From contig NZ_KB904125.1 of assembly GCF_000379945.1 (NCBI RefSeq), forward strand, positions 62,001 through 126,000: a DNA stretch of 64,000 bases, written 5' to 3'. This stretch comes from Porphyromonas macacae DSM 20710 = JCM 13914 (GTDB taxonomy: Bacteria > Bacteroidota > Bacteroidia > Bacteroidales > Porphyromonadaceae). Of this stretch, positions 1-64,000 are shown piece by piece. Below the pieces are notes generated by a model, which did not search any database, had not been told where the DNA came from, and saw only the letters and a list, made by a program, of their open reading frames with translations. The translations under genes and the position numbers were made by a program. Position 1 is the first letter of the stretch; each line of letters opens with the position of its first letter.

Positions 1-1132
1 ACCTGATGATTATAAACTGCTTGTCATAGCCAATCCGATTTCATCCGTATACTCATTGGTGCAAAAGGATGCTCCTTTGCAGGCGGTTGAAACGGAAATA
101 AAAGGTTTGACAAAGGAGTTCATGAACAAAAACAGTGAAAATCAGGTCGAAACCATCACGATGTCTAATGATCAAGGTTTGCTGTCTGTTTCAAAATCTA
201 ATTTCTATAAAGAAGAGAGTGAGGATGCAGTCGAGCCGGTTAAAGTCGTACTGGCTCCGGTTCTCGCCCGTGTTTTGGTTGCCGGTGTCCCCACGGTACA
301 GAACGGTAAAATCAGAGGAAAAGGTCACTATGTGATCAATACGCTCAGTCAAAGCATCTTTTTGATGCGCCGGATGGCTTTGTTGAAGAGTGGAAAGCAA
401 GAGGTTGCGAATGACGGGAGCAAAACAGCAGACCGTTATGCCTATTCTCCGGGATATGACAAAATGAGCTCGAATTCGGATATACCCATCTCTTCCATTG
501 AGAACGGAGCCAAAGCTCCTTGGACAGATATTTTGCCTGATAAACAGGATTTTATAAAGTTATATTCCGATCACCGTGTTTATGCCAAGGAGACGGCAGT
601 AAACTCTGATGCCGTTTTCCGCTGCGTCACTCCTAACGTCATATTGAAAATTCAATATATTCCGGAGTCCCTTGATTTGAAGGAGAGTGAGGGGTGGTTC
701 AAATTTGAAGGCTGTTGTTATGGTGAAGAACAATTCAAGAAAATGATTTTGGAAAAGAATTTTGCCGAAAAATATCCTTCGTTAAGTAAGACCGTAGATT
801 TAATAAAAAAAGAGAATGGTGTTGATTTTCAGAAATTGGATAAAGGCCTCGATCTCCATGGATTGAAATTCTATTATCGTTCGGAGAATTACTACGTTAT
901 CTTTATCAACCATTTTTCCTATGGAAAACCCGAAGAGAATAAAACATACGGACGATACGGTGTGATCAGAAACAATCAGTATATTTTAAATCTGAAACAA
1001 ATTCAGGGTGAAGGCGAGCCCGTTTTCATCAATCTTAAAAATGACCGGAGCTCTATTCTCGAAAGCATGAAAAATAAAGTTGAGATTACAGTTCAGGATT
1101 TAGGCTCTCATGAGCAAGATCTGTTTTTATAG
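1..1132 (+). CDS. Mfa1/FimA-type fimbrillin, 5' end outside the window
   Basis: The reading frame is open from base 2, so the start lies upstream of the window; an apparent TTG at 56 is not a convincing start. The visible part is about 376 residues. It begins with a YKLLVIANP segment, as in the N-terminal domain of Bacteroidales major fimbrial subunits. Near the C-terminus it has YYVIFINHF followed by GRYGVIRNNQYILNL, which resembles the fimbrillin C-terminal domain in which a conserved RxGVVRNxxY strand precedes the polymerising donor strand. Such proteins are exported as lipoproteins, cleaved by an Arg-gingipain-like protease and assembled into surface fimbriae; the signal peptide cannot be seen here. 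The gene ends 98 bp before the rubredoxin gene. Family call is fairly safe; whether it is a stalk or an accessory/tip subunit is not decidable. Confidence 0.72.
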   Translation, partial: PDDYKLLVIANPISSVYSLVQKDAPLQAVETEIKGLTKEFMNKNSENQVETITMSNDQGLLSVSKSNFYKEESEDAVEPVKVVLAPVLARVLVAGVPTVQNGKIRGKGHYVINTLSQSIFLMRRMALLKSGKQEVANDGSKTADRYAYSPGYDKMSSNSDIPISSIENGAKAPWTDILPDKQDFIKLYSDHRVYAKETAVNSDAVFRCVTPNVILKIQYIPESLDLKESEGWFKFEGCCYGEEQFKKMILEKNFAEKYPSLSKTVDLIKKENGVDFQKLDKGLDLHGLKFYYRSENYYVIFINHFSYGKPEENKTYGRYGVIRNNQYILNLKQIQGEGEPVFINLKNDRSSILESMKNKVEITVQDLGSHEQDLFL

Positions 1133-1153
1133 ATTTTTTCTATTATCATATAG

Positions 1154-1183
1154 ATTTTAGCTACATTATATATATTATATTTG
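1154..1183 (+). promoter_or_regulatory. Bacteroidetes-type promoter of the rubredoxin gene
   Basis: TATATTTG at 1176-1183 is an exact match to the Bacteroidetes -7 box TAnnTTTG. A T-rich TTTTAG stretch at 1154-1159 sits where the -33 element is expected. The rubredoxin ATG is 47 bp downstream. Confidence 0.5.
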
Positions 1184-1230
1184 TTTAGCACTTAGAAAAA
1201 CGAATATTAATAAACAACTATTATTGCATT

Positions 1231-1392
1231 ATGAAAAAGTATGTTTGCACAGTTTGCGGTTATGTGTATGATCCGGCAGTAGGAGATCCCGATAGCGGTA
1301 TTGCACCGGGCACGGCATTTGAAGATATACCCGATGATTGGGTGTGCCCGTTATGCGGCGTTACGAAAGAAGATTTTGAAGTAGAGGAGTAA
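1231..1392 (+). CDS. Rubredoxin
   Basis: A 53-residue protein starting [15 protein letters not shown] and containing a second CPLCG knuckle. The two CxxCG motifs (CTVCG near residue 6 and CPLCG near residue 39) supply the four cysteines that hold a single iron. The spacing, the PGT.FEDIP.DWVCP block and the acidic tail are typical of rubredoxins of anaerobes, small cytoplasmic one-electron carriers often serving rubrerythrin or superoxide reductase in oxidative-stress defence. The gene stands alone, with its own promoter upstream and a strong intrinsic terminator about 45 bp downstream. Confidence 0.95.
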
Positions 1393-1432
1393 TAGAATCA
1401 TTTAAGGGATTTTCGTAAATAGCTTTGGACTA

Positions 1433-1470
1433 AAATAAAAGAGCCTGAATTATTCAGGCTCTTTTATTTA
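1433..1470 (+). terminator. Intrinsic terminator after rubredoxin
   Basis: AAAAGAGCCTGAA and TTCAGGCTCTTTT form a perfect 13-bp stem with a 3-nt loop, followed by TTTATTT. The flanking A-tract means it could also work on the minus strand. Confidence 0.85.
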
Positions 1471-1526
1471 TTTTATGGGTATACATTTAGAATATTAAAA
1501 GGCTCGTTTGTTCGAATTACCCAAAG

Positions 1527-1557
1527 AAAAAAAGGACGCCGCCCGGCATCCTTTTTC
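1527..1557 (-). terminator. Terminator downstream of ribD
   Basis: AAAAAGGACGCC at 1529-1540 pairs with GGCATCCTTTTT at 1545-1556. On the minus strand every position pairs if one G-U wobble is allowed, and the stem ends in a U-tract. It lies 170 bp past the ribD stop. The stretch 1393-1725 otherwise shows only the rubredoxin terminator and no convincing gene. Confidence 0.6.
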
Positions 1558-1725
1558 GTGGTTCTTAAATGGTATCAGTTCAAGTGGAAAAAGATTGTTT
1601 TGTTTTCTGGATACAAATGTGCCATATATTTTATTACTCTCCAAAGAATTTAATATGTTATTAAACATCTTTTCCGGTTTGAAAGTCCATTTATATACTA
1701 TTTTCCTGAAAAAACATGTTTTTAT

Positions 1726-2715
1726 CTAATAAACAGGAGCATATATACCTTCATTTAGATATATGGGGCTAACTTCCTCATCGATTCGGTCGTAGAGGTT
1801 CGATTTTATGAATAATGCCAATGTTTCGGCTCCACCTTCCACCATCAAACTTCGGATATTCATTTCATGCAATTTTTTTAGCAAAGCCGGCAGAAAGGGT
1901 TGTGAGAAATCTGTTTGCCAGTATTCTACTCCCGGAATCGGATCGATTTTATTGATTGTGCTGTCGATTATGCGAAGAGTAGCTATGCTGCCGTCGAACA
2001 GATGGAGATTATTCGGCAGTGCTTTGTTTCTGTCGAGAACGATGCGAAGGGGCGTTTTTCCTCCCGGCCAATAGCGATTGTTTAACTTCGGATTATCCAG
2101 CAGGGCTGTTCGATAACCGACCAAAATGGCGTCGTGCGTCATGCGCATACGGTGTACTTCGCGCATACGGACAGGGCTGCTAAAGCATATGGGAGGGATA
2201 GACGAAGAGTTTCGTTTTTTATCCATGAAACCATCTGCACTTCGTGCCCATTTGAGTGTGATATACGGACGCTTTTTTTCCACTGCTGTCAGAAAGAAAC
2301 GGTTTAATTCCCTTGCTTCGGCTTCCAAAATACCGCAAACGACTTCTACGCCCGCTTCTCGCAGCATCTTTTCGCCTTGCCCCGATACTTCGGGGAAGGG
2401 ATCGCGCATAGCCATCACCACACGTGGAATTTCCTTTCGGATGATAAGTTCTGCACACGGTGGCGTTTTCCCGTAGTGAGAGCAGGGTTCCAGACTCACG
2501 TATATCGTACTTCGTTTTAACAATTCCTTGTCGTGCACGCTTCGGACAGCTTCCACCTCGGCATGAGGCCATCCGGCTTTGTGATGATACCCTTCGCCGA
2601 TGATACGGCCGTCACATACGATTACGGCCCCCACCAGCGGGTTGGGCGAGGTCTGTCCTTCTGCCATCCGGGCCAACTCCAGGCAACGGCGCATGTAGTG
2701 TTCGTCTGTAGTCAT
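1726..2715 (-). CDS. ribD: Bifunctional riboflavin deaminase-reductase RibD
   Basis: Catalyses the second and third steps of riboflavin synthesis: deamination of 2,5-diamino-6-ribosylamino-4-pyrimidinone 5'-phosphate, then NADPH-dependent reduction of the ribosyl group. The N-terminal deaminase domain shows the zinc site HAEVEAV (His51, Glu53) and PCSHYGKTPPC (Cys78, Cys87). The C-terminal half contains the reductase landmarks ITLKWARSADGFM, DAILVGYRTALLDNP and a late VEGGAETL segment. Length (329 aa) is normal. The gene is single here, with no other rib genes nearby. Its ATG faces prmC across a gap of about 25 bp, so the two divergent promoters must overlap or lie inside the opposite gene. 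Confidence 0.95.
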   Translation of the reverse strand: MTTDEHYMRRCLELARMAEGQTSPNPLVGAVIVCDGRIIGEGYHHKAGWPHAEVEAVRSVHDKELLKRSTIYVSLEPCSHYGKTPPCAELIIRKEIPRVVMAMRDPFPEVSGQGEKMLREAGVEVVCGILEAEARELNRFFLTAVEKKRPYITLKWARSADGFMDKKRNSSSIPPICFSSPVRMREVHRMRMTHDAILVGYRTALLDNPKLNNRYWPGGKTPLRIVLDRNKALPNNLHLFDGSIATLRIIDSTINKIDPIPGVEYWQTDFSQPFLPALLKKLHEMNIRSLMVEGGAETLALFIKSNLYDRIDEEVSPIYLNEGIYAPVY

Positions 2716-2740
2716 TTATAATTTATTACATTTGCTGACG

Positions 2741-3634
2741 ATGTTAACGATTGACCGGGCACGCAAATTACTCGAACAGAGCTGTCAAAATCTATACGAT
2801 TCTTCCGAATTAAAAGCCATCGGCTCCATACTTCTGGAAGAGCTCTTTTCGTGTACGCGTACGGCAATGTTATTAATGGACAAAAATACGCTTTTGTCTG
2901 CGGAACAGGAAGAGCAGTGGATTCGTTGGCTGCATAAGCTCGCAGAAAAGATACCGTTGCAATATGTTTTGGGTTATACGTTTTTCCGGCATCACCGGAT
3001 TCTCGTTGCTCCGGGTGTGCTTATTCCGAGACCCGAGACCGAGGAACTTGTCGGCTGGGTATTGCAGGAGCATCATGCTTCGGAGGCATTGAATATCTTG
3101 GATGTCGGAACGGGTAGCGGTTGCATCGCACTGGCTTTGGCTTCCGAATTGCCGCATGCACAGGTTTTCGCCTTAGAAGTGTCGGATAAGGCAGCAGCTG
3201 TGGCACGGGAAAATTTTTTTGGTTGCCAAAAAGATATTTCTTCGCGGTTAAATCTTATTACAGGAGATTTATTCGATGTCTCTTCTTTTGCCCGTAAGAT
3301 GCCTGCCATCGATATTGTTGTCAGCAATCCCCCTTATATCAAACCCGGTGAAGCTGTTGCCATGACTCCCGGCGTACTGGATTACGAGCCGCACGGCGCC
3401 CTGTTTGTGCCGGCAGAAGACCCCACTGTTTTTTATTCCGGCATAGCATCCTTGTATGGCCGGGGTATCTGCTCCCGGGGAGTGGAGATATATGTAGAAA
3501 TTAACCCTTTGTTATGGCAGGAGACTTCCCAGGCCATGTTGCGAGTATTGCCTGCCGGTACTGCGTGTACGGAGAGAAGAGACCTCAGTGGAAAAGTCAG
3601 AATGCTCAAATTAACCGTTCCGTATCATGAATAA
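2741..3634 (+). CDS. prmC: Release factor glutamine N5-methyltransferase PrmC
   Basis: Methylates the glutamine of the GGQ motif in peptide-chain release factors, using S-adenosylmethionine in the cytoplasm. An N-terminal helical domain leads to PRPETEELV, then the SAM-binding motif DVGTGSGCIALAL near residue 120 and the catalytic SNPPYI near residue 197; the NPPY motif and the domain layout separate it from other methyltransferases. I prefer the ATG at 2741 to an in-frame TTG at 2732, giving 297 aa, which fits the family. The end overlaps the recX start by 8 bp, suggesting translational coupling. Confidence 0.94.
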   Translation: MLTIDRARKLLEQSCQNLYDSSELKAIGSILLEELFSCTRTAMLLMDKNTLLSAEQEEQWIRWLHKLAEKIPLQYVLGYTFFRHHRILVAPGVLIPRPETEELVGWVLQEHHASEALNILDVGTGSGCIALALASELPHAQVFALEVSDKAAAVARENFFGCQKDISSRLNLITGDLFDVSSFARKMPAIDIVVSNPPYIKPGEAVAMTPGVLDYEPHGALFVPAEDPTVFYSGIASLYGRGICSRGVEIYVEINPLLWQETSQAMLRVLPAGTACTERRDLSGKVRMLKLTVPYHE

Positions 3635-4118
3635 GGAGAAAAAAAGTCTGACATTCGACCGATTGAGAGATAAGGCCGAAGTTTATTGTATGAGAGCCGA
3701 ACACTGCAGTATGCAGGTGAGCAATCTGCTTAAACGTCATGGGGCCACTCATGAGCAGACTGTGCAGATTATTGAAGGTTTGAAGAAGGAGGGTTTTATC
3801 GATGAATCCCGTTTTTCAGAGGCTTTTGCTCGTGACAAACACCGGTTCAACGGTTGGGGAAAGGAGCGTATCCGTTTAGAGCTGAAAGCCCGGCATATTG
3901 CCGAAGCGGATATTGTGCGGGCTTTGGAGCTTCTGACCGAACAGTTCGATATGCAGAGTGCCGTTGAAGAGCTTTTAATGAAGAAGTACAGAAGTCTGAA
4001 AGATTTTTCTTTTGGCTCGGCTTATCCTAAACTGATGCGTTACGGCCTGTATCGCGGTTACAGCTACGAATTGGTCGATAAGGTTGCTCGAGAACTCCTG
4101 AAAGACAACAGAGAATAG
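3627..4118 (+). CDS. recX: RecX-family regulatory protein
   Basis: A 163-residue, mostly helical, charged protein with the repeated three-helix units of RecX, including the characteristic DESRFSEAFARDKHRFNGWGKERIRLELKARHI region (given here only as a landmark around residues 63-95). RecX binds RecA filaments and modulates recombination and the SOS response. Here it is not next to recA, which lies about 9.4 kb away at 13.5-14.5 kb, but is coupled to prmC by an 8-bp overlap. Only a palindromic repeat (4141-4253), not a classical terminator, is seen downstream. Confidence 0.88.
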   Translation: MNKEKKSLTFDRLRDKAEVYCMRAEHCSMQVSNLLKRHGATHEQTVQIIEGLKKEGFIDESRFSEAFARDKHRFNGWGKERIRLELKARHIAEADIVRALELLTEQFDMQSAVEELLMKKYRSLKDFSFGSAYPKLMRYGLYRGYSYELVDKVARELLKDNRE

Positions 4119-4140
4119 AGTCCTGTAGGGCGTAAATAAA

Positions 4141-4253
4141 ACTCATTGTCTGACGTTCAAAATTCTTAGCGCAATGGATTTTCAACGAAGTTAACTTGGA
4201 TTTTTTTTCTTTGCCTGAAGAATTTTTATCCATCAGGCAGAGAATTTTCTGCC
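4141..4253. repeat. Degenerate copy of a ~115-bp interspersed palindrome
   Basis: The right half (4188-4246), beginning AAGTTAACTTGGATTTTT and running through CATCAGGCAGAGAA, is nearly identical to 45118-45172. The left arm (4147-4187) aligns to 45073-45117 but has many mismatches, so the hairpin is decayed. Both copies have the same orientation. It fills most of the gap between recX and comF. Confidence 0.75.
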
Positions 4254-4325
4254 CTCAAACGATGCCGAAAAAACGGCCGAGCATAAAAATGTTGCAGATG
4301 GATTTAATGCTATCATAAAGAGTGT

Positions 4326-4333
4326 CATATTTG
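4326..4333 (+). promoter_or_regulatory. Probable comF promoter -7 box
   Basis: CATATTTG matches TAnnTTTG at all but the first base and lies 38 bp before the comF ATG. A TTTAA stretch lies near the expected -33 position. Confidence 0.35.
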
Positions 4334-4371
4334 TATCGCAAATCGAATTGTTTTTTACTCCTTCCTGAACC

Positions 4372-5064
4372 ATGAAGTTTTTGAAATGGTCTCATCCCTG
4401 TATGACAGCAGTCCTGGATTTCTTATATCCTCGTTATTGCCCGTGCTGTTCGGTCAGGCTGTCTTCTGCGGAAAACGGTGTTTGTCCTTTCTGTATGATC
4501 CGGATGGCACGTTATTGCGAGGCTACGGTACAGGCGCGCGATCGTTTGGATGCTATTTACCTCCTTTCCGGTTTGGACAGTCTTTTTCTTTATCAAAAAG
4601 CGGGGCTGATTAGAAAGGTCATTCACGACTTCAAATATAACGGCAATAAATCTTTGGGCAGCATGCTGGGGCGTATGGGGGTCCGCACGTTTCAGTGGAG
4701 CAGGGACGGTTATGACTGTATCGTTGCAATCCCCATAGATCCCGTAAGAAAGATGAAGCGAGGGTATAGTCAAACCGATGTACTGGCACAGGCCGTAAGC
4801 CGTGAAACGGGGATACCGTTTTTGCCCGATGCTCTTTGCAGAAAGGCATTCAGCCACAGCCAAACCGCAGTCACAGCCATGGAACGGGAAGAAAATGTAA
4901 GTAAAGCCTTTTCGGTTAGAAAACCGGAGACGCTGAAAGGAAAACGCATCCTTTTGGTCGATGATATTTTAACGACGGGTTCCACCCTCACGGCTGCGGG
5001 TATTTTATTGGAAGCCTGCGGCGTGCAGTCTATCCGTATCTTTACGCTGGCTGTAACGGAGTAG
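4372..5064 (+). CDS. comF: ComF-family phosphoribosyltransferase-like protein
   Basis: The N-terminus carries a four-cysteine zinc-ribbon-like unit (CPCC near residue 23 and CPFC near residue 39). The C-terminal half is a type I phosphoribosyltransferase fold with the PRPP loop LLVDDILTTGST around residues 194-205. ComF and GntX proteins take part in DNA uptake or use of DNA as a nutrient; their biochemical substrate is not settled. At 230 aa the length is normal. A start at ATG 4372 is preferred because it places the zinc unit at the usual distance from the N-terminus. Function in competence is known for relatives, not shown here. Confidence 0.85.
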   Translation: MKFLKWSHPCMTAVLDFLYPRYCPCCSVRLSSAENGVCPFCMIRMARYCEATVQARDRLDAIYLLSGLDSLFLYQKAGLIRKVIHDFKYNGNKSLGSMLGRMGVRTFQWSRDGYDCIVAIPIDPVRKMKRGYSQTDVLAQAVSRETGIPFLPDALCRKAFSHSQTAVTAMEREENVSKAFSVRKPETLKGKRILLVDDILTTGSTLTAAGILLEACGVQSIRIFTLAVTE

Positions 5065-5093
5065 TGTTTCGTAAGATTATGGTACTTTTATGC

Positions 5094-5101
5094 TAACTTT
5101 G
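5094..5101 (+). promoter_or_regulatory. Promoter -7 box of the cyclophilin gene
   Basis: TAACTTTG is an exact TAnnTTTG match, 23 bp before the ATG at 5125. A GTTTCG stretch lies near the expected upstream element. Confidence 0.5.
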
Positions 5102-5124
5102 ACACATTATAATAGCAGTTCTGT

Positions 5125-5817
5125 ATGAAACACATTTATAAGACTCTGACCTTGGCGGTGGTGATACTCGGCATCATGAACCTGTTTACTCTGGAGGCTC
5201 AATCTACCGGTACGAAAACCGCTAACACGAAAGTGCTGGTTGTTACCAATAAAGGAAAAATCACGTTGGAATTATTTAATGAAACACCCTTGCATCGCGA
5301 CAATTTCCTTATGCTGGTTCGCAGCGGTGCATACAACGGTGTGCACTTTCACCGCATCGTGCCCGGTTTTGTGATTCAGGGCGGTAATTTGATGACCAAA
5401 AATGCCCGTAAGGGGATGGATATGCATCAGGACACTTTGACACGCACTGTTCCTGCCGAATTTATGCCCGAAAAATATTTTCACGAACGCGGAGCTTTGT
5501 GTGCTGCCAGAGAATCCGACGATACCAATCCGTCCAAGGCTTCCAGCGGCAGTCAGTTTTATATCGTTACCGGCAGGTATTATACGGAATACGATTTGCA
5601 GAAAATGTCCATGGATTATGGAAAAACTTTTACGGATGCTCAGAAAGAAGCTTATAAACTTCAAGGCGGAACTCCCAGCCTCGATGGCAGTTATACCGTA
5701 TTCGGCCGCGTGATAGACGGGATGGATACGGTTATGAAAATCGAAAAATGCGAAACGGACGGGAAAGACCAGCCCGTGAAGCCCGTAATCATCAAATCGA
5801 TGTCGATTATTCCTTAA
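5125..5817 (+). CDS. Exported cyclophilin-type peptidyl-prolyl isomerase
   Basis: Accelerates cis-trans isomerisation of prolyl bonds. After a signal-peptide-like N-terminus (KHIYKTLTLAVVILGIMNLF, residues 2-21) it shows the cyclophilin core: FHRIVPGFVIQGG around residue 73, and further on GSQFYIVTG and GSYTVFGRVIDGMD. The insertion between these blocks, with DTNPSKASSGSQF, is common in Bacteroidetes cyclophilins. The signal peptide points to the periplasm, where it would assist folding of exported proteins. It has its own promoter box and no partner genes nearby. Confidence 0.93.
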   Translation: MKHIYKTLTLAVVILGIMNLFTLEAQSTGTKTANTKVLVVTNKGKITLELFNETPLHRDNFLMLVRSGAYNGVHFHRIVPGFVIQGGNLMTKNARKGMDMHQDTLTRTVPAEFMPEKYFHERGALCAARESDDTNPSKASSGSQFYIVTGRYYTEYDLQKMSMDYGKTFTDAQKEAYKLQGGTPSLDGSYTVFGRVIDGMDTVMKIEKCETDGKDQPVKPVIIKSMSIIP

Positions 5818-5885
5818 ATCTTTTTACTGTCTGATTGTTCTTGGGGTGCCTTACTGCTTAAGCTCAGCATTTGTGCCCCGTTTTT

Positions 5886-7232
5886 ATGAATTTTACCGGC
5901 CATTCGATAGACAAACAACTGATTAAACTCGGTTTGCCCATTATTTTAGGGCAGATCGGCTATATTTTCGTGGCCTTTGCAGACAATATGATGGTAGGCC
6001 ATTATGGCACTGAAGAGCTGGCGGCCGCTTCTTTTGTCAATAATTTGCTGGGGATTACATTTATTTTCGGGCTCGGATTTTCATACGGGCTAACCCCAAT
6101 GGTGGCAAAAGCTTATGTACTCGGGCATAAGAAAAAAGCCGGCCGGTTGCTGAAAGACAGTATTGGAGTAAACAGTCTGGTGGGGGTAATGCTGGTGGCC
6201 GTGATGATGTTGATGTATATGTCGTTGGAGCTTTTCGGAGCCCCCGAGGAATTGCTCCCTCTCATCAAGCCATACTTCGTTCTTCAAACCATATCGTTGT
6301 TTATCGCAATCGTTTTCGGAGCGTTCAAACAGTTTTTCGACGGAGTGGGGAATACGGCGTTGAGCATGTGGGTGCTTCTTTCGTCGAATGTGCTCAATAT
6401 CGCAGGTAACTGGCTGTTGATTTATGGTCCCGGCTGCTTTCCCGAATGGGGGCTTTTCGGTGCCGGCGTCTCCTCTCTTTTTGCCAGAGTTTTTACGCTC
6501 GTTGTGCTGTGGGCTGTTTTCCTGAAAAGCAAAAAACGAAAAGAGGAAAGAATCGGATATTTTTCCCGAAGAAAGAAACACTACCGGATGGCGCTGATTC
6601 GTTTGGGTTTGCCCATAGGCATTCAATTGGGAGTAGAGGCTGCCTCTTTTTCCATTGCTGTGGTTTATGTCGGTTGGTTGGGAAGCAAAGCTTTGGCTGC
6701 GCATCAGATTATTTCGGTGGTAACGACGCTCGGCTTCATGGTTTATTACGGATTTGGAGCTGCAACGACGATCATGGTCAGTAATTTCAAGGCAGAAAAT
6801 AATTTTATGGCCATTAGGGCTGTCATTCGTTCGGGCTTGAAATTGAGTGCTTACGTTGCAGCGCTTGTGGTGCTTATCATCATCTGTTCCCGTCATTATA
6901 TCGGTTATCTATTTACGAATGATACCGAAGTTTGCGCTATGGTTGCTCTGGCTTTATTGCCCGTGCTTATTTATCAGTTCGGCGATGTTATGCAAATCAT
7001 TTATGCCAATGCACTCAGAGGTTTGGAGGATGTTCGCTTTTTGGCGAAGGCAGCCGTATTGGTACACGTTGTTATAGCTCCGGCCGTTTCTTATATTTTC
7101 GGTTTTTTGCTGGGGATAGAAGATACCGGAGCTCGACTTGCTGCTATCTGGAGCGCTTTCCCTATCAGTTTGACCATTTTGGGCTTCATGCTGAGAAGCC
7201 GGTTTAGAAAACTTTACCGTCCGGATCTTTAG
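5886..7232 (+). CDS. MATE-family multidrug/cation exporter
   Basis: A polytopic inner-membrane protein of 448 aa from ATG 5886 (an in-frame TTG at 5871 is less likely). The N-terminus STIDKQLIKLGLPIILG-like segment, the FVAFADNMMVGHYG helix and the repeated two-lobe arrangement of about 12 hydrophobic segments are typical of MATE (NorM/DinF-like) transporters, which export drugs or metabolites in exchange for sodium or protons. The second lobe starts at LIRLGLPIGIQLGVE near residue 240, mirroring the first. Substrate cannot be predicted. No regulator lies beside it. Confidence 0.92.
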   Translation: MNFTGHSIDKQLIKLGLPIILGQIGYIFVAFADNMMVGHYGTEELAAASFVNNLLGITFIFGLGFSYGLTPMVAKAYVLGHKKKAGRLLKDSIGVNSLVGVMLVAVMMLMYMSLELFGAPEELLPLIKPYFVLQTISLFIAIVFGAFKQFFDGVGNTALSMWVLLSSNVLNIAGNWLLIYGPGCFPEWGLFGAGVSSLFARVFTLVVLWAVFLKSKKRKEERIGYFSRRKKHYRMALIRLGLPIGIQLGVEAASFSIAVVYVGWLGSKALAAHQIISVVTTLGFMVYYGFGAATTIMVSNFKAENNFMAIRAVIRSGLKLSAYVAALVVLIIICSRHYIGYLFTNDTEVCAMVALALLPVLIYQFGDVMQIIYANALRGLEDVRFLAKAAVLVHVVIAPAVSYIFGFLLGIEDTGARLAAIWSAFPISLTILGFMLRSRFRKLYRPDL

Positions 7233-7415
7233 GGATGCACTCTCGGATTTGGGCGTTACTATTTACTCCTTGCCTTTTATTTATGTCGGGAAAAGATATT
7301 TTGTAGCCATTTTTCTTTTTAGCTTAGCTGTAACAATTTGACCTGAAAACTGTTTCAAAGAAAAGGAATATCGGCTTTGTTTTCCCTCAAAACGATAGTA
7401 GTCCGGTTTAGGTAT

Positions 7416-7994
7416 ATGAAAAAAGCAGATTCTGCCTCTGAGGAAAAAGACCAATATATTTTGGAACTGTTTCAAACAGCTCCGAAAGAGGCTTTTCGTT
7501 TGCTGTTCGATACCTACCATCTGAAACTCTGCCTTTTTGTTGTAAGGTTTACAGACTCTTTCGAGATGGCCGAGGATATCGTACAGGACTTTTTTGTCTA
7601 CTTTTGGGAGAAAAAATCTTACCGGCAGATTAAGCACAATCTGCGTCGTTATCTTTACACTTCTGTTCGTAATGCCTCGATTGCAGCGTTGCAAAAACAT
7701 AATTTACTTTCCATGGAAACACTTTGCGGTATCGATATGCAACATTTCATGGAAGATATCGAGAAAGGCGAAGAGGAGGAGCAGAAAGAAGAGCATTTCC
7801 GCCTTTTGCCCGGGAAATTAGAGAAACTGACGCCTCAGGAACGTCTCGTCGTTACTGCGGTTATCCTTGAGAATAAAAAGTACAAGGAGGCAGCCGGAGA
7901 GCTGAATATTTCGATAAACACCCTTAAAACGCTCCTTTCCCGTGCTCTCAAGAGGTTGCGTAAAGAATATAATTTGCTCTCTTTATTTCTGTAA
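7416..7994 (+). CDS. ECF-type RNA polymerase sigma factor
   Basis: A 192-residue sigma-70-like protein from ATG 7416; the in-frame TTG at 7377 would add 13 non-conserved residues. Sigma region 2 is seen in AFRLLFDTYHLKLCLFV and MAEDIVQDFFVYFWEKK; region 4 in LTPQERLVVTAVILENKKYKEAA with the helix-turn-helix ELNISINTLKTLLSRALKRLR. In Bacteroidetes such factors are usually encoded beside a FecR-like anti-sigma gene and a SusC/SusD pair. Here neither is adjacent; the nearest SusC/SusD pair is 13 kb away. Its target genes are unknown. Confidence 0.9.
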   Translation: MKKADSASEEKDQYILELFQTAPKEAFRLLFDTYHLKLCLFVVRFTDSFEMAEDIVQDFFVYFWEKKSYRQIKHNLRRYLYTSVRNASIAALQKHNLLSMETLCGIDMQHFMEDIEKGEEEEQKEEHFRLLPGKLEKLTPQERLVVTAVILENKKYKEAAGELNISINTLKTLLSRALKRLRKEYNLLSLFL

Positions 7995-8074
7995 CGGTGA
8001 GTTTACCCGGTTTTATTATGGAGAGGACAGGAGAATAGATTGAGGTCTTCTCGTGGTAAATGTGCAGGAAACGT

Positions 8075-8082
8075 TATCTTTG
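8075..8082 (+). promoter_or_regulatory. Promoter -7 box before the deacetylase-like gene
   Basis: TATCTTTG, an exact TAnnTTTG match, lies only 15 bp before the ATG at 8098, implying a very short leader of about 10 nt. Confidence 0.5.
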
Positions 8083-8097
8083 CCCTAAGAATCAAAG

Positions 8098-9531
8098 ATG
8101 CAGGCTTTAGAAATGATCGACAATTCTACCATACGCTATCTGATTCGTTTTGTAACGAACTTGAACGTGTCGGATGAAAACGGTTTATCGGCTACACGGC
8201 TGATAGGCTATACCGATAACCCGCAGGAGATGCTGCAATACAGAATTGTCATCAAGCCGTCCGGATTCTTCAAGATCGGCAACTACGGTACCGAAGCATC
8301 GTTTCCCATGCTGCCTCTGAAGAAATGGCACGGCATTCCGATTTTATTCGGGGAGGGCGACGATCATGACAAGCCTGCGGATATTTATCCGGTGGAAGGG
8401 CAAGGAAAATATCCGGTTATCATTCAGGCCGATCTGATCGCCGGGGCTTACTTTCTGATTAGCCGTTACGAAGAGATGTACAAGCGTAAAATCCGTGATT
8501 CTCACGGACGTTTCCCCGGTAAAGAATCCATCCCGTTCAAGGGTAATTTTATACACCGCCCCGTTATCGACGAATACGGGCGAGAATTGAGGCGGATGTT
8601 GAGGCAATTGGGCGTGCCGTTGGAAGAAGAAACCGCACCTCACGTTTTTTCCCGGATTTATCTTACGCACAATATTTTTTCCCCTTTTTGTCAAAACAGG
8701 AGAACGGAATATTTCGAGCACTTCAAATACCGTATGTTCCTGCTCTTCAAACGTTGGGCAGCAAGAGCGAATTTAAGGTATCACGAGAATGAGACCAGCA
8801 GTACAAAGTTCTTGGAGTGGGACAGATCGGTGGGGAAACATTTTGCCAAAGGATCCGTAAAAACGATTTTTTTCATGCTTACCCCGGGGCATAGCAATGA
8901 AAATAAACGCATACACCGGTTGACGCACTATACGAACCGCTTCCTTAGGAAAGCCATCTTGAGGTACAGGGTCGTCGTGGGGCTTTCCTGCAATAAAGAG
9001 TGCTGCCTGCACCCTGAATTGATATCTAAAGCCCGCAAACAGTTGAAAACTCAGTTCGGCGTTTGGACGCAGTACGGCCGCTTCGAATATTTGGCAGCAC
9101 GCGAGCCCGAAGATTTTATTGCTTTGTATGAAAGTGGTATCCGTCATGATTTTTCCATGGGGTACTTCGATGTTCCGGGGTTCAGGTTGGGTACCGCCAG
9201 ACCGGTATATTTTATCAATCCGTCGTTAGGCAAGTTAACGGACTTGCTTATTCATCCGCTTACCATTTCAGACCGCTCTCTCAGCGACCATGACGGTATG
9301 CGTATGACTTATGAAGAGGCTCTGGGGTATGCACAGGGGTTGGTGAAAAAGGTGGCGGAGGTAAACGGCGAACTTGTGCTTTCGTGGCATAGCGATTTGT
9401 TGAACAAAGAAAACCATGAGTATCACTCTCGTCTTTACCGTGATCTTCTGAGGCTTATCATAGATTTGGAGGAAAAATATCAAGAAACGTTGAACGCACA
9501 CTCTGCCGGTAATCAGCCTTATGCGCAATAA
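8098..9531 (+). CDS. Polysaccharide-deacetylase-like protein with a DUF7033-like N-terminal domain
   Basis: A 477-residue soluble protein without a signal peptide. Residues about 120-180 contain AGAYFLISRYEEMY, DSHGRFPGKESI and HRPVIDEYGRELRRML, the pattern of the N-terminal domain found in a Bacteroidetes family annotated as polysaccharide deacetylase. The C-terminal part resembles a degraded NodB-like barrel: TLTHNI-like strand YLTHNIFSPF where catalytic enzymes have a DHD-type metal motif, and DFSMGYFDVPGFRLGTARPVYFIN. The second acidic residue expected after TxD is not evident, so activity is doubtful. The end overlaps the next gene by 11 bp, coupling it to aromatic amino acid synthesis genes. 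Family call moderate, function unknown. Confidence 0.6.
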   Translation: MQALEMIDNSTIRYLIRFVTNLNVSDENGLSATRLIGYTDNPQEMLQYRIVIKPSGFFKIGNYGTEASFPMLPLKKWHGIPILFGEGDDHDKPADIYPVEGQGKYPVIIQADLIAGAYFLISRYEEMYKRKIRDSHGRFPGKESIPFKGNFIHRPVIDEYGRELRRMLRQLGVPLEEETAPHVFSRIYLTHNIFSPFCQNRRTEYFEHFKYRMFLLFKRWAARANLRYHENETSSTKFLEWDRSVGKHFAKGSVKTIFFMLTPGHSNENKRIHRLTHYTNRFLRKAILRYRVVVGLSCNKECCLHPELISKARKQLKTQFGVWTQYGRFEYLAAREPEDFIALYESGIRHDFSMGYFDVPGFRLGTARPVYFINPSLGKLTDLLIHPLTISDRSLSDHDGMRMTYEEALGYAQGLVKKVAEVNGELVLSWHSDLLNKENHEYHSRLYRDLLRLIIDLEEKYQETLNAHSAGNQPYAQ

Positions 9532-10576
9532 TAATTCCCATCCGCTCCTTGTCATTGCCGGCCCTTGCAGTGCCGAAAGCGAACGGCAGGTGATGCAAAC
9601 AGCCGAAGAGCTTTATACCCTGGGTATCAGAAACTTTAGAGCCAGTCTTTGGAAACCGCGTACCCGTCCCGGCGGTTTCGAAGGAGTGGGGGGCAAAGGT
9701 ATCCCATGGTTGCAGCGCGTAAAGAGAGAGCTGGGTATGAACGTGACCACCGAAGTGGCCACTCCGGAGCATGTTCGCCAAGCGCTCGAGGCCGATTTCG
9801 ATACCCTTTGGGTGGGAGCACGTACTACGTCGAGTCCTTTTGCCATCGATGCCATTGCAAGAGCTTTGCGCGCAAAGTCCGATATTACCGTTATGGTCAA
9901 AAACCCCATCAATCCCGATCTGAATTTATGGGTGGGGGCTATTATGCGTTTTCGCGAGGCCGGTATCGACCATATCAAGGCTATTCACAGGGGGTTCAGT
10001 ACATACGGTGTTACGAGCTACCGCAACCCTCCGCACTGGCAAATACCTTTGGAGTTGAAAAGACTGTATCCGGACATGGATATTCTGGTCGATCCGAGTC
10101 ATATCACAGGGCGAAGCGAACTGGTGGCATCGGTCTGCCAACTGGCTTTGGATATGCACTTCGATGGGCTTATTGTGGAAAGTCACTGCAACCCGCACGA
10201 GGCATTGAGCGACAGCAGACAACAGATTCGCCCGAAAGATTTGGGACACATCTTACGGCATCTGCACCGGCCGGATGCCAACCCTTCCGACAAAAAAAGT
10301 ATGCTTACGAATGCCCGTATGGAGATAGACCGGATAGACGAACAGCTTATCGAACTGTTGGCTGAGCGACAACGTATAAGCAGGCAAATCGGAAATATCA
10401 AAGCTCAGTATGGAATGCCCGTCGTTCAAACCGAACGGTTTGAAGAAACACTGAAAACGCGCAGAGAATGGGCTGTTAATCATCACCTCCGCACGGAATA
10501 TGTCGATGAGCTTTGGAATATTATCCATGAAGAGTCCATCAAGAAACAAAAGAAGGACATCGATAGGCATGATTAA
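9521..10576 (+). CDS. DAHP synthase fused to chorismate mutase
   Basis: Residues 1-250 form a class Ib-like DAHP synthase (phosphoenolpyruvate plus erythrose 4-phosphate to DAHP, the entry of the shikimate pathway), recognised by IAGPCSAES near residue 12, KPRTRPGGFEGVG, GART and DPSHITGR. Residues about 262-345 form an AroQ-type chorismate mutase helix bundle, starting ARMEIDRIDEQLIELLAERQ. This fusion, with the mutase at the C-terminus, is standard in Bacteroidales, where the mutase domain also mediates allosteric control. The gene overlaps its upstream neighbour by 11 bp and folK by 8 bp. Confidence 0.93.
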   Translation: MRNNNSHPLLVIAGPCSAESERQVMQTAEELYTLGIRNFRASLWKPRTRPGGFEGVGGKGIPWLQRVKRELGMNVTTEVATPEHVRQALEADFDTLWVGARTTSSPFAIDAIARALRAKSDITVMVKNPINPDLNLWVGAIMRFREAGIDHIKAIHRGFSTYGVTSYRNPPHWQIPLELKRLYPDMDILVDPSHITGRSELVASVCQLALDMHFDGLIVESHCNPHEALSDSRQQIRPKDLGHILRHLHRPDANPSDKKSMLTNARMEIDRIDEQLIELLAERQRISRQIGNIKAQYGMPVVQTERFEETLKTRREWAVNHHLRTEYVDELWNIIHEESIKKQKKDIDRHD

Positions 10577-10967
10577 CCGTGTTATTATTTCGTTGGGCAG
10601 CAACGAAGATCCTCAAAGTCGTCTGCCGAAGGCCTGTATGCTTATTAAAAGACTGATACCGGAGATACGTTATAGCCCGGCCATGGAAACGGAACCGATC
10701 GATTGCCCGGACAGTAAAAACTTTTTCACGGATATTATCGCTGTCGGTTTTACTCCGATGAGCATCGGTATGTTGCAAAAACGGTTGAAAGAAATAGAAT
10801 ATTTGTTGGGACGCAAGTCCCGCGAAAAGCGTACGCCGGGAGTTGTAGAGATCGATGTCGATCTGCTTTTATGGAATAAAAAATGTTTGAAGCCCGAAGA
10901 TTTCAAAAGACCTTATATCAGTATCGGGCTGGAGCATTTGGGCGAGCCGGTACCTGTACGTCTATAA
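10569..10967 (+). CDS. folK: HPPK (FolK)-like pyrophosphokinase
   Basis: Expected to transfer pyrophosphate from ATP to 6-hydroxymethyl-7,8-dihydropterin in folate synthesis. The ATG at 10569 overlaps the preceding stop by 8 bp and gives MINRVIISLGSNEDP, the normal HPPK start; a longer frame from 10500 runs back inside the upstream gene and is rejected. LGSN and IDVDLLLW match the family. However the usual GPRxxDxDL signature reads TPGVVEIDVDLL, so the conserved ATP-contacting arginine is a valine. At 132 aa it is also shorter than most HPPKs. It may be a diverged paralogue rather than the main FolK. Confidence 0.7.
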   Translation: MINRVIISLGSNEDPQSRLPKACMLIKRLIPEIRYSPAMETEPIDCPDSKNFFTDIIAVGFTPMSIGMLQKRLKEIEYLLGRKSREKRTPGVVEIDVDLLLWNKKCLKPEDFKRPYISIGLEHLGEPVPVRL

Positions 10968-11000
10968 TCGACAATTTGCTTTTTCTTAAAGACCTGTCGA

Positions 11001-11050
11001 TAATAATAAAAGCGCCTCACGGATGTCTGTCTGTGAGGCGCTTTATTATG
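11001..11050. terminator. Bidirectional terminator between folK and pfp
   Basis: ATAATAAAAGCGCCTCAC and GTGAGGCGCTTTATTAT form a stem of about 16 bp with a 12-nt loop, with A and T tracts at both ends. It sits between two convergent genes and can serve both. Confidence 0.85.
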
Positions 11051-11064
11051 GATGTGGGTTTTTA

Positions 11065-12741
11065 TCAGAATGTTTCGATATCCGAGTTTTTATGCGGATG
11101 TTCCAAACTTAAAGTAATCGAAGGTTTGTCGCACAGTTCATCGGGGCCGAAGAACTGTATGGGACCCGGATAACGATAGTGCGTTTTCAGAGCCCACTCT
11201 TTGCGATGCTCGCTGAAATAACGGTAAGGAGCGCCTTCCAGATCCACCAGTGCCTTGCGGATAACGGGTTTCATGCTGCCATGGCGACGTTCCATGTCCA
11301 TCATCATTACGATGGGTACGCCGCCGGCAATCCACTCTTCGGGCTTGGCCGTGGTGTTGCGCACCGTAGACATATAGCCCGTAACTCCGGACTCGGCCAG
11401 ACAGGCAGCCGTACGCCCCAGTGCATAACAATAGTTGGCATCGAAATTAGAGGGCATCGAACAACGTCCCTCGTAACCGAAGAAGTGGGTAATGGTGGAA
11501 AATTTACCGTTATATTTACCGGCTTTACGCATTTCTTCCAAACGTTTGCCCACAAGATAAACCAGAAGTTTTTCGGTTTCGATGAGAGATACCTGTACGT
11601 TGCCGTGCGAATCGCGGTCGAGAGCCAGCTGGCGTGCCACGCTGTCCGGCAAACTGGCATAAACTTCCGCATTTTCGGCAGATAGCTTGGAGGTCATATA
11701 ATCATGTTTTTCTTCCTCCGGCACACGGCGATATTCCTCTTCATGATCGACCAGATAGTCATTAAGCTCGGCTATCAGTTTCTTTATGGAGGGGAGGAAT
11801 TCGATCAGACCTTCGGGGATGAGCACCGTACCGAAGTTTTCTCCGTTTTGAGCACGTTTAGCCACAATCTTGGCTATATAGTCCACAATCTCTTTCAGCG
11901 TGATATTATTTTGCTCTACTTCTTCGCTGATAATGGTAACATTGGGGTGAGTTTGCAAAGCACATTCAAGAGCGATGTGGGAAGCCGAACGTCCCATCAA
12001 TTTAATGAAGTGCCAGTATTTTTTTGCCGAATCGCAGTCTCGCAAAGTGTTGCCGATAACTTCGCTGTAAACTTTCGTTGCCGTATCGAAACCGAAAGAA
12101 GTTTCGATGTGTGCATTTTTCAAATCTCCATCGATCGTTTTCGGACAGCCGATTACCTGAACGGGAGCGTTAATGGATTTATAATATTCGGCCAAAATGG
12201 CGGCGTTGGTATTCGAATCGTCTCCACCGATAATTACGAGGACATCGATATTCAGCTTTTGAATAATTTCCAGACCCAGATCGAACTGTTCTTTCGTTTC
12301 CAGTTTTGTACGGCCCGAGCCGATCATGTCGAATCCTCCCGTATTGCGGTAGTCGTCGATAATATCAGCCGTCAATTCTTTATACTGGTGATTGATCAAT
12401 CCGTCCGGCCCCATCAGAAAACCATACAAATGGCTATCGGGGTGGATTTTCTTGATGCCGTCGAAGATTCCGGCTATTACATTATGTCCACCCGGAGCTT
12501 GTCCTCCTGAAAGAATAACGCCTGCATTGATGGGTTTTGCCTCTTTTTTTGCATTTTCTTCACCTGTTTCAAAAGTCAACTCGGGCATACCGAATGTATT
12601 CGGAAACAGCAGGCGAATATCTTCTTCACAACCTATACTCTTTGTTTGCGCTCCGGATACGGCCTTCACGGCTCCGCGGAGAGCTTTCGGCAGTTTCGGG
12701 CTATAGGTGGCACGATACTGCTGCATTGCACTCTTTATCAT
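11065..12741 (-). CDS. pfp: PPi-dependent 6-phosphofructokinase
   Basis: Phosphorylates fructose 6-phosphate with pyrophosphate, reversibly, in glycolysis and gluconeogenesis. At 558 aa it is of the long type common in Bacteroidales. The motif IIGGDDSNTNAA near residue 167 carries the GGDD that marks pyrophosphate use (ATP enzymes have GGDG), and GCPKTIDGDL near residue 200 holds the accompanying lysine. MGRSASHIALECAL and ITHFFGYEGRCSMPSNFD are the substrate-site segments. A single gene, convergent with folK; a shared terminator lies between them. Confidence 0.96.
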   Translation of the reverse strand: MIKSAMQQYRATYSPKLPKALRGAVKAVSGAQTKSIGCEEDIRLLFPNTFGMPELTFETGEENAKKEAKPINAGVILSGGQAPGGHNVIAGIFDGIKKIHPDSHLYGFLMGPDGLINHQYKELTADIIDDYRNTGGFDMIGSGRTKLETKEQFDLGLEIIQKLNIDVLVIIGGDDSNTNAAILAEYYKSINAPVQVIGCPKTIDGDLKNAHIETSFGFDTATKVYSEVIGNTLRDCDSAKKYWHFIKLMGRSASHIALECALQTHPNVTIISEEVEQNNITLKEIVDYIAKIVAKRAQNGENFGTVLIPEGLIEFLPSIKKLIAELNDYLVDHEEEYRRVPEEEKHDYMTSKLSAENAEVYASLPDSVARQLALDRDSHGNVQVSLIETEKLLVYLVGKRLEEMRKAGKYNGKFSTITHFFGYEGRCSMPSNFDANYCYALGRTAACLAESGVTGYMSTVRNTTAKPEEWIAGGVPIVMMMDMERRHGSMKPVIRKALVDLEGAPYRYFSEHRKEWALKTHYRYPGPIQFFGPDELCDKPSITLSLEHPHKNSDIETF

Positions 12742-12839
12742 AGTTCTATAGTTTTATGGCAAAAGTCTTACGATAATAAATAATTATATTATCATACGGC
12801 AAATATCGTAAATTTTCTTCAGAACCATACTATATGAGC

Positions 12840-13415
12840 CTAACGACTTTTCAAAAAGAATTCGATAACTCTGCGTACTTGAGAAAAACACTCTTCCAAA
12901 TCGTCGTTGACAATCCTGCAATCGAAATCTCCCGCCATGGCCATTTCCTGTTCGGCCTTATCCAACCGCTCTTTTATCACCTCCGGGCTGTCGGTATTTC
13001 TGCTCACCAGTCTTTGTCGAAGCGCTTGCATCGAAGGAGGCATAATGAAAATGGCCAAAGCGTCTTTGTCATAAAAACGCTTGATGTTTAATCCGCCCAC
13101 CACATCGACATCGAAAATTGCTACATTGCCTTCCGAGTCGATACGGTCTACCTCGTTTTTCAGTGTGCCGTAGAAGCGTCCCGGATAAACTTCTTCATAC
13201 TCCAAAAACTCGTTGCGGGCTATACGTTCCCTGAACTCTTTTTCAGAGAGAAAATAGTATTCGCATCCATGTTTTTCCTTGCCACGGGGAGCACGGCTTG
13301 TGGCGGAGATAGAGAATGACAGACGCAGATGAGGCGCTTCGCGTATTAATTTATTGATGACGGTGCTTTTACCCGTGCCGCTGGGTGCAGAAATAATAAT
13401 GACCTTCTTAGACAT
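12840..13415 (-). CDS. gmk: Guanylate kinase
   Basis: Converts GMP to GDP with ATP. The P-loop SAPSGTGKST lies at residues 7-16 when the ATG at 13415 (MSKKVIII) is used; an upstream TTG at 13478 would add 21 unconserved residues and read through the recA terminator, so it is rejected. SATSRAPRGKEKHGCEYYF is the GMP-binding region, with the usual R-x-P-R-x-x-E arrangement. Length 191 aa is typical. It follows recA on the same strand, separated by a terminator. Confidence 0.95.
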   Translation of the reverse strand: MSKKVIIISAPSGTGKSTVINKLIREAPHLRLSFSISATSRAPRGKEKHGCEYYFLSEKEFRERIARNEFLEYEEVYPGRFYGTLKNEVDRIDSEGNVAIFDVDVVGGLNIKRFYDKDALAIFIMPPSMQALRQRLVSRNTDSPEVIKERLDKAEQEMAMAGDFDCRIVNDDLEECFSQVRRVIEFFLKSR

Positions 13416-13446
13416 GTCTGTATCGCAGTAGAATGTTGATATATAG

Positions 13447-13481
13447 AAAAAAGGGTGCCTTACATTGCTGCGGGGCACCCT
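13447..13481 (-). terminator. recA terminator
   Basis: On the minus strand GGGTGCC and GGCACCC pair around a 14-nt loop and are followed by TTTTTT. It lies 17 bp after the recA stop and before the gmk start. Confidence 0.7.
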
Positions 13482-13497
13482 CTATGTACAGGCACAA

Positions 13498-14541
13498 TCA
13501 TGCCTTCTTGTTTTTTGCCTCTATGGCTTCATGAATTTTTGCTGTAAGTTCCTCTGCCAGTTCCGGATTGTCGAGTATCGTCTGTTTGGCAGCCTCGCGC
13601 CCTTGCCCGAGTTTCGTTTCGCCATAACTGAACCATGAGCCGCTTTTCTTGATGACTTCGTAGTCTACACCCAAGTCGATGATCTCGCCCGAACGACTGA
13701 TACCTTCACCGAAAATGATGTCGAACTCCGCTTTTCTAAAAGGCGGAGCTACTTTGTTTTTAACCACTTTGACCTTGGTCAGGTGTCCTAAAACATCTTC
13801 GCCGTCTTTAATCGGGCTGCTCTTACGGATATCCAGTCGTACTGAAGCATAAAATTTCAAGGCGTTACCCCCTGTCGTGGTTTCGGGATTTCCGAACATT
13901 ACTCCGATTTTTTCCCGCAATTGGTTAATGAAGATGCAGCAGGTATTCGACTTGTTTACCGCACCCGTTATCTTGCGCAATGCCTGAGACATCAGGCGTG
14001 CATGCAGACCGACCTTATTGTCGCCCATATCGCCTTCGATCTCGGCTTTCGGAGTCAGTGCGGCTACCGAGTCTATAACTACGATATCCACGGCCGAGGA
14101 GCGGATCAATTGCTCGGCAATCTCTAAAGCCTGTTCTCCGTTGTCGGGTTGAGAAATCCAGAGGTTGTCCACATCGACGCCCAGCAATTCTGCATAACTG
14201 CGGTCGAAAGCATGTTCGGCATCGATGATTGCCGCCAGTCCGCCCTGTTTTTGCGCTTCGGCTATCGCATGGATAGCCAGCGTGGTTTTTCCGGACGATT
14301 CGGGGCCGAAGATTTCCACAATGCGTCCCCGGGGGTATCCGCCCACACCGAGAGCAAGGTCTAAGCCGATCGAACCGCTGTGAATAACGCTTACATCTTC
14401 TACATAAGCTTTACCCATATTCATGATAGAACCCTTACCGAAGTTCTTCTCGATTTTCTCCATAGCCATGTGCAATGCCTTGAGTTTTTGCTCATCGGGC
14501 TGCACGCGCATGTCTGTTTTGTGTTCTAATTCTTCCGCCAT
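13498..14541 (-). CDS. recA: Recombinase RecA
   Basis: ATP-dependent strand-exchange protein of homologous recombination and SOS induction. 347 aa with Walker [12 protein letters not shown] near residue 78, the [21 protein letters not shown] segment, and [30 protein letters not shown] (L2 region, given as a landmark around residues 205-234). The start [11 protein letters not shown] is followed by the conserved [20 protein letters not shown]. It probably shares transcription with bcp upstream, whose stop is 22 bp before the recA ATG, and ends in a strong terminator. Confidence 0.98.
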
Positions 14542-14563
14542 AAAAAGGGGTATGAAAGTGTAA

Positions 14564-15040
14564 TTATATCTGATTGTTTTTTTCGATTAGAGTCAGCAGT
14601 TGATTGGCGTGATCTTTGGTTTTTACCTCTTTTCCTTTTAGGACGGCAGTAATCCTGCCCTCCGGATCGATCAGGAATGTAGAGCGCTCCGTACCCATAT
14701 ATTTGCGGCCGTACATACTTTTCTCCACCCATACGCTGAACAGCTCATGCAACTCCTTTTCCGTATCTGCGATCAATGTGAAGGGCAGTTCGTATTTTTC
14801 GATAAATCCTCTGTGGCTTTTTGCCGAATCTTTGCTTACGCCGATAACCTCATAGCCGGCTTTCTTCAGATCGGCAATACCGTCTCGAAGACTGCAAGCC
14901 TCTGCCGTACAGCCCGAAGTATTGTCTTTCGGATAGAAATAAAGGGCAATGGATTTCCCGGGAAAATCGGATCTGCGTATTTCCTTATCGTTTTGGTCTT
15001 TCCCCAATAAATCGGGGGCTATATCACCTGCCTGCATCAT
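14564..15040 (-). CDS. bcp: Bcp-type thioredoxin-dependent thiol peroxidase
   Basis: Reduces hydroperoxides with electrons from thioredoxin. The start [13 protein letters not shown] (ATG 15040 or 15037) places the conserved GDxAP block at the N-terminus; an ATG at 15088 would add 16 unconserved residues. [20 protein letters not shown] carries the peroxidatic cysteine and, five residues later, the resolving cysteine of the BCP subgroup; the usual TPGC reads TSGC. A TATCTTTG box (15104-15111, minus strand) lies upstream. About 158 aa, normal for the family. Confidence 0.92.
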
Positions 15041-15103
15041 ATCTTTTTGTTGGTTTATCCATGTGTTTGTATATGCGAACTCGTTCAAAACGAGCTATCT
15101 ATA

Positions 15104-15111
15104 CAAAGATA
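15104..15111 (-). promoter_or_regulatory. Promoter -7 box of bcp-recA
   Basis: Minus strand reads TATCTTTG, an exact TAnnTTTG match, about 64 bp before the preferred bcp start and 17 bp before the alternative one. Confidence 0.5.
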
Positions 15112-15127
15112 GTTTTTTTTGCTACAC

Positions 15128-15994
15128 TTATTTAAGACGTAGAGAAACGACTACGGGGCAGTGGTCGGAAGGAAAATTACCTTGCCCGGTGGTTATATCC
15201 AATACGGCATAATAGAGTACGTCTATTTCACCGCGCACGAAAATGTAGTCGATAAGCACCCGTTTATCTTCCGGCAAAGAGCCGAACTCCTGGTAACTCC
15301 ATCGAGGACCTAACACGACGGGGGAGAGTGTGCGACTGTCTTTCAGATGAAGAGGATTGCCCGTATCGGTAAGTTTTTTTATAACAGGATCATCGGGTGA
15401 GGCGTTAAAATCTCCCATCAACACGGCCGGTCTTCCTTTGGCCAATGAATCTATAGCCTGCAACAACAGGTCGACAGACCGTAGACGAGCTTCTTTCCCC
15501 ACATGATCGAGATGTACATTCATAACCAAAACTTCACGCTTTGTATGTGTTGGAGTGACGATTGCCCATGTAGCGATCCGCTCGCATGCCGCATCCCACC
15601 CTTTACCGGGTTGGCTCGGTGTTTCGCTCAACCAGAAATAACCCCATTTGCGAACAGTATTTCCCCGGAAAGCGGCCAAGGCACTGTGTTCGCCCTGTTC
15701 TTTTCCATCTTCACGCCCCACGCCGTATAGTTTGACTTTCAGTCCCTTTTCCAAAAAATGCAGTTGAGGACTGAGCACTTCCTGAAGTCCCAGAATGTTC
15801 GGATTGAACATCTTTATCATCTGAAGTACCTTTTCTTTCCTGTCCTCATGCCAACGGTTCGGAGCTTTGTCATAGTCATTGGCATAACGGATATTGTAGG
15901 TCATAACCTCGAAAGGCGTGGAAGGAGCTGTTTTCTGTGCATAAGCGGAAATAATATTCAATACCGAACAAAGCAACAATGCTACTCTTTTCAT
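15128..15994 (-). CDS. Secreted endonuclease/exonuclease/phosphatase-family hydrolase
   Basis: 288 aa with a clear signal peptide (MKRVALLLCSVLNIISAYAQ, cleavage probably after AYA). The mature part has the metal and catalytic landmarks of the EEP fold: MTYNIRYAN, LGLQEV, VMNVHLDH, LMGDFNASPDD and the final SDHCPVVV. Bacteroidetes members of this type are annotated as phosphodiesterases or nucleases; the substrate is not predictable. It lies 21 bp after the M3 peptidase gene on the same strand and probably shares its transcript. Confidence 0.9.
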   Translation of the reverse strand: MKRVALLLCSVLNIISAYAQKTAPSTPFEVMTYNIRYANDYDKAPNRWHEDRKEKVLQMIKMFNPNILGLQEVLSPQLHFLEKGLKVKLYGVGREDGKEQGEHSALAAFRGNTVRKWGYFWLSETPSQPGKGWDAACERIATWAIVTPTHTKREVLVMNVHLDHVGKEARLRSVDLLLQAIDSLAKGRPAVLMGDFNASPDDPVIKKLTDTGNPLHLKDSRTLSPVVLGPRWSYQEFGSLPEDKRVLIDYIFVRGEIDVLYYAVLDITTGQGNFPSDHCPVVVSLRLK

Positions 15995-16015
15995 AATTAT
16001 GGTTTTATTGAAAAA

Positions 16016-18064
16016 TCAATCGGTTAATCCATCACGTTTAAGTAAGGCTTCGATGGTCGGTTTCCTGCCGCGAAAGGCCTCGTACAGCTCCATAGCCTCG
16101 CGTTTATCCCCCTGTTTCAGGACCTCATGCCTGAAGCGGTTTGCCACCTCCCGGCTGAAGAGTCCTTTTTCCTGAAAATAGCCGAAGGCATCGGCATCCA
16201 GAACCTCTGCCCATTTATAACCGTAGTAACCGCTGGCGTATCCGCCCGAAAAAATATGGTTAAAAGCCGTACTCATCATCGTACCTTCGGGCGAAGGCGG
16301 TAAAAGCAGGGCTTTAGCCCATGCTTCTTCTTCAAAAGTTTTTACCCGGATTTCTTTCGGCAGGGGTTCGGTACGCGTGTGATAAGCCATATCCAGATAA
16401 CCGAAACTTAATTGACGACAGGCTGCATATCCCACCAGAAAGTGTCGGGCTGCCAACATCTTGTCGATTAAAGCTGCCGGTATCTTTTCCCCCGTCTGAT
16501 AATGGCAGGCAAAACTGTCCAGCCATTCGCGTTCCGTAAGCCAGTTCTCCATTAACTGACTCGGTAGTTCCACAAAATCACGAGCAACAGAAGTGCCGGA
16601 AATAGAAGCATATTTGCAGCGGGTAAGCATCCCATGCAAAGCATGTCCGAACTCATGCAGGAAGGTTCCTACTTCTCCGGGTGTTAAAAGACTCGGTTTT
16701 TCTGCTGTCGTTGGCGTGAAGTTCATAACCAGCACAATGTGCGGTCGATGATCCTCGCCGTTTCGGTCTATATACTGATCCTGCAAGCCATTCATCCAAG
16801 CGCCGCTTTTTTTCCCTTTCCGAGGGAAGAAATCCGTATATAGAAGTCCCAAATAGGAGTCGTCTTCATCCTGAACTTCGTATACCTTTACTTCTTTGTG
16901 ATACACCGGTATATTCTCATTTCGTTTGAACGTTATACCGTATAAACGGGTTGCCAGTCCGAAAACGCCATCGATAACATTTTCCAGTTTGAAGTAAGGG
17001 CGCAGCATTTCATCGTCGAGTTCATAATGTGTCTGCCGGTATTGTTCCGCCCAATAGCTCCAGTCCCACGCCATCAACTCTCCCTGATGTCCGTTTTCCG
17101 CAGCATAAGAGCGAATGGTTTCCAGCTCTTTTTCTCCTACGGGTTTATATGCTTCCAGCAATTCGTCCAGTAGCCGGTATACGGCTCCCGGCTCTTTGGC
17201 CATGCGGTCGTGGAGGGCTAAATGGGCAAAGGTCTCGTACCCCAGCATTTTTGCTGAAGTCAGACGATTATTTACAATGTCGATAACGTTTTGTTCATTA
17301 TTATAGTCGTCGTTCTTTGCCCCTACGCTCATTTTGGCCAAATACATCTTTTTGCGTAAGTGACTATGAGGATTATGTTGGAGAAAAGGAAAATAGGACG
17401 GTGCGGAAAGGTCGAACAGCCAGCCCTTTCCGTCTGATTTTTCTTCAGCTCTGTGCCTTGCCATTCCCAGCACCGTTTCAGGCATACCGGCTACATCGGC
17501 AGAATCAGTGAGATGCAGAGTATAGGTCTGTTCGTCTCTCAGTACATTCTGTCCGTAAGTCAGAGTGAGTTTGCTCTGTTCCAGACTAAGCCGTTCCAGT
17601 TTCTTTTTCTCTTCATCAGGCAGCAGTGCGCCGCTATCCTTGAATCCATCGTAGGTCTCTTTCAGTATTCGCCTGTCTTCCTCATCCAGTCCGAACTCAT
17701 CTTGTCTTTCATATACGTTTTTAATACGATCGAACAAAGGTTTGGAAAGAGAAATATAGTTGCCCAGTTCCGTAAGCATGGGCATGATCTGCTGAGAAAT
17801 TTCCTGCAAACCGTCGGTGCTGTTGCTGTGCAGCAGGTTAAAGAAAACGTTAGACACCTTTTCTAATTTTTCACTGCCGCGCTCTAAGGGCAGCAGTGTG
17901 TTTTCGAACGTAGGCGTATCGGGATTGTTTATAATGCTATCGACTAAAGCCCTTTTTTCGGCTATACCTTCCGTAAAGGCCGGGATATAATCTTCTTCTT
18001 TGAACGTATCGAACGGGTAAGCTCCATAAGGTGTCGTATAGTTTGCCAGCAAGGGGTTTTCCAT
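16016..18064 (-). CDS. M3-family metallopeptidase (Dcp / oligopeptidase A-like)
   Basis: 682 aa without signal peptide. The zinc-binding motif is FLHEFGHALHGML near residue 469, with the C-terminal FNHIFSGGYASGYYGYKWAEVLDADAF segment characteristic of the peptidyl-dipeptidase Dcp branch. These enzymes trim peptides in the cytoplasm or periplasm, fitting a bacterium that lives on peptides. No export signal is seen, so cytoplasmic action is likely. Start ATG 18064 (MENPLLANYTTPYGAYPF) is well placed. Confidence 0.94.
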   Translation of the reverse strand: MENPLLANYTTPYGAYPFDTFKEEDYIPAFTEGIAEKRALVDSIINNPDTPTFENTLLPLERGSEKLEKVSNVFFNLLHSNSTDGLQEISQQIMPMLTELGNYISLSKPLFDRIKNVYERQDEFGLDEEDRRILKETYDGFKDSGALLPDEEKKKLERLSLEQSKLTLTYGQNVLRDEQTYTLHLTDSADVAGMPETVLGMARHRAEEKSDGKGWLFDLSAPSYFPFLQHNPHSHLRKKMYLAKMSVGAKNDDYNNEQNVIDIVNNRLTSAKMLGYETFAHLALHDRMAKEPGAVYRLLDELLEAYKPVGEKELETIRSYAAENGHQGELMAWDWSYWAEQYRQTHYELDDEMLRPYFKLENVIDGVFGLATRLYGITFKRNENIPVYHKEVKVYEVQDEDDSYLGLLYTDFFPRKGKKSGAWMNGLQDQYIDRNGEDHRPHIVLVMNFTPTTAEKPSLLTPGEVGTFLHEFGHALHGMLTRCKYASISGTSVARDFVELPSQLMENWLTEREWLDSFACHYQTGEKIPAALIDKMLAARHFLVGYAACRQLSFGYLDMAYHTRTEPLPKEIRVKTFEEEAWAKALLLPPSPEGTMMSTAFNHIFSGGYASGYYGYKWAEVLDADAFGYFQEKGLFSREVANRFRHEVLKQGDKREAMELYEAFRGRKPTIEALLKRDGLTD

Positions 18065-18397
18065 AAATACTGTGTGATGATAAGATGTTCAATCTAAAAT
18101 AGCGGAAAAACGATTTTCTTGAAACGAATAAATTTCCGGATAGTTAGAGAATCAACGGACAAGAGAGTATACCTCCGAACACCGTTTCGTCCTTCCGCAT
18201 TTATCTGTTATTAATCAAGTTACGAAGATAAAGCTTTTTGCTTGCTTATCTTTTCATTGTTCTGAAAATAGAAGAAAGAAACTCATTACATCATTGTGTG
18301 ACGGTTCTTTATGCAATAGCCTTCCGGTGTCAAATGGCCCCATTTAATAGGTATCGCATATGTATGATGCTGTATTAAAATTACCTAATAGTGGCGA

Positions 18398-18429
18398 TTG
18401 TATACGTAGCCTGCGAGGAAGTACTTTTG
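18398..18429 (+). promoter_or_regulatory. Promoter of the TonB/Sus-like operon
   Basis: TACTTTTG at 18422-18429 matches TAnnTTTG exactly; TTG at 18398-18400 lies 21 bp upstream in the position of the -33 element. The first ATG is 140 bp further, leaving a long leader. Confidence 0.55.
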
Positions 18430-18454
18430 CACAAATAAAAAATAAGTGTGCAAA
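18426..18454. promoter_or_regulatory. Inverted repeat across the operon start site
   Basis: TTTGCACA at 18426-18433 and TGTGCAAA at 18447-18454 are perfect inverted copies with a 13-nt spacer. The left copy overlaps the -7 box, so a bound regulator could block initiation. A palindrome TGTGCACA at 18490-18497 in the leader repeats the motif. Which regulator would bind is unknown. Confidence 0.4.
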
Positions 18455-18568
18455 GAACAACATACAGCATTCATAATCATGCTTGGGGTTGTGCACAGAA
18501 AATAAAATAGGGGTATAAAGAGCCAAGGTTGCGCCATGGCTATACCTAATATATGACCATCAATAACT

Positions 18569-20845
18569 ATGTATATCAAGCTTTTTGTCGGGTTTGCCTG
18601 TATAGCTTCACTCAGTCTGTCTGCTCAGACTACAGTGGTGGAAACCGACTCTGTCAGACATCTCAAGGAAGTAGTAGTACAGTCGAAATACATACTTGGC
18701 AGTAAATTTCAAGCCCAAAACCGGACCGGCTCAGCTTACTATATTTCGCCCGTAGAAATCCAAAAACTCGGTTACACAGACATCAACAGAATGTTTAAAT
18801 CCGTTCCGGGTGTCAATATGTATGAGGAAGATGGATTCGGTCTTCGTCCCAATATTTCTTTGCGCGGTACCAAAGCCGAGCGAAGCGAGCGTATTACGAT
18901 TATGGAGGACGGTATTCTGGCTGCTCCGGCTCCTTATGCTTCTCCTGCAGCTTATTACTTTCCCAATGCAGCCCGTATGCATGCTGTAGAAGTGCTCAAG
19001 GGTAGCAGTCAGGTGCAGTATGGGCCTTTTACCACGGGCGGAGCTATCAATATGGTTTCGACCCCGATACCCACCGGGCTTGATGCCAAACTTGCCCTCT
19101 CTTACGGTAGTTATGGTACGCTTAAGGCTCATGGCTTTGTGGGGAACAGCCATCGGTACTATGGCTATATGATCGAATATCTCCGCATGAAGTCCGATGG
19201 ATTCAAACGCTATGAGGCTCTTGACGGAATCGGACTGGTACGCAACGATGTGATTGCCAAGTTCAGGGTCAATACGGATAATAGCGAAGATATTAATCAT
19301 GCTTTGGAACTGAAGTTCGGTTATGCCAATGAGCATTCGGATGAAACCTATGTAGGGTTGAGTGAAGAAGATTTTGACCGGAATCCGTTTTTGCGTTATG
19401 CCGGTTCCCAGATGGACAATATCAAGACAAAGCATCAACAATGGGTGGCAACCTACCTTTTCAAACTGCGTAATTCACTTCAGATTACAGCGAATGCCTA
19501 TTATAATTATTTCCATCGTAACTGGTATAAACTCAACGATATTCGTGCCGGAGTGACTGCCGGTGAAAAGCGTTCTCTCGAGTCGGTTCTGTCCGAACCG
19601 GAAATCAATGCCGCTTATTTCGATATTCTTACCGGACGTGCCGACTATGATGGTGCAGGTCTTATCGTCAGAGCAAATAACCGAAGCTATCATGCTTCCG
19701 GCGTTCAAGCCAAGGCTGAGTATAAAACCCGTTTTGGGAGAACATATCTGACCGTAGAGGGTGGTGTTCGCTATCACGTAGATCAGGAAGATCGCTATCA
19801 GTGGGATGATGCCTATTCGATGAAAGATGGCGTAATGAGCCTTTACTTGCCGGGTATTCATGGGGAGCAGGCCAATCGCATCGTTTCCGCTCGGGCATTG
19901 GCAAGCCATCTGTTGGCCAAGATTGCTTACGGCAGACTGACTTTTACCACCGGGTTACGTTATGAGGATATTCACCTTAACCGTAATGACATGGGTAAGA
20001 ATGATCCGCGCCGGACCGGCATGCGCCGTCATGAAATTTCTAATATGGCCCGGGTATTGATACCCAGTGCCGGGGTTAACGTCAGATTCCTGAGAGGTGC
20101 ATCTGTTTTCCTCGGTGTGCATAAGGGGTTTGCACCTCCGGGAGTAACGGATATTCCACGTGTGGTACCGCACAGAAGCCTGATTCCTGAAGGTGGGTTC
20201 CAACAGCAAAAGCCTGAAAAGAGTATCAATATGGAGCTCGGAGGGCGATTTACTCGTGGTGATCTGCATGTGGAGCTTATCGGTTTTTACAACAATTACA
20301 GCAATATGCTCGGAAGCGACCTTGCTGCTTCCGGAGGGTTGGGTACGCTCGAGCAGTTCAATATCGGTAAAGCCATTGTACAGGGAGCGGAATTTATGCT
20401 GCGTTATCAGCCTCTGCCCAAGAGCTGGAAGCTGCGCCTGCCCGTGCAACTTTCGTATACTTATACTGATACTGAAATCAAGAACTCTTTTGTAAGTAAC
20501 TCTTGGGGTAAAGTGGATGAGGGGGATGAAATCCCATATATCTATAAACACTCGGTCAACGTACAATTGGGTGTCGAACACAAATGGGGCGAACTGCATG
20601 TAAGCTGCCGTTACAATGCGGATATGCGAACCAAGCCGGGGCAAGGTGTTATCGCCAAGCATGACCTTGTGCCTGCACATGTCGTTTGGGATGCTTCTGC
20701 GCAGGTACACGTTCATAGGCACGTAAGCCTTACTGCCAATGCAATCAATTTGCTCAATACGGCTTATCTCACTTCCAGACATCCTTCCGGTTTACGTCCG
20801 GGGCATCCTTTTGGTCTCTATTTCGGGGTGAATGCACGACTCTAA
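18569..20845 (+). CDS. FecA-like TonB-dependent outer-membrane receptor
   Basis: 758 aa with a signal peptide ending SLSAQ. The plug domain includes DINRMFKSVPGVNMYEEDGFGLRPNI and RGTKAERSERITIMEDGILAAPAPY (residues about 65-120, landmarks of the FecA/ferric-siderophore branch), followed by a 22-strand barrel ending in an aromatic/hydrophobic C-terminus. No CarboxypepD-like extension is present, unlike SusC. Such receptors import ferric complexes or haem using TonB energy. First gene of a long operon whose other members are Sus-like; 22 bp separate it from SusC. Ligand not predictable from sequence alone; iron chelate is the best guess. Confidence 0.88.
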   Translation: MYIKLFVGFACIASLSLSAQTTVVETDSVRHLKEVVVQSKYILGSKFQAQNRTGSAYYISPVEIQKLGYTDINRMFKSVPGVNMYEEDGFGLRPNISLRGTKAERSERITIMEDGILAAPAPYASPAAYYFPNAARMHAVEVLKGSSQVQYGPFTTGGAINMVSTPIPTGLDAKLALSYGSYGTLKAHGFVGNSHRYYGYMIEYLRMKSDGFKRYEALDGIGLVRNDVIAKFRVNTDNSEDINHALELKFGYANEHSDETYVGLSEEDFDRNPFLRYAGSQMDNIKTKHQQWVATYLFKLRNSLQITANAYYNYFHRNWYKLNDIRAGVTAGEKRSLESVLSEPEINAAYFDILTGRADYDGAGLIVRANNRSYHASGVQAKAEYKTRFGRTYLTVEGGVRYHVDQEDRYQWDDAYSMKDGVMSLYLPGIHGEQANRIVSARALASHLLAKIAYGRLTFTTGLRYEDIHLNRNDMGKNDPRRTGMRRHEISNMARVLIPSAGVNVRFLRGASVFLGVHKGFAPPGVTDIPRVVPHRSLIPEGGFQQQKPEKSINMELGGRFTRGDLHVELIGFYNNYSNMLGSDLAASGGLGTLEQFNIGKAIVQGAEFMLRYQPLPKSWKLRLPVQLSYTYTDTEIKNSFVSNSWGKVDEGDEIPYIYKHSVNVQLGVEHKWGELHVSCRYNADMRTKPGQGVIAKHDLVPAHVVWDASAQVHVHRHVSLTANAINLLNTAYLTSRHPSGLRPGHPFGLYFGVNARL

Positions 20846-20867
20846 CGTTTGAATGACAAAACGAATT

Positions 20868-23800
20868 ATGAAAAAACTGCTACATATATTCTTGATATTT
20901 ACACTTATTCTCCTGTATCCTTTGGGACTTTTGGCGCAGGGTAAAATACAGGTTGCCGGTGAAGTTAAAGACGACCAGGGGTTACCTCTTGCAGGGGTGT
21001 CCGTCGTTGTGGTAGAGACCAAAACCGGGGCTGTTACCGATGTTCAGGGAAAATTCAGCCTGCCGGCCCAGTTGGGGCAGAACCTGCGGTTCAGTTTTAT
21101 TGGAATGAAAACCCGAACAGTCAAGATTACAAAGGATTATCTGCACATACAGTTGAGAGAAGATGCCAAGTTGATGGACGAAGTGGTGATAACGGGTTAC
21201 CAGAAGGTTAAAAACCGTGTTTATACGGGTGCTGCAACATCCGTTAAACTTCAGGATATCAAACTTGAGGGGATAGCAGATGTTTCTCGTATGCTGGAGG
21301 GGCGTGTACCGGGATTGTCGATACAAAATATATCGGGTAGTTTCGGTTCGGCGCCTCGCATCAATATCCGGGGCGGCGCCTCTATTATCGGCAATGTGCA
21401 GCCGCTATGGGTCATCGATGGAGCTGTTTATGAGGATTTGGTTTCGCTTAGTTTGGATCAATTGGCTTCGGGTGATGCTGTGACCCTGATCAGTTCGGCA
21501 GTGGCAGGGCTTAATCCTTCGGATATCGAAGATATTCAAGTGCTCAAAGATGCTTCAGCTACGTCTGTTTACGGTGCGAGAGCACTCAATGGCGTAATTG
21601 TGGTATCGACGAAAAGCGGAAAGCGAAATTCGCCCAATCGGGTTAATTATTCTTCCGAATACGGTTTTCGTCTTAAACCTGATTATAAAGACTTCGGTTT
21701 GCTCAATTCACAGGAAACCATGTCCATTTATCTTGAGATGCAGGGCAAGGGGCATTTTGGGCTCCGGGAGTCGCTTTATGGCCGTCGTTCGGGTATTTTT
21801 CATTTGCTTTATAAAGCTTATACGAAACCGGATCCGCAGACAGGAGGTTTCTTTCTGCCCAATACGATAGAGGCCACGAGAGATTTTCTTAAGCGTTATG
21901 AGTATGCCAATACCGATTGGTTCGACGAACTCTTTACCCTCACGCCGACGATGAGCCACAACATCAGTTTTACGGGAGGATCCGACAAGGTAGCTTCACG
22001 CGCTTCTGTCGGTTACTTCCACGATGGAGGATGGACTCTTGCCGATCAGGTAAAACGCATTACGGCCAACCTCAAGACTAATTTTTTTCTCAGCGAATCG
22101 ATCACGGCATCGCTCTCGGCTCAGGGTAATTTACGCCAGCAGAAAGCCCCGGGTACCGTACCACAGAAAAAGAATACCACTCTCGGGAGCTTTGAGCGCG
22201 ATTTCGATATCAACCCCTTTGCCTATGCTTTGGGAACAAGCCGTACGCTGCGGCCAAGGGATGAACGTGGCAATCTGGAGTATTATCGCAATAATTGGGC
22301 TCCATTCAATATCCTGAATGAATACGACAATAACAAGATGGGTATCGATCTTCTTGACTTCAAACTGCAGGGAGAACTGTCCTATAAAATCAATAAACAT
22401 CTTGAAGCGAAAGGACTTGTATCTGTACGCAGCGCTACAACAAGTATAGAGCATCAGATCCATGAAGGCTCGAATGTCGTGCAGGCCTTTCGGGCCAATG
22501 AAACCCCCGGTGTGGCCAGAGAGAATATTTATTTGTTGCATGATAGAGGCAATGCCTTGTTACAGCCTCGTATCGCTCTTACGCATGGTGGTATCTACAA
22601 TAAGACCGAAACCAAACTTCGCAGCTATCTGGGGCGTTTAGCCCTTGACTATAACAGGAGCTTCGGTGAACACGATATCAAGGGATTTGCTTTTTTCGAA
22701 ATTCGTTATGCCGATCGCAGCATCAATCCGTTTCAGGGTTATGGTATCCAATATGATAGAGGTAATCAGATTTTCGGTAATCCGTTCATCTTCCAAAAGC
22801 TTATCGGTGAAGGCAATCACTATTTTTCGCTTAACAAGCGTTACGAACGCGGTGTTACTGCTTCGTGGAGCGGCACGTATGGCTATGCAGGCAAATACAT
22901 TTTCAATGCCGTAGTGAATTACGAAGGCTCCAATACGGCCGGCCGTAGCTTGCGTTCCCGTTGGCTCCCCACTTGGAATATAGGTGGTAAGTGGAATATC
23001 GATCGAGAGAACTTGATTAAGGATGTTGAGCATATCTCCAGACTTGCCCTGCGTGCAAGTTATGGCCTTACGGCTAAGATGAACGAACAGGCACTTAACT
23101 CCAATGCTATTTTCGAGAATACCATTATCAACAGGCTCTCGTTCGACGACAGAGAAAATGCTCTGCGTATCCTTCATTTGGAGAATAGAGACCTCAGCTG
23201 GGAGAAGATGTACGAATTCAACCTCGGAATCGATGCCGGATGGTTCAACAATCGTATCAGTACAACTGTCGACCTCTATCAGCGTAATGCTTTCGACCTG
23301 ATCGACCTGATCAGAACTTCCGGTGTGGGAGGGGAATACTATAAGTATGCCAATTTCGGAGACATGCAGACACGAGGTATCGAGCTGGCTGTGCATACCA
23401 AGAATATTCTTACCGATAATTTTAGCTGGAGTTCGAGCCTTACACTTAGCTATATGAATCAGAAGATCACTCGTTTGCTCAATACGCCCAATACGTTCGA
23501 TATGGTTGCGGGTCGTGGGCGTGGCAATATCGAAAACTATCCTAAAGGGTCTCTCTTTTCTTTCAACTTTCAGCGGTTGAGCGACCAGGGGTTGCCCATT
23601 TTCGATTTCGGACTTTACCCCTTGAGCAATCACAAATTTGCATCCAGTACGGGAGCCGATTTTCTGGATACGCAGTATTCAAAAAGCTATTTGATCTATC
23701 ACGGACCTATCGAACCGAATATTATCGGTGGCCTGTCCAATGTCTTTAAATATAAAGGTTGGGAACTTTCGCTCTTCGTAACGGCTCAGGCCGGTAATAA

Positions 23801-24236
23801 AATCAGATTGAATCCGACTTTTGATCCGGCCTTTGGCGACCTCAATGTCTTTTCTAAAGATTTTTATGACCGCTGGCTGGTGCAGGGTGACGAATATAAG
23901 ACTGATGTACCGACCCTTCCTTCTGTCGATCTGATTAGAGAGGTTGGGCGAGAGAGTCTGGAACGTGCATACAATACCTATAATTTTTCTCAGCTCAAGG
24001 TGGCCGACGGTAGCTTCGTCAGGATGAAGAATATTTCTCTGGCTTATACGCTTCCTGAATCTGTGCTTAAGTCGCTCTATTTGCATTCGGCCAATATCCG
24101 TCTGAATGTTACCAATCCATTCCTGATCTATTCGGACCCTCGACTTCGAGGTCAAGACCCTGAGTTTTACAAGTCGGGTGGAGTGGCTCTGCCTACGCCC
24201 AGGCAGTATACCCTTACACTCAATTTAGGTTTCTAA
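20868..24236 (+). CDS. SusC/RagA-family TonB-linked outer-membrane transporter
   Basis: About 1122 aa from ATG 20868 (ATG 20853 is possible). Order: signal peptide to LLAQG, CarboxypepD_reg-like domain (residues about 27-100, GEVKDDQGLPLAGVSVVV), a TonB-box-like DEVVITGYQ, plug domain with IRGGASI and LWVIDGAVYED and VLKDASATSVYGARALNGVI, then the barrel ending TPRQYTLTLNLGF. It forms the transport barrel that pairs with the SusD lipoprotein encoded next. Context with a FecA-like receptor and DUF4302/DUF4856 lipoproteins suggests iron or iron-protein capture rather than glycan import. Confidence 0.95.
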   Translation: MKKLLHIFLIFTLILLYPLGLLAQGKIQVAGEVKDDQGLPLAGVSVVVVETKTGAVTDVQGKFSLPAQLGQNLRFSFIGMKTRTVKITKDYLHIQLREDAKLMDEVVITGYQKVKNRVYTGAATSVKLQDIKLEGIADVSRMLEGRVPGLSIQNISGSFGSAPRINIRGGASIIGNVQPLWVIDGAVYEDLVSLSLDQLASGDAVTLISSAVAGLNPSDIEDIQVLKDASATSVYGARALNGVIVVSTKSGKRNSPNRVNYSSEYGFRLKPDYKDFGLLNSQETMSIYLEMQGKGHFGLRESLYGRRSGIFHLLYKAYTKPDPQTGGFFLPNTIEATRDFLKRYEYANTDWFDELFTLTPTMSHNISFTGGSDKVASRASVGYFHDGGWTLADQVKRITANLKTNFFLSESITASLSAQGNLRQQKAPGTVPQKKNTTLGSFERDFDINPFAYALGTSRTLRPRDERGNLEYYRNNWAPFNILNEYDNNKMGIDLLDFKLQGELSYKINKHLEAKGLVSVRSATTSIEHQIHEGSNVVQAFRANETPGVARENIYLLHDRGNALLQPRIALTHGGIYNKTETKLRSYLGRLALDYNRSFGEHDIKGFAFFEIRYADRSINPFQGYGIQYDRGNQIFGNPFIFQKLIGEGNHYFSLNKRYERGVTASWSGTYGYAGKYIFNAVVNYEGSNTAGRSLRSRWLPTWNIGGKWNIDRENLIKDVEHISRLALRASYGLTAKMNEQALNSNAIFENTIINRLSFDDRENALRILHLENRDLSWEKMYEFNLGIDAGWFNNRISTTVDLYQRNAFDLIDLIRTSGVGGEYYKYANFGDMQTRGIELAVHTKNILTDNFSWSSSLTLSYMNQKITRLLNTPNTFDMVAGRGRGNIENYPKGSLFSFNFQRLSDQGLPIFDFGLYPLSNHKFASSTGADFLDTQYSKSYLIYHGPIEPNIIGGLSNVFKYKGWELSLFVTAQAGNKIRLNPTFDPAFGDLNVFSKDFYDRWLVQGDEYKTDVPTLPSVDLIREVGRESLERAYNTYNFSQLKVADGSFVRMKNISLAYTLPESVLKSLYLHSANIRLNVTNPFLIYSDPRLRGQDPEFYKSGGVALPTPRQYTLTLNLGF

Positions 24237-24249
24237 AATACGAAAGAAG

Positions 24250-25788
24250 ATGATGACTAATTTCAAAAAACAGATAGTTTTTTTCATTCTTGCTGCCTTG
24301 TTCTTCTCGTGTAACAAGTATCTCGATGTAACACCCGATTCTTCTTTCGATATTACCATCGATAGCGAAGAGAAGGTTTCGGAGCTTCTCACAGGTGCTT
24401 ATCCCGATGCCAGCTACTTTCCTTTTTTGGAGACACGGACAGATAATGTAGGGCAGAGAACTTACGGCGAGCACTACCAGCTTAACGAAGCTATGTATTT
24501 CTGGGAGGACTACGATCAGGAAGACTTGGATACTCCTCTGGCCTATTGGAATGCCTGCTATCGTGGTATCGCTCAGGCAAATAAGGCTCTGGAGCTTCTC
24601 AAGGCTTATCCTAAAACCGACCGGGTGAAGGCTCTGTATGGCGAGGCTTTCCTGCTTCGTGCTTATCTGCACTTTATGCTTGTCAATATATGGGCTGAAC
24701 CCTACCGGGGCGAAGAGTCCAAGCGGGCCATGGGTATTCCTTATCTGAGGCATCCGGAGAAGAATGCTTTGGTCGATTACAGCCGCAGCACTGTGGCTGA
24801 AGTTTATGATCGGATCGAGGAGGATCTCAAACTCGGGATTACTCTGGTCAACGACAACTATTACCGTAAACCCAAATATCATTTTAATAAAAAAGCAGCC
24901 TATGCTTTTGCTTCGCGCTTTTATTTGATGAAAGGACAGTGGCATGAGGTCGTGCAATATGCCAACTATGTTTTGGGTGCGACTCCTAAACTTTTGATCA
25001 GAGATTGGATTTCCTATGAAAAGGAATATCGCTTTAATCGTCTTAATTTGCATCAACGCTATAATGCTACGACCGAACCGTCCAATCTTTTACTTGCGAC
25101 TACCGAGTCCCGCTGGGCACGCGATTTACCTGTTCAGACCTATGGTACTACTCTGGCCGAAATGAAAGAGATTTACAATGGACGGGGATTTGCCGGTTGT
25201 ACGGATTATGAGAAGCTGAATCTGGCGCTGGCCTATGTTTTCAATTCTTCACCTTCACCGGTCAAAGAAGGGGTATATACGGCTAAGTTCGGTGAACTGT
25301 CTCTTTTCGGAAGCACCGGAACTCGTCCTCGCGATTTGTATGTGACCAATATTTTATTTTCGGTCGATGAGGTTTTGCTCAACCGTATGGAGGCTTATAC
25401 GATGCTTTCGCAGTACGATTCGGCTATAGACGATTTGTTGACTTTTCTGCAAACGAAATATCATATGGTTCCGCCTTGCAGTCGCAATGTCTATACGAAT
25501 TCAAAGAGCGATCTCTACAATAGTATCAGCCCTTTCTACGGCGTTTCACGTAAGCAATTGGGGCTTCTCAAGATTATTCTGGATTTTCGTCAGAAAGAAT
25601 TTCTGCACGAAGGGCTTCGTTGGTTCGACATCAGACGTTTCTACATAGCAATCAAACGCAATAGCCGTCATCCGCTTTATCGCCCTCTCGATAAAGACGA
25701 TTACCGTAAGGTTTTACAGATTCCTGCCGAAGCTATTCGCAGAGGATTAAAACCTAATCCTCGTAATGAAGTACATACCAATAATTAA
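24250..25788 (+). CDS. SusD/RagB-family surface lipoprotein
   Basis: 512 aa. The signal peptide ends in a lipobox FFSC, with Cys19 or so followed by NKYLDVTPDSSF, the standard SusD start. The tetratricopeptide-like core appears in AYWNACYRGIAQANKALELL and LYGEAFLLRAYLHFMLVNIWAEPY, and the C-terminus has DFRQKEFLHEGLRWFDIRRF, a near-universal SusD signature. SusD proteins cap the SusC barrel at the cell surface and deliver the ligand. 13 bp after SusC; same operon. Confidence 0.95.
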   Translation: MMTNFKKQIVFFILAALFFSCNKYLDVTPDSSFDITIDSEEKVSELLTGAYPDASYFPFLETRTDNVGQRTYGEHYQLNEAMYFWEDYDQEDLDTPLAYWNACYRGIAQANKALELLKAYPKTDRVKALYGEAFLLRAYLHFMLVNIWAEPYRGEESKRAMGIPYLRHPEKNALVDYSRSTVAEVYDRIEEDLKLGITLVNDNYYRKPKYHFNKKAAYAFASRFYLMKGQWHEVVQYANYVLGATPKLLIRDWISYEKEYRFNRLNLHQRYNATTEPSNLLLATTESRWARDLPVQTYGTTLAEMKEIYNGRGFAGCTDYEKLNLALAYVFNSSPSPVKEGVYTAKFGELSLFGSTGTRPRDLYVTNILFSVDEVLLNRMEAYTMLSQYDSAIDDLLTFLQTKYHMVPPCSRNVYTNSKSDLYNSISPFYGVSRKQLGLLKIILDFRQKEFLHEGLRWFDIRRFYIAIKRNSRHPLYRPLDKDDYRKVLQIPAEAIRRGLKPNPRNEVHTNN

Positions 25789-25847
25789 ACAAGCGGGAGA
25801 TCTTGGATTACCTTGCTTTTCATTTCCCGTTAATGACGAATTAAAGT

Positions 25848-26807
25848 ATGAAATCGATATATCATAAAATATGCTTAACGGCTATCCTTGCAGGGTGCTT
25901 AACCTTGTCTTCATGCCAAAAAGAACATTTGGCTTCGGATAGTGTAATTGACAGATATTACCCTCAAGTACCTGCGACCGAACTTGATCGTTGGGCGATA
26001 GATTCATTCAAACCCTACAATATACAGACACTTTACCGGTGGCAAAAAGAGCATTTACCCTCAGGCAGTTTTGGCATTCCTCCTAAAACCGAACAGGTAA
26101 AGCCTGTGCTTGAGGCTTTTAAGATGCTCTTGCTCGATTTGTACACTCTGGAGAAATCCGGCGGTAAAGATTTTTTCAGGGATAAAGGTCTTATTCGTAT
26201 CACTTTGTTGGGAGGCTTCGAAATGCAGGAGAATAAAGTGCTCATGAGGCTGTGGTATCCGCAGACCGCAAGTAATGAGATGTTTGCTTTTGATGTCAAC
26301 ACCTTTGATCCGTCGGATAAAAAGAATGTCTATCGGCTCATGCGTAGCCTGCATCATCAATTCGCTCGCCGGCTTATCGAGCATATTCCTTATAATCGGG
26401 ATGCTTTCCTTTCGATCAATCCCAAGGCTTATGGAGCTTTGCCTCTTGCTCCTTCTCCTGCCGATGTATATAGAAGAGTCGGCCTTAGCCCTTATGCTCA
26501 TCGGCGGGGATTCTATACGCTGTATTCTATGGCTTCGCCGGAGGATGAGTTTGCAGAGATTATCAGTACGCTGCTCTTGCATACGGCTGTAGAGCTCAAA
26601 GAAGCGGAGGGCACGGCCGCACGACCAATTTATCCGGAGCAGCCTGAATCTGTGCAGGAGGCCCGGGAAGCCTATCGTGTACTCAGGGAGAAACGTGCTT
26701 TTGTAGAGCGTTATTTCAAGCAGGATGTAGGGATCAGCCTTAGTCGCTTGCAACTCTTGAGCCTCAAACAGCTTGATACCTACTATAAGCTACATAAGAC
26801 CAAGTAA
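25848..26807 (+). CDS. Peptidase_Mx1-like lipoprotein with a degenerate zinc motif
   Basis: 319 aa with lipobox LSSC near residue 24. Bacteroidetes operons of this type encode a putative zinc-binding metallopeptidase at this place, with a HEFxH motif and a later EDFAE. Here the first motif reads HHQFAR (His170, Gln171, Arg174), lacking both the catalytic Glu and the second His, whereas SMASPEDEFAEIISTLLL (near residue 228) keeps the second block. I infer an inactive relative that may bind the ligand rather than cut it. Three bp separate it from the next gene. Confidence 0.7.
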   Translation: MKSIYHKICLTAILAGCLTLSSCQKEHLASDSVIDRYYPQVPATELDRWAIDSFKPYNIQTLYRWQKEHLPSGSFGIPPKTEQVKPVLEAFKMLLLDLYTLEKSGGKDFFRDKGLIRITLLGGFEMQENKVLMRLWYPQTASNEMFAFDVNTFDPSDKKNVYRLMRSLHHQFARRLIEHIPYNRDAFLSINPKAYGALPLAPSPADVYRRVGLSPYAHRRGFYTLYSMASPEDEFAEIISTLLLHTAVELKEAEGTAARPIYPEQPESVQEAREAYRVLREKRAFVERYFKQDVGISLSRLQLLSLKQLDTYYKLHKTK

Positions 26808-26810
26808 AGA

Positions 26811-27842
26811 ATGTATCCTATGATTAGAAATTTTTTGCTTTCGTTACCGTTATACGCTCTCCTTGCAGTAGGATGCAAGCAGGATAATGCTTTCGACCGT
26901 TCTCCTGCAGAGCGTATGGAGCGTCATATCGAGAATTTCAAACAAACACTCGTATCCGCACCTCACGGATGGCAATTGCAGTACTTTCCGAGAGTAGACT
27001 CTCTTCTTTTCAGAAACCCGTCGACTCGTTTGGACTGGACGGATGTAACCAAAGATAAATATGGTTACGGTGGCTACCTGATGCTAATTAAATTTGCAGA
27101 AGGCAATCGCCTTGAAATCAAGGCCGACCTCACCGACCGGCAAGCTAAAAATGTTACTTCTGCCGAGTATGATATTCGTTTGGGCAGTAGTCTTCAGCTC
27201 AGCTTTACGACTCATGCTCCCCTGCATGAGCTGGTCAACAGCGAGTTTGGCGGTGTATCGGACTTTGTATATCGTTATCGAGACTATTGGGGCAATCTTA
27301 TATTTACCACCGGGGTTTCGGATGATAGTAACAGACCTTACATCGTACTTTCTCCGCTCAAAACAGCCGAAGAATGGAAGAGTGGAGCCGAACAGGCTTT
27401 TGAGAATCGCAAATTTTTCGAGAGTATGGTGCATCCGCAGATCCGGATTCGTCGGGGAAGCAGGATCTTCTTTCAAAGCGATGTCCCTTTCAAAAAACCG
27501 GGAGACGAACAAAATAAAGAGAAAGAGCTTGAGCGAAATAGGCGACGGTACCATATATTCCTTTCTTATAGAGAGAAGTACGATCCGATATTCAGGGGCT
27601 ACAATGGTCTCGGATCGGGTTATACAGGTACCAAAGAGGGACTTTCGTTTAGACCCGGCTTTAGTTATGATGACAAGACTACTTTTTTCGATTTTGAACG
27701 CAAAGGCGATAAGTTTGTGGCTGAGCTTGTTTCAGTCTACGACCCATTGTTTCAGAAATTCCATTTCGAGAGCAAACATCTTTTCCCTGAAGGAGAACCT
27801 ACGAGCTATATAGCAGAGATCATAGATACTCACAAACAATAA
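26811..27842 (+). CDS. DUF4302-family lipoprotein
   Basis: 343 aa, signal peptide with lipobox AVGC near residue 21. The region FDRSPAERMERHIENFKQTL followed by SAPHGWQLQYFPR is the opening pattern of DUF4302 proteins, which are found in Bacteroidetes next to SusC/SusD, the Mx1-like protein and DUF4856. The rest is predicted beta-rich and charged. Probably a surface-exposed component of the capture complex; molecular role unknown. Separated from its neighbours by 3 and 11 bp, so co-translated. Confidence 0.8.
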   Translation: MYPMIRNFLLSLPLYALLAVGCKQDNAFDRSPAERMERHIENFKQTLVSAPHGWQLQYFPRVDSLLFRNPSTRLDWTDVTKDKYGYGGYLMLIKFAEGNRLEIKADLTDRQAKNVTSAEYDIRLGSSLQLSFTTHAPLHELVNSEFGGVSDFVYRYRDYWGNLIFTTGVSDDSNRPYIVLSPLKTAEEWKSGAEQAFENRKFFESMVHPQIRIRRGSRIFFQSDVPFKKPGDEQNKEKELERNRRRYHIFLSYREKYDPIFRGYNGLGSGYTGTKEGLSFRPGFSYDDKTTFFDFERKGDKFVAELVSVYDPLFQKFHFESKHLFPEGEPTSYIAEIIDTHKQ

Positions 27843-27853
27843 TAAACAACTCA

Positions 27854-28519
27854 ATGAACCGCATCAGAATATTTTTCTTATATGATCTGCCTTCGAGGCT
27901 TTCTTCAAGGATACCCGGGTTTCGATGGCGCAGAGTAATATCCTTGTGTTTTTTCTTAGGGATTATGATTTCATGCGGCAAACAGCCTGTGGATGAAAGC
28001 GACGAAGACTATCAGTCCCTGTTTCCTTTTCCCGGGATCAGCAAGCCCGAAACGTCATTTGAGGATATGAACGTAATGCCCTGTGATCCGGAAATGGCAC
28101 TCAGTGCTTATAAGTATCCGGGGGTAAATATCGAAGAGGATGCCCGGGACTATGTCGTAACGCTTCGATGCTCTTACACTCAACCTCCGGGCGCAGCTTC
28201 CGCCAACTATACGGTCCGGTACATCAGCCCGAACAAAGAGCTGGGTATTGCTACTTCCAATCCGGCAGACGATAGTGCTACCGATATTCTTACCGCTGAT
28301 AAAGAGTTGGTCAAGACTTTTACGGTTCGCTCGGGTTATCCTCTCTATTTGAGCGTCAATGGTGTCGCACCTCGTGGCTCGATGATTAAGGCCCGTATTT
28401 CAGCTAAATCGGTAGACGGCTTAGTTGTAGTACCTACGCTTTCTGTCGAACAGTCTCAGAATAAAGAAGGGCCGAACCCGATCCCGGCACCCTACTGCGA
28501 ATATATTATTCTACCATAA
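27854..28519 (+). CDS. Unknown lipoprotein of the iron-capture-like operon
   Basis: 221 aa. The lipobox MISC is at about residue 41, behind an unusually long basic lead (WRRVISLCFFLGIMISC), and no nearer start is obvious. The mature part is acidic at first (DESDEDYQ) and then beta-rich, with a repeated pattern of polar strands and a proline-rich end (PNPIPAPYCEYIILP). No family recognised. Its fixed place between DUF4302 and DUF4856 genes matches the hypothetical protein seen at this position in related loci, so I infer a role in the same surface complex. Confidence 0.75.
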   Translation: MNRIRIFFLYDLPSRLSSRIPGFRWRRVISLCFFLGIMISCGKQPVDESDEDYQSLFPFPGISKPETSFEDMNVMPCDPEMALSAYKYPGVNIEEDARDYVVTLRCSYTQPPGAASANYTVRYISPNKELGIATSNPADDSATDILTADKELVKTFTVRSGYPLYLSVNGVAPRGSMIKARISAKSVDGLVVVPTLSVEQSQNKEGPNPIPAPYCEYIILP

Positions 28520-28532
28520 GTCTTTCAATATA

Positions 28533-29702
28533 ATGAATTCAATTAATAAAGGTTTACTTTTTTGCTTTATATCGGGGATTTCTCTTGTTTCTTGCCAAAG
28601 ATCTCTTCTTCAAACGGTGGAGACCGGTGATTTGCAAATTGAGGAACAGGACCCGAAGTATAAGTTTACACGCAATCAGGAAAGCAGTGTAGATACGCAG
28701 GAGCCCGATTTGCTGAGCTCTACGCTTCGAGAGCTTCACGAAAGATTCTTTGATCAAGCTTATATAAGAGATCAGGAGCAGATGAATACGGTGCGTACGA
28801 TATTCGAACAGGGGCTTTATGGTTACGCTCCCAGGGACTATTTGGCCAAATCCGACTTGCATAGTGGCAATACTCGGCGGGTCAACTCCGACATCGATAA
28901 TTTGATTGCTTCCATAGCGTACATATCCGGTTTAGGATCGGAAAATCCTGCAATTCATCGTCGTCGAGAGGCTAAACCTTCCCAAACAGGGTACATCGAT
29001 GGCAGTCAGAGTGGCAGACTCACGTTTGTAGATGAATCGGGTTTGGTTGTCTCTCAGGCACTTAAGGGTTTCATCTTGGGAGCAATGAATATAGACCAAA
29101 TCCTCAATGTACATCTTGATGATCGGATTATTCTTGACAAAAGCATAGAAGCCGATCATGAAAACCAGGTGCTTATAAAGGGAGCTAATTATACGGCCCT
29201 TGAGCATCATTGGGATCTTGCCTATGGCTACTATATGCAGGGCATAAGAGCTTTGGCCTTGAGCGAAGGAATTATAGAACTCAGGGGAAGTGCCCGTAAG
29301 CTGGATTTGGCTTTTACCTTAGGGCGTATCGATATCAATTACCACTTGTATGATATGTTACCCAAACATGTACAGACCATCAGGCACGAGATCGCTCATG
29401 TTCTGATTGTCCGTTTGCAGCATTTGCTACTCGGAGGTAACACGATGGCTAACCTCTATGAATATCCTCCTTTTGCTTTTCCCATGCTCTCCGATGCTTA
29501 TGGTCTGATTTATGCCCTGCAGTTCCTCAAAGACAAGAATGGCAAACCCTTTATTTCCTATGATAAGGTGAAGAATCTTCAGAAAAGACTTCTCGGAGAA
29601 GGCGGTTTCTGGAATTATCAAAGGCTGATCGATAAAGAAACGAAAAAGGGAGAGTTAAACAAAATAATGAATGAGATAAAAGAACATGTCAAAATAAACT
29701 AA
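28533..29702 (+). CDS. DUF4856 (imelysin-like) lipoprotein with an HEIAH motif
   Basis: 389 aa with lipobox LVSC near residue 21. KGFILGAMNIDQILNVHL and YTALEHHWDLAYGYY are the family landmarks of DUF4856, a helical group related to imelysin-type iron-regulated proteins; the EHHWD block holds candidate metal ligands. A further RHEIAHVL at residues 284-291 fits the zinc-protease motif HExxH. That motif may be chance, but in this operon the Mx1-like neighbour has lost its own HExxH. Likely an outer-membrane-anchored protein involved in iron handling. 13 bp after the previous gene. Confidence 0.8.
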   Translation: MNSINKGLLFCFISGISLVSCQRSLLQTVETGDLQIEEQDPKYKFTRNQESSVDTQEPDLLSSTLRELHERFFDQAYIRDQEQMNTVRTIFEQGLYGYAPRDYLAKSDLHSGNTRRVNSDIDNLIASIAYISGLGSENPAIHRRREAKPSQTGYIDGSQSGRLTFVDESGLVVSQALKGFILGAMNIDQILNVHLDDRIILDKSIEADHENQVLIKGANYTALEHHWDLAYGYYMQGIRALALSEGIIELRGSARKLDLAFTLGRIDINYHLYDMLPKHVQTIRHEIAHVLIVRLQHLLLGGNTMANLYEYPPFAFPMLSDAYGLIYALQFLKDKNGKPFISYDKVKNLQKRLLGEGGFWNYQRLIDKETKKGELNKIMNEIKEHVKIN

Positions 29703-29737
29703 CCTCCCTTAAAACAATAAAGTAATAATTAGTTAGA

Positions 29738-30898
29738 ATGATGAAAAAGATTGTATTGGCATTGGCTTTGGGATGCTTGCTCATCCCCAAAAATCTTTTG
29801 GCACAAGAGGACAAAAACCTGTGGTATAACCCCGGGTTTGAACTTTTTAGAAAAAACCATCCTGAAAAACTGGATCGTTGGATTATTCCGGAAACAATTG
29901 TCGGCCTGAAGCCTAATCCTCCTATCGTGAAAGATAATCCGCATGGAGGGAAAAATTGTATCGAGATAACGCCCGGAGGTCAGGAAGGAAGACTCGGGAT
30001 GTATGATAAAGATTGGGATTTTGATCAGAAATATGAGGCCAAGGATGGTGACACCTTTATCCTCTCTTACTGGCATCGTGGAAATCTAAGCAAAGCCAGT
30101 TTGCCTGTGGAGATAAGATATTATAATGCAGCCGGGGGGTATAACTCATTAGGAAGTAAAACCATTGAAAACTCCGTGGTCAAACCGGGGAATAACTGGC
30201 AGAAACATACTGTGGTTATTAAGGTAAGTAAGAGCGATTTGCGGCCTGAAAAGCAGGGTGAGGAAATTGCGTTTATCGATATTAAACTACGTCTGCCCAG
30301 CAGTATTACTTTTGGTAAAAAACCCGGTAGTATTTTCCTTGATGACTTTTCACTCGTGAAAAAAGCGGTAGAACCGGATGTCAATCTCAATACTCCCGTT
30401 GTTAAGGAAAACGCCTTCCAAAGAGAGATTGAACTCTCTTGGAGCAAAGAGGATGACAGAGAGGTTTCCTTTGAGGTTGTCGTAGACGGCCGAGCACCGA
30501 TTACTGTCAAAGAGTCTCACTATATTTTGACAGGTTTAACACCTAAAACATCCTACAAAGTGAAGGTTAGGGCTGTCAAAGGAAAACATCACTCAGAATA
30601 TAGCCGGGAGTTGAATATCAAGACCGATAGTTTTAATAAAGAAGACAACGACATCACACGTCTGCCTTATCTGCGCACGTTGAATAAGATTGGTACGGCA
30701 CCTCGAACGCTTAACCTCTTCTACTACGATTTGTATAATGCTTCAGCCAATTTTACCTATTGGATCGACGGTGTGAAGGTAACACCAGAGGGCTATCAGT
30801 TGAAATTCCCCAGAAAAGGGAAACAGGAGCTTAAGATATTAATCGACGAGGGAGCCGATAAGGTATGGACTTTGACCTATAATCTCGATGTGATTTAA
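29738..30898 (+). CDS. Secreted protein with jelly-roll-like and fibronectin type III domains
   Basis: 386 aa with a signal peptide ending LLAQ. Residues about 25-200 (NLWYNPGFELF..., FILSYWHRGNL, GSIFLDDFSLVK) look like a CBM4/9/22-type galactose-binding jelly roll. Residues about 215-295 (REIELSWSKEDDREVSFEVVVDG, TGLTPKTSYKVKVRAVKG) form one fibronectin type III domain. A short beta-rich C-terminal domain follows. No lipobox and no obvious type IX C-terminal signal. It follows DUF4856 by 35 bp, probably in the same transcript. Such architecture suggests binding to a glycan or host glycoprotein; that is inference. Confidence 0.65.
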   Translation: MMKKIVLALALGCLLIPKNLLAQEDKNLWYNPGFELFRKNHPEKLDRWIIPETIVGLKPNPPIVKDNPHGGKNCIEITPGGQEGRLGMYDKDWDFDQKYEAKDGDTFILSYWHRGNLSKASLPVEIRYYNAAGGYNSLGSKTIENSVVKPGNNWQKHTVVIKVSKSDLRPEKQGEEIAFIDIKLRLPSSITFGKKPGSIFLDDFSLVKKAVEPDVNLNTPVVKENAFQREIELSWSKEDDREVSFEVVVDGRAPITVKESHYILTGLTPKTSYKVKVRAVKGKHHSEYSRELNIKTDSFNKEDNDITRLPYLRTLNKIGTAPRTLNLFYYDLYNASANFTYWIDGVKVTPEGYQLKFPRKGKQELKILIDEGADKVWTLTYNLDVI

Positions 30899-30946
30899 TG
30901 GCAGGCCTTGGATATGACTATTTTTAATCAAGAACAAAGGAACAAA

Positions 30947-31849
30947 ATGAAACGTATACTTTTTTTCACCGTATTGCTGGCAATTGGGATTATATCCTGT
31001 AAGAAAGATGAACCGGCTCAGATAATTCCGGAAATCAAAATAGGAGAGAATATAACAGAAGTTGTATTGGAGAAGGAGACAACTCGTGATATTGCTCTTT
31101 CCGGCGGAAATGGCAAATTTTCTGCCACAGTTAAAGATTCCAAAATACTTGAAGCTAAGATCGACGGAACTTATCTCAAACTCAAGGCGCTCAACTATGG
31201 CGAAACGACTGTATCGCTCAGATCTCATGACCGCCGGAAGACCTTGACGGTCAAGGTGGAGAGAGCTGAAATCAATATTTCGGAGCAGGAGATTCGTCTC
31301 TATCCGGGACAGGAACGTCAGGATATCAGAATTATCGGAGGTGGAGACGATGCCGAAGTCGAAGCCCTGAACACAGAGGAGGCTATTGTCTACGAATGGG
31401 ATGCTAAAACCGGCAAGCTCAAACTCAGAGCGAACCACGAAGGTGAGGCCAAGCTCATTTTCAAAACCAAGGATAATAAACCGTCTAAAGAGCTTAAGAT
31501 CGTTGTTAAGGCTGAAAATAATGTGTCTGAGCAAGTCGGTTTCTATACAACGACAAGTAAAACCCTTAGGCCTTATTTCCCTGTGGTGATGCATGCTTAT
31601 AGAGCAGGCAAAATGGCCTGGATCTCAAATTCGCCAAGTTTGCAATTCGACCAGAAACGCGTGTTGATTCCTCTTGTTGCTGCTCCTCAGAAAGGTCAAA
31701 CGGTCACTTCTAAGATCACTTTTGTTAATGTAAGCGACAAGTATACGACCGGCGAATATTCGCTGATCGTGGAAGAAGTCGTAGAAGCTAAAAAACTGGT
31801 TACGCTCAGGGGTAAAGGAATCAAACTGGTTATACCTTACGGTAATTAA
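30947..31849 (+). CDS. Lipoprotein with Ig-like beta-sandwich repeats
   Basis: 300 aa from ATG 30947 (MKRILFFTVLL...), which gives a clean signal peptide with lipobox IISC; the longer frame from 30908 would bury it. Two Ig-like segments follow: about residues 30-105, with LSGGNGKFSATV, LKALNYGETTVSL, and about 105-190, with LRANHEGEAKLIFKTKDN. They resemble bacterial Ig-like (Big_2-type) repeats. The C-terminus is an uncharacterised beta-rich domain. Last gene of the operon; a long hairpin terminator lies 84 bp downstream. Confidence 0.65.
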   Translation: MKRILFFTVLLAIGIISCKKDEPAQIIPEIKIGENITEVVLEKETTRDIALSGGNGKFSATVKDSKILEAKIDGTYLKLKALNYGETTVSLRSHDRRKTLTVKVERAEINISEQEIRLYPGQERQDIRIIGGGDDAEVEALNTEEAIVYEWDAKTGKLKLRANHEGEAKLIFKTKDNKPSKELKIVVKAENNVSEQVGFYTTTSKTLRPYFPVVMHAYRAGKMAWISNSPSLQFDQKRVLIPLVAAPQKGQTVTSKITFVNVSDKYTTGEYSLIVEEVVEAKKLVTLRGKGIKLVIPYGN

Positions 31850-31932
31850 GTTCTGCAGAACCGGAGTCAAGCCTAACATATAGGAGGTGTTTCAAAACTC
31901 CATTCTCCCTAAATCAACTATCATTTGTAAAG

Positions 31933-31984
31933 AACAATCGCTATCAAAGAGCTAAAAACTCAATGATAGCGATTGTTTTATTTG
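31933..31984 (+). terminator. Terminator of the iron-capture-like operon
   Basis: AACAATCGCTATCA and TGATAGCGATTGTT are perfect 14-bp inverted copies with a 17-nt loop that can itself pair (GAG/CTC), followed by TTATTTG. Confidence 0.75.
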
Positions 31985-32037
31985 ATTAGAAAGGGCGGTA
32001 ACTATCGATATGAAAGGAAGCTTCTCCCAATTCCATG

Positions 32038-32052
32038 TTTTGACACAGCCCC
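32038..32052. repeat. Half copy of the GGGGCTGTGTCAAAA hairpin repeat
   Basis: TTTTGACACAGCCCC is identical to one arm of the hairpins at 42470-42502 and 44998-45035, but the partner arm is missing. It lies just past the LRR gene on its 3' side. Confidence 0.55.
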
Positions 32053-32062
32053 ATATTTTTAT

Positions 32063-33580
32063 TTACATCTCAATGATTTGATCGAAACGATTCCATCCGG
32101 GTGCAGCTTTGTAAGCCTGTTTGCTACCACGGGGAACACGGAGTGTGATTTTCGACATATCCTGGCCGTAAGTGAAAGATCCGGCTTTGGGAGGAACCGG
32201 ATTCAAAGAGACTATTTCTCGCAAGCTTGAGCAGTCTACAAAAGTTCCGGAGCCTATTCTTTTTACATTTCTGCCGAAAGTTACCTTTTTTACTCTTCCT
32301 GCATAGCGGAGGAGCTCTCCTTCAATGTCTGTCACGCTGTCGGGTATGGTTAATTCTTCTACATTGCAGAAAAGGAATGCAGCTTGTCTGGTTATTCTGA
32401 CGGTGTTGGGGATAGATACCTCTGTTATCCCTTTCACGGCAGAAAAAGCGCCATAGTCGATTTCTTCGACACCGTGCGGTATGGAATACTGCTTGTTGCT
32501 GTTATTTGCTTTTGGGCAGGCAATGAGTTTTTTCATATCTTTTGAAAAAAGAACACCGTTAAGAACGGTGAAAAACGGATTATTATCAGCTACCCTGATT
32601 TTTTTCAATGAATAGGTATCCGCAATAAAGCCCTTGCCTGTCTTGGAAACACTGCCTCCGATCATTATCTCTTCCAAACCGAGAGCAGAAACGAATGCAA
32701 ACTTTCCGATCGATTGAACGCTGTTGGGTATATCGATCTTCTTTAAATCTTCAGCCCTTTCAAAAGCCCTGTCTCCTATCTCGACAAGCGTACCGGGGAG
32801 TATCACTTCGGAGAGATCGCTTCCATGAAAAGCAGAAGGAGCAATATGGGTTACACCTTCCGGCACTACGTATTTACCGGTTCTCTTTGCAGGGAAAAGA
32901 ACGAGGGTCTTTTTGTCTTTGGAAAATAAAACTCCGTCAACTAATAAATAATGATTGTTCTGACCCGAAAGAATGATTTTCTTCAAATCATAACTCCTTA
33001 TGGCTCCTTCCATTTTAGATACATTCTTCGAAATCGTAAGCTCTTGCAGAGAAAAACACCAGGTATTGAAAGGCTTCAATGTGGTGACACGGTTGCCGAG
33101 AATAAGTTTTTTTACACCGGCTCTATGTTCGGAACTGCTAACAACCTTTACTTTGGCCAGATTGCAGTCGTTATTCATATCCACAACGGTTTCTTTCCCC
33201 GGCCAGTCAAAAAGAGTTGCCCCATCATCACTGATTTTATAAGATGATTTCGGATAACCGCTGTCTGCTTTTGCAAAAGCGACTGTAACATTCAGCGTTT
33301 TGCTCTCTTTCATTTTAATACGGTACTCCGGTGTACTCTGATTGACAATGGAATCGTTCAGAGTCCAGTAGCAAACCGTATAATTGTTTTCGGGAAAGGC
33401 TTTGAAAACAATCTCTTTGTCATTTGCTACGGGAGATCCCGGGGAAATAATGGCTCCGTCTACTGTGGCACCGACTGTTCCTCCGCCGTTTTCTACACTG
33501 AAAGAAACGACACCGCAAGCCGATAGAAAACCCGCGGTCAACATGCAGAATAAAAATTGTTGTAGTTTTTTTGTTTTCAT
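32063..33580 (-). CDS. BspA-like leucine-rich-repeat lipoprotein
   Basis: 505 aa with lipobox LSAC near residue 22. Residues about 28-105 resemble the small beta-grasp repeat seen in Listeria-Bacteroides surface proteins (GGGTVGATVDG..., KAFPENNYTVCYWTLN). The rest consists of TpLRR/LRR_5 repeats with the pattern SLxxIxIPxSVxxIGxxAF, for example LKKIDIPNSVQSIGKFAF and VEELTIPDSVTDI, closing with a VPRGSKQAYKAAPGW motif usual at the end of such proteins. BspA-like proteins bind host matrix or mediate coaggregation. It is convergent with the iron operon and has its own promoter. Confidence 0.9.
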   Translation of the reverse strand: MKTKKLQQFLFCMLTAGFLSACGVVSFSVENGGGTVGATVDGAIISPGSPVANDKEIVFKAFPENNYTVCYWTLNDSIVNQSTPEYRIKMKESKTLNVTVAFAKADSGYPKSSYKISDDGATLFDWPGKETVVDMNNDCNLAKVKVVSSSEHRAGVKKLILGNRVTTLKPFNTWCFSLQELTISKNVSKMEGAIRSYDLKKIILSGQNNHYLLVDGVLFSKDKKTLVLFPAKRTGKYVVPEGVTHIAPSAFHGSDLSEVILPGTLVEIGDRAFERAEDLKKIDIPNSVQSIGKFAFVSALGLEEIMIGGSVSKTGKGFIADTYSLKKIRVADNNPFFTVLNGVLFSKDMKKLIACPKANNSNKQYSIPHGVEEIDYGAFSAVKGITEVSIPNTVRITRQAAFLFCNVEELTIPDSVTDIEGELLRYAGRVKKVTFGRNVKRIGSGTFVDCSSLREIVSLNPVPPKAGSFTYGQDMSKITLRVPRGSKQAYKAAPGWNRFDQIIEM

Positions 33581-33689
33581 GAATTTTTAAGTTATTATTT
33601 GAACTTTTCGGAAACGACTTTTTAGTTAGACTGTTGTGCAATTTACGGACAATAAATATATCTCTTTACACTGCTAATCAATCAATATA

Positions 33690-33697
33690 CAAAGATA
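33690..33697 (-). promoter_or_regulatory. Promoter -7 box of the LRR lipoprotein gene
   Basis: Minus strand reads TATCTTTG, an exact TAnnTTTG match, about 110 bp before the ATG. Confidence 0.45.
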
Positions 33698-33728
33698 TAA
33701 TTTCTCTTTTTTAGATGTAAAAAACATT

Positions 33729-33741
33729 GTGCACGTTGCAC
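33729..33741. promoter_or_regulatory. Short inverted repeat between the LRR and recombinase genes
   Basis: GTGCACGTTGCAC is a 5-bp inverted repeat with a 3-nt spacer. It could be an operator for either divergent gene; nothing more can be said. Confidence 0.25.
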
Positions 33742-33855
33742 TTGATACCACAATTTTCAAAACCCGAAAATCAAGCAGCCTTAAATCTTTCTATTGAGTG
33801 ATTGGATATCGGTTCATATTTTTATCAAGTCAAACCTGTTACAGATACAACTATT

Positions 33856-34506
33856 ATGATATACGGATATATTAGAGTAAGTAGCGATAAACAGACAGTA
33901 GAGAATCAACGCTTTGAGATTACTAACTTCTGCGAAAGACAAAAGCTCGTGATTGACGATTGGATAGAGGAAACCATCAGTGGCACCAAGAATTATAACA
34001 AAAGACAGCTTGGTCGCCTCTTAAAGAAGATTGGCAAAGGTGATATTATCATCTGTAGCGAACTCTCCCGGCTCGGTCGCAACCTCTTTATGATTATGGA
34101 AATCCTCAACATTTGTATGACGAAGGAGTGTCGTGTGTGGACAATCAAAGACAACTATCGTCTTGGTGATGATATCCAGAGCAAAGTTCTCGCCTTTGCC
34201 TTCGGTCTCTCAGCTGAGATTGAGCGCAATCTCATCAGTCAACGGACAAGGGAGGCCTTGGCACGTTTGAAATCTGAAGGGAAACCCATTGGACGTGGTG
34301 CAGGAAAGCGTAATAATAACCTTAATGCGACTTGTGTTGCTAGACATCAATACATATTGAAACAACTAAAATTAGGCATAAGCATACCAATAATCGCAAA
34401 AAGAATAAAGGTAGCAAGGGGTACTTTGTACCGTTATCTTGCTTATACAGGCATACGGCAACCAACAAAATCATACAATGGCAGGTGGACACGAGGAATC
34501 TATTAG
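33856..34506 (+). CDS. Serine recombinase (DNA invertase, Mpi/Hin-like)
   Basis: 216 aa from ATG 33856; the longer frame from 33802 adds an unconserved lead. The resolvase domain starts MIYGYIRVSSDKQ, with the catalytic serine at position 9, and continues with LSRLGRNLFMIMEIL and AEIERNLISQRTREAL (the long E helix). The C-terminus has a helix-turn-helix GISIPIIAKRIKVARGTLYRYL. Size and domain order are those of small invertases that flip DNA between inverted sites. Its stop codon is 4 bp from a 17-bp inverted-repeat copy bounding a 1-kb segment with methyltransferase C-termini, so it most likely drives inversion of that segment. Confidence 0.93.
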   Translation: MIYGYIRVSSDKQTVENQRFEITNFCERQKLVIDDWIEETISGTKNYNKRQLGRLLKKIGKGDIIICSELSRLGRNLFMIMEILNICMTKECRVWTIKDNYRLGDDIQSKVLAFAFGLSAEIERNLISQRTREALARLKSEGKPIGRGAGKRNNNLNATCVARHQYILKQLKLGISIPIIAKRIKVARGTLYRYLAYTGIRQPTKSYNGRWTRGIY

Positions 34507-34510
34507 TAGG

Positions 34511-34527
34511 GTCCACTTTTTGAAGAC
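34511..34527 (+). repeat. Left inverted repeat of the invertible segment
   Basis: GTCCACTTTTTGAAGAC, exact inverse of 35507-35523. Sequence on both sides differs between the two copies, so identity ends sharply. The 17-mer has partial internal dyad symmetry (GTC..C.....G..GAC), as serine-recombinase sites do. Confidence 0.9.
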
Positions 34528-34558
34528 TGACCCAAAAGCTCGTTACCAAGGATACACG

Positions 34559-34578
34559 TTCTATTTTAGAGAGGGATT
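34559..34578 (+). repeat. Second inverted repeat pair, left copy
   Basis: TTCTATTTTAGAGAGGGATT (20 bp), exact inverse of 35438-35457, also in frame in both cassettes (FYFREG). One mismatch is followed by further identity. It encodes a conserved protein motif, so the identity could reflect constraint or recent exchange. Confidence 0.75.
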
Positions 34579-35025
34579 GTGTTGGAGTGACATAAATACT
34601 ACTTTTTTGAAGTGTAGGAAAAAACAGAAAAGTATCCATGACGTGAAGAGTATGAGTATATTTTGCATTACTACATTTGTGCCAGAGGAATATATCCTTG
34701 CTCTCATAAATTCTACATTTATTAGTCACTATGTGGATAATTTTGTAAACAACACCCAAACATTTCAAATCAATGATGCTCGTCAATTACCCATTATTGT
34801 GCCAACTGATGTAGAAGTAAATTCTGCCTTGACTTTTGTTTCCGATGCTATATCCATTAAAAAGAACAAAGAAAATGAAGCAAGGCTACAAACTATACAA
34901 AAGATGGTTGATAAATTTGTTGAGAGGTTATATCATCTATGAGGATGGGGCTATAGCTATAAAAGGTTTACTTCTTCAGATAAAAAACAGACTTATCCAA
35001 TAGTGATAATTTAAACAATATCGGG

Positions 35026-35067
35026 ATGGAGATTGACAAGATTATTGAACAATTATATCTTGTATAA
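35026..35067 (+). pseudogene. Possible remnant of a third methyltransferase C-terminus
   Basis: The short plus-strand frame reads MEIDKIIEQLYLV and a stop, much like the ends of such methyltransferases (MVLNLYKI and MVDKFVERLYHL here). It is open back to 34984 and overlaps the stop of the expressed gene on the other strand. Too short for certainty. Confidence 0.3.
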
Positions 35068-38000
35068 ATTGAGAACCATGCTGTCAAGTTCCCTCTGAAG
35101 ATAAGATAACTTTTCTTCTGCTTGGTTACTATCCATAGCACAAGAAAATAGTGCCTTCTTTACTAACACAGACTCACTTGCAATTTTCTTTATCACGTCA
35201 AAAAAATAGCTATCAGGAATTATTATTGGAAGCTGTCTTGCGTCATTAATCTGGAAATGGGAAGTATTATTGATAAAGTTATCAACGTATAAGCTAATAA
35301 ACTCTGTATTTATCAAACTAACAAAATACCAATCAGGAATTTTTGTCATTGTAAAGAGGCTCATACTCAAAACATCGAACACACCATTTGACTTGATACG
35401 AGCTTTTAAATATGTAGAGTTTACATCTATCCAACAAAATCCCTCTCTAAAATAGAATTGTGGGTTTCTTACAACAGGCATACCCTCACCTTTTTTTCCT
35501 GAGTTTGTCTTCAAAAAGTGGACGTTCTCTTTAGACCAGGCTATGGCAAACGGAGTTTCAAGATACCATCTATTACCATCTTTATCTCCCTTATCGTAAG
35601 GAACATAGAATTTTTTAGAAGTATCTATACCATTTTCTTTCTCATCATCAGTTAGTTCTTCGACATTAGCAAGCTCATCATCTTCGATAATTTTATAGAT
35701 ATAACCTTGTCCAAAGATATCACGACCATATTGCTCTTTTATAGAATCAAACAAATCGGCAATTTCATGTTCTGAAAGAGTATTTAGAAAGTCTTTCTCA
35801 CTTTCAAAACCTTCTATTTGTGGCACTTTCACTTTCTTTTTCTTGATAGCTTCCGCTAACTTTTTCGGCCTCGACTCTATAATATTTTTTGCCCACTTTG
35901 TAGACCGACGCACAGCAACATATTTACCATTGTTTGCAGTAGCAAGTCCTTGACCACCTTCCGTTAGACAGCCTAATAATGCTATGTCACCTGGTTTTAA
36001 GTTTGCCCTATACGTTTCAAGTTCAGCTTTGTTCTGAGATATTTTTTTTGAGGTTTCTATCTTACTCCACCATTTATTATATAGTTCTTTGACCTTTTCG
36101 CCATAAAGTTCATAGATCCTGAGGTTTAGACTTGTAGGCTTAAAGATGATAGAGTTTTGAGTGTTTGTGTATACATTTTGTTCTATTGGGTCAAAAGAAA
36201 TCGGGTTTAAGAGATCTTTTGTTCCATCTAAAAACTTTATTTTGTGCTCCTTGGATATAGGATGTTTTATAACTTGAATAATACAAGTGTCAACCATTAC
36301 GGCCTCAAAAGGATTGGCTGTATCAAATATGTAGTTGATTTGATTTCCTAAAATCAAATCACGCATATTTTTTTTAGTCTGTGTGGTCCAAAACGTTTTG
36401 GGAATTATATATGAAAGAGAACCTCTATTCTTTAATAATGACATACCCTTGAATGTAAACAAATTGTAGGTATCATCGGAGAACCCGAATTCTGCTTCAT
36501 ATTTCTTTTTGTCTTCCACCGTTACACCCTTAGTAGAAATATATGGCGGATTACCAATTACGATGTCGAAGCCATCAGTAACACCGAACATCCATTCCGG
36601 GTCGAAAAATGGGCTTACGCTATTTTGATCATAGGGGTTCCATGCCACTAACTGTTTTGCATCTTCTGGTGCAAAGTTGTCGTCATCCGAAAGCAGTTTA
36701 GCCAGCTTCTCACGCAACGCCTGATCTTTTTCTCTCAAACGGTGCTTGGCTGAAGCAGACTTTGCAGAAAAGTGTTTATGGCGTATCTCTGCCAATTCAT
36801 TTTTTGTTGGCTCAATCTCTGGATTCTCAAACAAATCTTTCTGAGAAGGGTTCTTTTTCTTTGCTATCAGAGAATTGGCTGAAACGAACTTAGTTTCAAG
36901 ATTAGGCAACGTTGGGATACCGAAGTTTGGTTTCGATGCGTCCTTCTCGCAATCACATATCAATGAGATAAAGAAACGCAACTTTGTGATCTGTGCTGCA
37001 ATACTCTGTATGTCGCTTCCGTAAAGACAATTCTCTATAACCGAAAGTTTTAAATCATAAATGTGTTCATTTGGCGATATACGTTCAAGGATGTCGATCA
37101 TTCTGTTCAACAATCCCATAGGGAATGCGCCAGATCCGCAAGCTGGATCAAGTATTTTTACAGCTTTCAATTTGTCTGCTATCTTTTGATACTCATCCTT
37201 TTTTGTCTTGTCAAAAGAGAAGTCTTTGCTGAACAGCGATCGGACGAATGCGTCATCGCCCAGATAGGCAATAAGGCTTTCGTCAACCATATAGTTGACT
37301 ATCTCACGTGGCGTATAGAATGAGCCGCTTTGATTACGTGCCGTTTCTTTGGTTTCCGGGTTGTAAGCACCCAGCAGATTCTCGAACACCTTACCCAGCA
37401 GTTCGGGGTCGAGAGCCACCTGCTGTTCCTCCGGTGAATTTTCTTCAATGGTAAAGTTGTAGCGGCTCAGAATCGAAATCAACCCCTTCTCCGGTTCAAA
37501 GAAGAGATTGTTTGGAACAATAGCACGGTGTTTGAATGTTCCATCCGAGAAGCGACCGTCATTGCGGCTGAAGCCATCGAAATTGTAGCATTGTTCTACT
37601 CCGTCAATATATCGTGTCTTATCCAAACACTCAAACAAGCCGCCATTCAAGAATGGGATTTCGCCAAACAGCCGGATAACCTCTTGTTCGCTGATTGAGA
37701 ATAATTCAGCATAGCGATACAACGTTTTTACATCCCGTTTACTTGAAGTGGCAAACTTACGGGTATTACCATCCTCATCTTCGATGGCACGATTAAGTGT
37801 GCCAAAGAATAGGTTTTGCAGGATGGCATTATAGTAATTGCCCTCGGTCGTACTATATGGGTCGAAGTTTTTTAGAATCTTTGTCAGGTACTCAACCTCA
37901 AAGATGGTGTCCGGTACCAGATTCTTTTGTTTGATAAACCACACGAACATGATACGGGTAATCATGCGGATGACTTTTGTTTCGATGTCATCGCGATCAT

Positions 38001-38622
38001 CATCCCTTGTCGTTGTATTATTGGGGAAGGTAATATTTGACGAAGGCTCAATAGCCCATTGATACCACCCGAACAAATCTTTGTAGAATTGTTTGGTAAG
38101 AGCTTCCACAGAAAACGCGGCAGTAATGTCGCTTAACGTCTGTTTACTGTCGCGTAAAATCTTAAACTGCTCGATGGCGGTGCGACATCCACGTCCTTCA
38201 CCAAGAAGATAGGTGTAGCGCTTTGTGTCTGTTGAAGTTTTTTCGTATTCACCTTGTTTGTTGAAACCCCAAGTCTCGCTGACGTATGAGAATCGAAGCA
38301 CGCTTTCTTTCTTACGGTAACAGAACATAAATGCCCCGGCATGCCCCATGTTGCGCCAGTCGGTGGTGAGCATGTCGCGTATACCGCGGCGATTACGCTC
38401 TATATCCACATTCTCTGTTAATTCTACTTCATATACAGCGATAGACTCTCCATCGGTGAGTGAAATCTTTCCGAGGTAAAAAGCCTGCTTTGCCAATCGA
38501 CTACTGACGCGGACATCTGATGGTTGATTCCAGAAGTTAACCTTGTTGAGGAAAATATCGTGAATAAGTTGCTGCCACGCTTCACGATTATATCTTGATT
38601 CTATGACTTCTTTGTAATTCAT
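35053..38622 (-). CDS. Eco57I/PglX-like adenine DNA methyltransferase with invertible C-terminus
   Basis: 1189 aa. Motif I LDPACGSGAFP near residue 494 and the catalytic NPPY near residue 691 identify a gamma-type N6-adenine methyltransferase. The N-terminal 450 residues are those of large type IIG/BREX-like enzymes; no clear PD-(D/E)xK nuclease motif is seen. The C-terminal region from about residue 880, including GDIALLGCLTEGGQGL and FHFQINDARQLPI-like blocks, resembles the TaqI-type specificity region. From Val1034 on, the sequence lies in the invertible segment. The gene follows the helicase gene by 91 bp in one operon. Expected role: methylating self DNA and setting target specificity of a restriction or defence complex. 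Confidence 0.88.
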   Translation of the reverse strand: MNYKEVIESRYNREAWQQLIHDIFLNKVNFWNQPSDVRVSSRLAKQAFYLGKISLTDGESIAVYEVELTENVDIERNRRGIRDMLTTDWRNMGHAGAFMFCYRKKESVLRFSYVSETWGFNKQGEYEKTSTDTKRYTYLLGEGRGCRTAIEQFKILRDSKQTLSDITAAFSVEALTKQFYKDLFGWYQWAIEPSSNITFPNNTTTRDDDRDDIETKVIRMITRIMFVWFIKQKNLVPDTIFEVEYLTKILKNFDPYSTTEGNYYNAILQNLFFGTLNRAIEDEDGNTRKFATSSKRDVKTLYRYAELFSISEQEVIRLFGEIPFLNGGLFECLDKTRYIDGVEQCYNFDGFSRNDGRFSDGTFKHRAIVPNNLFFEPEKGLISILSRYNFTIEENSPEEQQVALDPELLGKVFENLLGAYNPETKETARNQSGSFYTPREIVNYMVDESLIAYLGDDAFVRSLFSKDFSFDKTKKDEYQKIADKLKAVKILDPACGSGAFPMGLLNRMIDILERISPNEHIYDLKLSVIENCLYGSDIQSIAAQITKLRFFISLICDCEKDASKPNFGIPTLPNLETKFVSANSLIAKKKNPSQKDLFENPEIEPTKNELAEIRHKHFSAKSASAKHRLREKDQALREKLAKLLSDDDNFAPEDAKQLVAWNPYDQNSVSPFFDPEWMFGVTDGFDIVIGNPPYISTKGVTVEDKKKYEAEFGFSDDTYNLFTFKGMSLLKNRGSLSYIIPKTFWTTQTKKNMRDLILGNQINYIFDTANPFEAVMVDTCIIQVIKHPISKEHKIKFLDGTKDLLNPISFDPIEQNVYTNTQNSIIFKPTSLNLRIYELYGEKVKELYNKWWSKIETSKKISQNKAELETYRANLKPGDIALLGCLTEGGQGLATANNGKYVAVRRSTKWAKNIIESRPKKLAEAIKKKKVKVPQIEGFESEKDFLNTLSEHEIADLFDSIKEQYGRDIFGQGYIYKIIEDDELANVEELTDDEKENGIDTSKKFYVPYDKGDKDGNRWYLETPFAIAWSKENVHFLKTNSGKKGEGMPVVRNPQFYFREGFCWIDVNSTYLKARIKSNGVFDVLSMSLFTMTKIPDWYFVSLINTEFISLYVDNFINNTSHFQINDARQLPIIIPDSYFFDVIKKIASESVLVKKALFSCAMDSNQAEEKLSYLQRELDSMVLNLYKI
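35438..35457 (-). repeat. Second inverted repeat pair, right copy
   Basis: Minus strand reads TTCTATTTTAGAGAGGGATT, identical to 34559-34578 on the plus strand. Confidence 0.75.
35507..35523 (-). repeat. Right inverted repeat of the invertible segment
   Basis: Minus strand reads GTCCACTTTTTGAAGAC, codons 1034-1039 of the methyltransferase. Confidence 0.9.
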
Positions 38623-38713
38623 AATGCGTTATCTTGCTTATTCAAAACTTTAATTTTATCCGACTTTTCTCACCTTGTCAAAGTTCAAACAAGTTTGACT
38701 ATGGTCATTTAGT

Positions 38714-41700
38714 TCAACGAAAACTTTCGGAAAGAATTATCTCAGCATCGGTTTCTTTCTCGTTGAGCAAAGCTTCCTCTGCCATATAATAAGGGGCATA
38801 TTTCTTTGCTATTTCAATAATCTCATGGAGAGCTTCATCATGAGTCATACGGGATTTTCCTCCGATACGGCGCAGGTCTTTTTGAATGCGTTGCAGACGT
38901 TTTGCAATATACGTGATGACACCTCGCTCCGCTAAAGACTTTAGCTGGGCTACTTTTAGATACAAGTCGCTGTCATCAATCTCTCGCATAAAACTGGTAA
39001 GCAAGTTAATAGCCGTACTTACCTGTGCGCCCATGTTGCTTTGCTCCTCTTTGGATGTCTCCTGTGACAGTATTTCTGTTTCACGAATGGTATGGAACTT
39101 CATCAAAGCCTTTTCTACATGTTGATGGTGCTGTGTTATGCGTTCCACAGGTTTCTCATCCGGGCTTGCTTTGAAATATTTAAGTGCTTCAATTACTGAT
39201 ATTTCCTCTGCATTTTCAGAAATAAGGAAAAACACTTTCCGGAAATTAGTTTTGAGGAAGACCAACGTGTCGTCAGAGAGAGTTACACCATCGACTACTC
39301 GTGGCTCACGACCTGTACGACTACGCAGTGATAACTTCGCTATGCGGTTGTACTCTCGACGGTTCGTTTGATAAAAAGAGCGAAGTTCCTCATAGTACGG
39401 TATCTCTTGATTGACGTCTTCCTTCTGCTCTTTCAATGCTTCATCGAAGAGCTTGCTCAGATTGCGGTCAAGAATCTCATGTTGTGAATATATCTGATTG
39501 TCTTCGCCAAATGTGGAGTGGAATGTCTGTATCTTACTTATGGCAATTTGGTTGAGATTGATTTCCCGGTTTCCCTCACGTGAAGGGTAGAACACATAGT
39601 TGTATATGTGCTTTGATACAGAGCCGATGCGATTCACACGTCCGATTCGCTGCATTAGGCGAGTCGAGTTCCATGGAGTATCATAGTTGACAATTACGTT
39701 GGAACGGTGTAGGTTGACCCCTTCTGCCAGCACGTCCGTTGTCAAAATGATATTGTAGTTGTTGAGCTTCGTCTTATAATTAGCATCGAAATTCTCGCGG
39801 ATAATCTTGAACTGCTGACTACGATTGCCTGATGAGATTACCAAAACATCCGGGCGGTTGATTCTGCGCTGTAAATAGTTTACGGTATCGACCGATTCGG
39901 AGAATACAACAAGCTTCTGCTCAGGATTCCGGTCGACCTTGAACAGTTCGTGCTTTAGGAGTTCCTTAAACTTGGCAAACTTTGAATCGTCATCATCCGA
40001 AATACCCTGCCAATCACTACACATCTTTTCAAGAATAGCTTGGTCGACTTCCAGCATCTCAATGAACTCAGGCTGGAAATCATCTGCTTTGAACACTGCA
40101 TTCTTGGGATTGTCCTTTGCTTTTTGATTCAAACGTTCTTCAATTTCTTCCTCGGTCATCGTCGCCATCATCGTATTGACATCAAGGTCGGGGGCAATGA
40201 ATATCTTATTGTTGGTGAACATGTCAAGCATATTCTGGTTGGCTTGACGGAAATTATTGATAGAGACCTGAAACGCAAAGAAACTGCTCTCCAAGCGTTT
40301 CACCAGTCCATTCTTGCGTATTCCTGCCAAATTGCGGCTTATGAGTTCCGCATTATCATACAAACCGTTGGAAACTTCTGGTTTCAGGTAAGCAATGGCT
40401 TGGTAGCGTGCATAGGTCAAATCCTTGTCGAGAGTATGCATAGCCTGCTCAAAGAGGTTCGCTAAATGTTCATTGAGTTCATACCTGCTTTCTACGGGAC
40501 GTTCGACTTTCGGAAATCCGTTTACATCCTTATTGTAGCGTGAAACGCTTTCTATGTCGGTTCGAGTACGACGGACCGTTAGAGGCTTGATTACACGATC
40601 ACGTACTTTTTCTGCCAGTCGTTTGAAATCGCTCATGTCTGACTCGGGATTGTTACGCAACTTCTTAAACTCTACAATCAAAGGAGAAAAGAATGCGGTT
40701 AAGTTGCTTACCCCATCGATGGTACAGTGACGTGCGTCTTGGAACAGCAGTATTTGATTATAAAGGTCTGCCGGTGTGTTGTTCATTGGCGTTGCCGAGA
40801 TGAGCATTACTTTTTTCTTGTAGCCGGGAATGTTGCCTGTTTCGATACGAGGCATCTTGCAAATTTCTTGCAGATACTCGAAGGCCGATGTAGTATGGCT
40901 GCGGAACTTATGAGCTTCGTCCACCAATATGAGGTCGTATTCATCGGCATTCCAGTAGTTGTAGTTGTCCTCGTCCAACACCTTTGACAAGCTTCCATTA
41001 CTGATGAAGTTGGCATATTTATCAATGCCGAAATCTTTGAAAGTGGTTTTCCAGTTCTGTTCAACAGCCGGTGGATATACCACAAGTATTTTAGTATTGT
41101 CACGGCCATTCTCTATCAAGAATTTCTTAGCAATCATGGTGGCAATAACCGTTTTCCCGAGACCGACCACATCTGCAAGGAAGAAACCATCATAGCGGAT
41201 AAGCTTTTGATAACCTTCAATGACCGCATCCATCTGATAGTCGTATTTGGTGTACCCCTCTGGCATATCGAATGGGGCTTCATTCTCCGTTTCCAATATG
41301 CGGTCAGAAAAATACTCCATAAGCATCTTAATATAAAGATCGTATGGAGAAACATCACCTTTCAAATATGTGCGGTCGATAGACATCTTTATATCATCGG
41401 CTGCAATCTCACAATTCTTAGCTTCTTCCCATAGGCTTTCAAACTCGTCTTTAGCGAATTGTACGTCTTCATGTTGAGTCATTTTCACATTAAACTCATA
41501 TTGACGTTCTTCGGTAATACCAAGACCATTGCCGGAAAGATTGCTTGAACCAGTGATGGCCATGCCCTGAGTGTATTGGTTAAAATCATCGGGGTATAGC
41601 ACATATATTTTGGCATGTATTTTCTTTGATGGATGAGCACGCAGCTCTAATTTACCATCGAGAAGGTCTTGAACCATCTGAAACATACCATCCTCGATTT

Positions 41701-42031
41701 CCTTCCTGTAACTGGAACTTTCAATATCCTTGCGTGTCAGATGCAGGCACTCCTGCTTAACATTGTCTTCTGCACCGAGGAACAATTTCCCTTGACGTGC
41801 AGCTTCTGCAATATACTTATCTACATCGATGCCTATAAGCACTCTGACCTTGTTGAGACTGTCAAGAAACGGACGAAGCGAAAAATATCCGGATGCCCTT
41901 AGAAAACCAACAACCGCATCAAGATTTTGGATTTGCGGATTATGCTGTAGCACACCCTCAAATTCTTTCATCAACGTGTTCCCGTTTCTATTTGTGAAGA
42001 TGTGGGAATTAGTCTGTTGAACAGTGCTCAT
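38714..42031 (-). CDS. PLD-domain SNF2-family helicase
   Basis: 1105 aa. Residues about 1-215 form a phospholipase-D-type nuclease domain with one HKD-like motif (IHAKIYVLYPDDF, then ITGSSNLSGNGLG). Residues about 270-560 are the SNF2 helicase core: LADVVGLGKTVIATMIA (Walker A near 292) and LILVDEAHKFRS (DEAH near 368). Residues about 700-830 hold the second RecA domain with LTTDVLAEGVNLH and RLMQRIGRVNRIG. The rest is charged and helical. It probably translocates on DNA and cuts it through the PLD domain, with the downstream methyltransferase giving specificity. First gene of the operon, with a promoter box 31 bp upstream. Confidence 0.88.
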   Translation of the reverse strand: MSTVQQTNSHIFTNRNGNTLMKEFEGVLQHNPQIQNLDAVVGFLRASGYFSLRPFLDSLNKVRVLIGIDVDKYIAEAARQGKLFLGAEDNVKQECLHLTRKDIESSSYRKEIEDGMFQMVQDLLDGKLELRAHPSKKIHAKIYVLYPDDFNQYTQGMAITGSSNLSGNGLGITEERQYEFNVKMTQHEDVQFAKDEFESLWEEAKNCEIAADDIKMSIDRTYLKGDVSPYDLYIKMLMEYFSDRILETENEAPFDMPEGYTKYDYQMDAVIEGYQKLIRYDGFFLADVVGLGKTVIATMIAKKFLIENGRDNTKILVVYPPAVEQNWKTTFKDFGIDKYANFISNGSLSKVLDEDNYNYWNADEYDLILVDEAHKFRSHTTSAFEYLQEICKMPRIETGNIPGYKKKVMLISATPMNNTPADLYNQILLFQDARHCTIDGVSNLTAFFSPLIVEFKKLRNNPESDMSDFKRLAEKVRDRVIKPLTVRRTRTDIESVSRYNKDVNGFPKVERPVESRYELNEHLANLFEQAMHTLDKDLTYARYQAIAYLKPEVSNGLYDNAELISRNLAGIRKNGLVKRLESSFFAFQVSINNFRQANQNMLDMFTNNKIFIAPDLDVNTMMATMTEEEIEERLNQKAKDNPKNAVFKADDFQPEFIEMLEVDQAILEKMCSDWQGISDDDDSKFAKFKELLKHELFKVDRNPEQKLVVFSESVDTVNYLQRRINRPDVLVISSGNRSQQFKIIRENFDANYKTKLNNYNIILTTDVLAEGVNLHRSNVIVNYDTPWNSTRLMQRIGRVNRIGSVSKHIYNYVFYPSREGNREINLNQIAISKIQTFHSTFGEDNQIYSQHEILDRNLSKLFDEALKEQKEDVNQEIPYYEELRSFYQTNRREYNRIAKLSLRSRTGREPRVVDGVTLSDDTLVFLKTNFRKVFFLISENAEEISVIEALKYFKASPDEKPVERITQHHQHVEKALMKFHTIRETEILSQETSKEEQSNMGAQVSTAINLLTSFMREIDDSDLYLKVAQLKSLAERGVITYIAKRLQRIQKDLRRIGGKSRMTHDEALHEIIEIAKKYAPYYMAEEALLNEKETDAEIILSESFR

Positions 42032-42061
42032 AAACTTTGTTTGTTGTTTTTATTTTGTCTA

Positions 42062-42069
42062 CAAAGGTA
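42062..42069 (-). promoter_or_regulatory. Promoter -7 box of the helicase-methyltransferase operon
   Basis: Minus strand reads TACCTTTG, an exact TAnnTTTG match, 30 bp before the helicase ATG. Confidence 0.5.
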
Positions 42070-42469
42070 TGAACTTATATTGAGAGGAACGAAGCAATAT
42101 CCCGCTTTAACACAGAGAACTTTTCCTCTGCTTATTAAGAGTCGTAATGTTCGGTCAGTAGTGAGACGAGGCTCTTTCGTTTATGATCGATTGAGTATGT
42201 TCTTTTGCTTGGAAGCAACTGTTTTTTCAATGGTGTTTTATTGCTACTGATGGTTTGTGATTTCAAATTTGGAATCGACTCCCTCTAAAGAACAAAAACG
42301 CTGTGCAAAAGTCGCCAAAAGCAGCAAAAACGGACTCAATAACTTTGTTTCGATTTTACATTTTTTCTTAATGCTGTTCAAGAATCTCTAAAATCGAAAA
42401 ATCAAACATAATAACCACAAAGCAAGAGTTTGACAAACTTCAAATACACCTATCCTCAAAAAAGAAAGA

Positions 42470-42502
42470 GGCTGTGCCAAAAATGAATTTTGACACAGCC
42501 CC
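42470..42502. repeat. Hairpin repeat GGCTGTGyCAAAA, terminator-like
   Basis: GGCTGTGCCAAAA and TTTTGACACAGCC form a hairpin with a short loop and one wobble. It lies 26 bp past the OmpH-like stop, a good place for a terminator. Its reverse complement is nearly identical over 33 bases to 44999-45034. Confidence 0.75.
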
Positions 42503-42527
42503 GAGAGAACAATTGGGAGGAAGAGGC

Positions 42528-43163
42528 TTATTTGCCTGCTTTTTCCTGAGGAGATACAGCTGCAGTGTTTTCCGCTTTGTAACGCTCGTTGAGATATTTA
42601 ATCAGTTCGTCCGTTATATCCATGGCTTCCTGACCATAAAGGATATTTTCCAGACCGATATTGCTTAATATCAGGGCGTAGTTGTGATTCTTGTTGAAGT
42701 CTGCTACTTGCTCGCGGATGGTTTTTTGTACATCTTCGAGCATGAGCTGTTGTTGCGTAGCGAATTTTTGAGACAGTTCTATCTCCATTTGCTGTCCCGA
42801 CTGCTGCATTTGCAGTAAGCGGTTTTGTTCTTTTTGCTGTGCTTCGGCACTGATAAAGGCATTTGTACGCATCCGGCGCTCAAAATCCTGTGCCGCTTTT
42901 TGCAGAGCAGTTGCTTTGGAGCTTAATTGAATACGGTGCTCTTCGGCCTGTTTTTGCAGCTTTTCCGTAACGGCTTGATAATATTCATACTGAGCCGTCA
43001 GCGAATCCATACGAACGTAAGCGACGGGTAGCGTGCCGCTCTTTTCCGTTCCCTGCATTACCGGAGCTTTCGTATTGCAACTCTTTCCACTGAAAAAGAT
43101 AATGAAAAGCACAATGACGGCTATCGCCAAAACAGCTTCGATGATGGTGTGAATTTTGTTCAT
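42528..43163 (-). CDS. OmpH/Skp-family chaperone-like protein, membrane anchored
   Basis: 211 aa. A single hydrophobic segment (residues about 9-25, EAVLAIAVIVLFIIFF) is followed by AYVRMDSLTAQYEYYQ, the OmpH start pattern, and a long coiled coil (about residues 60-150) rich in Gln, Lys and Glu. The end, NYALILSNIGLENILYG and MDITDELIKYLNERY, matches the family C-terminus. Skp holds unfolded outer-membrane proteins in the periplasm. This one seems to keep an N-terminal membrane anchor rather than a cleavable signal. Single gene. Confidence 0.85.
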   Translation of the reverse strand: MNKIHTIIEAVLAIAVIVLFIIFFSGKSCNTKAPVMQGTEKSGTLPVAYVRMDSLTAQYEYYQAVTEKLQKQAEEHRIQLSSKATALQKAAQDFERRMRTNAFISAEAQQKEQNRLLQMQQSGQQMEIELSQKFATQQQLMLEDVQKTIREQVADFNKNHNYALILSNIGLENILYGQEAMDITDELIKYLNERYKAENTAAVSPQEKAGK

Positions 43164-43496
43164 CTGACAATCAATTATTTTAGTTTATTTAATATTCTCA
43201 ACTTCTTTTGCCCGTTCAAACAAATTTTTGTGCCTGTCCTGTTCTCTCTGCTGTGTATTTTGGCAGAAGATTCCACGGTTTTGCAAGTGTTTATTGCCGC
43301 CTATGTGGGTGTTGGGAAAATACCCGTTCCGTCTGAAAATAATTTTTACAGACAAAAGAAATATACTTGTTCCGATGATTATTAGCGATAATATTAGCAG
43401 CTTTAACATTGTATTTCTTATATTTGCTTACATGCAATAGACAAAGTTAAAATATTTCGGTCTATAATAAACACAATAATAAATCTAAACAGCGAA
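43164..43496. other. Divergent intergenic region between the OmpH-like gene and pepD
   Basis: 333 bp, AT-rich. TATATTTG at 43419-43426 is an exact TAnnTTTG box on the plus strand, 70 bp before pepD. Overlapping short frames on both strands show no recognisable product. Confidence 0.5.
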
Positions 43497-44954
43497 ATGA
43501 AAATTACTGATCTAAAACCGACTATCGTGTGGGATTACTTCCACCAGATTACACAAATTCCCCGTCCATCCAAGAAAGAAGGCAAAATATTGGCTTACCT
43601 CATCGACTTCGCTAAAGAGCACAAGCTCGAATACAAACAGGATAAAGTGGGCAACCTCCTGATCAAGAAACCGGCCACACCGGGATATGAGAAACTCCGG
43701 TCCGTGGTGTTGCAGAGCCATGTGGATATGGTATGCGAAAAGAATAGCGATGTGAATATCAATTTTGAAACCGACCCCATTAAAACGGTTGTCGATGGAG
43801 ATTGGGTGCGTGCCGAGGGCACTACGCTGGGGGCGGACAACGGTATCGGCGTTGCTGCGGAGTTGGCCATTTTGGCGTCGAACGATATTGAACACGGTCC
43901 CATCGAATGTCTCTTTACCGTAGATGAAGAAACCGGTATGACCGGTGCTTTCGGTTTGAAAGCCGGCTTCTTCGATTCCAAGATTCTTCTTAACCTCGAC
44001 AGCGAGGATGAGGGTGAAATGTTTATCGGCTGTGCCGGAGGGATGGGTACAATGGCCAAGTTTACCTACAAAACACAGGATGCACCCAAAGACTACCAAT
44101 ACTTCAAAGTACAGGTGGATGGCCTTAAGGGCGGTCACTCAGGTGGCGATATTCATATCGGTTTGGGCAATGCCAATAAAATTCTGGCACGTTTTCTGTA
44201 TGAAATCGAGGTGCAGTTAGAGTGGGTTTTGGCTGAAATAAAAGGCGGGAACCTGCACAATGCCATTCCGCGTGAGGCACTTGCCGTTTTCGGAGTACCC
44301 GCAAAAGATAAGGAAACTGTACGCGTGATGCTCAACGAGATGAATGCCGCCGTACAGGAAGAACTGGCCAAGGTCGATCCGAAAGTGAAGTTTACCCTGG
44401 AAAGTACGGATGCTCCAGCCCGTTGCATCGACTGCGATACGAAGAAAAATCTGGTGCGTGCCCTGATGGCTTGTCATCATGGTGTTATCGGCATGAGCCA
44501 CGACATCGAAGGCCTTGTAGAAACGAGTACCAACCTTGCCTCTGTTAAGATGAAAGAAGACAACGTTATTCTCGTGGAGACCAGCCAGCGCAGTTCGGTA
44601 AACTCTCTGGTGAGGGAAATCAGCAAGGAAGTAGCAGCTCTGTTCACTCTGGCAGGTGCAGAAACCAGTTTCCGCGATCCTTACCCCGGCTGGAAACCCA
44701 ACCCCGATTCGGCTATTTTGAAAGCAGCTGTCGATTCATACCGTGAGCTGTTCGGCCGTGAAGCTGCCGTTAAAGCCATTCACGCCGGTTTGGAGTGCGG
44801 TCTCATTCTGGAGCAGTATCCCGATTTGGATATGGTGAGCTTCGGTCCTACACTGCGTGACGTGCACTCTCCGGTGGAGAAAATCGAAATCAAAACCGTA
44901 CAAATGTGGTGGGATCACTTGTTGCTGATGCTCAAGAAGATACCTACCGTATAA
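43497..44954 (+). CDS. pepD: Aminoacyl-histidine (Xaa-His) dipeptidase
   Basis: 485 aa, cytoplasmic M20-family peptidase that splits dipeptides such as carnosine. Metal-site motifs are QSHVDMVCEKN near residue 77, LGADNGIGVAAELA near 117, and DEETGMTGAFGL near 146; LKGGHSGGDIHIGLGNA is the dimerisation-domain signature of the PepD group. Start ATG 43497 (MKITDLKP) fits the family. Single gene with its own promoter, followed by a repeat hairpin that may end transcription. Confidence 0.96.
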   Translation: MKITDLKPTIVWDYFHQITQIPRPSKKEGKILAYLIDFAKEHKLEYKQDKVGNLLIKKPATPGYEKLRSVVLQSHVDMVCEKNSDVNINFETDPIKTVVDGDWVRAEGTTLGADNGIGVAAELAILASNDIEHGPIECLFTVDEETGMTGAFGLKAGFFDSKILLNLDSEDEGEMFIGCAGGMGTMAKFTYKTQDAPKDYQYFKVQVDGLKGGHSGGDIHIGLGNANKILARFLYEIEVQLEWVLAEIKGGNLHNAIPREALAVFGVPAKDKETVRVMLNEMNAAVQEELAKVDPKVKFTLESTDAPARCIDCDTKKNLVRALMACHHGVIGMSHDIEGLVETSTNLASVKMKEDNVILVETSQRSSVNSLVREISKEVAALFTLAGAETSFRDPYPGWKPNPDSAILKAAVDSYRELFGREAAVKAIHAGLECGLILEQYPDLDMVSFGPTLRDVHSPVEKIEIKTVQMWWDHLLLMLKKIPTV

Positions 44955-44997
44955 TTTTCTTTGTGAATCGTTTGTAAAAAACGGTAAATGAACAGTA

Positions 44998-45035
44998 AGG
45001 GGCTGTGTCAAGATTCATTTTTGGCACAGCCCCTT
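44998..45035. repeat. Hairpin repeat, second full copy, after pepD
   Basis: AGGGGCTGTG and CACAGCCCCT close a hairpin with TCAAGATTCATTTTTGG between, followed by TT. Nearly identical to the reverse complement of 42470-42502. It lies 44 bp past the pepD stop and may act as its terminator. Confidence 0.75.
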
Positions 45036-45062
45036 TCAGGTGCGTCAGTGTGTGACGTGTAC

Positions 45063-45180
45063 TGAAAAATTCTCTGCCTGATGGTTGAAAATTCTTTGCC
45101 TGACGGATTTTTATCCAAGTTAACTTGGATTTTTCTTCTTTGCCTGAAGAATTTTCAACCATCAGGCAGAGAAATTCAGA
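45063..45180. repeat. Long interspersed palindrome, intact copy
   Basis: About 118 bp. The centre ATCCAAGTTAACTTGGAT is a perfect 18-bp palindrome. The outer arms CTCTGCCTGATGGTTGAAAA... at 45072-45097 and ...TTTTCAACCATCAGGCAGAG at 45148-45172 pair perfectly over about 25 bp, and TTGCCTGA units recur between. A decayed copy lies at 4141-4253. No coding capacity. Confidence 0.85.
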
Positions 45181-45514
45181 GAAATGAGATAATCCTTTTT
45201 CGTAGCAAGGGGTAAAAAGACAAATCGCGGTGAACTGCTTCTTAATGCAATTTTTTGTACCGACCCAAAAGCGAGAAAGCATTTCCTTTTCTCGTTTGAT
45301 TATGTATTTTTATATCTCATGATAATTCACAGGACAAGAAAGAACTAAAAAGAGCAATCGTTAAAAAGAGAAGTTCACGGTCTAAATTATCGGGATGATT
45401 GCAAAAGGTAAAATATGAGGTTGAACTCAATAGAGATCGACTTTGACATGGTGGGAAAGAGTGATTTGGATCATGTCATTTTTGCTGAGATTATAAATTA
45501 GTTTGATTTCGGAT
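45181..45514. other. Non-coding stretch before the DUF3795 gene
   Basis: AT-rich sequence after the palindrome. No convincing gene; a CATTTTTG near 45475 is one base off the -7 consensus and could serve the next gene. Confidence 0.4.
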
Positions 45515-45865
45515 ATGAAACATTATTATGGGAGAGTGCCTGCGTGTGGCGTTTTTTGTGGAGGATGCCCAACATTCCTGCGCGAAAAGAAACCTTGCCC
45601 CGGAGCCGAAAGAAATAAGCCAAGATGCGAGCGTTGTAAAACTTTTCATTTATGTTGTCAGGAAAAAGGAATCACTCATTGTTTCGAATGTGTAATTTTT
45701 CCATGTAAGAAATTCAAAACATTCACTAAACGTTGGGAAAAATACGGGCAAAATTTTATAGAGAACCAAAACCTGCTGAAGAAGTTGGGAGAGCATGCGT
45801 TTTTAGCATATTTTAACTTGAAACAGTCTGGTAACAATAAGGAAATTACCCAAAAAGACAGATAA
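45515..45865 (+). CDS. DUF3795-family cysteine-rich protein
   Basis: 116 aa from ATG 45515 (MKHYYGRVPACGVFCGGCPTF). About eleven cysteines occur in the DUF3795 pattern: CGVFCGGC, then PCPGA, then CERCKTFHLCC, then HCFECVIFPCKKFKTF. The arrangement suggests metal or iron-sulfur binding. The family is widespread in anaerobes and its role is not known. Codons and base composition look AT-richer than neighbours, and the gene stands alone between repeats. Confidence 0.82.
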   Translation: MKHYYGRVPACGVFCGGCPTFLREKKPCPGAERNKPRCERCKTFHLCCQEKGITHCFECVIFPCKKFKTFTKRWEKYGQNFIENQNLLKKLGEHAFLAYFNLKQSGNNKEITQKDR

Positions 45866-46162
45866 TAGTGTCATTGCTATTCAGGAGAGATGGCAGAAAG
45901 TATCGTTTAATACATGGATAGGTTGCTAAAGTAGGGAAGCAGGTAAGACTCAAATAAATGTGATGCGAATCGTTTACGGCATTGTGTCTGGATTGGATTC
46001 TTTCCGGCTATGTTATAGATTTATCGGATTTGTCATAGATTGCAAGCTAATTTATTTATCACGTACCGAGTGAGTGTAAAATACGTATTCATTTGAGGAT
46101 ATTGAGTAAATTGGGCGGTGTGAAACAATGGAATAAATACCGTAACAAAAAGATGAACGAAA
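45866..46162. other. Non-coding stretch before an unknown secreted protein gene
   Basis: About 300 bp with no recognisable gene, terminator or promoter box. Confidence 0.4.
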
Positions 46163-46741
46163 ATGAACAGACTCTCTTTTTATATTTTTTCCGTGGTGTT
46201 GATTGTTTTTGGACATTTTGATATTGCGGAAGGGCAGAGCTACAGCAATAACTCGAAAGAAGACAATCGTGAGCAAATGAAAACTCAATTCGAGCAATTC
46301 CGTCAAACAGCCCGCACAGATCCTAAAAAAGCTCTTTCGGCTTGTATCGACAGTTCTTTTTCAGGGCCGGATTTATGGTATATGGTTTTACCCGATAATA
46401 TGGATGTTCCTGAGAAGCCGTTTACCCACGTCGAAGCGGTGAAATATGCCGATAAAATCCTGGAACCTGATTTTATAAAGGCTCTGATGGATATAGACAC
46501 CCATATTCTTTTTACTGCAGGTAACTATGAAACCAAACCCCGGCTCATCGAAATCGACGGGGAAAAAAGCACACAGAATATAAGTGCTGAATATAAAAAT
46601 CGGGAATTGATTCTGGCGTATCAAGTGAATGTGTTTTTAGACACAGAGGACGAATCGGAAGTAGATGAAAGCCAAAGTGTTTACACCTTTGTATTCAAGG
46701 GAAACCGTCTTATACTTGCAAGTATCGTTTTGGCCGATTGA
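46163..46741 (+). CDS. Unknown exported protein
   Basis: 192 aa with a signal peptide (MNRLSFYIFSVVLIVFGHFDIAEGQ). The mature part begins with a polar helical stretch (KEDNREQMKTQFEQFRQTA), then a compact mixed alpha/beta domain with DLWYMVLPDNMDVPEKPFTH near residue 70 and ends in beta strands (QSVYTFVFKGNRLILASIVLAD). No lipobox and no family recognised. A clear terminator follows at 46787. Real because it has a start, signal peptide, codon use and terminator in agreement. Confidence 0.7.
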   Translation: MNRLSFYIFSVVLIVFGHFDIAEGQSYSNNSKEDNREQMKTQFEQFRQTARTDPKKALSACIDSSFSGPDLWYMVLPDNMDVPEKPFTHVEAVKYADKILEPDFIKALMDIDTHILFTAGNYETKPRLIEIDGEKSTQNISAEYKNRELILAYQVNVFLDTEDESEVDESQSVYTFVFKGNRLILASIVLAD

Positions 46742-46786
46742 CAATTCATTCGAGGGCTTTACCTGTATAGATTGATAAAATATAGC

Positions 46787-46828
46787 AAAAAGTCCGGCGG
46801 AAAACAGTACTCTGCCGGGCTTTTCTTT
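46787..46828 (+). terminator. Terminator after the unknown exported protein
   Basis: AAAAAGTCCGGCGG and TGCCGGGCTTTT pair over about 11 bp with one wobble, followed by CTTTTATTT. It may also stop transcription of ric, which converges on it. Confidence 0.7.
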
Positions 46829-46852
46829 TATTTCAAGTTTTCGTTTTTACCG

Positions 46853-47587
46853 TTAGCTTGCCATATGCGAGTTTTGCAGCTCTATGGCTTGCGGGAATAT
46901 CAGATTGTTTTCCAAATGAATATGCCTGTGCAAATGCTGCTCAAAACGATCCAACTCCTCCATCAGTAACCTGTAGCTGGCGCAACCGTCCTGAGGGGCT
47001 GTAAATCCGTTCGTAATTTTACGCATATATTTGAAACGTTCGCCCTCTGCCTCATGATCGTCTTCCATTACGGCTATCGGGAAGCTGATACTGCCGCAGT
47101 GGAACTCCGGTACGGGTGTTTTGTTCTCCACGGCCTGCACCAGTTCATAGATATAGGGGAAAAGTATCTGTTCTTCTTTATCAAAATGTTCTTCGAGTGC
47201 CGTTAGGGCGGCATCGAATAAATCGCGAACTTCAAGCAATTCCGGGTGGGTCTCACCATGTACTTCCGCCACTTTATGAGCTAAGTCTTTAATTTTCAGC
47301 GCTCCTGCTTTCCAGTTTCGGTGATAGATCTTTAGCACATAGTCCACCAATAAATCCAACGGCCATCTGTAGAAAGCAAGATGATCCGCCGGCATTTCCC
47401 GCTTCGGAGCGGATAGACAGGCAACCACATCTTCCAAACGGATGCCACCCTTTTCACATATCTCCGAGAGCAATCGATTACCTCCGCAACAAAAATCTAT
47501 TCCAAACCGGTCGAATACATAAGCTGCTGCGCTGTCATGCGATACGATATCGCCGACTGTCATTTGTGCAAAGTCGTTCATTTTCAT
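46853..47587 (-). CDS. ric: Iron-sulfur cluster repair di-iron protein (Ric/ScdA/YtfE)
   Basis: 244 aa. The N-terminal domain (residues 8-60) has TVGDIVSHDSAAAYVFDRFGIDFCCGG, the ScdA_N/DUF542 signature with a CC pair. The rest is a hemerythrin-like four-helix bundle with several H..E ligands: HFDKEEQILFPYI, MEDDHEAEGERF and HLHRHIHLENNLIFPQA. It restores iron-sulfur clusters damaged by nitric oxide or oxidants. Such genes are usually induced by nitrosative stress. Single gene, about 330 bp from the next coding region upstream. Confidence 0.93.
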   Translation of the reverse strand: MKMNDFAQMTVGDIVSHDSAAAYVFDRFGIDFCCGGNRLLSEICEKGGIRLEDVVACLSAPKREMPADHLAFYRWPLDLLVDYVLKIYHRNWKAGALKIKDLAHKVAEVHGETHPELLEVRDLFDAALTALEEHFDKEEQILFPYIYELVQAVENKTPVPEFHCGSISFPIAVMEDDHEAEGERFKYMRKITNGFTAPQDGCASYRLLMEELDRFEQHLHRHIHLENNLIFPQAIELQNSHMAS

Positions 47588-47920
47588 AATCTTATTTTTT
47601 TATTTTTATAAAAATCTCTTTTGTTTCATTTCTATGATGAGACAAAGAAAACGACTAAGCCACAGAAAAACCGTCGCAAATGCGACAATCAAAATAAAGG
47701 AATACTTTTCTTCAAAGAAAAAATTGAATTATTCGATACCTTTACAGAGCCATATAGACCGATTATGCAGTTTCATTTATGACGGATGGTATTCCTTTTA
47801 TTTGGCATATAATAAAAACATATCCGGAAACGGATAACTTTTGAAATAGAGAAGCAGCCTGCTCGAATATCTTACAGCGATTTCGGGAAGGCTGCTTTTT
47901 GAGGAAATTCCGTTGTCCGA
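47588..47920. other. Intergenic region between ric and the M64 peptidase gene
   Basis: 333 bp, AT-rich near ric. It contains a hairpin (AAGCAGCC at 47852 with GGCTGCTT near 47890-47897) that could end the long minus-strand operon. A 67-residue plus-strand frame at 47634-47837 is basic, repetitive and unlike a real protein. Confidence 0.45.
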
Positions 47921-49219
47921 TTAACGGGTATAGAATTCGATTAGCCGTTTCAATGCCAGTTGACAGGCAGGACAGAAGGCCGGAGCTTCGTTGGTGCGCA
48001 TACGGCAGTCGTAACTGCAGCGATAGAACCCTTTGCTGCTGTATGCTGCTCCTTCATATAAACCGGTTTCGTACTTGGCTGAATCTTTGACCGGAGTGGG
48101 GCGAGGAGTGTCTTTTTTGATAAGTTCGCTCCATTTCTTACCGTCAAAATCGATCAGGGTGGTCACATTCTGTTCCCAAGGCTCCTTATTCCGCATATAA
48201 ACATCGGTCATTACATCGTTATCGTAGAAGTATTCGTCCGCCAATCCGCCGAAGCTATGGCCGAATTCATGAACCACTACAGGGCGAAAACCTGCGTGAT
48301 GAGCCGTGGTCAGGGTAAAACTGTTGAAGATGCCGCCACCGCCATAGACATCGGTGTTTGCCAGCATAATGATATGTTCGTATGCCACTCCCGTAAGAGC
48401 ATCATGGATTGCTTTCAGCCTTCGGCTGGTGAGATAACGGTCACTGTAAAAAGTGTCGAAATGCGAACCGAAAGCCGTCTCTTTCCAATTCTTCATGCGC
48501 GGTACGCTGACTCCCGATTGCACAGAAGGAGTGAAAACGGCGATAATATTGAACCGGTCTGCCATGGAAGCAAAAGGTTCGTGCGAAAGCAAAGCTTCCT
48601 TCGTAATGCGGGCGTCGGTCAGAAATGTTTCCTTTTCAGCTGCCGTATAGCCTTCTGACATGACGACAACGTCGATCTTTTCCTTTGGACTGCCGGAATA
48701 AAGCAGTTGTTCGACCTGCGGTGCACGGGTTGCTTTTTTATGATGGATAAGAATATCGGCAGGGTCGACACGATGTTTGTAAACGGCAATGTCGGCCATG
48801 GTCATATCTCGAAGACTGACGGTTATGATAACGGATTTTTTGGGATAAGGCAATAAAAAGACGTTTTCAAAACTTTTGGCAGTTTTTGTTGCTTCATCCG
48901 TACTGAGCTATTCTTGAAAGAGAGAACTGAACGATGTTTTGTAGATAATCCGGCCGGTGGTTTCATCCTGCATCACGATAGAGCCCATACCGGCCAAAGC
49001 CAAAGAATCCAGATGGTGGCGACGTCCGTACCAGCCTTCGGTGCGGTTCAACTCGTCCAGGTATACCGACACCTGTTTACTGTTGCCTCCGGCAAAGATA
49101 TAATCTACACGGAGCGTGCTGTCTGCAAAGAATGCGTTAAAATCGATCTCTTTCTGCTGAGCCCATGAAAGCAGGGGAAAGAGCGAGACGATCAGGAATA
49201 AAATACGTTTCAGTTTCAT
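47921..49219 (-). pseudogene. M64-family (IgA-peptidase-like) metallopeptidase, interrupted by an in-frame TAG
   Basis: The reading frame from ATG 49219 runs to 47921 (about 432 codons) with one TAG at 48910-48908. Before it are a signal peptide (MKLKRILFLIVSLFPLLSWA) and the M64 N-terminal domain ending YKTSFSSLFQE. After it, in the same frame, LSTDEATKTAKSFENVFLLPYP continues without loss, then the catalytic HEFGHSFGGLADEYF. Relatives have a Trp after the FQE, so TGG to TAG is the simplest change. Either a fresh nonsense mutation, a sequencing error or, less likely, readthrough. The ATG overlaps the hemG stop by 4 bp. Confidence 0.8.
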
Positions 49220-50607
49220 TTTTGTATGATTTGGTTAGCGATATTCATTGCCTGGGTAATGCGATGTGCCATGCCGATGCCATCGGAAACAGACCCGCCG
49301 ATATACAGGCCGGGGAAAGCGGATTGTATACGTTTTACCGCTTCCAGACGCTCTCCGCTGTCGGCATAATATTGGGCGATGGCATGGGTGTAGCGGGCAA
49401 TATGGAATAAATCGGGCTCTATGGAACCGTCCAGCCCCAGCATTGCTCTTAATTCCGATAAAGCGATATCACGTATCTCCTCATCGGTTTTATCCAGCAT
49501 TTCGGGACGTCTGATACCTCCCATGAAAACCGTATAGAGCGCACCGCCTTCGGGGGCACGACCGGCAAAACAGTCCGACGGGAATAAAATACCCAAAATC
49601 CGGCGTCGCTCACACGACGGCACCAAACCGCCAAAAGCCCGGTAGCGATACGGCGGAATTTTCTTGAAACCGATAGCTACTTCTATGATAGGGGCATAGA
49701 CGAGATTTTCAAAAGGCCTTAGATCTGCCGGTCGTGCTTTCGGCAGCATGCCGGGCAAACGGTAAGCCGGAACGGATGAGATAACGTTTGTAGCAATAAT
49801 CTGATAAGGATGACCGGCGGAATCGAGAAAAGAAACAAGCAGACCTCCTCCTTTTCCGGAATAAGACTCTATACAGGTAACCGTCATCGAAGTGCGGATA
49901 TTCTCTTCGCCCACATATTGTACCATACGGTTAATCAACTCCATGAATCCTCCTGGCACGGAAAATACTTTCTTAGTGGCTTTCTTGTCGCGATCGGATT
50001 TCGGTTGTCCGGCTTTGGCTACGGCTCCGCGAATAAAGCTGCCGTAGGTTTGCTCCAAATGATACAGTTTAGGCAAGGCATAACGAGTGACCAACCGGTT
50101 CGGATTGCCGGCGTAAATACCGCCGATGAAAGGATCTACCGCATAGTCCAGAAAACTTTTTCCTAAACGTCTTTTGACCAGATCCGCCACACTTTCGTCA
50201 GGATTCGTTCCTCTGCGGCGAAAAGGTTCGCTCAGGATGCGAAGTTTATCCCTGAAGCGGAACAAAGGTGTGCCGATAGCCGAAAAAAGAGAAGAGGGCA
50301 GCGGATTAAAACGTTCGCCTTTCCAGATCAAACGTACTCCCGCATCGGCCGATGCCGTTTCGGGCATAAATCCGTTTCCGAGCAATTCGAACAACTCCAT
50401 GACCTCGGGTGTAGACAGCGTACCGGTGTTGGGCCCCGTTTCAAAAACAAATCCGTCCTGCTTTACGGTGTCTATTTGTCCGCCTGTCCTGTTTTCAGCT
50501 TCCAGAACCAGTAAATCGACTCCGTTATGTTTCAGTACGGATGCCGCCGAAAGCCCTGTAAGCCCGGCACCGATGATCAGCGTATTTACCTTTGACGGAC
50601 TGTGCAT
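49216..50607 (-). CDS. hemG: Protoporphyrinogen oxidase (HemY/HemG-type flavoprotein)
   Basis: Oxidises protoporphyrinogen IX (or coproporphyrinogen III) in haem synthesis. 463 aa with the FAD dinucleotide fold IIGAGLTGLSAASVLKHNG at residues about 11-29 followed by VLEAENRTGGQIDT. DYAVDPFIGGIYAGNP and the C-terminal LYIGGSVSDGIGM-type FAD-binding end are typical of oxygen-dependent-type PPOX. The substrate form cannot be told from sequence by eye. It starts 4 bp after the GH92 stop and overlaps the M64 gene by 4 bp, so it is translated within the long operon. Confidence 0.92.
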   Translation of the reverse strand: MHSPSKVNTLIIGAGLTGLSAASVLKHNGVDLLVLEAENRTGGQIDTVKQDGFVFETGPNTGTLSTPEVMELFELLGNGFMPETASADAGVRLIWKGERFNPLPSSLFSAIGTPLFRFRDKLRILSEPFRRRGTNPDESVADLVKRRLGKSFLDYAVDPFIGGIYAGNPNRLVTRYALPKLYHLEQTYGSFIRGAVAKAGQPKSDRDKKATKKVFSVPGGFMELINRMVQYVGEENIRTSMTVTCIESYSGKGGGLLVSFLDSAGHPYQIIATNVISSVPAYRLPGMLPKARPADLRPFENLVYAPIIEVAIGFKKIPPYRYRAFGGLVPSCERRRILGILFPSDCFAGRAPEGGALYTVFMGGIRRPEMLDKTDEEIRDIALSELRAMLGLDGSIEPDLFHIARYTHAIAQYYADSGERLEAVKRIQSAFPGLYIGGSVSDGIGMAHRITQAMNIANQIIQK

Positions 50608-50610
50608 GGC

Positions 50611-52878
50611 TTATGATTTTGGGGTTTTACCCATAAAAAATTCCAGTCTGCTGCCGGGCTTTATGGCGGTGTGAGGCAGATACGGTTCTTTCAGCGTCCG
50701 GCCGTTCAGAAGAACCTTTTGCACATATTTATCGGCACGACTGTTGCCATGCACCTTTATCATAAAATCGCCTCCCGGTATCTTGATGACAGCTTCATCC
50801 ACGATCGGCCGCCCGAGGTAATACACCGGTTTGCCGGGACAAACCTGATAAAAACCCATAGCACTCATAACATACCAGGCCGACATCTGCCCGCAGTCTT
50901 CGTTGCCGATTATCCCATCCGGAGCCGGCCGATAGAAGTGATACATGATGCTGTCCAGCATCAACTGTGCTTTGTGGGCCTGTCCGGTGTGATTGTACAG
51001 GTAGGCGATATGGTGGCTCGGCTCGTTGCCATGCACATACTGTCCGATAAGGCCTGTAATATCGCCTGCGGGCTGTCCCTCAAGACGGGAAGACGTGTAA
51101 AAAAGGGTATCGAGGTTTGCTTCCAGTACATCTGCGCCACCCATTAGTGCGATGAAGCCTTCCATATCGTGAGGGGCATAAAAACTCCATTGGTAAGCAT
51201 TGCCTTCTGTGTAATCGTTACCCGTATGATTGGAGAAGCGAGGGTAGAACGGTGTCTTAAACGTACCGTCTGCCATAACGGGACGCATAAGATTGGTTTC
51301 CTTGTCCCAATATCTGCGATAATACAGTCCTCGGCGATCGTAAGCCTCTTTTACCGAGTCCGAACCGGCTGCTTCAGCAATACGGGCGATACACCAGTCG
51401 TCGTATGCCATTTCCACACCCCAGGAAACCGATTGTTCTAGACTGTCGCAAGGCACGAAGCCTGATGTTTCCTTGAAATAAGGATGGCGGGTAATCAGAT
51501 CATGTTCGCGTGTGCCTCTGAACTTGACATCCAAGTCGGCTCGGAAAATGGAAGAGCGTACGGCGGCTTCCGTCCAGTGCTTCAGATCATCTTCTGCTGT
51601 GGTAATGCCTTTGGTAACCAGATCCGCCATAATGCTAACGGCATGATAACCCGGCATACAGCCCGTATAGTTGGAGGCTAAAGGCCAGCGGGGCAGTATC
51701 GAACCGTTGTCATAGTCGGCAACGAGACTGCGTCCGTATCGCAAAGCGCGCTGCGGATCGGTTATCGTCAGCATGGGATGCAGGGCACGGTAAGTATCCC
51801 AGATGGAAAATACCGTGTAATACCCATCCGCAGGGTTACCCTTATGGATCTGTTTATCGATACCTCGATATTCTCCGTTGATATCCTGATAATTGTATGG
51901 AGCGATATTCATGTGATACAAAGCCGTATAAAAATTTTTCAGTACGGTAGTATCGGCCGTGCGTATACGGATATTGGAGAGCGCGTTGCGCCAGATTTCT
52001 CGACTCTCGGCAACAACTTTATCGAAATCCCAGTGAGGCAACTCGGCATACATATTCTCCCGGGCATTTTCGGGGTTTACCGGTGAAAGACCGACTTTAA
52101 CCAGCAGAGATTTTTCCGATGCGGGAAAATAGAGATAAACTTTTATATCGGATGAATCGGTTATGTTCACCGGCAGACTTTCGACGGAGCGCCGGTGTCC
52201 GTTGATCCAGAGAGCGATGCTGTCGGCCGGCAGGCTTGTTTCCATGTGATAACTCATCCGGTGGTTTTCAGCCCAACCTTTTGTATAGTATGTTCCGCTG
52301 AGAGAGCCGTTTGTGAGAATGTTCAGATCGTTTTTTACCACGCTGTGTCCCCAGTTGGGCTGGAGTATATGTGCCAAATCCAGCATGAGGCGAAGCGGTC
52401 GATTCTTCTCTGCCGTATAACGGTGCATACCTACACGCTCCGTCGTTGTCAATTCGGCTTTTATGCCGAAGTTTTTAAGTTGTACGGCATAGTAGCCGGG
52501 CCGGGCTTTTTCGGTGGATTTATCCATCAGCGCTACCGGTTTTAGTGAATCGACTCCGGTAAACGGCAGTATGGCCACATCGCCCAAATCTCCGATGCCC
52601 GTGCCGCTTAAGTGCGTATGTGAAAAGGCATACAAAAGCGTATCGGGATAGTGGTAACCGCTGCTGGCTTCCCAACCCAGCAAATGGGTGTCGGGGCTTA
52701 GCTGCACCATGCCGTTGGGAAGTGTGGGGCCGGGAAAAGTATGACCGTGGGCTCCCGTTCCTACCATGGGATCGACGAAAATCAAAGGATCGAAAGACTC
52801 TTTTTCAGCTTTGTTGCATCCCCAAAATAGAAGGATTGCAAAGGCCAGAACAGGGAGAACTGTTTTATTCGGTTTCAT
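50611..52878 (-). CDS. GH92-family alpha-mannosidase lipoprotein
   Basis: 755 aa from ATG 52878 (MKPNKTVLPVLAFAILLFWGC), which gives a lipobox WGC; an in-frame upstream start would bury it. DPMVGTGAHGHTFPGPTLPNGMVQLSPDT opens the GH92 N-terminal beta domain; the (alpha/alpha)6 part contains GNEDCGQMSAWYVMSAMGFYQVCPG, the calcium and catalytic region near residue 675. GH92 enzymes release alpha-mannose from N-glycans, mostly alpha-1,2. In a peptide-eating oral or gut anaerobe this would trim host glycoproteins. No PUL partners lie beside it. Confidence 0.95.
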   Translation of the reverse strand: MKPNKTVLPVLAFAILLFWGCNKAEKESFDPLIFVDPMVGTGAHGHTFPGPTLPNGMVQLSPDTHLLGWEASSGYHYPDTLLYAFSHTHLSGTGIGDLGDVAILPFTGVDSLKPVALMDKSTEKARPGYYAVQLKNFGIKAELTTTERVGMHRYTAEKNRPLRLMLDLAHILQPNWGHSVVKNDLNILTNGSLSGTYYTKGWAENHRMSYHMETSLPADSIALWINGHRRSVESLPVNITDSSDIKVYLYFPASEKSLLVKVGLSPVNPENARENMYAELPHWDFDKVVAESREIWRNALSNIRIRTADTTVLKNFYTALYHMNIAPYNYQDINGEYRGIDKQIHKGNPADGYYTVFSIWDTYRALHPMLTITDPQRALRYGRSLVADYDNGSILPRWPLASNYTGCMPGYHAVSIMADLVTKGITTAEDDLKHWTEAAVRSSIFRADLDVKFRGTREHDLITRHPYFKETSGFVPCDSLEQSVSWGVEMAYDDWCIARIAEAAGSDSVKEAYDRRGLYYRRYWDKETNLMRPVMADGTFKTPFYPRFSNHTGNDYTEGNAYQWSFYAPHDMEGFIALMGGADVLEANLDTLFYTSSRLEGQPAGDITGLIGQYVHGNEPSHHIAYLYNHTGQAHKAQLMLDSIMYHFYRPAPDGIIGNEDCGQMSAWYVMSAMGFYQVCPGKPVYYLGRPIVDEAVIKIPGGDFMIKVHGNSRADKYVQKVLLNGRTLKEPYLPHTAIKPGSRLEFFMGKTPKS

Positions 52879-52947
52879 TGATAAGAAATAATGAGATACA
52901 AAAGGTGAAGAGCATTCCACCGGTAGTAAGAATGCCGGTAAGAAGAG

Positions 52948-53373
52948 TTATGCCGACATGCCGGCGGCAAAAGCCACGGCATACAGTTTCATCTGTTTGA
53001 TCATCGCTACCAAGCCGTTGGAACGGGTTGGAGACAAGTGCTCCTGAAGACCTATGCGGGAAATGAAATAAAGATCGGCATCGACTATCTCCTGAGGTTT
53101 GCGATCGTTAAACACACGCAGCAGCAGACTTACGATACCTTTGACAATGAGGGCGTCGCTCTCGGCTACGTAGTGCACGTGTCCGTCCCTCATTTCAGCG
53201 TGTATCCATACCCGACTCTGGCATCCTTCGATGAGTGTCCGGGGTGTTTTATATTCTTCCGCTATCGGCTCTAATCCTTCGCCTAATTCGATGAGCAGGG
53301 CGTAGCGGTCCATCCAATCGTCCAAAGCGGAAAACTCTTCGATTATTTCGTCTTGAATTTCGTTAATAGTCAT
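52948..53373 (-). CDS. sufE: SufE-family sulfur acceptor
   Basis: 141 aa. The motif LIEGCQSRVWIHAE near residue 46 has the SufE active cysteine that accepts sulfur from SufS. DDWMDRYALLIELG and DALIVKGIVSLLLRVFNDR are further family landmarks. It helps build iron-sulfur clusters; no sufBCDS genes are nearby. It lies 14 bp after the M28 peptidase gene and 69 bp before GH92. Confidence 0.94.
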   Translation of the reverse strand: MTINEIQDEIIEEFSALDDWMDRYALLIELGEGLEPIAEEYKTPRTLIEGCQSRVWIHAEMRDGHVHYVAESDALIVKGIVSLLLRVFNDRKPQEIVDADLYFISRIGLQEHLSPTRSNGLVAMIKQMKLYAVAFAAGMSA

Positions 53374-53387
53374 CGGTTAAATCTGAT

Positions 53388-54392
53388 TTATTGAGGTTGA
53401 TATTCATAGAGAACTGTCATTACCGTATTGCCTACGGCCTTGAGCGTAGAGCGGTCGATGACATTCAAATTGTCTTCGTGCGTGTGCCAGTAGTGCCCGA
53501 AACCTTTTGGATTTTTGGGGTTGTAGTTGACGATATTGACAACGGGGATACGTAAGTTTTCGATAACCGGCACATGGTCGTCCGTGATCCCTCCGCCATC
53601 CGCCTGCTTGAAGTAGCGGCCATAACCCAGAACGGATGCCGTTTGCCAGATTTTCATCAGCAATTGCGAAGCATAGGTTTTCGAATAAGCCTCCCAATAG
53701 AAAGTGGCATTGCGGCTTCCTACCATATCCAACAGAATACCGAAGTCGGCCTTATAGTTCGGAATGTGCGGTTTTTTAGACCAGTATTGAGACCCCAAGC
53801 ACCAGGAATCTTCTTTTTCGGTAACGCCGTAATCTTCCAGATCGAAGAAAATAATATCCACTCCGTAGTTTACGGGTTGAGTGGATAGTTTGCGGGCGAT
53901 CTCCATCAGTACACCCACTCCGCTTGCTCCATCGTCGGCACCGAGAATAGGCGTGTTGCGCTTTTCGGGGTTGGGGTCATGGTCGGCAACGGGACGGCTG
54001 TCCCAGTGAGCTAACAGCAATACACGGTTTTTAGCCTCGGGGTTTATGGTTGTGATGATATTTTTGGCCTCGAACTTTTTACCGTTATAGGTGGTCAGCA
54101 TTGCTTTCTGTACGATTACATCGTGGCCGAAAGAGCGCATTGTTTTTTCAAGCCATCCGGCACAAGCCGTATGAGCTTCCGTTCCCGGAACACGGGGACC
54201 GAATGCCACTTGATCGGCGATATAGGCAAAAGCGCTGTCGGCACTGAATATCGAGGTGTTTACAGGCTGTATTTCAGAGGTATCGCCTTCTTCTGTTTTA
54301 GCCGTATTGTTTTTCTTCTGTGTTCGTCCGCAAGCTGTTATCAACAAAAAAAATACAGCTAAAGCAGCAAACAACCAATTATAAGTTTTCAT
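53388..54392 (-). CDS. M28-family glutaminyl cyclase-like lipoprotein
   Basis: 334 aa with lipobox ITAC near residue 21. The fold and metal site are shown by LLAHWDSRPVAD, ILGADDGASGVGVLMEIA, and FFDLEDYG, with DGGGITDDHVPVIE and HTHEDNLNVI near the end, the pattern of animal-type glutaminyl-peptide cyclotransferases. In P. gingivalis and relatives such an enzyme turns N-terminal Gln of exported proteins into pyroglutamate. An aminopeptidase cannot be excluded. Only 2 bp after murG. Confidence 0.9.
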   Translation of the reverse strand: MKTYNWLFAALAVFFLLITACGRTQKKNNTAKTEEGDTSEIQPVNTSIFSADSAFAYIADQVAFGPRVPGTEAHTACAGWLEKTMRSFGHDVIVQKAMLTTYNGKKFEAKNIITTINPEAKNRVLLLAHWDSRPVADHDPNPEKRNTPILGADDGASGVGVLMEIARKLSTQPVNYGVDIIFFDLEDYGVTEKEDSWCLGSQYWSKKPHIPNYKADFGILLDMVGSRNATFYWEAYSKTYASQLLMKIWQTASVLGYGRYFKQADGGGITDDHVPVIENLRIPVVNIVNYNPKNPKGFGHYWHTHEDNLNVIDRSTLKAVGNTVMTVLYEYQPQ

Positions 54393-54394
54393 TT

Positions 54395-55507
54395 TTATTT
54401 TGTTTTTGCACCGACGAGTTTCTCCGCTTCATCCACGATTTTTTCTGCAGCCTGCGGATAAGCCAAAAGAAGAACCTCACGGCGTAGGGTTTCTAAACGG
54501 TTGTCGTCCCGGATTAAGGCAATGGCTTGTGCGGTCAAATCCCTGCGAGCTTCTGCATCCAGAACTAAAACGGCAGCATTGCGCGAAGACAGGGCTTTTG
54601 CATTCTTCGTCTGATGATCTTCCGCTACGTTGGGAGAGGGTACGAGAATGGAGGGTTTTCCCAATAAACACAACTCGGAAATAGTGCAGGCGCCGGCACG
54701 GGATATCACCAAATCGGCCAGCGTGTAGGCATAATCCATTCGGTCTACGAAAGCATTCAGCGAACAGTCCAAATCGGGATATTGCGCCAAGAGTGTTTTT
54801 GCCCGCTCATAAAAAGCCTTGCCGGTCTGCCATATCATGGAGACGCCCGAACGCTCCCATTCTTCGAGATGAGAACCGATACTTTCATTGATGGTTAAGG
54901 CACCCAAGCTTCCGCCTACGATTAAGACAACCTTTTTCGTATTGGGTTTGAAACCGAAATACTCCAGTGCGGCAGCTCTGTCCGGTTGCAGAAATTCGAT
55001 GGCAGGGCGTATGGGATTTCCGGCCAGAACAATCCGGTCTTTAGGGAAGAAACGTTCCATTTCAGGATAAGAAACGCAGATTGTGTTGGCACGTTTTGCA
55101 AGCATTTTATTTGTCACCCCGGCATAGCTGTTCTGCTCCTGTATCAGTGTGGGAACATGGAGGCTTTGGGCTGCTTTCAATGTGGGAGCGCTGGCGTATC
55201 CTCCGACACCGATCACAACTTCGGGCTTGAACTCACGAATAATATCCCGGGCTTCGACCAAAGCAGCAAGATATTTACGAATGACCGTGATGTTTTTGAA
55301 AATATTTTTCCGGTTCAACCCCATAATCTCAAGTCCCTTGATCGGATAACCGGCATTGGGCACACGCTCCATTTCCATACGCCCTTTGGCTCCGACAAAT
55401 AAAATCTGCGCTTCGGGATTGCGACGCTTGATGGCATCGGCAATGGATATGGCGGGAAATATATGTCCGCCTGTGCCTCCACCGCTAATGATTACTCTCT
55501 TGATCAT
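54395..55507 (-). CDS. murG: MurG glycosyltransferase
   Basis: Adds N-acetylglucosamine to lipid I to form lipid II at the inner face of the membrane. 370 aa with the glycine-rich SGGGTGGHIFPAISIA at the N-terminus, VIGVGGYASAP, and ISRAGACTISELCLLGKPSILVPSP near residue 265. Its start overlaps the ftsW end by 23 bp. It is the last cell-wall gene of the cluster here. Confidence 0.98.
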   Translation of the reverse strand: MIKRVIISGGGTGGHIFPAISIADAIKRRNPEAQILFVGAKGRMEMERVPNAGYPIKGLEIMGLNRKNIFKNITVIRKYLAALVEARDIIREFKPEVVIGVGGYASAPTLKAAQSLHVPTLIQEQNSYAGVTNKMLAKRANTICVSYPEMERFFPKDRIVLAGNPIRPAIEFLQPDRAAALEYFGFKPNTKKVVLIVGGSLGALTINESIGSHLEEWERSGVSMIWQTGKAFYERAKTLLAQYPDLDCSLNAFVDRMDYAYTLADLVISRAGACTISELCLLGKPSILVPSPNVAEDHQTKNAKALSSRNAAVLVLDAEARRDLTAQAIALIRDDNRLETLRREVLLLAYPQAAEKIVDEAEKLVGAKTK

Positions 55508-56744
55508 AATCTTTTTCTTCTTTTACTTCCGGCGTTCCGGTTTCATCGGCATGGGTAAGTTTGGCTTCCCGTTCTTTCTCGATGATATTCGAAACCCCGA
55601 TCATCACACCGAAGGCCAGGCTGGTCATCAGGAAAGAGGTGCCGCCCCGGCTGATCAACGGCAAAGTTTGTCCGGTAACCAAAAAATCGGCTACCACGGT
55701 AAAATTGATCATTGCCTGAAGGGGATAAATCAAACCGAACCCCCATAACAGGTATTTATAGTATTTATTATCTGTCCGAGTCGACAACTGGGCAATCCGG
55801 AAAAGCAGCCAGAAGTATAGCAGCGGTACGACGATCATGCCTGTTACGCCCAACTCCTCTATGATAATGGCATAGATATAATCCGAGTAGGCCTGAGGCA
55901 GAATATCCCGCTCCAGACTGTTACCCGGCAGTACTCCCCAAAAGCGGCTGTTCGCTATGGCTATCTTGGCGTGCTGGGACTGAAAATTGTCATCATTGAT
56001 CACATATTTCAGCGAGTCGATTTGAGCAGCTGTCAGTTTGCTTTTATCCATATCGTCGATGCCGACAATAGATTCAACCCGGCTTTTCCATGTAGGTGCC
56101 CGGTGGTGCAACGCATCCAACTGATTATCCGATAGGACTAATAGGAGGGTCAGACCGAGTGCCCCTACTGTCAGAAATGCAAGCCAAAGCCTTGCATACG
56201 GCTTCTTCGGGGCGAGAGCTATCCATGAGAAGATCATGACAAAAAGACCTAAGAACAGTCCGGTAGATAAATTCTCCAAAGCAATCAATCCTATCGGAAT
56301 AAAGGCGGCAATCCAGTATACGATAAAAACCCGCTGCTTGCTCATCCGTATCCGTCCGCTCAGGAGAGTGGCGCTCAAAATAACGAGGGCAAATTTGAAC
56401 ACTTCGCTCGGTTGTATGGTAAAACCGGCAATATGAATCCAGCGAGTCGCATTATTGACACTCGAACCGGTAGCCATAACGAAAAGCAGTAACCCGAAGG
56501 CAATGGGATAGCTCCACAGTAAAGCATTCCTGAAGAAACTTCTCTTTTGAACGGAAATAAGCCAGATAAAACAGAATGATAATCCGATGACGAAAAGATG
56601 CCCGATCATAGGACGCATAAAAGACTCTTTGGCACGATACGCCAATGTGCTGGTGGCACTGAAAACCTCTACTATGGAAATGATAGTCAGAAATCCATAG
56701 ATGACCCACAGCGCCTTATCTCCTTTGAAAATACTACTTCTCAT
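55485..56744 (-). CDS. ftsW: FtsW lipid II polymerase of the septum
   Basis: 419 aa, ten or so hydrophobic segments, SEDS family. The landmarks are IHIAGFTIQPSEVFKFALVI (Trp/Gln-Pro-Ser-Glu region), LENLSTGLFLGLF and MINFTVVADFLVTGQTLPLISRGGTSFLM, the latter with the FtsW/RodA loop. A 50-residue insertion with HRAPTWKSRVESIVGIDD is common in Bacteroidetes. Works with FtsI encoded in the same cluster. Overlaps murD by 11 bp and murG by 23 bp. Confidence 0.96.
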   Translation of the reverse strand: MRSSIFKGDKALWVIYGFLTIISIVEVFSATSTLAYRAKESFMRPMIGHLFVIGLSFCFIWLISVQKRSFFRNALLWSYPIAFGLLLFVMATGSSVNNATRWIHIAGFTIQPSEVFKFALVILSATLLSGRIRMSKQRVFIVYWIAAFIPIGLIALENLSTGLFLGLFVMIFSWIALAPKKPYARLWLAFLTVGALGLTLLLVLSDNQLDALHHRAPTWKSRVESIVGIDDMDKSKLTAAQIDSLKYVINDDNFQSQHAKIAIANSRFWGVLPGNSLERDILPQAYSDYIYAIIIEELGVTGMIVVPLLYFWLLFRIAQLSTRTDNKYYKYLLWGFGLIYPLQAMINFTVVADFLVTGQTLPLISRGGTSFLMTSLAFGVMIGVSNIIEKEREAKLTHADETGTPEVKEEKDYDQESNH

Positions 56745-58101
56745 TTTTTGTTTTTAATTCTAATACCGCCGAGCGGAATTGATCGCCCCGGTCTTCATAG
56801 TTCTTGAAAAGATCGAAGCTGGCACAGGCAGGAGACAATAAAACCGTATCTCCCGTTTGCGCCATTCCACGAGCTTTCTCTATGGCTTCTTTCATCGACA
56901 AAGCGTCTGCCACCAGAGGCACTTTACCGTCAAAAGAACTGTGCAGTTTGGCGTTATCCACACCCAGAAATATCAATCCTCTGGCTTTGGGCAAAATCAA
57001 ATTTTCAATATCGGCATAGTCGTTGCCTTTATCTGTTCCTCCCAAGATAAGCACAATGGGCGTATGCATACTTTGCAGAGCGTATTGCGTCGAATTGATA
57101 TTCGTGGCTTTGGAGTCGTTGATATATTTTACTCCGTCCACCGTAGCGATATATTCCAAACGGTGGGGCACGTTGACAAAGTCTTTCAGAGCCTCTCTGA
57201 GTATCTCATCGGGAACATCCAAAGTGAGAGCTGCCAAAGCCGCTGCCATGGCATTTTGTTGATTGTGAGGCCCCGGCAAAGCCAATTCTGCTGCCGGGAT
57301 GCTGAAAGTCCGTTCGCCGACATGGAAAACAATCTGCTCTCCTGCCTGTATGCAGGCCGAAGCATTTGCAACCGCAGTCAGATAAAAAGCCTCTTTTTTT
57401 GCCGCAGACGGATGTTCTTTTACATAAGATGAAATATAAGCATCCTCTCCCCAATAAATAAACGTATCCGATGCCGTTTGATTTTGCATGATACGCATTT
57501 TTGCCCGGGCATACAGATCGAAGTCGTGGTCATAGCGATCTAAATGGTCAGGCGTGATATTGAGCAGGACGGCCAGGTTGCAACGAAACCGGTACATGTT
57601 ATCCAACTGGAAGCTGCTCAACTCTATCACGTAATAATCGTGAGGGTCTTTGGCTACCTGACGTGCCAGACTGAAGCCCACGTTACCGGTCAGACCTACA
57701 TCCAAGCCGGCTTTTGTCAAGATATGATACAGCCACATCGTGGTCGTTGTCTTGCCATTGCTTCCGGTTATTCCTATCATATAGGCATCGGAATAGAAGC
57801 CGGCCAATTCGATTTCGGAAATAACGGAAATACCTTTTTCCTGTGCTTTGCGAATGATCGGAGCTGTCAGGGGTATTCCCGGGCTTTTGACAATCTGCCG
57901 TGCCGAGAGTATGATTTCTTCCGTATGTTTTCCCTGCTCATAAGGTATTCGGTTGGCTTCCAGTTCTTTTGCATACTTCGGGGCAATGGTTCCGTAATCG
58001 GAAACAAAAACACTCAAGTTCTTCGCATGGCACAAGATAGCCGCACCAACTCCGCTTTCGCCGGCTCCCAAAACAACGGTATCGTATATTTCCTGTTTCA
58101 T
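56734..58101 (-). CDS. murD: UDP-MurNAc-L-Ala:D-Glu ligase MurD
   Basis: 455 aa. GITGSNGKTTTTMWLYHIL near residue 113 is the ATP-binding loop of Mur ligases; LNITPDHLDRYDHDFDLY and YINDSKATNINSTQYALQ are the further family motifs, the latter typical of MurD. N-terminal Rossmann start VVLGAGESGVGAAILC binds the UDP part. Starts 2 bp before the mraY end region and overlaps ftsW by 11 bp. Confidence 0.97.
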   Translation of the reverse strand: MKQEIYDTVVLGAGESGVGAAILCHAKNLSVFVSDYGTIAPKYAKELEANRIPYEQGKHTEEIILSARQIVKSPGIPLTAPIIRKAQEKGISVISEIELAGFYSDAYMIGITGSNGKTTTTMWLYHILTKAGLDVGLTGNVGFSLARQVAKDPHDYYVIELSSFQLDNMYRFRCNLAVLLNITPDHLDRYDHDFDLYARAKMRIMQNQTASDTFIYWGEDAYISSYVKEHPSAAKKEAFYLTAVANASACIQAGEQIVFHVGERTFSIPAAELALPGPHNQQNAMAAALAALTLDVPDEILREALKDFVNVPHRLEYIATVDGVKYINDSKATNINSTQYALQSMHTPIVLILGGTDKGNDYADIENLILPKARGLIFLGVDNAKLHSSFDGKVPLVADALSMKEAIEKARGMAQTGDTVLLSPACASFDLFKNYEDRGDQFRSAVLELKTKNEK

Positions 58102-58103
58102 TG

Positions 58104-59363
58104 CTAACGCATTTTTAGTGTGACCACGGTCAGTACCGCTAAAATAACTCCTACAAGCAGGAAGCGTGCTGTTATTTTATTTTCCTGAATAGGAGCCAAA
58201 GGTTTCTTGATGATACAGTCCAGATGACTGCCTCCCGGTTTCTGGAAATGATGATGCAATGGCGCCATCTTGAAGATGCGCCGGCCTTCGCCGTTTTTTT
58301 TCTTCGTGTATTTGAAATAGCCGACCTGCAATAAAACCGAAATTCCCTCTACGATAAATACGCCGCATAATATCGGTAACAGCAGTTCCTTACGGATAAT
58401 TACAGCAAAAACACCGATGATGCCTCCGAGTGTCAAGCTGCCTGTATCTCCCATGAAAACCTGTGCCGGGAATCCGTTATACCATAAAAAGCCCATGGTA
58501 GCCCCCACAAAAGCAGCGGCAAATACGGTCAATTCTTCAGCTCCCGGAATAAACATGATATTCAGGTAAGAAGCCATCTCTATGTGCGAGGATACATAAG
58601 CGAAAATGCCCAGTACTACTCCGACGATGGCGGACGAGCCGCTGGCCAGGCCGTCGATACCGTCCGTGAGATTCACACAGTTAGAAAGCATGGTTACGAT
58701 AAAGACGGTCATGGCTACAAAAACGGTCCAGCCGATCAAGGTGCCTGTCTTTCCGTCTACCGGTATTATTTTCTCGTAATCGAGATTGTTGTTCTTTACA
58801 AAAGGAATGGTTGTTTTGGTAGACTTTACTTCAACTTTCTCGAACCGGATTTCCCTTACATTGCCATCATTGATGATTTCGCTGTTTTCTTTGATTACTA
58901 CCGCCGGACTCAGGAATAAGGTCAGCCCCACAACCAGACCCAAAAAGACTTGCCCCAGTATCTTATACTTGCCGGGAAGGCCTTCTTTCTTTTTCTTGAA
59001 AACTTTGATGTAATCGTCCAGAAAGCCCAGACAACCCATCAGTACAGTAGTCAGAATCATCAGCAAAACATATACGTTGTCCAAACGTGCAAACAGCAAT
59101 GTCGGAATGAGAATGGCCATAATAATGATCAATCCGCCCATCGTGGGAGTTCCTTTCTTGGTCAATTGGCCTTCGAGTCCCAAATCACGTATCGTCTCCC
59201 CGATCTGGAGTCGCTGTAATTTCCGGATAATACGATTTCCGTATACGGTGGAAATCAATAATGAAAAGATCACGGCCATTGCCACACGAAAAGAAACATA
59301 GTGAAGCAGTCGTCCTCCGGGTACATCCCAGTCATTCAGTAAATCGGCAAGATAGTAAAGCAT
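58104..59363 (-). CDS. mraY: Phospho-MurNAc-pentapeptide transferase MraY
   Basis: 419 aa integral membrane enzyme making lipid I. GTPTMGGLIIIMAIL, CLGFLDDYIKV, NLTDGIDGLASGSS and MAPLHHHFQKPGGS are the diagnostic motifs with the catalytic aspartates. A 60-residue insertion (around residues 180-235, with VKSTKTTIPFVKNNNLDYEK) sits in a loop, as in other Bacteroidetes MraY proteins. 41 bp after murE. Confidence 0.98.
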   Translation of the reverse strand: MLYYLADLLNDWDVPGGRLLHYVSFRVAMAVIFSLLISTVYGNRIIRKLQRLQIGETIRDLGLEGQLTKKGTPTMGGLIIIMAILIPTLLFARLDNVYVLLMILTTVLMGCLGFLDDYIKVFKKKKEGLPGKYKILGQVFLGLVVGLTLFLSPAVVIKENSEIINDGNVREIRFEKVEVKSTKTTIPFVKNNNLDYEKIIPVDGKTGTLIGWTVFVAMTVFIVTMLSNCVNLTDGIDGLASGSSAIVGVVLGIFAYVSSHIEMASYLNIMFIPGAEELTVFAAAFVGATMGFLWYNGFPAQVFMGDTGSLTLGGIIGVFAVIIRKELLLPILCGVFIVEGISVLLQVGYFKYTKKKNGEGRRIFKMAPLHHHFQKPGGSHLDCIIKKPLAPIQENKITARFLLVGVILAVLTVVTLKMR

Positions 59364-59404
59364 AGTTTAATTTTAGAAATCTCTTCTGACTCTTTTATTA
59401 TATT

Positions 59405-60871
59405 TTACTTAATCGTATCGAAAAAATCCCGTACCACTTCACGGTCGTCGAAATGGTGTTTCACTCCTTTTATCTCCTGATACGTTTCATGTCCTTTCCC
59501 TGCAATCAGCACGAAATCGTTTTTCCCGGCAGACATACATGCGGCACGGATAGCTTCTTTGCGGTCGGTGATACATAAAACGTGTTTCAATTCCTGGGCA
59601 GAAAGTCCTTCCTTCATTTCTCCGATGATAGCCTCCGGCTCTTCCGAACGGGGATTATCGCTCGTCAGAATAACCCGGTCTGCCATATCGCAAGCCACTT
59701 TGGCCATCAGAGGGCGCTTACCGCGGTCCCGGTCGCCTCCGGCGCCTACTACGCAAAAGATTTTTCCGTCTCCCTTGACCAACGGTCGTATCGTTTCCAG
59801 TACGTTACGTATGGCATCGGGAGTATGTGCATAATCGACTACGGCGGTGAAGTTACCATCGGGTGAAACCAACGCTTCGAAGCGACCGTTAACCGGTTTT
59901 AGCAGGGAAAGATGCAATAGAGCTTCTTTCCTGTCCATCCCCAGCAGACACGCAGCGCCGTAAACTGCCAGTATGTTGTAGACGTTGAAGTCTCCCACTA
60001 AACGTATGGTCACTTCATTACCGTCTATCAGCAAATCCGTGCTGTCTACATAGTGCTCCTGTATCGAGGCCTTAAAGTCCGCCACGGTTTTAAGGGCATA
60101 GGTTTTTTTGCGTGCTTTTGTGTTTTGCAGCATTACAGGCCCGTTCTTGTCATCTTTATTGGTCAAGGCGAAAGCTGTGGCAGGCAGGTGGTCGAAGAAG
60201 CTTTTCTTCGCTTTCAGATAATCCTGCACCGTACCATGGTAATCCAGATGATCGCGGGTTAGGTTCGTAAAGATACCGCCATCGAATTGCAGCCCTGCAA
60301 TCCGCTTCTGATCTGCGGCGTGCGAACTGACTTCCATAAAGACATACTCGCATCCCCCGTCGGCCATATCACGCATAAGTGCTTGCAGTGATATGGCATC
60401 GGGTGTGGTATGTGTTGCGGGAACCTCTTTCCTCCCGATCTTATTGCAAACCGTGCTGAGCAGTCCGCACATATAACCGGCAGACGTAAACAGCTCGTAA
60501 AGCAGCGTTGCAATCGTGGTCTTGCCGTTCGTGCCGGTTACTCCCACCAGTTTGATCGCATCGGAGGGATTGCCGTACCATGCCGAAGCTATTTGCCCCA
60601 GAGCTTCATGCGTATCTGCAAATTGCACATAAGTCACACCTTCCGAAAGGTTTTCGGGAAATTTCTCCAACGCCACGACGGAAGCCCCCGCTGCGATTGC
60701 CTTATCGATGTACCGATGTCCATCTACGGAAACACCCGAAACAGCCACAAAAAGGCTGCCCGGCTCTACTTGGCGGGAGTCTGCGGTCACATGGTTCACG
60801 CAAACATGCTCATCGCCGATTATATGGAGAGGTTTAAGACGTATTGTTAAGTCTTTAAGATTTTTTTGCAT
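59405..60871 (-). CDS. murE: UDP-MurNAc-tripeptide synthetase MurE (meso-DAP type)
   Basis: 488 aa. [20 protein letters not shown] near residue 110 is the ATP loop; [15 protein letters not shown] and [16 protein letters not shown] are MurE motifs. [14 protein letters not shown] contains DNPR, the signature for meso-diaminopimelate as the third amino acid. Start [12 protein letters not shown] overlaps the ftsI end by 17 bp. Confidence 0.98.
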
Positions 60872-63137
60872 TTGTTTCTTTCGGTTCTTCTACATTTTCC
60901 AATCGCAGGATAACCTGCATGCCTGCTTTTACGGGTGTACCGGCCGAAGGCTGCTGAGATATTACGTTGCCATGCCCGATCAGCCTGGGTTTGACTCCTC
61001 TGCGCAGGAGCAGGTATACGGCATCTGCCGGAGCCATGCCCACCACATTGGGTATTACTTTATCGTTATATAGTGGCAGAGCCTGCAGCTCCATCCGGTT
61101 ATCTCTTGCCGTCACTGCAACCCATTTTTTATCCTGATCTTTTTCGTTAACGGCATAAGGCAGTTTAACGGCTGCAAAAACTTGCTGAATTTCGTCATTG
61201 TTTCCGTGGGCAACTTTCTTCGGGAGCTTCGGAACAGCCCCTTTAAGCCCCAGCGAGTCCAAAGGCATCGGCCGCTCCAGAGCCACCATGTGCTCGGCTA
61301 TATCGCGAACAATCGGGCCTGTCACGTTTCCTCCGCCCGGATACTCTTTCGATGGGTTCGGTTCGCGTACCACGGCTATACAGCTGTATTTGGGCTTTTC
61401 GCTCGGGAAATAGCCGCAGAAAGAGACCTGATAACGTGTACCGCCGGCTCCACGGTATCCGGCACCGCCACTGCCGGCAAGCTGTGCCGTTCCGGTCTTA
61501 CCGCTGATGGAAACCACTTCCGACTGAACAGGCTTGCCCGTTCCTTTCCAAACTACGTCGTAGAGCATCTGCCTTATAATTCCCAGAGTTTCAGGTTTGC
61601 AGATGGCTTCGATCAGTACGGTGGGTTTATTTTCTATAACGGTATTGCCTTCGGCATCCACTACTTTATTTACGAAGTAGGGACGCATATATTGTCCGTT
61701 ATTGGCAATGGCATTATAGAAGGCCAGCGTATAAATCGGCGGTACCTGCGTTTCGTATCCGTAGCTCATCCAGGGTAGGGTAGTACCGTACCAGCGGTTC
61801 GGATTATCCGAACGTTTTCGTATCAAGGCCTTTTCATAGCCTTCGATTTCCAGCTTGAGATCCAGACCGAAGCCCAGGTTTCTTATTTTTTGCACATAAT
61901 CGTCCGGCTTGTGTGCATAATGCTGCTGTATGATTTTTGCTACACCTACGTTGCTGGAGTAGTGAATCGTCTGTGCGACCGTAATCTTGCCGTATCCGCC
62001 ACGGTGGGCGTTATGATCCCTTACCGTTCTGCCGGCTACCTGCCATAAGCCGTTCCCCACGTCGATAATATCGTCGGGATGAACCACACCGTCATCCAAT
62101 GCCACCATCATGCTCGCAGTCTTGAACGTAGAGCCCGGTTCGGACATATCCTGCAGGGCATAGTTCAATGTTTCGGCATATTTCCCGGGGCCTGTTTTCC
62201 CCAGATTGCTAATTGCCAGAATTTTTCCGGTTTCCACTTCCATAAGTACGCAGGTGCCGCTTCCGGCATCCACGTCGGTGAGCCTTTGACGGAGAACGTT
62301 TTCCACTACGCTTTGCACGTCCATATTGATTGTGGAGTATACATCCGCCCCGCGAACCGGTTCCTGCACTGTGTTTATATTTCTTTTGCCTCCGGTATAG
62401 GTGCGTATGGCTTGTCCTGTCTGTCCCCGGAGCAAAGAGTCGTATGCCAGTTCTATACCGTTGCGGGCATGAGATAAACCGTCGGTTTTATCGCCATAGA
62501 CACGCCCTATCGTTCGCATGGCCAACGAGCCGAACGGATTCATTCGGCTGCTTTGCTCTTCCTGAGTAATAATTCGGCTGAAAGGGCTGGGAACGGATCT
62601 GGTGTTTCGTCTGTGAGGTGCAAGCGGAAAACAGTCCCGCATCTCTTTCAATTCCAGATAAGAAACATTGTATTTGTAAACCGGCCAGTAACGGCTTTTC
62701 TTGCTTATCCCTTTTTTCCACTGTTTCAGCAGATCCTGCTTGCTCACGGGATGAACGGACTCGGCATATTTGTTGCTGATTAGCGTAGCCAGAGAATCCA
62801 GCATCCTGTTCATGCTGTCTTTGGGTATCTGTGTGAACGAAGGGGCCCGGAAGTCGAAGTAGAGGCGATAGTAAGGAGCGGTAACGGCAATCAACCGGTT
62901 ATCGTCATCGTAAATACTGCCTCGTATCGGGTTTACCATGACCAGTTCGGGAGGATTGAGCCGGGCTGCAATTTTTCGCCATTGCTCACCCTCGACCAGC
63001 ATGACATAAAAGAGTTTGAACAGGATGAGTATCATCAGCAAAAGCATGAATATGGTCACGATTCTGAATCTGGCCAGAGAATTGAATCTCGGCTTTTTCT
63101 CTTTTGTATTTTTATGCGGTGTTTGCCGGTCTGTCAT
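60855..63137 (-). CDS. ftsI: Septal class B penicillin-binding protein FtsI with PASTA domain
   Basis: 760 aa transpeptidase. One membrane helix ([20 protein letters not shown], residues about 27-46), then the dimerisation domain and the catalytic domain with SxxK in [13 protein letters not shown], SxN in [11 protein letters not shown] and KTGT in [12 protein letters not shown]. The last 60 residues form a single PASTA unit ([21 protein letters not shown]), a normal feature of Bacteroidetes FtsI. Start at [11 protein letters not shown]; 57 bp after the FtsL-like gene. Confidence 0.96.
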
Positions 63138-63194
63138 AATATTTCAGCTTGTCATCTTCCTTTACAGCAGCGGGTTTTTTAAGGAAAGTCAAAA

Positions 63195-64000
63195 CTATTT
63201 TTCTTCCGGAGCCTTACCGGTACGGATAATATAAGGAGGTTGGGTGGACGGTTTCAATCCTAAATTCTCCCGTTCAATGGCTCGTTCTATGTTCATCTTC
63301 TGGCTGGAAGCCGTTACATCGGATGATTTGAACAGCGCTCTGTATTGAATGTCTCTCAGTTCGTTTTCCAGCCGGTCGATTTCTTTGACCTGATTGATCA
63401 GGTAGTAGCCCCGGTAAATGTTAATGCAGAAAAGAACAGCAATCCAGATTAAAATGCCGATATTATTCCGGAACCATGATTTATGAATGAACCCCTCGCC
63501 AAGTAAAGCCCAAATGGAAGTCGTGTTGCGTTTATGGTTGTTTTCTTTCTGCTCGCCGGCCGATACTCCATGGTCTTCTTCAAAGACCGTATCATTTATT
63601 TCGTCTTCATTTTTGAGGTCTTGTCCGTCCTCTTCAATGGCGTTGTAGCTTTCATCATACTCTTCGGCATCCGTTTCTTCCGGGTCTGCAATTTCTGTAT
63701 ATCCAACTGTCGTTGCTTCGGGGTAGTCCGGTTCTAAATCGTCCTCCTCTTCATCGTAGCGAGTTGCTTCTTCTTTGTCGAGTGTTTGATATTCCTTATC
63801 GGTCGAATTTTCCTGAGTGTAGACGTCAACTTCCGTATGTTCATACTCATCGCCCAAAGCATCGGACAGTTCTTCCAGATACAAATTATCCTCACTGTCT
63901 TCCGGGGCAAACCGGTTTATCGTATCCGGCAGTTCATCGGGAATGTCGAATTCTCGCTTACCGCGCAATTCGTTACGATCTTCCGGAGGTGAAGAATATC
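63195..64000 (-). CDS. FtsL-like protein with a long acidic N-terminal region, 5' end outside the window
   Basis: The frame stays open to the window edge (at least 268 codons); the apparent TTG start at 63968 is not convincing. Residues up to about 165 of the visible part are strongly acidic and low in complexity (Glu, Asp, Tyr, Thr rich). A single membrane helix (NNIGILIWIAVLFCINIYRGY) is followed by a short heptad coiled coil (VKEIDRLENELRDIQYRALF) and a tail, as in FtsL. Place between rsmH (expected upstream) and ftsI supports the call. FtsL proteins are usually about 100 aa; the acidic cytoplasmic extension is unusual. Confidence 0.78.
   Translation of the reverse strand, partial: YSSPPEDRNELRGKREFDIPDELPDTINRFAPEDSEDNLYLEELSDALGDEYEHTEVDVYTQENSTDKEYQTLDKEEATRYDEEEDDLEPDYPEATTVGYTEIADPEETDAEEYDESYNAIEEDGQDLKNEDEINDTVFEEDHGVSAGEQKENNHKRNTTSIWALLGEGFIHKSWFRNNIGILIWIAVLFCINIYRGYYLINQVKEIDRLENELRDIQYRALFKSSDVTASSQKMNIERAIERENLGLKPSTQPPYIIRTGKAPEEK

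What the first reader, a model, noticed from the sequence alone, without database searches (positions are those of the whole stretch)
33856..38622. Self-contained specificity switch: a serine invertase flips the C-terminus of an adenine methyltransferase
A perfect 17-bp inverted repeat (34511-34527, 35507-35523) bounds 1,013 bp holding the expressed C-terminus of the methyltransferase on one strand and an intact, promoterless homologous C-terminus on the other. Both repeat copies are codons for VHFLKT in the same frame, so inversion would exchange the last ~150 residues cleanly. A serine recombinase ends 4 bp outside the left repeat. Both orientations would give full-length protein, so this would change specificity rather than turn the gene on and off. 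Such shuffling is well known for type I HsdS subunits; for a large Eco57I/PglX-like enzyme paired with a helicase it is much less familiar.
Basis: partly seen in the sequence, partly recalled or inferred. Interest (0 to 1): 0.92.

Follow-up and report, generated by a model that had tools for sequence, protein, structure and literature searches.

The report
Invertible specificity switch in DNA methyltransferase
A bacterial DNA-marking enzyme carries a flippable gene end, with its own DNA-flipping enzyme next to it, so the cell can probably change which DNA sequences it marks; related loci suggest that two nested exchanges mix and match parts of the recognised sequence.

Summary
A perfect 17-bp inverted repeat (IR1, 34511-34527 / 35507-35523), found only at these two places in the 2.2-Mb genome, encodes VHFLKT in both arms. 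It bounds the C-terminus of an Eco57I/PglX-like methyltransferase and an intact silent copy, 4 bp from an Mpi-family serine recombinase. A PLD-SNF2 translocase gene precedes the methyltransferase: a split Type IIG-like R-M system. Comparative data support a switch. IR1 arms are identical in 8 of 9 loci (one base off in the ninth) while differing between loci. The recombinase's DNA-binding domain tracks the site class. Silent parts are under purifying selection. Sister ("type B") loci occur in both orientations, also between close relatives. In type A relatives the 'head' between IR1 and IR2 stays with its position (13 of 14; 11 of 11), while tails occur in both positions. The likely device is a nested two-repeat switch with four in-frame proteins. 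Published methylomes of two type-B carriers show unexplained related motifs (GGNYAG, CCNYAG, GGYGAB) that look like head x tail combinations. No reads were available; flipping in this strain is inferred.

The parts
33856..34506 (+). serine recombinase, 216 aa, Mpi-family invertase; the only match to itself in the genome
   Evidence: NCBIfam NF009949, 324 bits against cutoff 272; Pfam Resolvase and HTH_7; single copy
34511..34527 (+). IR1 left arm, putative recombinase site (codons VHFLKT of the silent cassette)
   Evidence: exact inverted match to 35507-35523; two copies in genome
34529..34558 (+). silent 'D head' DPKARYQGYT between IR1 and IR2
   Evidence: D-type head in 11 of 11 recombinase-side cassettes; pN/pS 0.055
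34559..34578 (+). IR2 left arm (inner repeat, codons FYFREG)
   Evidence: 20-bp perfect inverted match to 35438-35457
34511..34942 (+). silent C-terminal cassette (IR1, D head, IR2, tail), open frame
   Evidence: 43% identical to the expressed C-terminus; PglX-family PADLOC and NCBIfam matches
35053..35523 (-). expressed C-terminal cassette of the methyltransferase (IR1, N head, IR2, tail)
   Evidence: residues 1034-1189
35438..35457 (-). IR2 right arm
35458..35505 (-). expressed 'N head' NSGKKGEGMPVVRNPQ
   Evidence: NSGKKG head in 13 of 14 expressed cassettes
35507..35523 (-). IR1 right arm
35053..38622 (-). Eco57I/PglX-like adenine methyltransferase with recognition domain, 1189 aa (DPACGSG 492, NPPY 691)
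   Evidence: Pfam PF07669; PADLOC REase_MTase_IIG and PglX; motifs; fold matches CamA, BrxX, MmeI
38714..42031 (-). PLD-domain SNF2-type helicase/translocase, 1105 aa, upstream gene in the same direction, 91-bp gap
   Evidence: Pfam PLDc_2, SNF2-rel_dom, Helicase_C; HAK 139, GLGKT 290, DEAH 371

Best explanation
A self-contained, specificity-switching Type IIG-like restriction-modification module. The PLD-SNF2 protein is the probable nuclease/translocase. The PglX/MmeI-like protein methylates adenine and carries the recognition domain for both. The adjacent Mpi-family serine recombinase inverts the DNA between the two IR1 sites, which replaces the end of the recognition domain (head plus tail) with the silent one, in frame. 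An inner repeat, IR2, lets tails alone be exchanged, by the same recombinase or by another recombination route. Two nested exchanges give four full-length enzymes (N+tail A now; D+tail B; N+tail B; D+tail A), each expected to have a different target. Shown: anatomy, frames, uniqueness of IR1, comparative signatures, exchanged cassettes between close relatives of the sister type. Inferred: flipping in this strain, target changes, the agent acting at IR2.
For: IR1 arms agree within loci: 1 mismatch in 153 positions over 9 type A loci (window included) against a permuted mean of 27.5; 1 of 200,000 permutations as low. In five relatives with no recombinase or silent copy found in the fetched DNA (L083, L130, L131, L133, L136) the site differs at 3-9 of 15 non-core positions; L028, also without both, keeps it. 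Recombinase DNA-binding domain: 60% within A, 83% within B, 32% A to B, while catalytic domains are 85% A to B. D heads pN/pS 0.055; silent tails 0.31-0.36 against expressed 0.28-0.33. Type B heads in both orientations, 9 to 5 of 14 loci with unlike heads. Close pairs with exchanged cassettes: L064/L065 (cleanest), also L023/L024 and L045/L094, both with complications. Tails in both positions; 4 of 5 headless middle cassettes begin at an IR2 copy. All four window states in frame. The swapped segment aligns with PglX from about residue 750 to 843, which includes T802 and S838, altered in a PglX mutant with changed recognition.
Against: No reads; the assembly shows one orientation. In type A the N head sits at the methyltransferase in 13 of 14 loci, and in 11 of 11 with both cassettes seen. 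If IR1 flipped as in type B this would be unlikely (P 0.008; 0.0005 for 1:1). So IR1 inversion in type A may be rare, biased or lost. IR2 arms agree less well within loci (17 mismatches against mean 24.2; 490 of 100,000 permutations), and the middle cassettes of L043 and L071 show no IR2 copy of 14 bp or more. Of 8 close pairs compared, 3 showed only same-place matches, including L057/L058, which have unlike heads. The swapped stretch was modelled with pLDDT under 50 at 1034-1093, so its DNA contact is not shown. L045 has an out-of-frame junction that may be an assembly artefact. The direct orientation evidence is from type B, not type A.
Confidence: 0.78

Rival explanations
1. Inversion happens only at IR1: a two-state switch. 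IR2 is merely a conserved coding motif shared by homologous cassettes.
For: IR1 covaries between arms, the recombinase DNA-binding domain tracks the IR1 class, and IR2 encodes a motif YF[RK]EG that PglX also has. IR2 arms agree only moderately within loci.
Against: Tails are found in both positions while heads are not. Four of five headless middle cassettes begin at an IR2 copy. Type B loci show heads and tails in all four combinations.
Confidence: 0.2
2. Exchange occurs only at IR2 (homologous recombination or gene conversion), and IR1 is a fossil or a regulatory site in type A.
For: Heads are position-locked in 13 of 14 expressed and 11 of 11 recombinase-side cassettes.
Against: D heads are under strong purifying selection although silent in the 11 loci where both sides are seen (pN/pS 0.055). 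IR1 arms stay identical. Relatives with a D-like head in the expressed place exist (L136, L130, L054), so an expressed D head is plausible. Type B heads do change place.
Confidence: 0.2
3. A decayed duplication: the silent cassette is a remnant and the recombinase acts elsewhere.
For: One orientation in the assembly; no reads.
Against: The silent frame is intact; silent tails evolve like expressed ones. No other exact IR1 site exists in the genome. The same arrangement recurs with one or two silent cassettes in relatives.
Confidence: 0.04

Closest known systems
Pin17FIII of Prevotella intermedia 17F and its relative in Rikenella microfusus DSM 15922 (PMC5608340; passages read)
   Same: Methyltransferase gene, a second gene on the opposite strand 23 bp beyond it, and an upstream SNF2 helicase; R. 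microfusus DSM 15922 is our type B locus L060, with a silent cassette and an Mpi-type recombinase.
   Different: Type B recognition domain and site in L060, not the window's type A. The passages read explain the extra motifs by gene combination or helicase interaction, not by inversion. I did not have the 17F sequence.
AchA6III-like Type IIG systems (PMC4752239, passages)
   Same: MmeI-like methyltransferase/TRD without PD-ExK plus an adjacent fused PLD endonuclease/translocase.
   Different: No inversion described in the passages read ('inversion' does not occur in the main text).
Gene-altering programmed inversions in Type II R-M systems (Milman et al. 2023, NAR 51:553; abstract recalled, paper not held; reference seen)
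   Same: Silent inverted copy, inverted repeats, change of a Type II R-M gene (as recalled).
   Different: I could not check whether these loci, the nested repeats or the Mpi-type recombinase are in it.
HsdS shufflons of Type I systems (e.g. pneumococcal, PMC4948785 and PMC7096588: search listings and abstract starts only)
   Same: Inverted repeats exchange recognition domains.
   Different: There the specificity subunit is separate and the pneumococcal recombinase PsrA is a tyrosine recombinase; here recognition is part of the methyltransferase, with a serine recombinase.
Mpi of Bacteroides fragilis (PMC4747536, passages)
   Same: Family of the recombinase.
   Different: [quoted passage not shown] here one exact site pair lies beside the gene.

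Membership tests
Mpi-family serine invertase (NF009949) | score above curated cutoff, resolvase catalytic domain | tested here: met
   324 bits against 272; R7, S9, R72, R75 invariant in 15 aligned proteins
Mpi-family serine invertase (NF009949) | 'master' role at many distant sites | tested here: inconclusive
   exact 17-mer only at the two IR1 arms in the genome; degenerate sites were not searched
AchA6III-like Type IIG R-M | gamma-class adenine methyltransferase with recognition domain and no fused nuclease | tested here: met
   Eco57I/N6_Mtase/MmeI_Mtase and no nuclease family at E 0.001 in Pfam; NPPY and DPACGSG
AchA6III-like Type IIG R-M | adjacent fused PLD endonuclease/translocase | tested here: met
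   PLDc_2 plus SNF2-rel_dom and Helicase_C in one protein
AchA6III-like Type IIG R-M | methylation and restriction activity | not testable with these tools
   needs SMRT sequencing and phage assays
BREX (PglX) | PglX model above cutoff | tested here: not met
   best 116.8 bits against 500
BREX (PglX) | companion brx/pgl genes nearby | tested here: not met
   no BREX hit among 10 neighbouring ORFs scanned
DISARM | DrmD above cutoff with drmA/B/C | tested here: not met
   149.8 bits against 610; no partner genes among the 10 ORFs scanned
Type I hsdS shufflon | separate specificity subunit gene | tested here: not met
   recognition segment is the C-terminus of the methyltransferase
Programmed gene-altering inversion of a Type II R-M gene | inverted silent partial copy, inverted repeats in frame, recombinase adjacent | tested here: met
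Programmed gene-altering inversion of a Type II R-M gene | both orientations in one population | not testable with these tools
   no reads available; only between-genome evidence

The most novel reading that the evidence does not exclude
A two-axis specificity switch in a single-chain enzyme. Nested inverted repeats exchange two sub-parts of one recognition domain independently, so that the head sets the 5' part of the target (in type B, H1 reading GG and H2 reading CC) and the tail sets the rest, giving four or more targets from two cassettes. This would explain the unassigned motifs GGNYAG, CCNYAG, GGYGAB in P. intermedia 17F and CCGACY, CCRGAG, SCCAAB in R. microfusus, whose two heads are both H2.
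Probability: 0.45. Interest if true: 0.87.

Novelty: new variant of a known kind. Interest (0 to 1): 0.74.

Why it matters
It extends specificity shuffling from Type I HsdS subunits to a single-chain methyltransferase with its own serine recombinase, in a module found in many oral, gut and rumen Bacteroidales genomes. If nested, it creates combinatorial half-targets. That gives a concrete and testable explanation for unassigned methylation motifs in two sequenced methylomes, and for possible phase-variable methylation and phage defence in these bacteria.

Tried and rejected
A one-off chance repeat: rejected. BREX or DISARM membership: rejected on score cutoffs and missing partners among the ORFs scanned. 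Plasmid and phage records as a source of the same locus in both orientations: 16 plasmid records, all under 60% identity; no phage record; 4 viral contigs, of which L094 was useful and L093 was the same sequence as L046. More type A loci: 5 of 393, 3 of 395 and 3 of 399 genomes matched at E 1e-40. The first two include the own genome; the three are, by their coordinates, the genomes of L010, L056 and L068, so nothing new came from it. Breaks of contigs at the site: 23 of 47 type B loci end within 800 bp after the site, against 6 of 47 contigs beginning in the 5 kb before the gene, with L050, whose contig begins inside the gene, not counted. I use this only as weak support, because long near-identical repeats also break assemblies, and the settings of those assemblies were not checked. 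L012/L120 break inside IR1 but not at its end, so they were not used for orientation. The first head regular expression for type B found nothing and was replaced. The structure model did not resolve the swapped stretch, so no claim on DNA contacts is made; the fold list does not exclude families that it does not show. Left out of the type B state table: L014, L024 and L060, whose frames are short or broken on one side (heads H1/H2, H2/H2, H2/H2). Left out of the type A head count: L011 (contig ends before) and L083 (no recognisable site). In one search the site pattern was not found in L132 and L134, so they are not in the comparison. One search puts two tail kinds into one class T1 by single linkage; I split it by eye (IDVNSTYLKAR against DINTTFLKC). 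The type B state table and the contig distances were entered by hand; the count of 47 was repeated.
Full report
Observation. GTCCACTTTTTGAAGAC at 34511-34527 is the reverse complement of 35507-35523, it is found at only these two places in the 2.21-Mb genome, and a 17-bp inverted repeat arose in 1 of 1000 shuffles of the region. Each arm encodes VHFLKT in frame. The 1,013-bp segment holds residues 1034-1189 of the methyltransferase on the minus strand and an intact silent homologue (43% identical) on the plus strand. The recombinase gene stops 4 bp outside.

Genes. The recombinase is of the Mpi invertase family (NF009949, 324 bits, cutoff 272) and is the only match to itself in the genome. The 1189-aa methyltransferase has Eco57I and N6_Mtase domains, DPACGSG at 492 and NPPY at 691; its model (mean pLDDT 68.6) matches CamA, BrxX/PglX and MmeI. 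The upstream 1105-aa protein combines a PLD domain with an SNF2-type helicase. This is the architecture that Blow et al. name for AchA6III: an MmeI-like methyltransferase/TRD with an adjacent fused PLD endonuclease/translocase (PMC4752239, passages). BREX and DISARM models are below their cutoffs, and no partner genes were found among the 10 neighbours scanned. In the genus sample 4 of 26 genomes, the own one included, had any match to the methyltransferase.

What is swapped. By sequence, residues 990-1127 align with residues 708-843 of Salmonella PglX (8c45). The invertible stretch therefore covers the second half of the PglX recognition domain (662-849), from about residue 750, and includes the positions T802 and S838 altered in a PglX mutant with changed recognition (PMC11341690, passages). 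My structure model is poor there (pLDDT under 50 at 1034-1093), so the contact with DNA is inferred.

Relatives. A scan of the collection of 84,980 species genomes gave 364 relatives, of which the best 80 were kept. Of these 80 loci 31 match the recombinase, and many others end before reaching it. Two architectures share the helicase and the methyltransferase core (type B up to 89% and 83% identical to the window) but differ in the recognition domain. Type A, like the window, was found in 15 of 80; a recognised type B site (S-x-F-V-Q-Q) in 47 of 80; 18 of 80 had neither, several of them cut short. Type A loci with the second cassette in view carry one or two silent ones. Of the 15, 8 match the recombinase in the same locus; for L012 and L071 it lies on an adjoining contig.

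IR1 is a recombination site. In 9 type A loci with both arms seen, window included, the arms are identical in 8 and differ by one base in L030, whereas between loci the bases at positions 5-6 vary: AC, AA, GT, GG, AT, AG, GT, GC, GG. The total of 1 mismatch in 153 compares with a permuted mean of 27.5 (1 of 200,000 permutations as low; without the two variant-site loci 86 of 200,000). A variable core that must agree between partners is what established knowledge of serine recombinases would predict (recalled). Five relatives in whose fetched DNA no recombinase or silent copy was found (L083, L130, L131, L133, L136) differ from the other 15 site positions at 3 to 9 places; L028, also without both in its fetched DNA, keeps the site. 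Recombinase catalytic domains are 85% identical between A and B, but DNA-binding domains only 32%, against 60% within A and 83% within B; the variant type A sites of L077 and L081 go with a different DNA-binding domain as well (32% to canonical A, catalytic domains 72%). This ties the recombinase to IR1.

IR2 and the heads. The window has an inner repeat of 20 bp (28 bp with one mismatch) at codons FYFREG. Between IR1 and IR2 lies a short head. At the methyltransferase it is NSGKKG... (N) in 13 of 14 loci, with L054, whose contig ends soon after, as the exception; at the recombinase side it is D-x-[KRN]-ARYQGY (D) in 11 of 11, two of these read from adjoining contigs. Tails do not respect position. 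The LCW-x-DINTTFLKC tail is expressed in L010, L043 and L071 but silent in the window, L012, L047, L056 and L068; a second kind is expressed in L068 and silent in L043, L044 and L121; a third is expressed in L047 and silent in L081; a fourth is expressed in L081 and silent in L030 and L077 (the first kind was split by eye from a larger class). One search lists five middle cassettes without a head (L012, L043, L047, L056, L068); four of them start at an inverted IR2 copy, that of L043 does not, and L071, whose middle cassette is on the same strand as the gene, shows none either. Tails have therefore most likely been exchanged at IR2. Arms of IR2 agree only moderately within loci (17 mismatches, mean 24.2, 490 of 100,000).

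Silent parts are used. D heads show pN/pS 0.055 over 11 sequences of 9 codons. Silent tails show 0.31-0.36, like expressed tails at 0.28-0.33 (synonymous changes are near saturation, so only the comparison counts). In the 12 residues before the silent cassettes no start codon is shared, so expression most simply comes from joining to the methyltransferase. D-like heads stand in the expressed place in L136, a Lactiplantibacillus plasmid, and L130; N heads in L131 and L133, all four without a recombinase or silent copy in the fetched DNA.

Type B shows the movement more directly. Two head alleles, DW[DN]INIYRGVLTG-like (H1) and DWDIQINYGIKTG (H2), occur with H1 at the methyltransferase in 9 and H2 in 5 of 14 loci with unlike heads; one further locus has H1 on both sides, and three (L014, L024, L060) were left out of the table. 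With tails a and b all four nested states exist: H1a/H2b in 5, H2b/H1a in 2, H1b/H2a in 2, H2a/H1b in 1, the last read from a contig that overlaps the methyltransferase contig by 55 bp. Between close relatives, the cleanest case is L064 and L065: they share 96.4% of the methyltransferase core, yet 252 bp of L064's expressed cassette, starting at the site and running to the contig end, match L065's silent cassette inverted at 95.6%, against 88.5% in place. In L024 the expressed 8444-8940 matches the silent cassette of L023 inverted (89.2%; cores 97.3% identical), but the rest of L024 is rearranged in a more complex way and no recombinase was found in it. L045 and L094 (98.2%) differ likewise, with an out-of-frame junction in L045 that may be an artefact. 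In all I compared 8 pairs: five show inverted cassette matches (also L027/L029 and L014/L017, at lower identity), three only matches in place (L057/L058, L050/L118, L015/L049). Contigs of L020, L034, L048 and L070 end within 28 bp of the site start; in G040 both flanks begin on the same 23 bp.

Published methylomes. In P. intermedia 17F the methyltransferase Pin17FIII lies beside Pin17FORF9595 on the opposite strand, below an SNF2 helicase. The cell shows GGNYAG, CCNYAG and GGYGAB; the cloned methyltransferase gives GGYGAB, the second gene alone nothing, and both together only GGYGAB. The relative in R. microfusus goes with CCGACY, CCRGAG and SCCAAB (PMC5608340, passages). R. microfusus DSM 15922 is our L060, with two H2 heads. 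The three 17F motifs read like {GG, CC} x {NYAG, YGAB}. That the head sets GG or CC is my inference; I did not have the 17F sequence, L060's methyltransferase-side frame is broken in the assembly, and two cassettes with one head would give two motifs, not three, unless the further inner repeats also exchange.

Mechanism. Most likely the recombinase inverts at IR1, and tails are also exchanged at IR2, giving four in-frame enzymes of 1189, 1176, 1182 and 1183 aa. Against a freely flipping IR1 in type A stands the locked head: with the type B share, 0 of 11 has probability 0.008. IR1 flipping in type A may be rare, regulated or selected against in what is sequenced. The agent at IR2 is unknown.

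Novelty. Inversion of Type II R-M genes as such has been predicted (Milman et al. 2023, recalled; not held). The listings of my ten paper searches, and the passages read in some of the papers, showed no description of this nested arrangement or of this recombinase-methyltransferase-translocase module as a switch; the library lacks most subscription journals. I rate it a new variant of a known kind.

Noticed in passing
L026:8605-9543: The 'complete' Bacteroides xylanisolvens XB1A record has a run of 939 N inside the type B region between site and recombinase.
   Followed up: no
L046:9979-10179: Porphyromonas canoris contig has two 100-bp copies in tandem next to the type B cassette, likely an assembly artefact of the invertible region.
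   Followed up: no
L077:10262-10840, L081:9345-9923: Variant type A loci in which the recombinase lies in the opposite orientation and both IR1 arms share a different sequence (GTCGGSTTTCTTAAAGC).
   Followed up: partly
L018:8958-8984/9726-9752, L022:8702-8762/9964-10024 and others: Type B loci have further inner repeats at RPILRGRDIKRY and WEDFxKPKI, suggesting more than two exchange points.
   Followed up: partly
L136:5212-8679: A Lactiplantibacillus plantarum plasmid carries a relative (SNF2 protein plus methyltransferase) with a D-type head and no silent copy found; a site-specific integrase gene lies about 1.1 kb downstream.
   Followed up: partly
L137:3721-10384: A Parabacteroides distasonis plasmid carries a related SNF2 plus methyltransferase pair followed, one gene on, by a TIR-domain gene.
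   Followed up: no
window 32063-33580: BspA-type leucine-rich-repeat protein next to the module.
   Followed up: no
window 47924-48853: Peptidase M64 (IgA peptidase family) protein near the module; GH92 glycosidase at 50614-52920.
   Followed up: no
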